NCBI GenBank assembly: GCA_021323395.1
Contig: JAJONL010000016.1
Location: forward strand, 1-33,641
Origin: Nitrospira sp.
GTDB lineage: Bacteria > Nitrospirota > Nitrospiria > Nitrospirales > Nitrospiraceae
DNA: 33,641 nucleotides
Reading direction: 5' to 3'
Within the stretch, counting starts at the first letter, position 1. Each line of letters starts with the position of its first letter. Below, piece after piece: positions 1 to 33,641 of this stretch. Made by a program: the position numbers and the translations under genes. The notes under the pieces are model-generated. The model saw only the letters and a program-made list of their open reading frames with translations, was not told the DNA's origin and searched no databases.

Positions 1-6
1 AGAGAG

Positions 7-29
7 GGCTCCGGAAATTCGGACAGTGT
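7..29 (+). repeat. IS3 element left inverted repeat
   Basis: The sequence has the form GGCTCCGG-N6-GGACAGTGT. The 8-base and 9-base blocks pair exactly with the right end at 1211-1233. The six bases between them differ. Confidence 0.8.
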
Positions 30-91
30 GCTAAGTGGTAGCCTGGCTTCACCAAGGCCACCGGGTGGTGGCGAACCAAAGGAGCGAGGCG

Positions 92-391
92 ATGAAAAGA
101 ACGAGACGCAATCACGGGGCACCCTTCAAGGCGCAGGTGGCCTTGGCGGCGGTTAAAGGGGACAAGACGCTGGCCGAGTTGGCCGAGCAGTTCCAGGTTC
201 ATCCTACCCAGATCACGGACTGGAAGCAGCAACTGCTGGCCGGAGCCGCGGACGTCTTTGGCGGATCACCCCCACCAGCAGACACTCCCGATCTGAAGAC
301 GCTGCATGCGAAGATCGGGCAGCTGACCTTGGAGAATGATTTTTTAGAAGGGGCGCTCACCAAGGCGGGCTTGCTGAGCGTAAAGCGATGA
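92..391 (+). CDS. IS3-family transposase OrfA (HTH protein)
   Basis: This is a 99-residue protein of the transposase_8/IS3 OrfA type. It has a basic N-terminus, then a helix-turn-helix around residues 15-45 (AELAEQFQVHPTQITDWK), and a C-terminal leucine-zipper-like helix (LHAKIGQLTLENDFLEGAL) expected to mediate oligomerisation. The family protein binds the terminal repeats and contributes to the transposase. I chose ATG 92 because AAAGGAG lies seven bases upstream; an in-frame start at 35 has no ribosome site and adds an untypical leader. The stop overlaps the orfB start as ATGA (388-391), so orfB can be translated by coupling. OrfA itself looks intact. Confidence 0.88.
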   Translation: MKRTRRNHGAPFKAQVALAAVKGDKTLAELAEQFQVHPTQITDWKQQLLAGAADVFGGSPPPADTPDLKTLHAKIGQLTLENDFLEGALTKAGLLSVKR

Positions 392-1116
392 TCGACCGCA
401 CCCACGCATTACCGGTCGTCCGGCAATGCCAGCTGCTCGGCGTGGCACGCTCGACGGTCTACTATCAACCGACGTCGATATCAGAGCGGGGGCTCGCGCT
501 GATGCGGCGGATTGATGCACTCCATCTGCAGTATCCGTTTGCCGGGGCTCGGATGTTGCGCGATGTCCTCCGGCGGGAGGGCTATAGCGTGGGACGGCGC
601 CATGTGGCGACGGTGATGCGTCGCATGGGGATCACGGCCCTCTATCGTCCCCCTCGCACCAGTCAGCGGCATCCGGCCCATCGGATCTCTCCCTATCTCC
701 TGCGGGGTCTGAACATCGCCCGCCCAAATCACGTCTGGGCGGCGGATATCACGTACATTCCCATGCGTCGAGGCTTCGTGTATCTCTTCGCCGTTCTGGA
801 CTGGGCGAGTCGCCGGGTGCTGGCCTGGCGGCTGTCCAATACGCTGACGACGGACTTCTGTCTCGACGCCGTGCGGGAGGCGATCACGCAGTATGGCTGC
901 CCCGAGATCTTCAACACCGACCAAGGGTGCCAGTTCACCAGCCAGGAGTTCACGGGACTCTTGAAAGACCAGGGGATTCAGATCAGCATGGACGGCAAAG
1001 GCTGCTGGCGGGATAACGTGTTCGTGGAGCGACTCTGGAAGAGCATTAAATATGAGGAGGTCTATGTGCACGCGTATGACACCGTCAGCGCTGCACAGCA
1101 GGGGCTGGCGCGCTAG
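388..1116 (+). pseudogene. IS3-family transposase OrfB, broken by internal deletion
   Basis: This is the catalytic rve-type DDE integrase subunit. Visible are the N-terminal HTH_21-like region (residues about 30-85) and the three acidic residues: D in WAADITYIP, D in FNTDQGCQF and E in VFVERLWKS. The frame stops after residue 242 (QQGLAR), where the family normally continues with YLxFYNxxRPH and ends near TPxxVYYN. The missing end is present from about 1121 in another frame, reading QTPDQVYYNNLTTRR. A deletion of roughly 15-20 codons, not a multiple of three, therefore joins the two parts. The DDE triad survives but the C-terminal tail is lost, so the product is probably inactive. Confidence 0.85.
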
Positions 1117-1210
1117 GCCAGACACCTGACCAGGTGTACTATAACAATCTGACGACACGGCGGACGCCGCGTAGTCAGCAATCCGCCAGGCGCCACTTAA
1201 GGAAGGGCGA

Positions 1211-1233
1211 ACACTGTCCAACCAACCGGAGCC
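1211..1233 (-). repeat. IS3 element right inverted repeat
   Basis: The sequence has the form ACACTGTCC-N6-CCGGAGCC, the reverse complement of the left repeat in both conserved blocks. It lies just beyond the remains of orfB and just before the NACHT coding sequence resumes on the minus strand. Confidence 0.8.
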
Positions 1234-1243
1234 ACCTCTCTCT

Positions 1244-1366
1244 AACTGTATTATGTGAAAACAGCAGTCCGTCGCCAAATTCGACTATTAGTCCCGTCCC
1301 AACCAGAACTTGTTTGAGCCCAAATTCCCTTATCCATCTAATGTCTCTATTCTCCAATTGCCAACA
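1244..1366 (-). pseudogene. Detached continuation of the NACHT gene between the stop codon and the IS3 end
   Basis: After the TAA at 1367-1369 the same minus-strand frame stays open to the IS boundary. It encodes a plausible winged-helix tail containing GTGLIVEFGDGLLFSHNTVRE. The FSHxTxRE pattern is typical of the end of the NACHT winged-helix region, where related proteins go on with EYFAA-like residues. Here it runs straight into the IS3 right end. The stretch is therefore a gene remnant, not intergenic DNA, and it places the insertion point. Confidence 0.65.
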
Positions 1367-3061
1367 TTAATCCAGCCCTCCTTTGAGCCTGACTATTCTG
1401 TATGCTTCACCTAATGTTGCAGTGGCTTCCACTCCATACTCCTGTTGAAATCTTGCGATTTCAACCGAGAGAGGCTTGACATTTCCGATAATCCGCCTAC
1501 ATAGATCTGCGCCCTTGTCGCCAAACTGGATTCTCCATTCATCACAAACGGAATTTCTCTTTTCTGGGATTCCGGCCTCATCGAGTATAACTTCCACGAA
1601 TTGTTCATATAGATCTATTCTCGTCTCAGGCAATATCCTCGAACCATGCCGCAGGAATATTAGGATAGTCATGGTTATGAATATCGGGGATCCGACTAAT
1701 TCGCGGAGTCTGGACTTTTGCAGAAGACCTAGGAAGTTTTCAGCGTCTTCATTGCTCCGGTTGAAACAGTCAAACCATCTGAGAACAAGATCTTTAACTT
1801 GCCACTCCTGGAAAGGGAGAGCATCATACCGATAGAAGTGTTCACCCGTGAGTGAGGTGTCCAACTCTGATAACGGGCGCGATGTAACTAGAAAAGTGAT
1901 TCGTTGGTGGGCAAGCCGAACTTGCCTGCCAATAGAATCTAATAATTCGCGACGTTGCGTCGGGTTAACTACTTCGTCCATTCCATCGATAATTACAAGC
2001 CATCCACATTTACCGGGTAACGGGTCTACAAAAAAATTAGAAGGAAGGCCGCGTACTAGCCGCTTCCCTGGGAAAGACACAATCTGCGTCTCCACCGCTC
2101 TAGTGAATGAACCGTCGGATGCAGTAGTTGGGGCAAATTCCCGAGCGGAAAGGTAAACGGGGATCAGCTCCTTTTGCTGACCACTGCGCCAAGATTCTGC
2201 TAGAGTCACCGCTAGGGATTTCACCATTGAGGTTTTTCCACTACCTGGTTCACCTTGAAGCAGTATGTGTTTTCCTCTAGCAACAGCCTGATCAATCGTG
2301 ATGGCGGTATCGTCCTCACAATTGCCTTTACGAAGGTAGAAGTCCCGCATAGGGCGCTTAATCGTAGGCTTCACATATATTGAGGACAACGGCGGCACGC
2401 TAGTTCTGTTACAACCTCGCACGAGTTCCGTGTAAGGAAGTCTATTTAATTGTTCCGCCAATATTGTGCAGTACTCATCGAAAGCTTCTTTGCTGCGGAG
2501 AATCCCCTGCAGTTTCGATTTCAGTATTTCCACCGCCAGATGATCGGCATTGGTGAAGCGAAAGGGGTAGCGCTCCATCTCGGCCAAGCGTTGCAGGTGC
2601 GCCTGCTGAGCAGCGCACTGCTGCGGAATCCGTTTATAGCGCTCATCGCGAGGTGCGTTGTCTTCGGGCGAAGCGATGATCAGGGGCTTGCGGTGATAGA
2701 GAGCGAGCCACGCCTCCCACTGGGTGTAGGAGAGCGCCGGGGCGCCTGACTGGAGAAATGGGGCCAGCGGTGGCAGCGTCTGACCCAGGTTGGGATAGCG
2801 CTCCCGGATCACGGCCAGCGACGGCCCCTTCGCCAACGCGCCGGTCATGTCGCCCACGAGATGGATCACTGCGTCGCACTGCCGGATGTAATCGTCCAGC
2901 ATGTCGAGGGTCTCCGTGCCGGTCACAATAAAATCTTCCTGCACGGCCACTGAAACATTCGGACGCGTCAGGTCGTGGCGCAGCCGATCCCGGTAGTTGC
3001 GGAACTCCGCACTGACGGTCGAGAGGAAAATCTGTAGATGGGTGATGGCTAGCACCCCCAA
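1367..3061 (-). pseudogene. DUF4062-NACHT NTPase, 3' end cut off by nonsense codon and IS3
   Basis: The N-terminal DUF4062 module (from HLQIFLSTVSAEFRNYRD to about residue 120) is common at the front of bacterial NACHT and other STAND proteins. A NACHT NTPase follows, with Walker A GEPGSGKTS at about residue 270 and Walker B LVIIDGMDEV at about 360, then the helical and winged-helix regions. Such proteins act as oligomerising switches in prokaryotic immunity. The frame meets TAA at 1367 but continues meaningfully to about 1244 (see the next entry), where the IS3 element replaces the rest; the C-terminal sensor part is lost. The start is uncertain: TTG 3061 and GTG 3055 fit the domain boundary, neither has a clear ribosome site, and an in-frame TTG at 3142 overlaps another reading frame. 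The DUF4062 half is visibly more GC-rich than the NACHT half, suggesting module exchange. Confidence 0.8.
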
Positions 3062-3083
3062 CCAAGGGACTGCGGCTAAATAC

Positions 3084-3260
3084 TCACAAGTACTTACATA
3101 TCTTATCGAGAGTTGGCTCCCTGTATGGCTTGCAGTCAGCAACCATCACCAGGGTGGTGTAAAGCTTTCCCTGATTCGGGGACCACTCTTTAAGATTCTT
3201 CAGCTGCTCGCCAATCTCCGTTTGCGTCAACTTCGCAAGGTCCGTTACAATGTCCTCCAC
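3084..3260 (-). CDS. Small orphan reading frame, possible gene fragment
   Basis: This minus-strand frame lies between the pYEATS-TIR gene and the DUF4062-NACHT gene. It encodes about 58 residues with coding-like, amphipathic-helix character (VEDIVTDLAKLTQTEIGEQL, then KLYTTLVMVADCKPYREP). The open frame reaches further upstream with equally plausible residues (KSEEVIDRLLGR) but has no ATG, GTG or TTG there. GTG 3260 is the only usable start, and its AGGAAGG sits too close to it. It may be the tail of a gene lost by frameshift or deletion, or the former N-terminus of the NACHT protein before its DUF4062 module arrived. I recognise no family. Confidence 0.35.
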   Translation of the reverse strand: MEDIVTDLAKLTQTEIGEQLKNLKEWSPNQGKLYTTLVMVADCKPYREPTLDKICKYL

Positions 3261-3310
3261 CCTTCCTAAGAGACGATCGATAACTTCCTCTGACTTCCCC
3301 CTGAAAGCTG

Positions 3311-4033
3311 TTACGCTTTTCCGAACGAAGACTTGAGGATGTCTCCCGCCATGGCTTCAACGCTCTCCGAATCGGCAACCCGGACTGCTTGTATGTGCCG
3401 CAACGCATCAGGGATCTCTACATCGTTCCCGACTAAAATGGAGACTATATGGCGCACCCCTCCTTGAACGGCAGCTTTAATCTCTTCCTTCTGGGACAGA
3501 TTGGGCTGGCCTGAGATCACGAACACAGCAGCGTCAGCCCGAGCAATCTTGTCGCTGGTTTTCTGCCACTCCTCACCGGGTTTGACATCTTGCGATCCAG
3601 TAACCCGAATATTCTGTTTCACGAGGGCTTCGCCTACGGCGCGAACGGCGTCTCGGTCTCTGATACCCCCAGACACAAAGACCGTATGGTGAGGAGGCTC
3701 TTTCTGCGAGGCACTCACGCCCGGCTTCTTCCTAGTCCGAGACGCAGGTCCCTCCGAATTCCTAAGTTCCAAATAGTGCTCCCGTCTGGTTGTGGAGCCA
3801 TCCTTATAGTTGATCTGGAGGTAGATCGTGAATTCCCCCCAGCCCGATGAGTCCAATCGAAAGCCTGTCTTTCGATCAGAAATAGGCACGACCGGATTGG
3901 GAAATGTCGGGTGAAGCGTATAGACCACGTGGTCAATGGCATCGAGCTCTTTCTTGCCTCCATCCAGCCACACCGACCATTCCCACCAATCTTTACTCTT
4001 TAGTACTGTTTGCTGCTTGATCTGTATCGTCAT
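3311..4033 (-). CDS. pYEATS-TIR domain protein
   Basis: This is a 240-residue protein with two domains. Residues about 5-92 match the prokaryotic YEATS (pYEATS) beta-sandwich: an aromatic start (WWEWSVWL), then VVYTLHPTFPNP, GFRL and GWGEFTIY, in the order of the family. Residues about 115-236 form a TIR-like fold (HHTVFVSGG, VKPGEEWQKTS, ADAAVFVIS, KEEIKAA), with E183/E184 as candidates for the catalytic glutamate of NAD-hydrolysing TIR domains. pYEATS is thought to act as a recognition or adaptor domain and TIR as effector; the precise trigger is unknown. ATG 4033 has GGAGGT eight bases upstream and overlaps the stop of the upstream gene as ATGA, so the two genes are translationally coupled. 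An earlier in-frame start at 4096 would lie inside that gene and is unlikely. Confidence 0.8.
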   Translation of the reverse strand: MTIQIKQQTVLKSKDWWEWSVWLDGGKKELDAIDHVVYTLHPTFPNPVVPISDRKTGFRLDSSGWGEFTIYLQINYKDGSTTRREHYLELRNSEGPASRTRKKPGVSASQKEPPHHTVFVSGGIRDRDAVRAVGEALVKQNIRVTGSQDVKPGEEWQKTSDKIARADAAVFVISGQPNLSQKEEIKAAVQGGVRHIVSILVGNDVEIPDALRHIQAVRVADSESVEAMAGDILKSSFGKA

Positions 4034-4725
4034 TCGCCAGCACCTCCGGATTTCACGGTCACCTGAATCCATTGCGAGGTGGCCACAGACTCCCATTTCT
4101 TCCTCGCCTGTTGAATCTGGACCTGGATCAAATGGTCGTCCTGGACGCCGTTGACAAACACAAACGTACCTCCGGCTTCAGGGACAGGCGTCAGATCTTT
4201 CCAGTCCGAATAGATTCCCCGGAGCCAGAGGCGATGGCGACACTTGATCCCGTTGTCGCTACTTCCCAGTCTCCTCGCAACCGCGTCTGGCAGAATTTGC
4301 ACTTTCACGGTTCGCCCGAGCTCTTTTCTCCACAGCCCAATGGTATCTGATAATCTCATCAATGCATGGATAGGATCGGCCTTGTCCAAGGGAATGTACT
4401 CATGGGGTTGAGACATTCCTTCAATGTCGACATCCTGTTCTACTAAGGCAATGGCTTTCTTGTTGTTTGCTCGCGCATATCCCATTTCATCAAGCACCCA
4501 TTGATGAGTCGTCCACTTCCCGTCTTCCTTTGAATCACGTCTGGTAAGAATGGCGACAAGCGCATCGCTATTCATGATCCGCTGTTGAACCGCGGGAGTG
4601 AGTTGTTCCCCTGCGAGGCGTTCTCCCGTCTCGACATCAACCAGATGGCTGGTGATCAATTGCCCCACCTGCTCGACGATGTCCTTGTCTTCATTGCGAA
4701 ACGAAAACCCCAGGAATATTTTCAT
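4030..4725 (-). CDS. TIR-like domain protein with C-terminal beta-rich domain
   Basis: This is a 231-residue protein. Residues 1-130 look like a TIR/STIR-class Rossmann domain: strand MKIFLGFSF, helix, then RIMNSDALVAILTRRD, WTTHQWVLDEMGYA and KKAIALVEQ. E80 in WVLDE is placed like the TIR glutamate. The remaining part (about 137-231) is predominantly beta (RTVKVQILP, GTFVFVNGV, QWIQVTVKSG) and may be a small sensor or adaptor sandwich; I do not recognise it. The start has GGAGG eight bases upstream. The stop overlaps the next start as ATGA, tying it to the pYEATS-TIR gene, so the two proteins probably work together. It belongs to the same minus-strand conflict cassette. Confidence 0.65.
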   Translation of the reverse strand: MKIFLGFSFRNEDKDIVEQVGQLITSHLVDVETGERLAGEQLTPAVQQRIMNSDALVAILTRRDSKEDGKWTTHQWVLDEMGYARANNKKAIALVEQDVDIEGMSQPHEYIPLDKADPIHALMRLSDTIGLWRKELGRTVKVQILPDAVARRLGSSDNGIKCRHRLWLRGIYSDWKDLTPVPEAGGTFVFVNGVQDDHLIQVQIQQARKKWESVATSQWIQVTVKSGGAGE

Positions 4726-4799
4726 CGTGTGATGAACCTCCTATTCCAAACACTCGTCACTCCCGCCGGAGAGTAGCCAGAGGGAGGTCGCGCCACCCC

Positions 4800-6125
4800 T
4801 CACTGCTTCGAGCGACGTACCAGCTCGTTCTCAATCTCGTTTGGCCATTCAATGCGTTCGTTTCGCCGCTCACGGGCCTCACGAATCAACCTGAGATTTC
4901 TTGCCGTTGTCTCCGGCTCCCAAACTTCTCGCACGGCAGCCAGTGCATCGGCCAGCGTCACCTCAGCCTTCTGTTGCTCGTTGGCAAGCACGGCCAATTC
5001 AAGAAGCGTCGCGTGGTCCCAATAGTCCGGCTTGCCCGACGCGATACGTCGTTCCACGGCGTACGAGACAATTGGAATGAGTCGCGCGCGCCGAGGGTCC
5101 GGAGGATCTTTAATCTCCATCAAGGTCACGGCGTTCACTCCTGGATAGGCATCGCGCCAATCTGTTTCAAAACCCTTGAGGTAGGCCTCAACGGCTTGCC
5201 CCAACAACCCACGTGCGAGTGCCTTTTCGCCGAGTTTGAGAGCAGCGTCCCATCGGTCTTTGTAGACACGGCCGAGAATGCCATAGGTCTCGCTGCTGGG
5301 CCCACGGTTGGCCAGTAGATCAAGCAACACTCGCTCCGCCTCAATTCCACGACCGGCCCGATTCAATGCCAATCCCCACTGCTCTTGCACCAGCACGGTG
5401 GCAGCCAAGGGGGAGGTCATCTTGTGCACCAGCGCGATCATGTCCTCCCATCCCTTCACCGCTCGGTAGGAGAGAAACAGATCGACCACCACTCCCGCTT
5501 CCGCATCGTGCACTGCCCCGAGTTCGTGTTCGACAGCCCGTACCGCATCGAGTCCTTCCCTGCGGGCCTGTGTCAGCTTCTGGCGAAGCCCGGCGGAATA
5601 TTGAACCCGATCTCGAAACACATCGGTCTTCAGCCGCTTGATTTCGGGAAAACCTTCTACCAACTGGAAGACTGGGCTATCCGTCATCATCTTGCGCGCG
5701 TCCTGCAACTTCTTGGTCAACGACTGCAGATCCGTATGGTTCGCTGATGGCTTGCCGTCGGTGCCGAGTTGATAGGGAAGGGCCCGAAGCGGCGCGACAT
5801 CGAATGGAAGCTGCCCCAAGCCCTGGGCAAATAGGAGCACGGTGCTGGCTGGTCGAACGGCATGGCGCAATCCCAATTCGTAAAAGACATTGGCATTTGC
5901 CGTGGTGAGGTCAGCGATCGCGTATTCACAAAGGATCAAACGCTCATACATTGGTTTGTGGATGACACCACCAGTCATCTCCTCATCGGCCCGCAACGGT
6001 TCAAGACCGGCAGCCACTACCGCCGGCCGGATGAGTTGATCGTAGACGGCATCGAAGTCCACCAACCGCCCCTCAGCAGCAGGCTTCTTCCCAAACGGCA
6101 TGAGCACGAAACACAAAGGCAACAT
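4800..6125 (-). CDS. Deoxyribosyltransferase-like and TPR-S (TRAFs-binding type) protein
   Basis: This is a 441-residue protein. Residues about 1-110 resemble the nucleoside 2-deoxyribosyltransferase-like fold found in conflict systems: CFVLMPFG, AGLEPLRADEEMTGG, CEYAIADLTTANANVFYELG. The acidic E83 in NVFYELG matches the position of the family's catalytic glutamate. The rest is alpha-helical repeat sequence (RGIEAERVLLDLLANRG, ETYGILGRVYKDRWDAA) like the TPR-S or TRAFs-binding domain often fused to it. The likely role is an effector or nucleotide-processing module with a protein-interaction scaffold. ATG 6125 has AGGA about six bases upstream. It lies 74 bases ahead of the TIR-like gene in the same orientation. 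The catalytic activity is inferred, not shown. Confidence 0.72.
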   Translation of the reverse strand: MLPLCFVLMPFGKKPAAEGRLVDFDAVYDQLIRPAVVAAGLEPLRADEEMTGGVIHKPMYERLILCEYAIADLTTANANVFYELGLRHAVRPASTVLLFAQGLGQLPFDVAPLRALPYQLGTDGKPSANHTDLQSLTKKLQDARKMMTDSPVFQLVEGFPEIKRLKTDVFRDRVQYSAGLRQKLTQARREGLDAVRAVEHELGAVHDAEAGVVVDLFLSYRAVKGWEDMIALVHKMTSPLAATVLVQEQWGLALNRAGRGIEAERVLLDLLANRGPSSETYGILGRVYKDRWDAALKLGEKALARGLLGQAVEAYLKGFETDWRDAYPGVNAVTLMEIKDPPDPRRARLIPIVSYAVERRIASGKPDYWDHATLLELAVLANEQQKAEVTLADALAAVREVWEPETTARNLRLIREARERRNERIEWPNEIENELVRRSKQ

Positions 6126-6273
6126 GGTAGTTCCTAAAGGTTGGGCTTGATTCTCTGCATTCCAACTCCTAATGCGTCACTCATTGATCCTTAAGTCCGC
6201 TTAAACAGCACAGATGCTTTTATAATCCAAGTAGAGCTTCACTGGAACACGGGCTAGGAGCAGAAGCAGATCC

Positions 6274-7395
6274 TTACTCTACAATATCTTTGACAAGACG
6301 AAAGCCAAGGTCATTGGTCCGATTGGCTCCGCCCCACCATCGGGCAGAAGAACCGAGTTCCACAGGACCATGAAACCATGAACCACCCCGAAGTCCGTGC
6401 GCACCTGGCTCTTCTTCGTCATACCTGTCGACACACCACTCCCAAACATTTCCTGCCATGTCATAGCAGCCGTAAGGGCTCACCCCCTGTGGATACTGAG
6501 TCACTGGTGTCGTCCGAGCAGTCAATATACGAGCAGGGTTCAGACTGTTACATTTCGAATTGTCAAACTCGTCTCCCCATGGATATATACGTCCATCCTC
6601 GCCACGTGCGGCCTTTTCCCACTCTTGCTCGCTTGGAAGGCGTTTCCCCGCCCACTTCGCATAGGCCTCTGCCTCGTAATAGCTGACTCCCACAACGGGA
6701 TGATCGGCTTTATTCCATTTCGAATCATTCCAATATTGTGGAACTGTGATATCGCTCTCTACCCTCCATTTCCACCCTTTAGGTGACCAATAGGCCTTGC
6801 TCCCGTAACCATTTTCCAGGATGAACTTGCGAAATTGCTCATTCGTCACGGGATATCTATCGATCCAAAAGTCGTGATCAATCGCTTCACGATCCCTCGT
6901 TTTTCCGTACAGAAATGGTCCCTTCGGCACCCTAACCATTTCAGATAATAGTTGTACCTTCGACTGTTTCAGCGGAGTCTGCGGAGCACCGCACACCAGA
7001 CGCAGAGCTACCACCCGGGCAATATCCTCCATAAATTGGTCGAAGCCTGAATGGGATTTTCCAAATTGCCAATCCGTCAACCAAGCTGCCTGCACATGCC
7101 GAAATTCCAAAGGAATTTGAGCTTCCTCCCAAAGCATCGCCGGAAATAAGGCACTTCGTTTCAGGGCTTCCCTGGCTTCATTCTTGACCCATTGAGACTT
7201 CACGGATGTCTTGGTCCAGACCACAACCACGGATTTCGATGTATCCAAGGCTTTCTCAATCACCTCATCCCATATTTCTGACGTACGAATACGACGATCC
7301 CACCAAACCGACCAGCCTCTCTGTTCCAAGGCATCAGCCAGGGGCTGTACTCGATCTCTGTCTTTCCTGGCGTAACTAATGAAGATGTCACTCAT
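6274..7395 (-). CDS. TIR-SUMF1 (formylglycine-generating-enzyme-like) fusion protein
   Basis: This is a 373-residue protein. Residues 3-125 are a clear TIR domain: DIFISYARKD, WSVWWDRRI, then SVVVVWTKTSVKSQWVKNEAREAL. W69 and E73 correspond to the W-x3-E arrangement around the NADase glutamate. Residues about 150-370 are a SUMF1/FGE-sulfatase domain (FWIDRYPVTNEQF, RLPSEQEWEKAARG, GNVWEWCVDRY, LRGGSW, LGFRLVKD). The paired cysteines that carry formylglycine-generating activity near the C-terminus are absent, so this part is probably a C-type-lectin-like binding domain, not an enzyme. A sensor/effector pairing is the natural reading. The gene starts 19 bases after the CHAT gene and has only a weak ribosome site, suggesting co-transcription and possibly coupled translation. 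Confidence 0.88.
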   Translation of the reverse strand: MSDIFISYARKDRDRVQPLADALEQRGWSVWWDRRIRTSEIWDEVIEKALDTSKSVVVVWTKTSVKSQWVKNEAREALKRSALFPAMLWEEAQIPLEFRHVQAAWLTDWQFGKSHSGFDQFMEDIARVVALRLVCGAPQTPLKQSKVQLLSEMVRVPKGPFLYGKTRDREAIDHDFWIDRYPVTNEQFRKFILENGYGSKAYWSPKGWKWRVESDITVPQYWNDSKWNKADHPVVGVSYYEAEAYAKWAGKRLPSEQEWEKAARGEDGRIYPWGDEFDNSKCNSLNPARILTARTTPVTQYPQGVSPYGCYDMAGNVWEWCVDRYDEEEPGAHGLRGGSWFHGPVELGSSARWWGGANRTNDLGFRLVKDIVE

Positions 7396-7414
7396 GATGT
7401 TTTTTCACGTTGAC

Positions 7415-10400
7415 CTATGGCTTACCTCGCCGTGACGATCGAGTACGTTTCTTCGCAACAGCTTTCCTCCGTATCGGCCGTCTCGGTGATGGCTTCGCAG
7501 GAGAAGCCAATGGGCTTGCGACCGCTGCCGCGTCACCATCCTTCTGCTCCTCCGCTCGCTCGAGATGGTGTAGGATGGTTTCCAATGCGTTCAGCACTGC
7601 CTTCGCTTTCCTGTCATCGCCACGAACAGGAATCAATTTGTGTTTCATCGTGATGAGAAACTCCAGTTGTCCAAGAGCCGAGTCTCTCTGCCGTTTTGTC
7701 GCCGCCGACTCAAGGAACACTCGTCGGTAGGTTTCCACGAGATTGTCATGCTCGTCCGGCAATGTCCCCTTCTGGTACGCTCGAACGACCGCGATGTCCG
7801 CGACAGTGAAGAGATCCCAGACGCTTCGTCGATCCTGAAAACGTTGTTTCGCCAAAACTGCCGCTTTGGATAGCCACGACTCATACGGCACCTGTGTGTT
7901 TCCAAGCAAGGCCTCAATCGCCAGCCAATTCAGGATCGGATACGGATCTCCACACTGCTCCTCTTTCTTCGCTGCCCGCTGGTAGAACTGCGCTGCCTTG
8001 ACGAGACTAGCATTCACATCAGCTGGCACAGCTTGGAGCCCCGCCAGTCGCTTGTACGCGCTGCCCATGATGCTGAGCCGTTCGGATGTTTCCCCTAAGG
8101 CCAGTAAATGCTCACCCCGCTGAATAGCTTGCTCAATCTTCGCCGTATTTCCGGTCGTTCCACCGAACCGTGCCTCAACGTTAATCCACTGCTCGATTGC
8201 TCTCAGGGATGACGAATTTTCACAGGCCTCACTTTTCGCCGCCAGCTCGTAGTGTATGCCTGCGCTTTGAAACATCCCATGTTCACCATACGCTACCCCA
8301 AACTTCTCTTGAACATCCCCCCGTTTCAGCCACTCTGCGGCACAGTTCCGCTCGAGTTCCACAAGGCGATCGCGTAGCTTAGCCGCCTCAGACTCTGTGC
8401 TCTCCTGAGAGAGCCTACTGAGTGTAATCAGCACTTCTTCCGCCGCAACCGTCGCTTCCCCGTCCCCACCGGTAGGCGCTTCCACATTCGGCCTGAGACG
8501 GAACTCAGGATCCCCATATGCCTGATATGCGCCCCACGTTGTGGAATCCGGGTATTTGTCCCATGTCTCCTTTCGGGCCTCCCTCAGAGCGTGCCCAAAT
8601 GAGCGGTCTGCAAGCAACGCAGCATAAAATGTTTGGGCAAAGCAGTGTGCCGCATCGTCTCGAACTGGCCAGCCGGCTGCCACCACCGCGCGCACTCCTT
8701 TCCTGATCAATTCACGCGAAATGCTGGCCGCCAGTTTATTCGGAGCTACGAGACCGATCTGTCCTAGGTAGCAACAATTCAAAAATACCAACTCGGGAAT
8801 CGGATCAAGTTGAGCAATCTCGGCCGCAGTGATAAAGAGGTCGTTGTCAAGCACGACCCCAGCCCTGGCGCCTTCCGTTGCTGTGGCGGCTTCGTTGTAA
8901 TATCCGTGACCGGCGATGTGAATGATCCGGTAGGGCTGAGCAAAAAGCTGATTCAGGACCTCAATAGGACCGAGGCGCTCACTCGAGTAATTCACGGTAT
9001 AGCGCGACTTCAGCAGCGACGCGACGAGGCCTGCTTCCTGCCTGGCACCAGGCAGCGACGGATACGTCGGCGGCGTCAGCGGGTCGCCGACGACATAGAC
9101 GCCGGTCGATGTGGCATCTCGGACACGTTGTTCATAGTCCGTAGTTTCAAGCTGTCGGACCATCCCCATGCGAACGCACAACGGTTCGCCTGAGTCAATC
9201 ATCATCTCCCACGGATAGTTCGCCGTCACGTTGTCGAGGACAAAAACAACCCGGTCTTGATTGAGGAGGCTGTCCTTGAGGTCCAGCGGAATCAAGAGCT
9301 TGAAGAGCGTTTTAGCAATATCTCCTCTATAGCTAGTCGAGCCGATCGATCGCTGGATCAGCTGTGCAATGAGCTCCGATTGTGTTTCTTGCACCATCGC
9401 TTCCGCACGAGCCCGATCGGAGAGGGCGAGAAAGCGGAGTTTGTGCGGCAGACCACGCTTAGGGGCACCATCCCGGAATGCGAGCTCGACCAATGCGCTT
9501 ACCAGCTTCGGATCGAGAGTTTTTTCGTCGCGGAGACTTGCACGAAGCCGGTCTTGTAAGACCGGCGGGAGTGTACCAGGATGGGGCGCAACGGCATCAT
9601 GAACGGCGGTGACGGTCCAGCGTCGCCAATAGCCACGCGCGCTGGATGGTACAAGCCTGGTTTGCCCTCCCACTCCCCTCTTTAACCACGTCGATACCTG
9701 AATCTCCGTGTGCAGTTCGCGTTGAATGTGTGTGGAAACACGATGTGCCGATTTGGCGGCGTCGATCGCGATGTCCAAATAGAGCTCGACGAACTCCAAG
9801 TGTCCTATTCTGGGAAGAGTCGCATTCTGTTGCTGGAGGGCATGATTCGCGAGGGCGACGCCCCGCACGATAGCATTGATGGAATCTTCGACCGCGATAT
9901 TGGCCGCGGTATTCGAGCCGATCAGTAGGCTGTTGATGGTCAGCCCAGTCGATACGTCGGGGGCCTCGGTTGTGCCGCAACACTGGGAATATTGCACACA
10001 GTACTCTGTGATGCCCTGTTGTACCGCTTGAGTCAGGCGTGTAGGGGTTAATTCGCCCCATTTGCCAAGCCCAAGGACGATGGCACCATGTTGAATACGA
10101 TAGACCGATTGCACCTGGTTTGCTTTCCCAAGTACCACGGCGGCGGTCCCTAAGCTTCCCGGGTAGCGACCAAGATGGTATCGCTGCGACAGCGCGCCAT
10201 TGACCATTTGATCAACGAGTTTCTCGGCGCCTGCGATGGTATCGCCTCGGTAGTGCCCCATCAGAACCGGATAGTTCGTCTGGAGCAGATCGCCGTGACA
10301 CACTGACACCTGCAACTTCTCTGAGACACCCACCTTTCGCGCCCTTCGTCGTCTCCCCAACAAGCCGGCTTCGAGATCCGCTGTCGTCGGGTACAGCACT

Positions 10401-13036
10401 GGTTCAGGTTCGTACTCAAACACACGGTCCCCGCCTCGATCTGCGCTCAAGGGCGCAGTCGAGAGCTGGCTGGTCACACCTCGTTCGAGCAAATCGCGAT
10501 AGGCTGGGAAAGCGGGTTTGTGATCTGACAAATCGCCATGCTCAGCATCGACATACCAAACCGGAATATCGGGGAGGAATCCCGCTTGATACGTCACACG
10601 GCCATCACCGGCCGTGGTCGCCTTGAAAGATAAGCGCTCACCGTCGAGAGAGAGCCCGCATACCGTCCGAGGGGCCCACCCTGCGACATACCGCACACGA
10701 TCCGAATGCGGAATTCGCTCGGGAAGATCAACCAGCGCGTCTTTCGCATCTCGCAAGAGTCGTGACGCAATTTGAACTTTGGACTCGGTGTAGGGATGAA
10801 GTGCCGCCCACTTCAGATCGGTAAAGTATTCCCATTTATTGTCGTGAGGGAGGAGCTCCAGTGCTCCTGGATAACCCGAGACCAGGGCCACGATCTCATC
10901 CAGAGAATGTTCGACGTCGAGCAAGGCCAGCTGTTTCACCGTCTTCGCCATCCCGGCTAACGATTCCACCATATCGTACGATCCTCGGTTTGGGGTGCCG
11001 AGCATGATGAATCGAGCCCCTTCATGACGACAGATCATGTCCCACAAGTCTGGATGGTCATGAATGAAGCGCCGCACCACGAGCCCACCCATGCTATGCG
11101 CCAGAAACCGAATCGGCTCACGAGTACGACTCACGACTTTTTGTACTTCCTCGGCCAACGCGGAGGCTGCGTGCTGGATCGATTGGCGCCAGTCGTAGCC
11201 GAACGGAAGCACCTCATGGGAATCAGCGAGATATTCGCAGAGGCCGCGATAGTAGGAACCGACCAGACCGCTGACATTCACATTCGAGGCACCCAAGGCA
11301 AGTTTATCGATTCCGCCGCGGAAAAGCTGCCAATACCTCAACCACACATCCATGCCGTCAACCTGCAACTCTGACCCCATAATTCCGGGAAGCACAAACA
11401 CGACGGGCTGAGTCGCCCCGGATCTCGTTTGAATGGCGCGCAGCATCGGGACCGGCTCGACCTTGGCTTCTTCGAGCGGCCGAAACTCTGGAGGCCACGG
11501 ATCACCCGTAATCGACTGAGCCAACAGGTGGCGCGTGCGGGCATTCCGGAAGTAGCGGAAATGAGAGACATCGGCCCCTTGATCGAAGATATATCGAGCG
11601 GGCTTCTCGCGTGAGACCCCCTGAAACATGGAGTTCGTATTGACCACCAAATCATTGTCTTCATTGTCGTAGAACACGGTGTCTGTGAGGAACACGCCCA
11701 ACCGTTTGAACCAACTCCCCCCTTCAATGTCGCCGGCGATGACCCCCAGGTCGCCAGCTGCTTGCACATCGGGAGCGTTGAGCAGAGCCACCAGCGGCGA
11801 TTGCGGCACCATCGATTCAATCCCTGGGATCACGGACGGATCCCATCGACGCTTAGCGGTTTCGAGCGTAATGCGTTTGATGACTTGATATACCGGAGAT
11901 TGTCCGACGACAGGAATCAAACCGATGAGGCTGGTTACTACTGAAAGAAACCGATCCAAATTTTCCGATGCCAACAAGGTTCCCTGAGATGGGCACGCCA
12001 CCCGGATCACGCGCTGGACCTGAAACCGCTTTTTGCGGAGCACTCGTGCCAACTCTGTCAGCTGCGTCTGATCGTGTTGATCGGCCTCGTTTGCAGTGCC
12101 TCCTTTGCGACCAAAACGACCGATCTGCTCGGACAAGAGTTCTTTGAGGCACAGGAGATCGGCTATCTGCCCTCCTCTGGAGTGAGTCACGATGGTGAGG
12201 CGCGCTCCATCGGGAAGTGCATTCGCCAGCACCAACGCATTGTCGATCGGACTCTGGCTCATGGTCCGATGCTCGAACGCGTAGATGTGCTCCTTAAAGG
12301 TTTGAGTGAGCGTCTGCCATTCCGATGACGCATCGTCACCGTGGAGCGCCCCAAAGCTCCCCTGCGTGTTGGAAGCCGTCCCATGAATAAAGAGCAACAA
12401 AGGTTGGTTCGAAGGTATGACCGCCGGGGGGATGAGTGAGGACGCATTCTCGGTCGATGATTTCACCCAACGATAGAGTCCCTCCTCGGGACGAATCTTT
12501 GTCTCAATGAGCCAGATAATCAGTTTGGCCGTAAGCCAGGCTCCCAGTTGCTCAAAAGTTGTGATGCCCTGTTCTTTGACCCATGCCGGCCATTGCGTGG
12601 GGTCCTTGGCTTGATCCCAGATCTCATCGCGCTTCAATCGGAGAATTCGCACCGCTCCGGTGGCGATATCGCTCACCACACCTCTGCTCGCAGGGACTCC
12701 TGGGATGAACGGCCCAATATCTAATCCTCTGGTCCGTTTTAGCTGCGGGTTCAACCGGTATTGCCGGTCTCGGTACGCCGCCACGGACATCCACATCGAC
12801 ACTCCATCCTCCAGCACGAATTCAATGATGTCGTCCTCTTCTGCATCAAGCGGAGCTGGAACGTCGTTCGCCCCACGAGCCGTGGGGCGAACATCGTACG
12901 CGCCCAACACCTCGACGGTATCCAGCAAGTGTGTCTCATCCTGAATCTTTCGTCCGGAAAGAGGCGCCCCGCGAACAGTGGCCTTGGCTTCCTCCGTCGA
13001 TGTCGGTTGCCCAATGATGCGAAGTTGAATGCGCAT
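7415..13036 (-). CDS. Giant double-hydrolase CHAT-protease TPR protein
   Basis: This is an 1873-residue protein. Residues about 210-500 form an alpha/beta hydrolase (LLLFIHGTAS at about 215, nucleophile motif VTHSRGGQ at about 285). Residues about 540-860 are a second, LCAT/phospholipase-like hydrolase (LPGIMGSELQ at about 550, HSMGG with serine at about 648). Residues about 880-1000 may hold a macro-like domain; this is weak. Residues about 1260-1535 are a CHAT caspase-like protease with His in IHIAGHG (about 1375) and Cys in VFLNCC (about 1421). Helical TPR-like repeats follow to about 1790, and the tail is strongly basic (KKRTRSSRR). The ribosome site GAGGAGA precedes ATG 13036. As first gene of the cassette it probably supplies the main executioner: proteolysis, lipid attack, or both. 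It has no signal peptide, so it should act in the cytosol. Confidence 0.87.
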   Translation of the reverse strand: MRIQLRIIGQPTSTEEAKATVRGAPLSGRKIQDETHLLDTVEVLGAYDVRPTARGANDVPAPLDAEEDDIIEFVLEDGVSMWMSVAAYRDRQYRLNPQLKRTRGLDIGPFIPGVPASRGVVSDIATGAVRILRLKRDEIWDQAKDPTQWPAWVKEQGITTFEQLGAWLTAKLIIWLIETKIRPEEGLYRWVKSSTENASSLIPPAVIPSNQPLLLFIHGTASNTQGSFGALHGDDASSEWQTLTQTFKEHIYAFEHRTMSQSPIDNALVLANALPDGARLTIVTHSRGGQIADLLCLKELLSEQIGRFGRKGGTANEADQHDQTQLTELARVLRKKRFQVQRVIRVACPSQGTLLASENLDRFLSVVTSLIGLIPVVGQSPVYQVIKRITLETAKRRWDPSVIPGIESMVPQSPLVALLNAPDVQAAGDLGVIAGDIEGGSWFKRLGVFLTDTVFYDNEDNDLVVNTNSMFQGVSREKPARYIFDQGADVSHFRYFRNARTRHLLAQSITGDPWPPEFRPLEEAKVEPVPMLRAIQTRSGATQPVVFVLPGIMGSELQVDGMDVWLRYWQLFRGGIDKLALGASNVNVSGLVGSYYRGLCEYLADSHEVLPFGYDWRQSIQHAASALAEEVQKVVSRTREPIRFLAHSMGGLVVRRFIHDHPDLWDMICRHEGARFIMLGTPNRGSYDMVESLAGMAKTVKQLALLDVEHSLDEIVALVSGYPGALELLPHDNKWEYFTDLKWAALHPYTESKVQIASRLLRDAKDALVDLPERIPHSDRVRYVAGWAPRTVCGLSLDGERLSFKATTAGDGRVTYQAGFLPDIPVWYVDAEHGDLSDHKPAFPAYRDLLERGVTSQLSTAPLSADRGGDRVFEYEPEPVLYPTTADLEAGLLGRRRRARKVGVSEKLQVSVCHGDLLQTNYPVLMGHYRGDTIAGAEKLVDQMVNGALSQRYHLGRYPGSLGTAAVVLGKANQVQSVYRIQHGAIVLGLGKWGELTPTRLTQAVQQGITEYCVQYSQCCGTTEAPDVSTGLTINSLLIGSNTAANIAVEDSINAIVRGVALANHALQQQNATLPRIGHLEFVELYLDIAIDAAKSAHRVSTHIQRELHTEIQVSTWLKRGVGGQTRLVPSSARGYWRRWTVTAVHDAVAPHPGTLPPVLQDRLRASLRDEKTLDPKLVSALVELAFRDGAPKRGLPHKLRFLALSDRARAEAMVQETQSELIAQLIQRSIGSTSYRGDIAKTLFKLLIPLDLKDSLLNQDRVVFVLDNVTANYPWEMMIDSGEPLCVRMGMVRQLETTDYEQRVRDATSTGVYVVGDPLTPPTYPSLPGARQEAGLVASLLKSRYTVNYSSERLGPIEVLNQLFAQPYRIIHIAGHGYYNEAATATEGARAGVVLDNDLFITAAEIAQLDPIPELVFLNCCYLGQIGLVAPNKLAASISRELIRKGVRAVVAAGWPVRDDAAHCFAQTFYAALLADRSFGHALREARKETWDKYPDSTTWGAYQAYGDPEFRLRPNVEAPTGGDGEATVAAEEVLITLSRLSQESTESEAAKLRDRLVELERNCAAEWLKRGDVQEKFGVAYGEHGMFQSAGIHYELAAKSEACENSSSLRAIEQWINVEARFGGTTGNTAKIEQAIQRGEHLLALGETSERLSIMGSAYKRLAGLQAVPADVNASLVKAAQFYQRAAKKEEQCGDPYPILNWLAIEALLGNTQVPYESWLSKAAVLAKQRFQDRRSVWDLFTVADIAVVRAYQKGTLPDEHDNLVETYRRVFLESAATKRQRDSALGQLEFLITMKHKLIPVRGDDRKAKAVLNALETILHHLERAEEQKDGDAAAVASPLASPAKPSPRRPIRRKAVAKKRTRSSRRGKP

Positions 13037-14196
13037 GCGCTCTCCTCTGCGATGGTATAACGTCTGAAGACACCCGCGGCTTAGAGACCGCTGTGGTGAT
13101 TACCCCCTCTAGCTGGGAAACAGGCAGTCGAACGCGGTGCGTTGCGCTTCAATCTGGGGCACTTAATCACAATCGTTCACGCTCAGCTTCCCGTCTTTAC
13201 CATTACCGGTTGAGCGGAGAAGAAGCCCCTTCGGATCAGCAATTCCAGCCACCATGGTCAGGTCTCGCCCCCTTACACAGAGCAACCCGCGCTGCTTTTA
13301 CTCCGTTTCCACATTGATGCCAAGACAAAATTGTTCGACGCATATAAGAAAGAATACCAGCATTATGGCGAGGCACACGGAGGCACTTGACGCCCCCCAC
13401 AAAACAATGACAGTTCACAACCAAAGTAAGATGCCGCTTCGACGGTGCCATGGGAATAGGAGGGGTCCCATGAAGCGGTCGAAGTTCACCAGCGTTGGCT
13501 CCCCGATCGCCGCATGCCAATGATCGACTGGGAGTTGACTGGCCACGAGGGTGGCGCGCCGCCCGTGCCGATCGTCCAGCAGTTTCAACAAATCGCGGCG
13601 GTGCTTGCAGTAAAGGTAAATCAGACTCATCAAGCCCCGCTTCGAGACCTCGTGAATTGTTGTTCTTTGTGGGGATAGGTAGTCGGAGGTGGCCTTGTCT
13701 GAATTTAGGAAACCGCAGGTCGAGCTACTAACTTTGTCCCGTATAGGACAGCCACTCTGTAAGTACCTGTAAATTGACTTAATAGGTGGGAAACTATTTC
13801 GACCCAAGCAAATGGTTTTACTTCTCTTTACCGGCTCTTTTAAGGCCAGATCCTAGGCGCAGCTACGTGCCAGTCGGGGCTGTGAATGCAGCCGCCAAAC
13901 GCAGTGTGCTCGCTCCATCGTTTTCTGTTGGTCGAGGCCAAACCAACCTCTCGGAATCATCAGCGCTTTAACACCGTTCCCCTTGACAACCTCGCATAGA
14001 ACTTCTAGCCTCGTTCCGTCTAGTGCACACCAAGTAAGTATTAGGTCGAGTGCAAGAAACTTGACGGGCCAGCACGGGTCCACCACGGAAGACCACCCAA
14101 TGCCACCCGCCTTTTCCCATGTCTCCTTTGATGTAAATGGACCAGGATTTAGAAGCTACGTTCTTAGGCGACACACTATGATGATCCTTCCTCGTG
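13037..14196. other. Gene-poor stretch upstream of the conflict cassette
   Basis: About 1.16 kb with no convincing complete gene on either strand. It must hold the promoter of the minus-strand CHAT operon, but I see no strong -35/-10 pair. The only recognisable content is an istB remnant at 13490-13600. Base composition drifts lower in GC in the 13,600-14,200 part. It looks like decayed mobile DNA. Confidence 0.5.
13490..13600 (-). pseudogene. IS21-family IstB ATPase remnant
   Basis: A minus-strand stretch encodes a segment typical of the C-terminal half of IstB helper ATPases: RRDLLKLLDDRHGRR, then TLVASQLPVDHWHAAIGEPT. The family normally continues with a DAILDRLVHNA-like segment; here the frame changes to unrelated residues (LVNFDRFMG). 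The upstream Walker motifs are not found. It is a short relic of an IS21 element. Confidence 0.72.
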
Positions 14197-14789
14197 ATGA
14201 ATAACACTGGGACACCTGAGTCATGGTTCGATCCAGAGTCACGGTTCGATCCAGGAGACAAAGCAAAACTATTTGCCGGACTGGCCACTCCCCCCGGATG
14301 CCTATTCTTTGTTTTCGGTTTCCTGATTAGCGCATGGGTGATCAATGGAGTCACAAGAAACGAGAATCTTGCCTTACTCCTGTCACTTTTCGTGATAGCC
14401 ATTGCGTGGGCATTGTCTGCAAAATACGCCAAAAGCCTACGACTGCGACCAGATCAAGCATTATTTGGTCGTGAAGCAAGGGATATCCTAACGGACCTGC
14501 GCGCAAACCGTGAGAGTCATAAATATTGGTTGTACTTACGACCATTCTCTACTGATATATCATTAGGTCTAAATAGCAGCGAAACGGAATTTTTAGATGA
14601 AACGGCGTTTGAAAATTTTCTAGCGAGAGTTCTTGAGCCTATGGGCAAGCTCGTAGCGTTGGGGAGGGAAACCGACCACACCGGATTTGGAAAGATCGAA
14701 ACATCGGACACACGCTGGATTGAGACCGTTACACTTCTCGCAGAAAAAGCTGCTGGAATAGTCATTGTCCCCTTGTACAGTTCCGGCAT
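14197..14789 (+). pseudogene. Membrane-anchored Rossmann/TIR-like protein, 3' truncated
   Basis: About 198 meaningful residues. Two hydrophobic segments (CLFFVFGFLISAWVI and LALLLSLFVIAIAWAL) suggest anchoring in the inner membrane by a hairpin. A cytosolic domain follows with KYWLYLRPFSTD, FENFLARVLEPMGKLVALG, RWIETVTLLAEKAAGIVIVP and YSSGIW. This layout resembles TIR/SLOG-like nucleotide-binding domains that follow membrane hairpins, but I cannot name the family. Just after GIW the sequence changes to helicase coding sequence in another frame; the rest of this open frame to 14925 is out-of-frame translation. The original gene has thus lost its 3' end by deletion. ATG 14197 or GTG 14194 is the start, and neither has a good ribosome site. 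Confidence 0.6.
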
Positions 14790-16022
14790 ATGGCGAACAT
14801 TGAGCAAGTATTCAAGCTCCGTCCGGATATCATCAACGGAGATACCTCTGCAGCGGAGGCTAGCACCGAAAGCAGGCAGAAGCGGATTAAGGAATTTCAG
14901 TCAGTCCCAGGATTTGGAGCCATAATCCTCTCACCGGTAGCGGTAGGGTTTGGTGTCAATATTCAAGCAGCCAATCATGTCATTCATTTCACCCGAACAT
15001 GGAACCCAGCCAAGGAAGACCAGGCGACTGATCGCGCATACCGCATAGGGCAAACGAGGGACGTCTACGTCTATTACCCTGTTGGTTGGTGGGAAAATGT
15101 CGAGGCGTGCCACTCAGTGGAAATCGCCGAAGGTGACTTCACGCGGCTGCGCGAGGATCTCATCGGTTTCCTGGAAGGGCTTGAACGACGAGTTGGAGAA
15201 AAAGCGTCTGATGGCCACGCCTCTCTTCGAGCCATTCGGAGCTTCTTGCGGACGACGGAGCAACGCACCAAGCGGTCGAGCGAAGGCATTCTCCATACGC
15301 ACTTCTTCGACGGTCGATCTTCCTTTCCCGATTTCCTCCGACAAGTTGCCGGAAGCGGCTTGGATGGGATGTGCCTGGAGATTATCTCGCCATACTTCGA
15401 TGAGGGACCGACGTCTGTGCCACTCGACGACCTGATCAGTCAGTTCAAGCCTCGTGAGGTGCGGGTGTTCCTCCCCCGAGCGCATACCGGGGAGGCGCTC
15501 TGCTCGCAGCAGATCTATGAGTGGGTTCGACGCCTGCCGGACGTGACCTGGGCTAGGTTGCCTCATGAGCTACTCCGCGGAGGCAAGAGTGAAGACGTGC
15601 GCCAGCGAACGGTTCACGCGAAGGTCTATCGGTTCTTTACGGCGCAACCGAAGCGCGAAATCCTGTTCGTCGGTTCGGTCAACCTGACGAGTCCTGCCCA
15701 TCGGCCAGGCGGCAACCTCGAGACAGGGGTTCTCGTGGAGCTGTCCCCACCTCGGCGACCAGACTGGTGGCTCATGGCTGATAGCTCGCGTCCGCGGGAG
15801 TACAAGCCGTGTCTCGAAAACGAGGGCAACACTGTGAGCGGCGGTACCAAGTTATCCGTACGATTCTGGTGGAACACTATGGCGGCTGAAGTCTATTGGG
15901 ACGACTCGTCGTTATCGCCGAAACTTAGTGTGACGGCGCAAGGGGTGGAGGTGTTTGAGACGGATGTGAAGTACCGTGGCCTAACCGTCTGCTCGAACAC
16001 GTTATGGCTTCCCGTAAGCTGA
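14790..16022 (+). CDS. Headless SNF2 helicase C-terminus joined to a PLD-type nuclease
   Basis: This is a 410-residue frame. Residues 1-98 are the end of a SNF2/DEAD-like helicase C-terminal domain: INGDT, ILSPVAVGFGVNIQAANHV (motif V) and DQATDRAYRIGQ (motif VI). The whole first RecA domain and Walker A are absent. From about residue 100 the sequence is a phospholipase-D-superfamily (HKD) nuclease: HAK with H276 and K278, then FVGSVNLTSPAHRPGG and NLETG. Helicase and PLD nuclease genes are common neighbours in phage-defence loci. The in-frame join near residue 98 looks like a deletion scar but could be a natural fusion. The first ATG follows directly on the truncated upstream gene with no ribosome site, so expression is doubtful and the frame may be a pseudogene. 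Confidence 0.65.
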   Translation: MANIEQVFKLRPDIINGDTSAAEASTESRQKRIKEFQSVPGFGAIILSPVAVGFGVNIQAANHVIHFTRTWNPAKEDQATDRAYRIGQTRDVYVYYPVGWWENVEACHSVEIAEGDFTRLREDLIGFLEGLERRVGEKASDGHASLRAIRSFLRTTEQRTKRSSEGILHTHFFDGRSSFPDFLRQVAGSGLDGMCLEIISPYFDEGPTSVPLDDLISQFKPREVRVFLPRAHTGEALCSQQIYEWVRRLPDVTWARLPHELLRGGKSEDVRQRTVHAKVYRFFTAQPKREILFVGSVNLTSPAHRPGGNLETGVLVELSPPRRPDWWLMADSSRPREYKPCLENEGNTVSGGTKLSVRFWWNTMAAEVYWDDSSLSPKLSVTAQGVEVFETDVKYRGLTVCSNTLWLPVS

Positions 16023-16041
16023 TTGAAAGTCTCCTATTGGA

Positions 16042-16563
16042 GGCGCCATCCAACGTGATTTGTTGTCGGAGGACAATTTTAAATTTTTCAAGCAAGAAGT
16101 TTCGAAACTATTGGCCGAACGCAGCCGCACCGAGACCCCGGATCAACAAAGGCCGAAGCGGCTGAAGCAAGTTGAGCAGGAAATTAGCAACATTCTACGA
16201 GCCATTAAGCAAGGGATTTTGACGCCCTCCACGAAAGCTGAATTACAAAAGGTCGAGAGGGAGCGTGATCGGATCCAGGAAGAGCTTAAGGACCACAGGT
16301 CCAGACTTAATGACTTGGCGCTTCTTATGCCAAAGCTAAAGGAGCGTTTCGAGAAGATAGTATTCGAGATTCAAAGCCTTCGGGCTCATCATGTAGACAA
16401 GGCACGGGCCATTCTAAGGAATCTTCTCGGGGAGCAGATCATTCTTCACCCGTGTGCCGATGGTACTGAGCGCTTTTTAACGGCGGAAATGTCGGGAAGT
16501 TATGCGGGACTATTGAAACTCACAGTAGGTAAAAATAAAGCTGGTGGAGGGCAGGGGAGTTGA
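16042..16563 (+). pseudogene. C-terminal fragment of a large serine recombinase
   Basis: The frame reads GAIQRDLLSEDNFKFFKQE and then a long coiled coil (about residues 25-100: RLKQVEQEISNILRAIKQG, ELQKVERERDRIQEELK) and ARAILRNLLGEQIILHP. This is the order seen in the last third of large serine integrases: end of the recombinase domain, coiled coil and terminal beta region. The catalytic N-terminal resolvase domain and zinc ribbon are missing; the sequence before about 16042 belongs to something else. The open frame starts with TTG 16060 and stops at 16561-16563, inside the 3' end of the opposite-strand tRNA-Ala gene. This is consistent with an integrated element whose end abuts the tRNA. 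Confidence 0.78.
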
Positions 16564-16617
16564 ACCCCCGACCCCTACGTTGCGAACGTAGTGCTCTCCC
16601 AACTGAGCTAGCCCCCC
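16542..16617 (-). tRNA. tRNA-Ala (anticodon CGC)
   Basis: A 76-base cloverleaf on the minus strand. The acceptor stem GGGGGGC pairs with GCCCTCC (one G-U), followed by an A discriminator and an encoded CCA. The D arm is GCTC/GAGC with AGTTGGGA. The anticodon stem CTACG/CGTAG encloses TTCGCAA, giving anticodon CGC, which reads the alanine codon GCG. The T arm has GGGGG-TTCAACT-CCCCT. It borders the accessory island, and the recombinase fragment runs into its 3' end, marking it as the probable integration target. Confidence 0.96.
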
Positions 16618-16760
16618 ACACACAGACCTGTCGAAACACAGACTCTGACTCGGCTAAAACTACGAACGCGCTTTCCCGAACCGCCGACAGCCTGAGCCAG
16701 GGGGCATTATACACAACCAGCGCGCCCGTCTCCATATCAACTTGCGATTCTGGCAGGACA

Positions 16761-17435
16761 TTACGCGGGATTGTGAAAACCGTTTGCCGGCAATCCGGCA
16801 TCCGCTACCAACACCCGTCGTCCTTCTACGCGCAGGCGTCCCTCCGCATAGAGTTGAATCGCCCGAGGGTAGATCCGGTGTTCCTGTTCCAAGATGCGGG
16901 CGGCAAGGACATCGGGGCTATCCCCTTCCAGAATCGGCACGGCAGCCTGCACGATGATAGGACCTTCGTCTACGCCTTCTGTCACGAAATGCACCGTGCA
17001 GCCGGAGATTTTGCACCCATGCTCGATCGCCTTTTTTTGCACATCCAACCCCGGGAATGAAGGGAGCAGCGACGGATGAATGTTCATCATCCGATTCTCG
17101 TACGCGGTCACCAGAACGGCAGTCACGATTTTCATATAGCCGGCTAAGAGCACCAGATCCACTTCGTATTTCCGCAGCACATCGAGCAGGGCTCGATCGT
17201 AGGCCTCACGACTATCCGGCCGACCGGCGAACGGCTTCGGATCCAACCACACATGAGGCACGCCATGTTTCCGCGCCCGTTCGAGACCACCGGCATCCTG
17301 TTTATTGCTGACGACCACCGCGATCTCGGCCGACAGGATTCCTGCCTCGATGGCGTCGATGATCGCCTGAAGGTTTGATCCTCGGCCTGAGAGCAAAAGG
17401 CCGAGTCGCACCAATTGCGACGGCCTACCCGACAT
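16761..17435 (-). CDS. purN: Phosphoribosylglycinamide formyltransferase
   Basis: This 224-residue enzyme transfers a formyl group from 10-formyltetrahydrofolate to GAR in de novo purine synthesis. Visible family features are the N-terminal [16 protein letters not shown], the folate-binding [11 protein letters not shown], the catalytic [14 protein letters not shown] (Asn and His) and [17 protein letters not shown] with the catalytic Asp. I chose ATG 17435, since [21 protein letters not shown] has the usual short lead; a start at 17480 would add an untypical leader overlapping purM. The gene overlaps the end of purM by 11 bases, so the two are co-transcribed. It lies on the chromosomal side of the tRNA, showing that the island ends there. 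Confidence 0.95.
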
Positions 17436-18462
17436 ACTCCACCACCCCCTCGTCGGTCGACTGCGCCACCATTTCACCAATCCGATAGGCTTTATCGGCC
17501 AATTCCCCGACCTTGGTTATAACGTGGTCGGCATGTTCAGGGGCGACAACCAGAATCATTCCGATGCCCATATTGAAGACCCGATACATTTCGTCCAGCG
17601 CGACTGCACCTCGCTCTTGAATCGCGTGGAAAATCGGCAGCACCGGCCATGAGCCACGGCGGATGCGCGCCCCGCAACGTGCCGGAAATACCCGAGGCAA
17701 GTTCTCCGTAATTCCGCCGCCGGTAATATGCGCGAGCCCCTTGATCGGACAGGTTTCGGCCAGCGCCAAAATCTGCTTGGCATAGATTCGCGTGGGAGCC
17801 AGCAGGCTTTCGCCCAGCATCCCGCCCAGTTCCGGCATCACATTGTCGACTGTGAGCCGACTTTTTTCAAAGAGCACTTTGCGCACCAACGAAAACCCAT
17901 TGCTGTGGACACCGGACGACGCGATTCCAATGACCGCGTCGCCCGGTACAATCCGGCGCCCATCGATCATTTTTGAGCGATCCACTACCCCGACCGCGAA
18001 GCCGGCTAAATCGTACTCCCCCTCCGCATAAAATGAAGGCATCTCGGCGGTTTCTCCACCGATCAAGGCACAACCGGCTTGGCGGCAGCCGTCGGAAATC
18101 CCGCGGACGACGGCCTCGGCGGTGTTCAACGACAGTTTCCCGGTCGCGAAGTAGTCAAGGAAGAACAGCGGCTCTGCGCCGCTGACGGCGATATCATTGA
18201 CGCACATGGCCACGAGGTCAATGCCGACCGTGTCGTGCTTATCCATGAGAAAGGCAATCTTGAGCTTGGTTCCGACGCCGTCGGTTCCCGACACTAAGAC
18301 TGGATCCTCATAGCGACTGGCTTGAAATCGGAAGAGTCCGCCGAACCCGCCCAAATCAGTCAAGACTTCAGGCCGAAAGGTCGCCCGCACATGGGGTTTG
18401 ATCCGTTCGACGAATTCGTCACCGGCATCGATATCGACCCCGGCATCGCGATAGGTAGTCAT
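17425..18462 (-). CDS. purM: Phosphoribosylformylglycinamidine cyclo-ligase
   Basis: This 345-residue AIR synthetase closes the imidazole ring of FGAM to AIR using ATP, in the cytosol. Family motifs are [81 protein letters not shown] and [16 protein letters not shown]. The length is normal. ATG 18462 gives [20 protein letters not shown], the usual PurM start; no clear ribosome site is visible upstream. It is the first gene of a purMN pair. The roughly 130 bases upstream contain a truncated interspersed repeat. Confidence 0.96.
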
Positions 18463-18510
18463 AGGCGCCGCATCTTAGCTATGCGAGAGATAATGGTCAA
18501 CAAGGAGTAA

Positions 18511-18597
18511 GCTCTGGCAGGCGTACCCTTGGGGTACGTTGAGGATTGTTTCGAGCCGAGAACGAAGTTGGAGGCCTTTTTCAGCAGCCCTCCTAGC
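18511..18597. repeat. Truncated copy of interspersed palindromic repeat (copy A)
   Basis: The block GGGTACGTTGAGG...CGAGAACGAAG...AGGCCTTTTTCAGCA...CTCCTAG lines up with the right two thirds of the complete element at 26997-27118. It contains its own perfect hairpin GTACCC-TTG-GGGTAC (18523-18537). The left arm is missing. As in the other copy, the CCTCCTAG end coincides with the stop codon of the minus-strand gene (here the ntrX-like gene), so the element forms the 3' end of that transcript. Confidence 0.72.
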
Positions 18598-19996
18598 TTT
18601 CAGGGCGCATCTCGACATCAAGCAGCTTAATCTTTCGATGCAAATGGCTGCGTTCAATCTGCAGGTCTTCGGCGGTGCGGGAAATATTCCAATGGTGCTC
18701 GCGCAATTTGCGCGCAATGAACTCTTTCTCGAAGGCATTGCGGGCGTCACGAAGAGAGTCGTAGTGCCTGGTCAGCAGCGTACTGGCCGGTTGTGGTCCT
18801 GCCATGAGGGGCTGCGGCACCGACAAATTGGCGCGCACCTGCAGCGCGACCGAGGCATGTGAGGCCTCGATCACGGGGCCCGGCACCATGATCATCAATC
18901 GTTCGATCAGGTTGCGCAATTCCCGAATATTCCCCGGCCACTCATATTGCATGAAGACCTCCATGGCCTCCAGCGACACCTGTTTGATCTTCAGGCCCTG
19001 TTCCTCGGCATGCACATGCAGGAAATGGTTCACCAGCAGGGGAATATCTTCGCGACGGTCTCGCAGGGGCGGCACCACGATCGGTACCACATTCAGCCTG
19101 TAGAAGAGATCTTCCCGAAAAGTGCCCTTGTCGATTTCTCTCAACAGATCCTTGTTGGAGGCCGCCAAGACCCGCACATCCACCTTGATCAATTTCGTGC
19201 CGCCGACCCGGGTGAACTGCTGCTCTTGAAGGGCGCGCAAGACCTTAGCCTGCGTGCTCAGGCTCATATCCGCAATCTCATCCAGGAACAGCGTGCCGCT
19301 GTCGGCCTGCTCGAATTGACCCCGCTTCATGGCCGTGGCCCCGCTGAAGGACCCGCGTTCATGCCCGAACAACTCGCTCTCGATTAAGGTTTCCGGAATC
19401 GCGGCACAGTTCACCGCCACAAAGGGACGATCCACCCTCGCGCTATGCTGGTGGATGGCTCGGGCCACCAGTTCCTTTCCGGTTCCATTTTCTCCGCCGA
19501 TCAATACGCGACTGTTGGTCGGACCGGCCGTCTCGATAATTTGCTTCAACTGCTGCATGACTGGAGCACGGCCCACCAATTCGAACTTACGTTCCACCTT
19601 GGTGCGAAGCGTCCGGTTTTCCTGTTCGAGTCGATGCTGATCCAAAGCATGCTTCACCCGCAAGGTGACGTTTTCGAGCGACAGCGGTTTTTCTATATAG
19701 TCGTAGGCCCCCAGCTTGATGGCCTTCACCGCGGTTTCGATCGACCCATGCCCCGACATCATCATCACTTGCGTGTTCGGAACCAGTTCCCGCAACCGCC
19801 TCAGCGTCTCCAGGCCATCCATCTCGGGCATCCAAATATCCAGCATCATCAAGTCGGGTGGATTCATCGCGCAGAGTTTGAGCGCCTCGACCCCGCTCTT
19901 GGCCACGTTGACCTCATAACCTTCATCCTCCAGGATGCTGCTCAAGGAGTTCAGGATCGACACTTCATCGTCTACTATGAGGATCGAGGCAGACAT
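18593..19996 (-). CDS. ntrX: NtrX-like sigma-54-dependent response regulator
   Basis: This 467-residue regulator has a receiver domain (residues 1-120; D9/D10, phospho-acceptor D53 in LMMLDIWMP, K in YIEKP), an AAA+ sigma-54 activation domain (Walker A GGENGTGKE, Walker B GTLFLDEIAD) and a C-terminal Fis-type HTH (NISRTAEDLQIERSHLHRKI). The sigma-54 contact loop reads GSFSGA at residues 215-220 instead of the classical GAFTGA. ATG 19996 is preceded by GGGAG at five bases; the in-frame GTG at 20008 lies within that ribosome site. It follows the NtrY-like kinase gene by 109 bases and is its probable partner. The stop codon sits at the edge of the repeat. NtrX, as opposed to another NtrC-class name, is inferred from the partner kinase. 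Confidence 0.88.
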   Translation of the reverse strand: MSASILIVDDEVSILNSLSSILEDEGYEVNVAKSGVEALKLCAMNPPDLMMLDIWMPEMDGLETLRRLRELVPNTQVMMMSGHGSIETAVKAIKLGAYDYIEKPLSLENVTLRVKHALDQHRLEQENRTLRTKVERKFELVGRAPVMQQLKQIIETAGPTNSRVLIGGENGTGKELVARAIHQHSARVDRPFVAVNCAAIPETLIESELFGHERGSFSGATAMKRGQFEQADSGTLFLDEIADMSLSTQAKVLRALQEQQFTRVGGTKLIKVDVRVLAASNKDLLREIDKGTFREDLFYRLNVVPIVVPPLRDRREDIPLLVNHFLHVHAEEQGLKIKQVSLEAMEVFMQYEWPGNIRELRNLIERLMIMVPGPVIEASHASVALQVRANLSVPQPLMAGPQPASTLLTRHYDSLRDARNAFEKEFIARKLREHHWNISRTAEDLQIERSHLHRKIKLLDVEMRPES

Positions 19997-20035
19997 GTCT
20001 TCTCCCACTTCTTCTGCCGACAGCAGTCAACCATC

Positions 20036-20099
20036 AGCTGTCAGCTTCGTCATTCGAGGATACACTCCTGCACCGGCTGAACCCTGACTACTGACAGCT
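20036..20099. repeat. Inverted repeat between the ntrY-like and ntrX-like genes
   Basis: A perfect nine-base inverted repeat, AGCTGTCAG (20036-20044) and CTGACAGCT (20091-20099), fills the gap between the two genes. In the minus-strand transcript it could form a stem with a loop of about 46 bases just upstream of the ntrX-like ribosome site, so an effect on the kinase:regulator ratio is possible but unproven. Confidence 0.45.
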
Positions 20100-20105
20100 T
20101 TCCGT

Positions 20106-22400
20106 CTACACCGGCAACTCGAACGTAAATAAGGCGCCTTTGGGCTGGTGATTCCCCGCATGAATCTGGCCATCGTGATCGGTCACGATGCGCCGCACGA
20201 TGGCCAGCCCCAACCCCGTACCGGTCTTCTTTCTCGAAAAATACGGCACGAATAATTTTTCTTGGTCCTCCGGCGAGATGCCCGTGCCCTCATCCGCGAC
20301 CGTCACCACTGCTCGGCGCTGCTTCGTGTCGTACCGAGTCGTAATCCAAAGGTGGCCCTTGTGATTCATCGCATGAATACCGTTATCGCACAGATTCACC
20401 AGCACACGTTTGATCTGCTCTCGATCGAAGTTGAAGGGCGGCAGGTCTGGGTCGAGATTCACCACACAGTCGATTTCGCGATGGGCGCTCTGATAAAGGG
20501 CCACCACTTCCTTGACCACGTCATCCAACGAGCCCATCGTCATGTGCGGCGCGGGCATCCGCGCGAACTTGGAGAATTCGTCCAGCATTTGCTTGAGGCT
20601 GCCGACTTCGTTCACGATCACCTGCGTGGACTCGTCGCAGATCCGGTCGAAATCCGGTGCCTTGTCCTGAAATTTTTTCCGCAGCCGTTGGGCAGAGAGC
20701 TGAATGGGTGTCAGCGGGTTCTTGATCTCGTGTGCGATCCGCTGCGCGACTTCCCGCCATGCCGCCGCCTTCTGCGCCTTGATCAGCTCCGAGAGATCTT
20801 CGAAGATCAACACGAAGCCCAGATCCTTGCTCGCCTCATCCTTCATTCGTGAACAATGCACGCCGATGGTCAGGAATCGTCCCTGCAGGTCCAACTGACC
20901 TTCCACGGCGATATTGTCCCGCTGATCGGCCAGCATACGATCGTAGACGGACTGAAAAAGGTTCAATTTATATTCTTTAAACGCCTCATTGGCGGACCGG
21001 CCCCGAAACCGATCCGCCCAAAGCCCCAGCATACGCTCGGCAGAAGGATTGAATGTGGTAATGATCCCCTGCCGATCGATGGAGAGCAGTCCCGCGGCGA
21101 TCGTATCGACGACCGTTTCAATGTAGGCGCGCCGGCGATCCAGTTCGAGGTTGGATTGCCTGAGCGACACGTTGGCTTCTTCCACCTTGGTCTTGCTGTT
21201 TTGCAGATCGGCCGTCATGCGATTGAAGGACTCGACGAGGGTGCCGATCTCATCTGTTGCCTTGGCTTCGATGCGCACTGAGAGGTCACCCTGCGCAATG
21301 GATTCCGTCGCCTCAGCCAGGCGCTGAATCGGCACGGTAATGCCCCGGGCCACATAAAATCCGAACCAGGTGGCGCTGAAGAGGATCATGACCGTAATGA
21401 CCGCCACGAGCAGATAGGCCCCGGCCTTGATGGGGTTCTTCATCGCCTTCATCTGTTTATACTCGGCATACTGGCGTCCGATGCTCTCCATCTTGCCGAG
21501 CAGGGATTCAGGCACATAGGCATCCACGACCACGACCCCGTCGATTTCTCCTCGTCGGATGCTGGAGGCAATCGGCACACCGGCTCGGACCAAACGCCCC
21601 GTCTGAGCCTCTTGAACCGACGTCAGTTCTTGCTTGCCGTTGATCACCTGCAACACCAGTTGGCCGATCGGCAGATCGAGCACCGTGACCGGCACCTCGG
21701 GATCGAGCGATTTCGTCAGCGTTTCCATTTTTGAAGAAAAGATCTCAATCCCGGCCGTCGCATATTCCGCTCGCTTGCGGGCGATCGCCGCCACCAACAA
21801 ATCGCGCTGCTCCGGCAACAACAGTTCCTCGCGAAAGATTTCGTGGCTGATGGCCCGCGCGCTGTTGATCGCCAGCGACACGTGGCCGGCATGGTGCAGC
21901 CGCGCGACCTCGTACGAATCCCTCATGACATGTTCGATTTGATCGTTGAACCAGACATCAACCGCCTTGTTGACCAACCCGCTGGCAACCAGCGCCAGCA
22001 ACACGGTCGGAATCAGGGAAAAGCCGATAAAGGCCGCGACCAGCTTGGCGCGAAATCCTGATCCGACCAAACGATGTCGTCGCTCGAAATAGGCCTTGAT
22101 GAGATTGCGGGACAGCAGCAACGTGAGTACGACGAACCCGATCAGGTCCAGATTGACCAGGAGGAGAACGAAGGCGTACCCGGTGCTGGGAAGAAAAGAA
22201 TCCGATTCTTCGCCTAGTGGTATGGCCGTCTGGGCGTAGTAGAATGTCAGGGCCAGACATGGCAATAAGAGGATCAAGACGATCCAGACCGGCCGCACAT
22301 GACGTTTTCGCCGCTCGCTTTCAGTGGAGGCGGAGGACGGCTTTTCGCCACGCGACATACCAGGCGGGACGAGCTTCGTCATGTCCATCGATTCAGGCAT
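20106..22400 (-). CDS. ntrY: NtrY-like membrane sensor histidine kinase
   Basis: This 764-residue kinase has an N-terminal transmembrane region (WIVLILLLPCLALTF about 38-55, then segments near 75-97 and 115-140), an extracytoplasmic sensor region, a further TM at about 335-357 (YLLVAVITVMILFSATWFGF), HAMP (RGITVPIQRLAEATESIAQG), PAS (VVDTIAAGLLSIDRQGIITT), HisKA with the phospho-His in QRIAHEIKNPLTP, and HATPase_c (LCDNGIHAM, DEGTGIS, GTGLGLAIV). The layout and the segment after the histidine (IQLSAQRLRKKF) are those of NtrY. It probably phosphorylates the adjacent NtrX-like regulator; the signal is not evident from the sequence. GGAG lies upstream of ATG 22400. Confidence 0.88.
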   Translation of the reverse strand: MPESMDMTKLVPPGMSRGEKPSSASTESERRKRHVRPVWIVLILLLPCLALTFYYAQTAIPLGEESDSFLPSTGYAFVLLLVNLDLIGFVVLTLLLSRNLIKAYFERRHRLVGSGFRAKLVAAFIGFSLIPTVLLALVASGLVNKAVDVWFNDQIEHVMRDSYEVARLHHAGHVSLAINSARAISHEIFREELLLPEQRDLLVAAIARKRAEYATAGIEIFSSKMETLTKSLDPEVPVTVLDLPIGQLVLQVINGKQELTSVQEAQTGRLVRAGVPIASSIRRGEIDGVVVVDAYVPESLLGKMESIGRQYAEYKQMKAMKNPIKAGAYLLVAVITVMILFSATWFGFYVARGITVPIQRLAEATESIAQGDLSVRIEAKATDEIGTLVESFNRMTADLQNSKTKVEEANVSLRQSNLELDRRRAYIETVVDTIAAGLLSIDRQGIITTFNPSAERMLGLWADRFRGRSANEAFKEYKLNLFQSVYDRMLADQRDNIAVEGQLDLQGRFLTIGVHCSRMKDEASKDLGFVLIFEDLSELIKAQKAAAWREVAQRIAHEIKNPLTPIQLSAQRLRKKFQDKAPDFDRICDESTQVIVNEVGSLKQMLDEFSKFARMPAPHMTMGSLDDVVKEVVALYQSAHREIDCVVNLDPDLPPFNFDREQIKRVLVNLCDNGIHAMNHKGHLWITTRYDTKQRRAVVTVADEGTGISPEDQEKLFVPYFSRKKTGTGLGLAIVRRIVTDHDGQIHAGNHQPKGALFTFELPV

Positions 22401-22606
22401 CTACCAAGGCTCCAACTCACGCCCTGCTTACTTCATCCAGCCTCACTATAACGAATTTCGAAGGGAGTCTCAAAAACGCACTGATCCGGTTCACACCGTC
22501 CTCGGTGAAGAAGGATCACCCACGAGGGGATGCAAGGAACAAGCGCGACCACGGAAGAGAGACGGACCGCGCGGAGCAGGACGGCAGATAAGCGGAGCGC
22601 ACGAGG

Positions 22607-23032
22607 CTATGGGGTGTGAAGCGTCGATTTTCCGGAGGTCAAGCTCACGAATTTCATCCTCAACGCGTAGAGCATGTCTTTCATCACGACTTGCTCATCC
22701 GACGTGAGATTACCCCGCGTTTTTTCCTCGAGCATCGAAAGCAGATCGATGATTTCCTTGGCCTGGGGAAGATTCAATGGCATCGCCGGCTGCCCGGGAT
22801 CCAGTTGCTCGCCCATGAGCATCAAGGCCGAGCTTCCCATCGAAATCACGAAAGACGAAAAGTTCACCGGCAGGTGACCGGCCGACATTTTTGAGTCGGC
22901 ATCTGCGTGATGGGCCTCGGGAGATGAGGGGGCAGAGGCGGGTGGCGGCTCCGACGCCGTAGATGGCGGAGCCTCTTCGCCCCGCCCGCGACGATCCCGA
23001 ATGACGAATCCCTGATCCTTCTCCTCACCCAT
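22607..23032 (-). CDS. DUF1844 family protein
   Basis: This 141-residue protein has a charged, proline-rich N-terminal half (EEAPPSTASEPPPAS) and a C-terminal DUF1844 domain (PVNFSSFVISMGSSALMLMG, LNLPQAKEIIDLLSMLEEKT, LTSDEQVVMKDMLYALRMKF). The family is widespread but has no assigned function. ATG 23032 has GGAGG seven bases upstream; the in-frame start at 23101 has no such site. The gene diverges from mazG. It lies about 200 bases upstream of the ntrY-like gene on the same strand, so joint transcription is possible. Confidence 0.85.
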   Translation of the reverse strand: MGEEKDQGFVIRDRRGRGEEAPPSTASEPPPASAPSSPEAHHADADSKMSAGHLPVNFSSFVISMGSSALMLMGEQLDPGQPAMPLNLPQAKEIIDLLSMLEEKTRGNLTSDEQVVMKDMLYALRMKFVSLTSGKSTLHTP

Positions 23033-23166
23033 GTTAACGCCTCCGATCCGCCCGGCTTGAATATCGGACCGTACCCTACCATAGGCCTTACAGGCGCGCA
23101 AGACAGAGGCCCCGTTGAAGGCGCGATAGAACTCAGCTAGAGTGACGCCACGAAGGGAGGGTTCGC

Positions 23167-24048
23167 ATGTCCGAACAGTTTGATCGAGTCGTGTCCATCA
23201 TGGCCCAGTTGCGGGCGCCCGACGGCTGCCCATGGGATCAAAAGCAGACGCACGAATCCCTCAAACCCTACCTGATCGAAGAAACATACGAAGCGCTGGA
23301 CACCATCGATCGAGGTGATTTTGCCAAGCTGAAAGAAGAGCTTGGTGACGTGCTGCTGCAAGTGCTTTTTCATAGCCAAATCGGCACCGAACAGGGCACC
23401 TTCACGATCGACGAAGTGGTGCAGCAACTCGGGGACAAATTAGTGCGCCGCCATCCGCATGTCTTTGGTGCGGCCACTGCGGAACCGGCGCTCGATTCCG
23501 ACCAAGTGGTCCATCGCTGGGAAGACATCAAGCGGGCCGAGCGCCAACAGGCCGGAAAATCGGAATCTGTTCTCCACGACATTCCCCAAGCATTGCCGGC
23601 CTTACTTCGCGCCTATCAAACCCAGGTGCGAGCGGCGCGGGCCGGATTCGACTGGCCTGAAGGGCCGCAAGGCCTCACCGACGTGTTCGCCAAAGTGGAG
23701 GAAGAGATCGCCGAACTTCGGGAGGCGATCAGCAGCGCCGGCACGACGGCGCAAGCCACCGCGGAAATGGCCGCGGAGCTGGGTGATCTGCTCTTTTCAT
23801 TGGTCAATCTGGCTCGACGTCTGAAGGTGAATCCTGAAGAATCCCTCCGGCAAACCACCAACCGCTTTACCACCCGCTTTCATTTTATCGAGCAACAGGC
23901 TCTGCGGAGTGGACGAGAGGTCAATGACCTCAGTCTGGCGGAGATGGATCATTATTGGGAAGAGGCCAAACGGCTGGAATCCCCTCAGCCCGTCGACACG
24001 CGTCCTCCCCTCCCCCCATCATCCGGAGAGACAAGGGCTCTCACATGA
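23167..24048 (+). CDS. mazG: Nucleoside triphosphate pyrophosphohydrolase MazG
   Basis: This 293-residue house-cleaning enzyme hydrolyses (d)NTPs to NMP and pyrophosphate. Two MazG helical repeats are visible. The N-terminal one has MAQLRAPDGCPWDQKQTHES and the metal-binding ETYEALD and EELGDVLLQVLFH. The C-terminal one has KVEEEIAELREAI and AAELGDLLFSLVNLARR, followed by NRFTTRFHFIEQ. The length is near the usual 260-290. The ribosome site GGGAGGG lies seven bases before ATG 23167. The stop overlaps the next gene by ATGA. Confidence 0.95.
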   Translation: MSEQFDRVVSIMAQLRAPDGCPWDQKQTHESLKPYLIEETYEALDTIDRGDFAKLKEELGDVLLQVLFHSQIGTEQGTFTIDEVVQQLGDKLVRRHPHVFGAATAEPALDSDQVVHRWEDIKRAERQQAGKSESVLHDIPQALPALLRAYQTQVRAARAGFDWPEGPQGLTDVFAKVEEEIAELREAISSAGTTAQATAEMAAELGDLLFSLVNLARRLKVNPEESLRQTTNRFTTRFHFIEQQALRSGREVNDLSLAEMDHYWEEAKRLESPQPVDTRPPLPPSSGETRALT

Positions 24049-24659
24049 GCGACGATCACAATCCCTACCAAGAAGGTAAACGAGCGGGACTTCATCCGCT
24101 GCTTGTCCTCTTCGGCGTGATCTTGGTGATGTGGCTGTTGATCAATCTGGCAGTCCCTACCGGCAAACAGAAACAGGCCGCCGGACCGGAGATTTCGCAG
24201 GTAGTCACGGAAGATCCCGATGCCGCCCCGGTCATGTACAAAGTTCAGACGACGTTGACCGAGTTCAATGCGATGAGCATCGTCGTGCCGGCGCAGGTGA
24301 CGACAAGCCAAGTCGTGAGCCTCTTGAAGCAATTCAAGCAAGCTCGTCTGAACCGCAGCCTGGCGACGATACTCCCTGCCACAAGCCCGGGCCACAAATT
24401 GGGGGACCATGCAGTCGCCGATCTCTACATATTTTCAGACCCGAAGTATGCAACGCCGGATGTCGTCGGCACATTGGCTCGGGGAGCCCACGCCCCAGGC
24501 AACCTCTATCCGCAGGTGATCCCGTTCGAAGAAGCCATGGAACATGTGCGCGGACACTACCGCATCGATCTCAACGACACCAGTAATCCCGATACCGGTT
24601 CGATTGGATTCGCCGACGAGTCCGGTGTGCATAGCAAACAATACCGCCGCATATTTTAA
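24045..24659 (+). CDS. Unknown single-pass membrane protein coupled to mazG
   Basis: This is a 204-residue protein. One hydrophobic segment (about 18-40, LLVLFGVILVMWLLINLAV) is followed by a soluble region, so it is probably N-terminally anchored with the rest outside the cytoplasm. The tail has no cysteines or obvious catalytic motif; it contains VVPAQVTTSQVVSLLKQF and ADLYIFSDPKYATPD. I recognise no family. ATG 24045 overlaps the mazG stop as ATGA, so translation is coupled; in-frame starts further upstream lie inside mazG. The C-terminal region is polar (HSKQYRRIF). Confidence 0.72.
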   Translation: MSDDHNPYQEGKRAGLHPLLVLFGVILVMWLLINLAVPTGKQKQAAGPEISQVVTEDPDAAPVMYKVQTTLTEFNAMSIVVPAQVTTSQVVSLLKQFKQARLNRSLATILPATSPGHKLGDHAVADLYIFSDPKYATPDVVGTLARGAHAPGNLYPQVIPFEEAMEHVRGHYRIDLNDTSNPDTGSIGFADESGVHSKQYRRIF

Positions 24660-24997
24660 GCCACCGCGCTCCAAACACCTTGCACAGCCGGCCCCTGCTA
24701 TCCCCAGGCAGAATGTGGCCCTGACACATGCCCCTAGGGGTTTTCATCTCCTACAGGATCTAGGGGGTGACGAGGGCGGCCGCCCCAATGCCTAAAACTT
24801 GTGCAGGCCGCTGATGGACCTGTCTGGTGAGGGGCCATTTGGCGAGGAGAAACTGGATATTCACATGCTTATCCACAGATTCTGTGTGGAAACATCACTG
24901 ACGCGCGTACGACGGTCCAGTGAGGCATCGGAACGCGGCATCGAGAACGGCAAGAACTTGGAAGGGTCTCGACAGGATACCACCCCAAACCGGCTGA
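24660..24997. other. Convergent intergenic region with short palindromes and DnaA-box-like sites
   Basis: About 340 bases between two converging genes without a convincing reading frame. It contains the palindromes CCCCTAGGGG (followed by TTTT) and GGGCGGCCGCCC and, near 24869-24893, two opposed DnaA-box-like nonamers. No clear stem-loop plus U-tract terminator is seen for either gene. Confidence 0.5.
24869..24893. promoter_or_regulatory. Pair of opposed DnaA-box-like nonamers
   Basis: TTATCCACA at 24869-24877 is a perfect match to the classical DnaA box. TGTGGAAAC at 24885-24893 is the opposite-strand GTTTCCACA, matching eight of nine positions of TTWTNCACA. They are separated by seven bases and partly form an imperfect palindrome. 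A pair of boxes is too little to call an origin. Confidence 0.35.
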
Positions 24998-25414
24998 TTA
25001 TGAGGAGAGCCCAGTGACCTGCTTGATCTCGGCGCGTAGCATATCTTGTTCCGCCTGTATCCAGGACTCCAATTGCGAAAAGTACTGGGCCCACGATCCG
25101 GTGAACGGCGGCAGCAAGACGTCGCCACGCTCCTTCAGCATCCCTTCCGCCTCTGCGATCCGGAGCTTCTGATCACCGATCTTGCGGGAGAGAAACTTAT
25201 TCAACATCAGTTGTTGCCCGGGACTTCCCGTGACGGGGCCCAGCAACTTTTCCTTCATATAGTCCAGCTCTTCAGCCAGGGCGATCTTCACCCGAACGGC
25301 ATGGGTTGCTGCCCAGGTCGCACGCTGAATGGAATAGTCATAGGACAACACCGGTTCGCGCGGCTCGCGAAAGGGACCGGTGACATTGGAAATCACTAAT
25401 TGGTCATTCAACAT
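24998..25414 (-). CDS. Unknown helical protein downstream of hemG
   Basis: This is a 138-residue protein, mostly helical (THAVRVKIALAEELDYMKEK, KIGDQKLRIAEAEGMLKERG, QLESWIQAEQDMLRAEIKQV), with no signal peptide or membrane segment. I recognise no family. ATG 25414 has AAGGA about nine bases upstream. An alternative start at ATG 25459 overlaps the hemG stop as ATGA and would add 15 residues (MKEASDEVWKRRNIK). Either way it is the last gene of the hem unit, but a role in heme metabolism is only a guess from position. Confidence 0.7.
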   Translation of the reverse strand: MLNDQLVISNVTGPFREPREPVLSYDYSIQRATWAATHAVRVKIALAEELDYMKEKLLGPVTGSPGQQLMLNKFLSRKIGDQKLRIAEAEGMLKERGDVLLPPFTGSWAQYFSQLESWIQAEQDMLRAEIKQVTGLSS

Positions 25415-25455
25415 CTTGATATTCCTTCTCTTCCAAACTTCGTCCGACGCTTCCT

Positions 25456-26940
25456 TCATGCCATCGTTGTCTGCAAATAACGAAGCGTCTCCGCCGCCGT
25501 CTCCGTGCCGTCCCTGATGCAATCGGGAATACCCACTCCACGATAACCGGCGCCCGTGATCCCCAGGCCGCCGAATCGTGAGAGCGCCGACTCCGCCTGC
25601 GCCAGCCGGTCGAGATGCCCGATCGTATACTGGGGCATCGCCCGATACCATCGATTCACCTCAACATAATGGGGCGTGGCCTGCACGCCGACGATGGAGG
25701 CCAGCTCTCTCCGGACACATTGCGCTAAGGCCTCATCGTCCTGTTCCAAAATCGCCTCGCGCCCTACGCCCCCCAGGTAACAACGAACTGATACCTGTTC
25801 CGGTGGCGCGCGATGGGGCCATTTTCGTGACGTCCAGGTTGCGGCGATCAGCTCCCGCCCCTCGATGCGCGGAACCACGAAGCCGAATCCCTGCAACCGA
25901 TCGCCGACCGCGTCGGCAGGATACATGAGCGAGATCGTCGCGGTCGAAGCATAAGGAATCATATCCATCAATCCGGCCGCCAGGGGAGACAGTGGCCTGA
26001 CCAATTCGGCGCTCACATAGGCAGGCGTCGCCAACACCAATGCCTCCGCCGACAAGGCCGTGCCGCCGGTGCAGATAATGTCATACATCCAACGACCGGC
26101 CTGGTGCGATCGCACCCGCACCGCCTCGGCTTGAACGCCCGCTTTCAAGAGTCCGCCCGCCTTGTGAATCTGACCGGCGAGTGCCGTCACCAAATCCCCG
26201 AGACCATTCCGCAGTGTCACGAACATCGTGTGCGCAGGACGCCCGCCGGAACCCTGCCGAGCCCTGGCGCGCCGGGCCGCCATCATGCCGCGAATCACGC
26301 TGCCGTGCGTCTGTTCCAGCTCATAAAAACGCGGAAAGGTCGCACGGAGGCTCATCTGCTCGGCGTCACCGGCATAGATGCCCGCCATCAATGGTTCCAT
26401 GACCCGTTCGCAAGCGTGCCGCCCGAATCGCCGTCGAAAAAATGCGGCCAGCGATTCGTCGTCGGTTGACCGGCGCGGCGGGATCACCACATCGCACCCC
26501 ATACGCCCGAGGTCCATCCACGACAGGAGTCCGCTGCGAAAGAATGGCCCCAACTGGCTCGGGGTAAACGTGACCAACCCTTCCGGCAACTCATGCAGCC
26601 GGTCTTTCCACAACACACTCGCCTTTTTCTCGACGGGATTGGTATTGATGAGTTGGTCGGCCAGTCCCATTCGCCGACAGAGATCCATCGCCCAGGGCTT
26701 TTGTGACAGAAACGAATCCGGTCCCGCCTCCATGATCAATTGGCCGACTCGATGGGTCAGAATTTTTCCGCCCCAGGTCGGTGCGGCGTCGAGGATGGTG
26801 CAGGTAATCGGAAGGTCAGCCGCCGCTGCCTGCTCCAACAGCGCGAACGCCGTCGAAAGGCCCGAAATGCCTCCGCCGACAATGACCACTGACTTAGGGG
26901 TGCGCGCCACGAGTTGTGCCGCTAGTAGGGAGTGGAACAT
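25456..26940 (-). CDS. hemG: Protoporphyrinogen oxidase, HemY/PPOX type
   Basis: This 494-residue FAD enzyme oxidises protoporphyrinogen IX to protoporphyrin IX (or coproporphyrinogen III in organisms using the coproporphyrin route). The N-terminal dinucleotide-binding motif is VVIVGGGISGLSTAFAL, followed by ILDAAPTWGGKI, the family segment MEAGPDSFLSQKPWA and the middle-domain VMEPLMAGIYAGDAEQMSLR. The C-terminal end has FGGLGITGAGYRGVGIPDCI, the FAD-contact region of PPOX. The length is standard. ATG 26940 has no strong ribosome site, and a GTG 11 codons in is possible. It follows hemE and hemH on the same strand. The gene symbol is the one commonly used for oxygen-dependent PPOX in databases. 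Confidence 0.92.
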   Translation of the reverse strand: MFHSLLAAQLVARTPKSVVIVGGGISGLSTAFALLEQAAAADLPITCTILDAAPTWGGKILTHRVGQLIMEAGPDSFLSQKPWAMDLCRRMGLADQLINTNPVEKKASVLWKDRLHELPEGLVTFTPSQLGPFFRSGLLSWMDLGRMGCDVVIPPRRSTDDESLAAFFRRRFGRHACERVMEPLMAGIYAGDAEQMSLRATFPRFYELEQTHGSVIRGMMAARRARARQGSGGRPAHTMFVTLRNGLGDLVTALAGQIHKAGGLLKAGVQAEAVRVRSHQAGRWMYDIICTGGTALSAEALVLATPAYVSAELVRPLSPLAAGLMDMIPYASTATISLMYPADAVGDRLQGFGFVVPRIEGRELIAATWTSRKWPHRAPPEQVSVRCYLGGVGREAILEQDDEALAQCVRRELASIVGVQATPHYVEVNRWYRAMPQYTIGHLDRLAQAESALSRFGGLGITGAGYRGVGIPDCIRDGTETAAETLRYLQTTMA

Positions 26941-26996
26941 GCTGCGACGCTACCTGAAAAATTCGAGCGTCAGGACAATCGATGAATGATTCCCAC

Positions 26997-27118
26997 AGGA
27001 TGTTCAAAAAGGCCCTGCAGCGAGGCCGCAGCACGCGACGAGGTGAGTCGTACGTGGTTGGGTACGTCGAGCCTCGGAGCGACGCGAGAACAAAGCTGCA
27101 GGCCTTTTTCAACATCCT
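26997..27118. repeat. Interspersed long-palindrome repeat (copy B, complete)
   Basis: The left arm 26997-27021 and right arm 27095-27118 are inverted copies over 24-25 bases (AGGATGTTCAAAAAGGCC on one side), differing by one base and one extra C. The body of about 73 bases contains GGGTACGTCGAG and CGAGAACAAAG. A truncated relative lies at 18511-18597. It occupies the gap between hemH and hemG and begins at the hemH stop codon, so the hem transcript would fold into a long hairpin here. It may stabilise or attenuate the mRNA, or be a small non-autonomous mobile element. Confidence 0.85.
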
Positions 27119-27119
27119 C

Positions 27120-28064
27120 CTAGTGAACCAGCGAGGATTCGTGCGCTTCCACCACCGACGTCACAATGTCGATCAGTGCCGCCGAGGCGTTCAACATGGG
27201 AATACGTTCCAGCTGCATGCTTTTCGTCTGGCCCAGCTGCTTTAACTCGATATCAATGTCGTACAGGGTTTCCACGTGGTCGCAAATGAAGCCGATCGGA
27301 GCTACCAGGACATGCCGGTGACCTTCTTGGGCCAACTCAGCCAGCGTCTCTTCCACCGACGGGCCGAGCCATTTCTCCCCGGATCGACCCTGGCTTTGAT
27401 AGGCAAACCGCGTCGGTTGACTCCCCAGCTGCTCGCAGACTGCCTGAACCGTTCCGTTGACTTCCTCCGGATACGGGTCCTTCATGGCAACCACTCGTTC
27501 CGGCAGACTGTGGGCCGTGAACAAGATCGGCACGCGTGAACGAACCTCGACAGGAAATTTCTGCAGGGTCTGATGAACGTTGCCTGCGATACTGGCAATC
27601 AGCAAGGGATGGCGGTGCCAACTGGTCACATAACTGATCGGTGTCTCGCTGGCTAGTTCCCTGCGCGCCTCTTCGACCTTTTTCATATAGGCGCCGATGC
27701 TGAGCGAGGAATATTGCGGCGCCATGCAGAAACCGATGATTCGCTCCGGAAAGTCTTCGAGCAAGCGGGCATAGGTTTCCTTGATAAAGGGGTGCCAGTG
27801 CCGCAATCCGACATAACAGCGATAACGCTGTTCACCCAGTCCGTTCAGCCGACCCTCCAACGCCTGTGCCACCTCTCGCGTGATGCCGAGCACGGGAGAT
27901 TTCCCGCCGGTGACACGATAACGGCAGCGGATTTCTTCGACGAGTTCGGGCGAGGTCGTTCGGCCTCCTCGTACATCCATGAGGTACGCCTCGACATTTT
28001 CGAGACAATCGGGTCCACCCATCGCCATCAGGAGCACGGCGATCGGTTGTTGCGGTCCTGGCAT
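27120..28064 (-). CDS. hemH: Ferrochelatase
   Basis: This 314-residue enzyme inserts ferrous iron into the porphyrin in the last steps of heme synthesis. Family features are AVLLMAMGGPDCLENVEAYL, the early RVTGGKSP, PILFTAHSLPERV with the metal-site histidine, FAYQSQGRSGEKWLGPS and PIGFICDHVETLYDID with the conserved glutamate. Start ATG 28064 has GAGG six bases upstream and gives MPGPQQPIAVLLMAMGG; the in-frame ATG at 28151 would add a leader that overlaps a palindromic repeat. The gene lies between hemE and hemG on the same strand. Its stop codon begins the long palindrome. Confidence 0.95.
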   Translation of the reverse strand: MPGPQQPIAVLLMAMGGPDCLENVEAYLMDVRGGRTTSPELVEEIRCRYRVTGGKSPVLGITREVAQALEGRLNGLGEQRYRCYVGLRHWHPFIKETYARLLEDFPERIIGFCMAPQYSSLSIGAYMKKVEEARRELASETPISYVTSWHRHPLLIASIAGNVHQTLQKFPVEVRSRVPILFTAHSLPERVVAMKDPYPEEVNGTVQAVCEQLGSQPTRFAYQSQGRSGEKWLGPSVEETLAELAQEGHRHVLVAPIGFICDHVETLYDIDIELKQLGQTKSMQLERIPMLNASAALIDIVTSVVEAHESSLVH

Positions 28065-28088
28065 CCGAAACCTCGTTGCTCGTGAATC

Positions 28089-28165
28089 GTGAAGCGCATC
28101 TCGTGAGCAGGGCCCCTCTCCGGAACGTAAACTGAACGCCTCACGTTTCACGCGCGACGCTTCAC
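28089..28165. repeat. Nested palindrome between hemE and hemH
   Basis: The outer arms are GTGAAGCG (28089-28096) and CGCTTCAC (28158-28165). Inside them are CGTGAG (28102-28107) and CTCACG (28140-28145). Several further GTGAA/TTCAC half-sites lie around them. In the hemEH transcript this would form a branched hairpin just before the hemH ribosome site. It resembles REP-type intergenic elements. Confidence 0.6.
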
Positions 28166-28169
28166 ACGC

Positions 28170-29207
28170 TCACCGTGCGCTCAGCTTATGCACCAGATCG
28201 ATCGTCGCAGCGACATGCTCGACAGGCGTATTGGGAAGGATTCCATGCCCGAGGTTGAAAATGTGTCCTGGCCGACCGGCAGCGCGCCGCAAAATATCCG
28301 TGACCCGTCGCTCGATCTCATGGACCGGCCCGAACAAGGTGACTGGGTCAAGGTTTCCCTGCACCGCGCGATCATGGCCCACCAAGACCCAAGCTTCGTC
28401 GAGCGGAATCCGCCAATCGATCCCGATCACATCGCCGCCCGCCTGACGCATCGATTTCAAGATTGCCGTGGTGCCCGTGCCGAAGTGAATGAGGGGCACG
28501 CCTTCGTGCTTCAATCCCTCAAAAATGAGTTGCACATGCGGCATGACATATTCGTCGTAGTCCCCGGCGGACAGACATCCCACCCAACTGTCAAATAACT
28601 GCACGGCCTGGGCGCCGGCCTTGATCTGCTGTCGAAGATAACCGGTAATCACGCGCGCAAACTTATCCATCAGCCGATGCCAGACTTCCGGCTCGCCATA
28701 CATCATCTGTTTCGTATGGATATAGTTCCGGGAGCTGCCCCCTTCAATGGCATAACTCGCGAGGGTAAAGGGCGCGCCGGCAAATCCGATCAACGGCACT
28801 CGTCCGGCCAACCTGGTACGGGTGAGACGGATCGCGTCCATCACGTACTTGAGCTCTGTATCGTCAATGGCCTTGAGCCGTTCCACCGCGGCTCGATCCC
28901 GCACCGGATTGTGAATAATGGGCCCCTCGCCCTCTGCAAACTCCAGGGAAAGGCCCATCGGTTCAAGGGGAAGCAGAATATCCGCAAAGATGATGGCGGC
29001 ATCGAGCGCAAACCGGTCGATCGGCTGCAGCGTGACTTGCGCCGCCAATTCAGGCGTTTTACAAAGGTCGAGAATGGAATGTTTCTCACGCAACCGCCGG
29101 TACTCGACCATGTACCGGCCGGCTTGACGCATGAACCACACCGGCGTGCCATCGACCGGTTCGCGCCGGCAGGCCTTAAGAAATCGATCATTCATCGTGG
29201 AGCGCAT
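28170..29207 (-). CDS. hemE: Uroporphyrinogen III decarboxylase
   Basis: This 345-residue cytosolic enzyme removes four carboxyl groups from uroporphyrinogen III to give coproporphyrinogen III. Diagnostic motifs are PVWFMRQAGRYMVEYR, DAAIIFADILLPLEPMG with the catalytic Asp, GFAGAPFTLASYAIEGG, VQLFDSWVGCLS, LIHFGTGTTAIL and NLGHGILPNTPVE. The length is standard. ATG 29207 is used; a second ATG at 29195 (MNDRFLKACRREP) is equally likely, as neither has a good ribosome site. It is the first gene of the hemE-hemH-hemG unit, and its promoter must lie within 29208-29574. Confidence 0.96.
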   Translation of the reverse strand: MRSTMNDRFLKACRREPVDGTPVWFMRQAGRYMVEYRRLREKHSILDLCKTPELAAQVTLQPIDRFALDAAIIFADILLPLEPMGLSLEFAEGEGPIIHNPVRDRAAVERLKAIDDTELKYVMDAIRLTRTRLAGRVPLIGFAGAPFTLASYAIEGGSSRNYIHTKQMMYGEPEVWHRLMDKFARVITGYLRQQIKAGAQAVQLFDSWVGCLSAGDYDEYVMPHVQLIFEGLKHEGVPLIHFGTGTTAILKSMRQAGGDVIGIDWRIPLDEAWVLVGHDRAVQGNLDPVTLFGPVHEIERRVTDILRRAAGRPGHIFNLGHGILPNTPVEHVAATIDLVHKLSAR

Positions 29208-29574
29208 TTTAGAGGGGCACTCTGAACAGAGTCAAACGGTTAAGTCCCGCGTCACCTGGACGGGTCCCTCTATCGGCCGCGACCCGGGGAGCCGCAAATC
29301 AAGCCACGCGCCATGCTCGCGTTCGCTCGGGAAGGGTGCGATGGCGACTCGCAAAAATTCTCACGACATTTCCTCGTGAATCTGTGTATAATCATCCTAC
29401 GTGTAGCCGAGCCTGCGTAACCCTGCTCAAGTGAGCGACACAATCCAAAGCATCCAGCGGCCTGCCTCATCGTATCATTCACAAGCGCCGCGATGACTAA
29501 GTGACGTCAGTGGAATTACGGCGCGACCCCCCGGTCATGCATTCTTAGACTCGCATAAATAATGTGGAGGTGGC
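29208..29574. promoter_or_regulatory. Divergent intergenic region with a dyad and a -10-like box
   Basis: About 370 bases between hemE (minus) and the desaturase gene (plus), without a credible gene. A perfect dyad TCACGA-N7-TCGTGA (29361-29379) is followed eight bases later by TATAAT (29387-29392) on the plus strand. No good -35 box accompanies it, so an activator or repressor acting at the dyad is possible. This is a candidate promoter/operator for the desaturase gene. Confidence 0.4.
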
Positions 29575-30579
29575 ATGAGTAGTGATCTGCAGCCGCTCGC
29601 CTTACCTGAACGGGGTGAGCTTTCCAAAAGCGATGACCAACCCAAGGGCGATGCTCCCTGGCTCACCGTCGTTCGGTGGTTCGACTCCTGGGCAGGGATT
29701 GAGCATATGAAGACCGATGATGCCCCGGCCTCGGTAGACTGGCTACGGGCCATCCCTCTCATCATCGTGCACCTGCTCTGTTTGGGTGTGTTCGTCGTCG
29801 GGTGGAGCTGGACCGCCGTGGGCGTCGCCGCCGCCTTCTATTTCGTGCGCATGTTCGCGATTACCGGTTGGTATCATCGCTATTTTTCGCACCGCACCTT
29901 CAAGACTTCGCGAGCCTGCCAATTTGCCTTTGCCTTGCTAGGAGCTTCCTGCGCACAACGCGGCCCGCTCTGGTGGGGCGGACACCACCGCCACCACCAT
30001 GTCTACTCCGACAAACCGGAAGACACCCATTCGGTCAGGCAAGGTGGGTTTCTATGGGCTCACATCGGCTGGATTTCGTCCAAGAAATTTTTTCCACCGC
30101 GTCTGAAAAGTATCGGTGATTTCGCTAAATTCCCGGAACTCCGTTTTCTGGATCGATTCGATACCCTCGTCCCGACAATCTGTGGGTTCGGGATGTTCGG
30201 CCTGGGCAAGTTGCTTGAAACCTATGCGCCGAGCCTCGGCACCAATGGTCCGCAAATGTTGATCTGGGGCTTCTTTGTCTCCACCGTGGCCTTACTCCAT
30301 GGCACCTGCACGATCAACTCGCTTTCCCACGTCTATGGGTCGCAGCGTTACAAAACCGGCGACGACAGCAAGAATAATTTCTTTCTGGCCATGATCACGC
30401 TCGGCGAAGGATGGCACAATAATCATCACTACTATGCCGCCTCAACTCGCCAGGGCTTTTATTGGTGGGAAATCGACATTACCTATTACCTCTTACGTGG
30501 CCTGCAAGCGGTGGGATTGATCTGGGATATTCGGGAAGTCCCCGCGCACGTGCGGGAAGGCAAGAACAAACTCGCTTAA
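29575..30579 (+). CDS. Acyl-CoA (fatty acid) desaturase
   Basis: This 334-residue integral membrane di-iron enzyme of the delta-9 desaturase group introduces a cis double bond into acyl chains. All histidine boxes are present: HRYFSHR (about residue 100), GGHHRHHH (about 140) and EGWHNNHH (about 280). Hydrophobic segments lie around residues 60-90, 115-130, 200-215 and 230-250. The N-terminal 40 residues are polar. GGAGG lies just before ATG 29575. The gene is transcribed alone and ends at a strong hairpin. The upstream dyad suggests regulation. Confidence 0.93.
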   Translation: MSSDLQPLALPERGELSKSDDQPKGDAPWLTVVRWFDSWAGIEHMKTDDAPASVDWLRAIPLIIVHLLCLGVFVVGWSWTAVGVAAAFYFVRMFAITGWYHRYFSHRTFKTSRACQFAFALLGASCAQRGPLWWGGHHRHHHVYSDKPEDTHSVRQGGFLWAHIGWISSKKFFPPRLKSIGDFAKFPELRFLDRFDTLVPTICGFGMFGLGKLLETYAPSLGTNGPQMLIWGFFVSTVALLHGTCTINSLSHVYGSQRYKTGDDSKNNFFLAMITLGEGWHNNHHYYAASTRQGFYWWEIDITYYLLRGLQAVGLIWDIREVPAHVREGKNKLA

Positions 30580-30589
30580 GGCGAGACCC

Positions 30590-30615
30590 AAGGCGGGCGC
30601 GATCGCGCCCGCCTT
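30590..30615. terminator. Perfect 13-bp palindrome between convergent genes
   Basis: A fully symmetrical GC-rich palindrome beginning AAGGCGGGCGC and ending GCGCCCGCCTT lies ten bases after the desaturase stop and ten bases before the stop of the opposing gene. T-tracts are weak on both sides, but its place between converging genes makes a bidirectional terminator or mRNA 3'-end hairpin the best reading. Confidence 0.75.
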
Positions 30616-30625
30616 TCCGTCCGAC

Positions 30626-31096
30626 CTACACCCAGTCCGACTCTTCGACCGCCAGAGGCTTACGCGCAGCCTGGGATCCCAGCCGCTCTCGAATCTCGCG
30701 GCTGATCGGCTCGATCTCTCCGGTTTCCACCGCAGTCGCAATCCACGCCTCTTCCGGCAGCAATTCGATGCGGTAGTGATTCTTTCTCAATGAAAACCAT
30801 TCGAAATAGGGATGGGGCACCAGGTGCGGATGCGGGTCGAAGGAAATCAAACTCACCTCGCCGATCTGCGGGATTTCCACATCACCTAGGACCTGGCCGG
30901 CAAGATCTTCGTCCGCGAACCGGCTATTTTTGAATCGGATCACCTGGCCTGACGCCTCTCCTCGAGCGTTTCCTAACAAGTAGAAATCGACGGGGCCTAA
31001 CACCGCGAAGGTGATCCTGCCCACGACCGTGCCCTCCTGCCGGTTATCGAGAAACCCCTCTTGTACCCATCGGCTGCTTCCGAATTTCTGTGCCAT
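30626..31096 (-). CDS. Unknown conserved-looking soluble protein
   Basis: This is a 156-residue protein without signal peptide or membrane segments. The N-terminal half appears beta-rich (GTVVGRITFAVLGPVDFYLLG, GQVLGDVEIPQIGEVSLISF). A proline/histidine stretch follows (DPHPHLVPHPYFEW), then an acidic C-terminus (VEESDWV). I cannot assign a family. AGGAGG lies upstream of ATG 31096, inside the end of the EamA gene, whose stop is only two bases away, so the two are one operon. Confidence 0.72.
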   Translation of the reverse strand: MAQKFGSSRWVQEGFLDNRQEGTVVGRITFAVLGPVDFYLLGNARGEASGQVIRFKNSRFADEDLAGQVLGDVEIPQIGEVSLISFDPHPHLVPHPYFEWFSLRKNHYRIELLPEEAWIATAVETGEIEPISREIRERLGSQAARKPLAVEESDWV

Positions 31097-31097
31097 T

Positions 31098-31973
31098 TTA
31101 ACCTCCTGAATGCGCGGGCGTGGACTCAGGACGTGCCGGAGAGATATGGCCTGTCGTCCAAGACCCGAGCAGAACGCCGCCCAGAATCATTGCGCTACCA
31201 AACCATCCCTGCACATCCAACGTTTCACCGAGGAAGTACCAGGCAAGCCAGGCCGCAACGGCCGGCTCGGCGGCAAACAACAACGCGACTTGCTGCGCGG
31301 GGAGAAGCCGTTGAGCCCACATCTGCACGGCAAACGCCCCCGTCGCCAGAACACCGGTGACCACCAAGCCGACGATCAACGCACGGGTCGGCTCAAACAT
31401 CGACACCGTCGGATGCTCCCACCACATCGTCCCCAACATCGCCAGAGCCATAAACAAGAGTTGCCAGGTAAAGAGGGAAATCGGATCCACCACGCGAGTA
31501 TAACGCTCCAGACAGACCATATGGGCGGCAAAGGCGGCGGCGCTCCCCAATGTCAGGATATCCCCCAGGTTCGCAGACGCAGCCGGACGAACCAAAAACC
31601 ACAGTCCGAGCAATGCGATCCCGTTGGACACCCAGGTGTGGAGGCCCAGCCGACGCAAATACAGCGGCACGAACACGACATAGAGCACGGTGATGAACGC
31701 CGAGTTCGAGGCCGTCGTGTACCTGAGGCCGACCGTTTGCAACACATAGCCCAGAAATAACCAGCCCGTCGCGATGAGGCTGATACGCAACATACGAGCA
31801 TCCGTCACCAAGCGGCGTCGCATGAGCAACAAAACCGCCAGCACCACGATTATGCCGAGGAAGAACCGCAAGAAGAGAAAGGAAAGCGGTGCAATTTGTT
31901 CGAGCGCCACTTTGGTGGCCGGAAACGTCGCTCCCCACACAAACGTGGTGAGGAGTAGCGCAAATTGAGGCAT
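31098..31973 (-). CDS. DMT-superfamily (EamA) transporter
   Basis: This 291-residue inner-membrane protein has ten hydrophobic helices in two EamA repeats: first LLLTTFVWGATFPATKVAL and FRFFLGIIVVLAVLLLM, second LGSAAAFAAHMVCLERY, ALIVGLVVTGVLATGAFAV and LLFAAEPAVAAWLAWYFLGE. EamA proteins export or exchange small metabolites such as amino acids; the substrate is unknown here. ATG 31973 starts directly before the first helix; ATG 32018 would add 15 residues, and neither has a clear ribosome site. It is co-transcribed with the following unknown gene. Confidence 0.9.
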   Translation of the reverse strand: MPQFALLLTTFVWGATFPATKVALEQIAPLSFLFLRFFLGIIVVLAVLLLMRRRLVTDARMLRISLIATGWLFLGYVLQTVGLRYTTASNSAFITVLYVVFVPLYLRRLGLHTWVSNGIALLGLWFLVRPAASANLGDILTLGSAAAFAAHMVCLERYTRVVDPISLFTWQLLFMALAMLGTMWWEHPTVSMFEPTRALIVGLVVTGVLATGAFAVQMWAQRLLPAQQVALLFAAEPAVAAWLAWYFLGETLDVQGWFGSAMILGGVLLGSWTTGHISPARPESTPAHSGG

Positions 31974-32073
31974 GGTGAAGAGAGATGAGAGGTGAACTAG
32001 TGAATGGCGAAATGACAATATTGAGAGGCGCTAAGGCGTGCCCCCTGACAAGTCGACCGACCTCGCGCCTGCA

Positions 32074-32277
32074 TTAAGGCTTGCAGAGCGCACATTTGCG
32101 CTCATCGCTCGTGCCAGCCTGTTCCATAGCCGCGAGCGCTCGCTCCTTGTCCGGGTAATCAAACCAGCCTCCCTCCCAGAAATCGCTGCTCGACACGCTG
32201 GAAGGCACTTCGGAACAGCGGTCCCGATGCAATGTCACGCGATCGATTGCCCGCGCAATATGAAGCCAATAGATCAT
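32074..32277 (-). CDS. Small unknown protein with C-terminal CxxC-type motif
   Basis: This is a 67-residue protein. It reads VTLHRDRCSEVP early and YPDKERALAAMEQAGTSDER, then KCALCKP at the end. This pattern (a histidine and cysteine near the front, a helix, and a terminal CxxC followed by KP) is typical of small host proteins in several bacteria, and the cysteines could bind a metal. GAGG lies four bases before ATG 32277. I cannot name a family or function. Confidence 0.65.
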   Translation of the reverse strand: MIYWLHIARAIDRVTLHRDRCSEVPSSVSSSDFWEGGWFDYPDKERALAAMEQAGTSDERKCALCKP

Positions 32278-32418
32278 GATACCTCGCTGATGCCGGCGTC
32301 ACTGCCGCCGGAGGGAGCCTATCATGCAAGAAGGCATGAGGGCAACGCGAGGACGCTCTCTCAGCGAATCAGTGACGGTCATGAACGTGAGATTGTACGA
32401 TGAACCGAGGAGGGCGCC

Positions 32419-32595
32419 CTATGGCAGGAGCTGCCATTCATCCTTCTCGATGACGGTCTTGACGCCCGTTTCGAGCTTCTTGACATCATCCTTATCGAAC
32501 AGCCGCAGGTAGCGCTCGATCCGGTCTGGGTCATCAATCCGTTCTTCCTGCATGACACCGCTGTTGCCTTTGTACTTCCGAATTAACAGGGGCAT
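32419..32595 (-). CDS. Small unknown charged protein (58 residues)
   Basis: A short frame with good coding character: MPLLIRKYKGNSGVMQEERI at the start, an acidic/basic middle (DDPDRIERYLRLFDKDDVKK) and IEKDEWQLLP at the end. GGAGG precedes ATG 32595 by about ten bases. No membrane segment or cysteine is present. It lies divergent from the FmdB gene, with about 157 bases between them. No family is recognised. Confidence 0.68.
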   Translation of the reverse strand: MPLLIRKYKGNSGVMQEERIDDPDRIERYLRLFDKDDVKKLETGVKTVIEKDEWQLLP

Positions 32596-32752
32596 TTCAA
32601 ACAGTCCTCCAATTGTGGCTCGCGTTTCGGCACAAATTTTCGGTACAATAGTGCAAAGATATACACAGGGTCAAGCGCTACCAGCAGGAAACCGCTTTAT
32701 CCAGGCTTACACCCCGGCGCGCGGCCATGGGGCCTTATCCAAGGAGTCGGCT

Positions 32753-33070
32753 ATGCCGGTCTATGAATATCGCTGTGATCAATGCACACACCAGTTTGAG
32801 GCCACTCAGTCTATTCATGCGAGGCCCGAGGATACCGCTTGCCCACAATGCAAAGGAATCGGCGCCACCAGAGTCTTGTCTGCATTTGCCTCCAAGGTGA
32901 AAGGCAGCCATAAGCCAGGCTTCGAGGAAATGAAGGCCTACAACATGCTGCATGAGCGCATGGATCGGTTTTCCAAACTTCCTCCCGCCATGGGCAAACG
33001 GGTCGATGTCACCTCGGACATGATGACCGGTCAAGGGCCCTCCGGCCCTTCCGAAGGTAACGGTTCGTGA
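32753..33070 (+). CDS. FmdB-type zinc-ribbon protein
   Basis: This 105-residue protein begins MPVYEYRCDQCTHQFEATQS and has a second knuckle CPQCKG, giving the CxxC...CxxC zinc ribbon of the FmdB/CxxC_CxxC_SSSS family, within residues 1-45. The tail (about 60-105) is charged and of low complexity near the end (GQGPSGPSEGNGS). FmdB proteins are putative regulatory or structural zinc proteins without firm function. ATG 32753 has AAGGAG six bases upstream; a longer in-frame start at 32552 would translate intergenic sequence. Confidence 0.9.
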   Translation: MPVYEYRCDQCTHQFEATQSIHARPEDTACPQCKGIGATRVLSAFASKVKGSHKPGFEEMKAYNMLHERMDRFSKLPPAMGKRVDVTSDMMTGQGPSGPSEGNGS

Positions 33071-33179
33071 AAGAGACATGAGAGAATTGGCGCGGGCCGC
33101 TTACCTGTGTCATCTTCCTCTTCAGACCATCTGGCGGGACAGCACACCGGCTCGGAATCGACAGGGAGACAGGTTCAGC

Positions 33180-33641
33180 ATGGACATCCGTATCAGCATT
33201 TGTATCTGTGCGGTCCTAGTCTGTCTTATGGCTATTCCCGCCTCTGCCGAAGTGGCCGGATCCCTCACCATCGCCGGCCACGGGCCTGAACAACGCATGA
33301 TGGAATCACTGGCTCACGCCTTTGAGAAAGCCAACCCTCGCGCGTATGTCGACGTCATGTGGGATGACAATTCAAAACCCACCGACATGGTCAGAGCCAA
33401 ACAGGCCAAGATCGCGGTATCCGGGACCGAGGAGACCGGACTGAGGTCCCTTCAAATCGCCTGGGACGGCATCACCATCATGGTGCATCGGTCGAATTTC
33501 ACGAAGGAAGTCACCAAGCAGGAGGTGGCCGAACTCTTTTCTGGGAAGTTCAAAATGTGGGCCGATCTGGGCGGACCGGATACGAAAGTTCTTCTCATCG
33601 ACCGACCCCGTAATCAAAATAACCGTGATGCCTTCGAGCAA
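33180..33641 (+). CDS. PstS-like periplasmic substrate-binding protein, 3' end outside window
   Basis: The first 154 residues are seen. A signal peptide (MDIRISICICAVLVCLMAIPASAE) has a hydrophobic core and ends in ASA-E. The mature part begins VAGSLTIAGHGPEQRMMESL, followed by FEKANPRAYVDVMWDDNS, and later EVTKQEVAELFSGKFKMW and RPRNQNNRDAFEQ. This matches the PBP-like domain of phosphate-type ABC binding proteins (VF/LFSGK..W..LGG), exported to the periplasm. GGGAG lies 11 bases upstream of ATG 33180. Ligand specificity cannot be read from this part. Confidence 0.85.
   Translation, partial: MDIRISICICAVLVCLMAIPASAEVAGSLTIAGHGPEQRMMESLAHAFEKANPRAYVDVMWDDNSKPTDMVRAKQAKIAVSGTEETGLRSLQIAWDGITIMVHRSNFTKEVTKQEVAELFSGKFKMWADLGGPDTKVLLIDRPRNQNNRDAFEQ

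Follow-up and report, generated by a model that had tools for sequence, protein, structure and literature searches.

A six-domain Nitrospira protein that joins two alpha/beta-hydrolases to a CHAT protease: a possible signal-gated cell-suicide protein

The pairing of caspases with alpha/beta-hydrolases was proposed for the VMAP and GAP1 conflict systems by Kaur et al. 2020 (PMC7159879). In these systems, which are predicted to act in immunity, a protease of the caspase superfamily is functionally paired with an alpha/beta-hydrolase, as would likewise be the case in the protein analysed here (P0001); there, however, the hydrolase is the product of a neighbouring gene and is accompanied by MoxR-vWA-VMAP or GTPase parts, whereas P0001 unites two hydrolases, a macro-like domain, CHAT and TPR-S in a single chain. 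The main text of PMC7159879 does not use the terms LCAT, TPR-S and aminopeptidase, and no MoxR and vWA partners, as in the VMAP ternary system, were found among the annotated neighbours of P0001 in the window (the whole analysed stretch of Nitrospira sp. DNA, 33,641 nucleotides, to which all coordinates refer unless a locus is named). Csx29 (the TPR-CHAT protein of Craspase) has the CHAT fold and TPR-type repeats in common with P0001, but the repeats of P0001 are C-terminal, belong to the TPR-S/ASK1 type, and share their chain with hydrolases and a macro-like domain. No CRISPR genes were seen near P0001 in the window, and neither Cas7-11 nor a CRISPR array, as in Type III-E Craspase, was found among the annotated window neighbours or in the loci of the relatives examined.

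In TM-macro Thoeris, macro domains such as that of ThsA sense the products of TIR proteins (PMC11204291). P0001 has nearby TIR genes and a macro-type fold in common with this system; yet the Thoeris effector is membrane-spanning, whereas P0001 would be a protease-lipase with a macro-like domain of the M17 N-terminal type and putative ligand binding. P0001 has no match to the curated models of ThsA, and its TIR neighbours in the window match ThsB-type models only partly, far under the NCBIfam cut-offs. A TIR-activated caspase-like defence is credited to Rousset et al. 2025 in PMC12799240 and PMC13174449 and, as far as these citing papers describe it, comprises TIR genes beside a caspase-fold protease, which is also the arrangement at P0001. 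Protease-activated nucleases have been described in Hachiman, AVAST and Canu (PMC12799240), the last of which resembles P0001 in coupling a caspase-family protease to a separate effector enzyme and in having TPRs in its loci. The Canu effector is an MBL-fold nuclease cut in trans, whereas the candidate effectors of P0001 are lipases fused in cis. To our knowledge, neither a lipase fusion nor a separate metacaspase partner is a feature of TIR-activated caspase-like defence. The literature searched contains no paper that names DUF7379, none that combines CHAT with TPR-S and pYEATS (both of which reportedly go back to Burroughs and Aravind in 2020), and no description of the six-domain family, nor do we know of one. 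Every single part of this family is of a known kind, and it is the combination that looks undescribed. On the strength of its sequence and of structural models, we tentatively put forward as quite possible the reading that P0001 is a signal-gated cell-suicide protein, in which a protease core would license the attached hydrolases to damage membrane lipids.

P0001 is encoded on the minus strand (7415..13036), as are the metacaspase remnant and the TIR-FGE, TPR-S/MAP3K, TIR-like, pYEATS-TIR and DUF4062-NACHT genes described below, and starts with an ATG at 13036 that follows a GAGGAG ribosome-binding sequence. The 1873-residue frame noted at this position in the initial annotation is a real and intact gene, to which we can now assign the strand. 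Pfam matches along the chain are, in order, DUF7379, LCAT, CHAT and TPR-S. The LCAT/PLA2-type lipase, the CHAT protease and the TPR of the original domain list all stand, but the list lacked the macro-like domain (residues 905-1110) and the lost metacaspase partner. Comparison with the orthologue from the genome G133 gives a dN/dS of ~0.10, with synonymous sites near saturation; P0001 is intact and under purifying selection, and its TPR-S and C-terminal tail are the fastest-evolving regions. Two AlphaFold2 models were built on alignments of real relatives, one of residues 1-900 (mean pLDDT 83.3, pTM 0.59) and one of residues 890-1873 (mean pLDDT 80.4, pTM 0.66), the pTM values implying that inter-domain orientations are unreliable. 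Model confidence is low at 526-540, about 890-905, 1383-1392, 1424-1428 and 1518-1525, and these stretches are candidates for flexible linkers or regulatory sites. Residues 1-205 (12422..13036) form an N-terminal domain without a known name, mixed alpha/beta according to the AlphaFold2 secondary structure and kept in full-length relatives. A linker (residues 866-904, 10325..10441) that includes the sequence GRRRRARK connects the hydrolase half to the macro-CHAT half; the start of the C-half model falls here with pLDDT <50, and relatives that consist only of the C-terminal half start just past it. The chain ends in a tail (residues 1841-1873, 7418..7516) that is basic, as first noticed, and disordered (pLDDT 33-38). 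A phmmer search of the PDB with the whole of P0001 found no match, and PADLOC models gave no strong match, only weak partial ones over the CHAT part (SAVED_CHAT 7.7e-5, BovA 9e-4).

Alpha/beta-hydrolase 1 (residues 206-505, 11522..12421) is of the DUF7379 type (PF24096, 7.7e-34; 117.7 bits, cut-off 33). Its HSRGG motif begins at residue 285, so that the nucleophile is Ser286, and the model places this residue in a nucleophile elbow between a strand (279-285) and a helix (288-295). The triad consists of S286 (12179..12181), D462 (11651..11653) and H492 (11561..11563). Alpha/beta-hydrolase 2 (residues 530-865, 10442..11449) matches the LCAT profile (6.6e-8; 32.6 bits, cut-off 21); its HSMGG motif begins at 647, which makes Ser648 the nucleophile, and the triad is S648 (11093..11095), D811 (10604..10606) and H833 (10538..10540). 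The motif positions first given for the two hydrolases were right to within a residue or two, the nucleophiles being Ser286 rather than 285, and Ser648. The best fold match of the hydrolase 2 model is lysosomal phospholipase A2 (VIA Z 27.5, 289 residues, rmsd 2.7), followed by LCAT (25.5), Tle4 (24.2) and the phospholipase PlaB (19.1), and in the profile alignment S648, D811 and H833 align with the Ser, Asp and His of PLA2G15. Lysosomal phospholipase A2, LCAT and Tle4 thus have the fold and the positions of the Ser-Asp-His residues in common with hydrolase 2, but they are secreted, lysosomal or injected and carry no protease fusion. Profile, predicted fold and triad positions together place hydrolase 2 among the LCAT / group XV phospholipase A2-like lipases, with phospholipids as its putative substrates. 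S286, D462, H492, D811 and H833 are kept in 42/42 relatives and S648 in 41/42, with Cys in the remaining one. The two serine-hydrolase folds and the LCAT-like lipase proposed at the outset are thus borne out, and both triads are complete and conserved. For hydrolase 2 the model lends support through its fold matches, which fill the list obtained for residues 1-900, and for hydrolase 1 through the nucleophile elbow.

The macro-like domain (residues 905-1110, 9707..10324) gave no Pfam match when the full-length protein was scanned. Its model is closest to the N-terminal domain of leucyl aminopeptidase (VIA Z 16.1) and to the macro domain of macroH2A1.1 (15.3), and its PDB profile match is 3jru. 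Peptidase_M17_N (PF02789) matches it in 31/46 members (best 1.1e-8), the window copy alone scoring 19.2, under the curated cut-off of 23.4, while the Pfam Macro model matches 0/46 members. We therefore assign the region a predicted macro-type fold, of the M17 N-terminal type by sequence. We are not aware of ADP-ribose binding by domains of this type.

The CHAT protease (residues 1195-1520, 8477..9454) was identified by Pfam PF12770 (2.2e-34; 119.7 bits, cut-off 24) and its model has the fold of separase (Z 20.6) and of Csx29/TPR-CHAT (Z 17.5), in keeping with the initial annotation. The His/Cys pair singled out there lies in IHIAGHG (1372-1378) and VFLNCC (1417-1422), but the Cys is probably C1422 and not C1421. 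H1377 (8906..8908) is kept in 49/49 relatives, and H1377 and C1422 (8771..8773) directly follow predicted strands (1371-1376 and 1416-1421). C1422 occupies what we take to be the Cys position of the usual CHAT 'LSACxxG' pattern; since C1421 is as conserved as C1422 (both are present in 48/48 non-gapped rows), the assignment of C1422 is indirect, and His1377 with Cys1422 is the most likely dyad judging by alignment and model. The repeats that follow, at first called TPR-like, are of the TPR-S sensor type (residues 1529-1845, 7502..8452; PF20308 6.7e-11; 43.1 bits, cut-off 27.6), and their model matches the central regulatory region of ASK1 (Z 19.8).

A scan of genome contigs with the single protein returned no close relatives, and relatives were recovered via an alignment of the macro-like domain. 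Searches of the phylum identified full-length orthologues with 65-69% identity in two genomes (G133 and G289) and about 40% in three others, as well as C-half-only, LCAT-macro-CHAT (about 1050 aa) and DUF7379...CHAT relatives. The macro-like-domain scan of GTDB genomes yielded 56 loci from Nitrospirota, Pseudomonadota, Thermodesulfobacteriota, Myxococcota, Acidobacteriota and Actinomycetota, which is a lower bound because a single peptide pattern (HYxG...) was used; the conservation of the HYxG motif is for the same reason partly a product of how the loci were picked; the catalytic residues lie outside the pattern. About 40 loci in all, from several phyla, code for both hydrolases with macro-CHAT. 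Full-length relatives occur on plasmids of Azotobacter, Paracoccus and Ensifer, where the records annotate the family only as 'CHAT domain-containing protein', and next to the Azotobacter plasmid copy lie a type I restriction system and its Fic genes.

In the maximum-likelihood tree of the macro-CHAT part, the C-half-only forms of Nitrospira group in one clade (100/97) that sits within the full-length Nitrospira proteins, including that of the window, for which a single loss of both hydrolases is the simplest account; three other C-half-only rows (L055, L061 and L082) may be contig-edge or start-site effects. This subclade has kept the metacaspase, the macro-like domain, CHAT and TPR-S, and a separate clade comprises hydrolase 2 with macro-CHAT and no hydrolase 1. 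Such a pattern of loss and retention makes the protease core the constant part of the family and the hydrolases a removable output, and it implies that the protease does not need a fused lipase in order to function. The subclade that dispensed with both hydrolases while keeping its protease core, TPR-S and metacaspase would also suit a different, somewhat unlikely reading, in which the CHAT protease is itself the executioner that cuts many cell proteins and the hydrolases are regulators, for instance deacylases, which would govern membrane attachment or the processing of a lipid cue. The CHAT fold is indeed that of known proteases, and similar action is reported for TIR-activated caspase-like defence in the papers citing that work, but both hydrolase triads are invariant across phyla, the nearest matches of hydrolase 2 are phospholipases and Tle4, an antibacterial lipase, and most lineages retain the hydrolases, all of which speaks against this reading.

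Several variants were observed alongside these lineages. A related family of ~1057 aa (L038-L042) lacks TPR-S and consists of hydrolase 2, a macro-like domain that has diverged, and CHAT; most members have the same metacaspase gene upstream. The locus L043 (G000:C227:1-7499) has its genome's second DUF7379...CHAT gene, which seems to be broken into two overlapping frames (681 + 560 aa); in genomes of the same genus the counterpart is a single frame of about 1165 aa. At nine Nitrospira loci (among them L030:6531-7310 and L031:3840-4616), the C-half-only CHAT gene is followed by that of a conserved 258-aa protein with no Pfam match, possibly a replacement effector.

A C14 metacaspase is encoded immediately upstream, on the same strand, in 21/55 testable loci, ranging from Nitrospira to Rhodocyclaceae, Methylococcaceae and Mycolicibacterium (for two of them the Pfam matches are 3.6e-34 and 1.9e-30); in many relatives an adjacent metacaspase is absent. 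It is present in 11/14 Nitrospirota neighbourhoods, compared with 0/20 for 20-kb regions drawn at random from the same genomes (p 1.3e-6). In the window, the last 49 codons of such a gene persist as a remnant with an in-frame stop (13112..13255; tblastn 41% identity, E 1.9e-4), and the gap of ~72 bp between the remnant and the next start is close to the 74 bp of the intact G133 operon; the window genome has lost its metacaspase gene. Metacaspase cleavage is Arg/Lys-specific. The basic linker (866-904) was considered as a cut site for the partner, which is not supported: its K/R content is 0.12 in loci with a metacaspase, 0.16 in loci without, and 0.117 elsewhere in the protein. At six Nitrospira loci (e.g. 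L028:8645-9034 and L033:11765-12202) the metacaspase gene is preceded by one for a small protein of 129-145 aa, the N-terminus of which is very basic.

The gene order in the window is metacaspase remnant, P0001, TIR-FGE, TPR-S/MAP3K, TIR-like, pYEATS-TIR and DUF4062-NACHT. Directly downstream of P0001, the TIR-FGE protein (6274..7395) combines TIR_2 (5.4e-22) with a C-type-lectin-fold FGE-sulfatase domain (1.9e-57). It is followed by a protein with Pfam TPR-S and MAP3K_TRAF_bd matches (4800..6125), a TIR-like protein (4030..4725; TIR_2 1.2e-6) and a pYEATS-TIR protein (3311..4096; pYEATS 5.4e-22, TIR_2 5.6e-11), which are 79%, 73% and 65% identical, respectively, to their counterparts in the G133 operon. 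The DUF4062-NACHT gene (1367..3142; NACHT 8.4e-12, DUF4062 7.8e-7) is, going by its position, probably truncated beside an IS3-type insertion, whose transposase genes (35-1278) adjoin it. DUF4062 has been reported as a TIR-like NADase (PMC13174449, preprint). On the other side of P0001 lie the C-terminal fragment of a SNF2 helicase that is ZorD-like and has a PLD-like domain (14790-16022) and an apparent serine recombinase C-terminus (16060-16563). A tRNA-Ala(CGC) gene closes off these fragments, which probably mark an old integration site or the edge of a defence island.

TPR-S proteins are encoded in 9/14 Nitrospirota neighbourhoods versus 0/20 random 20-kb regions (p 3.8e-5), while TIR, with 6/14 versus 3/20, is not significantly enriched (p 0.12). 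Patatin phospholipase genes occur at 10/61 loci and DUF4062-STAND-FGE proteins at some, and tblastn found none of the metacaspase, TPR-S and TIR partners at 16/61 loci, some of which lie on short contigs. At one locus (L064:2309-7094) the six-domain gene and a DUF4062-STAND-FGE gene before it flank a diversity-generating retroelement; this comprises a reverse transcriptase, a template near 6675 and a variable repeat near 4895, within the FGE domain. The variable copy differs at 23/35 template A positions versus 21/85 other positions. Mismatches are thus concentrated at template A, and the retroelement mutates the FGE domain of the DUF4062-STAND-FGE protein. The TIR-FGE gene of the window has no second copy that could serve as such a template repeat in the genome sequence searched.

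Some copies of the family lie among ordinary metabolic genes, and at several loci the next gene encodes a peptidoglycan-binding/muramidase protein, a sigma factor or an AraC regulator, as might be expected if P0001 had its role in normal remodelling of lipids, in envelope stress or in cell death during development rather than in phage or plasmid defence. We find this improbable in view of the patchy distribution and plasmid copies, the associated TIR, TPR-S, DUF4062-STAND, patatin and metacaspase genes, and the retroelement-diversified sensor beside one relative. That the window copy is a decaying relic, which may not work in its own strain, is suggested by the metacaspase remnant with its stop, the probable truncation of the NACHT gene and the nearby fragments of the ZorD-like helicase and, probably, the serine recombinase, but is doubtful given the open frame of 1873 codons, the retention of all catalytic residues, a dN/dS of about 0.10 and the many relatives that also lack an adjacent metacaspase.

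The architecture recurs across several phyla with TIR and caspase genes alongside, which makes P0001 look like a 'self-destruct' immune protein, and neighbourhoods with TIR, TPR-S, pYEATS, DUF4062-NACHT and metacaspase genes fit a cell-suicide or immunity protein. In the reading that we tentatively favour, signal-gated cell suicide, the constant core of macro-like domain, CHAT (separase/caspase-fold) protease and TPR-S sensor would be kept off at rest. Infection would be detected by the neighbouring TIR, DUF4062-STAND-FGE or TPR-S proteins, and the core would be switched on by an NAD-derived nucleotide signal and/or cutting by the partner metacaspase; the active protease would then license both attached hydrolases, of which hydrolase 2 is lysosomal-phospholipase-A2-like, to damage the membrane lipids of the cell itself. 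The retroelement at L064, the plasmid copy beside a restriction system and the retention of the core where the hydrolases were lost also count in favour of this reading. Against it stand the M17 type of the macro-like domain and its lack of a Macro match, the non-significant enrichment of TIR, the 16/61 loci with none of the three partners, a basic linker that does not follow the presence of the metacaspase, and the loss of the metacaspase from the window copy. Here we infer the NAD-derived ligand and the domain that would bind it, the action of the protease on the hydrolases, the host membrane as target and phage as trigger, together with the cutting of P0001 by the metacaspase and the substrates of the hydrolases. 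Licensing of hydrolases by a protease, of which the proteolytic release or activation of the lipase suggested at the outset would be one form, is plausible by analogy, with precedents in the VMAP pairing, in proteolytically activated nucleases and in the sensing of TIR products by macro domains.

A bolder version, which we consider quite unlikely, is an 'inflammasome-like' switch within one protein, in which the M17-type macro-like domain and/or TPR-S would bind a TIR-made NAD-derived signal and open the separase-like protease, and the protease and metacaspase would unleash the two fused phospholipases. If true, this would amount to a two-protease cascade ending in lipid attack, and the macro-like domain would be a new class of immune nucleotide receptor. 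In bacteria, the activation of nucleases and the cutting of cell proteins are both known functions of caspase-like proteases. With phospholipases built into the same chain, caspase-like control would be linked directly to membrane destruction, in a parallel to lytic cell death that dispenses with gasdermin. The subclade of Nitrospira that has shed its hydrolases would in turn provide a natural experiment on the division of labour in a widespread family.
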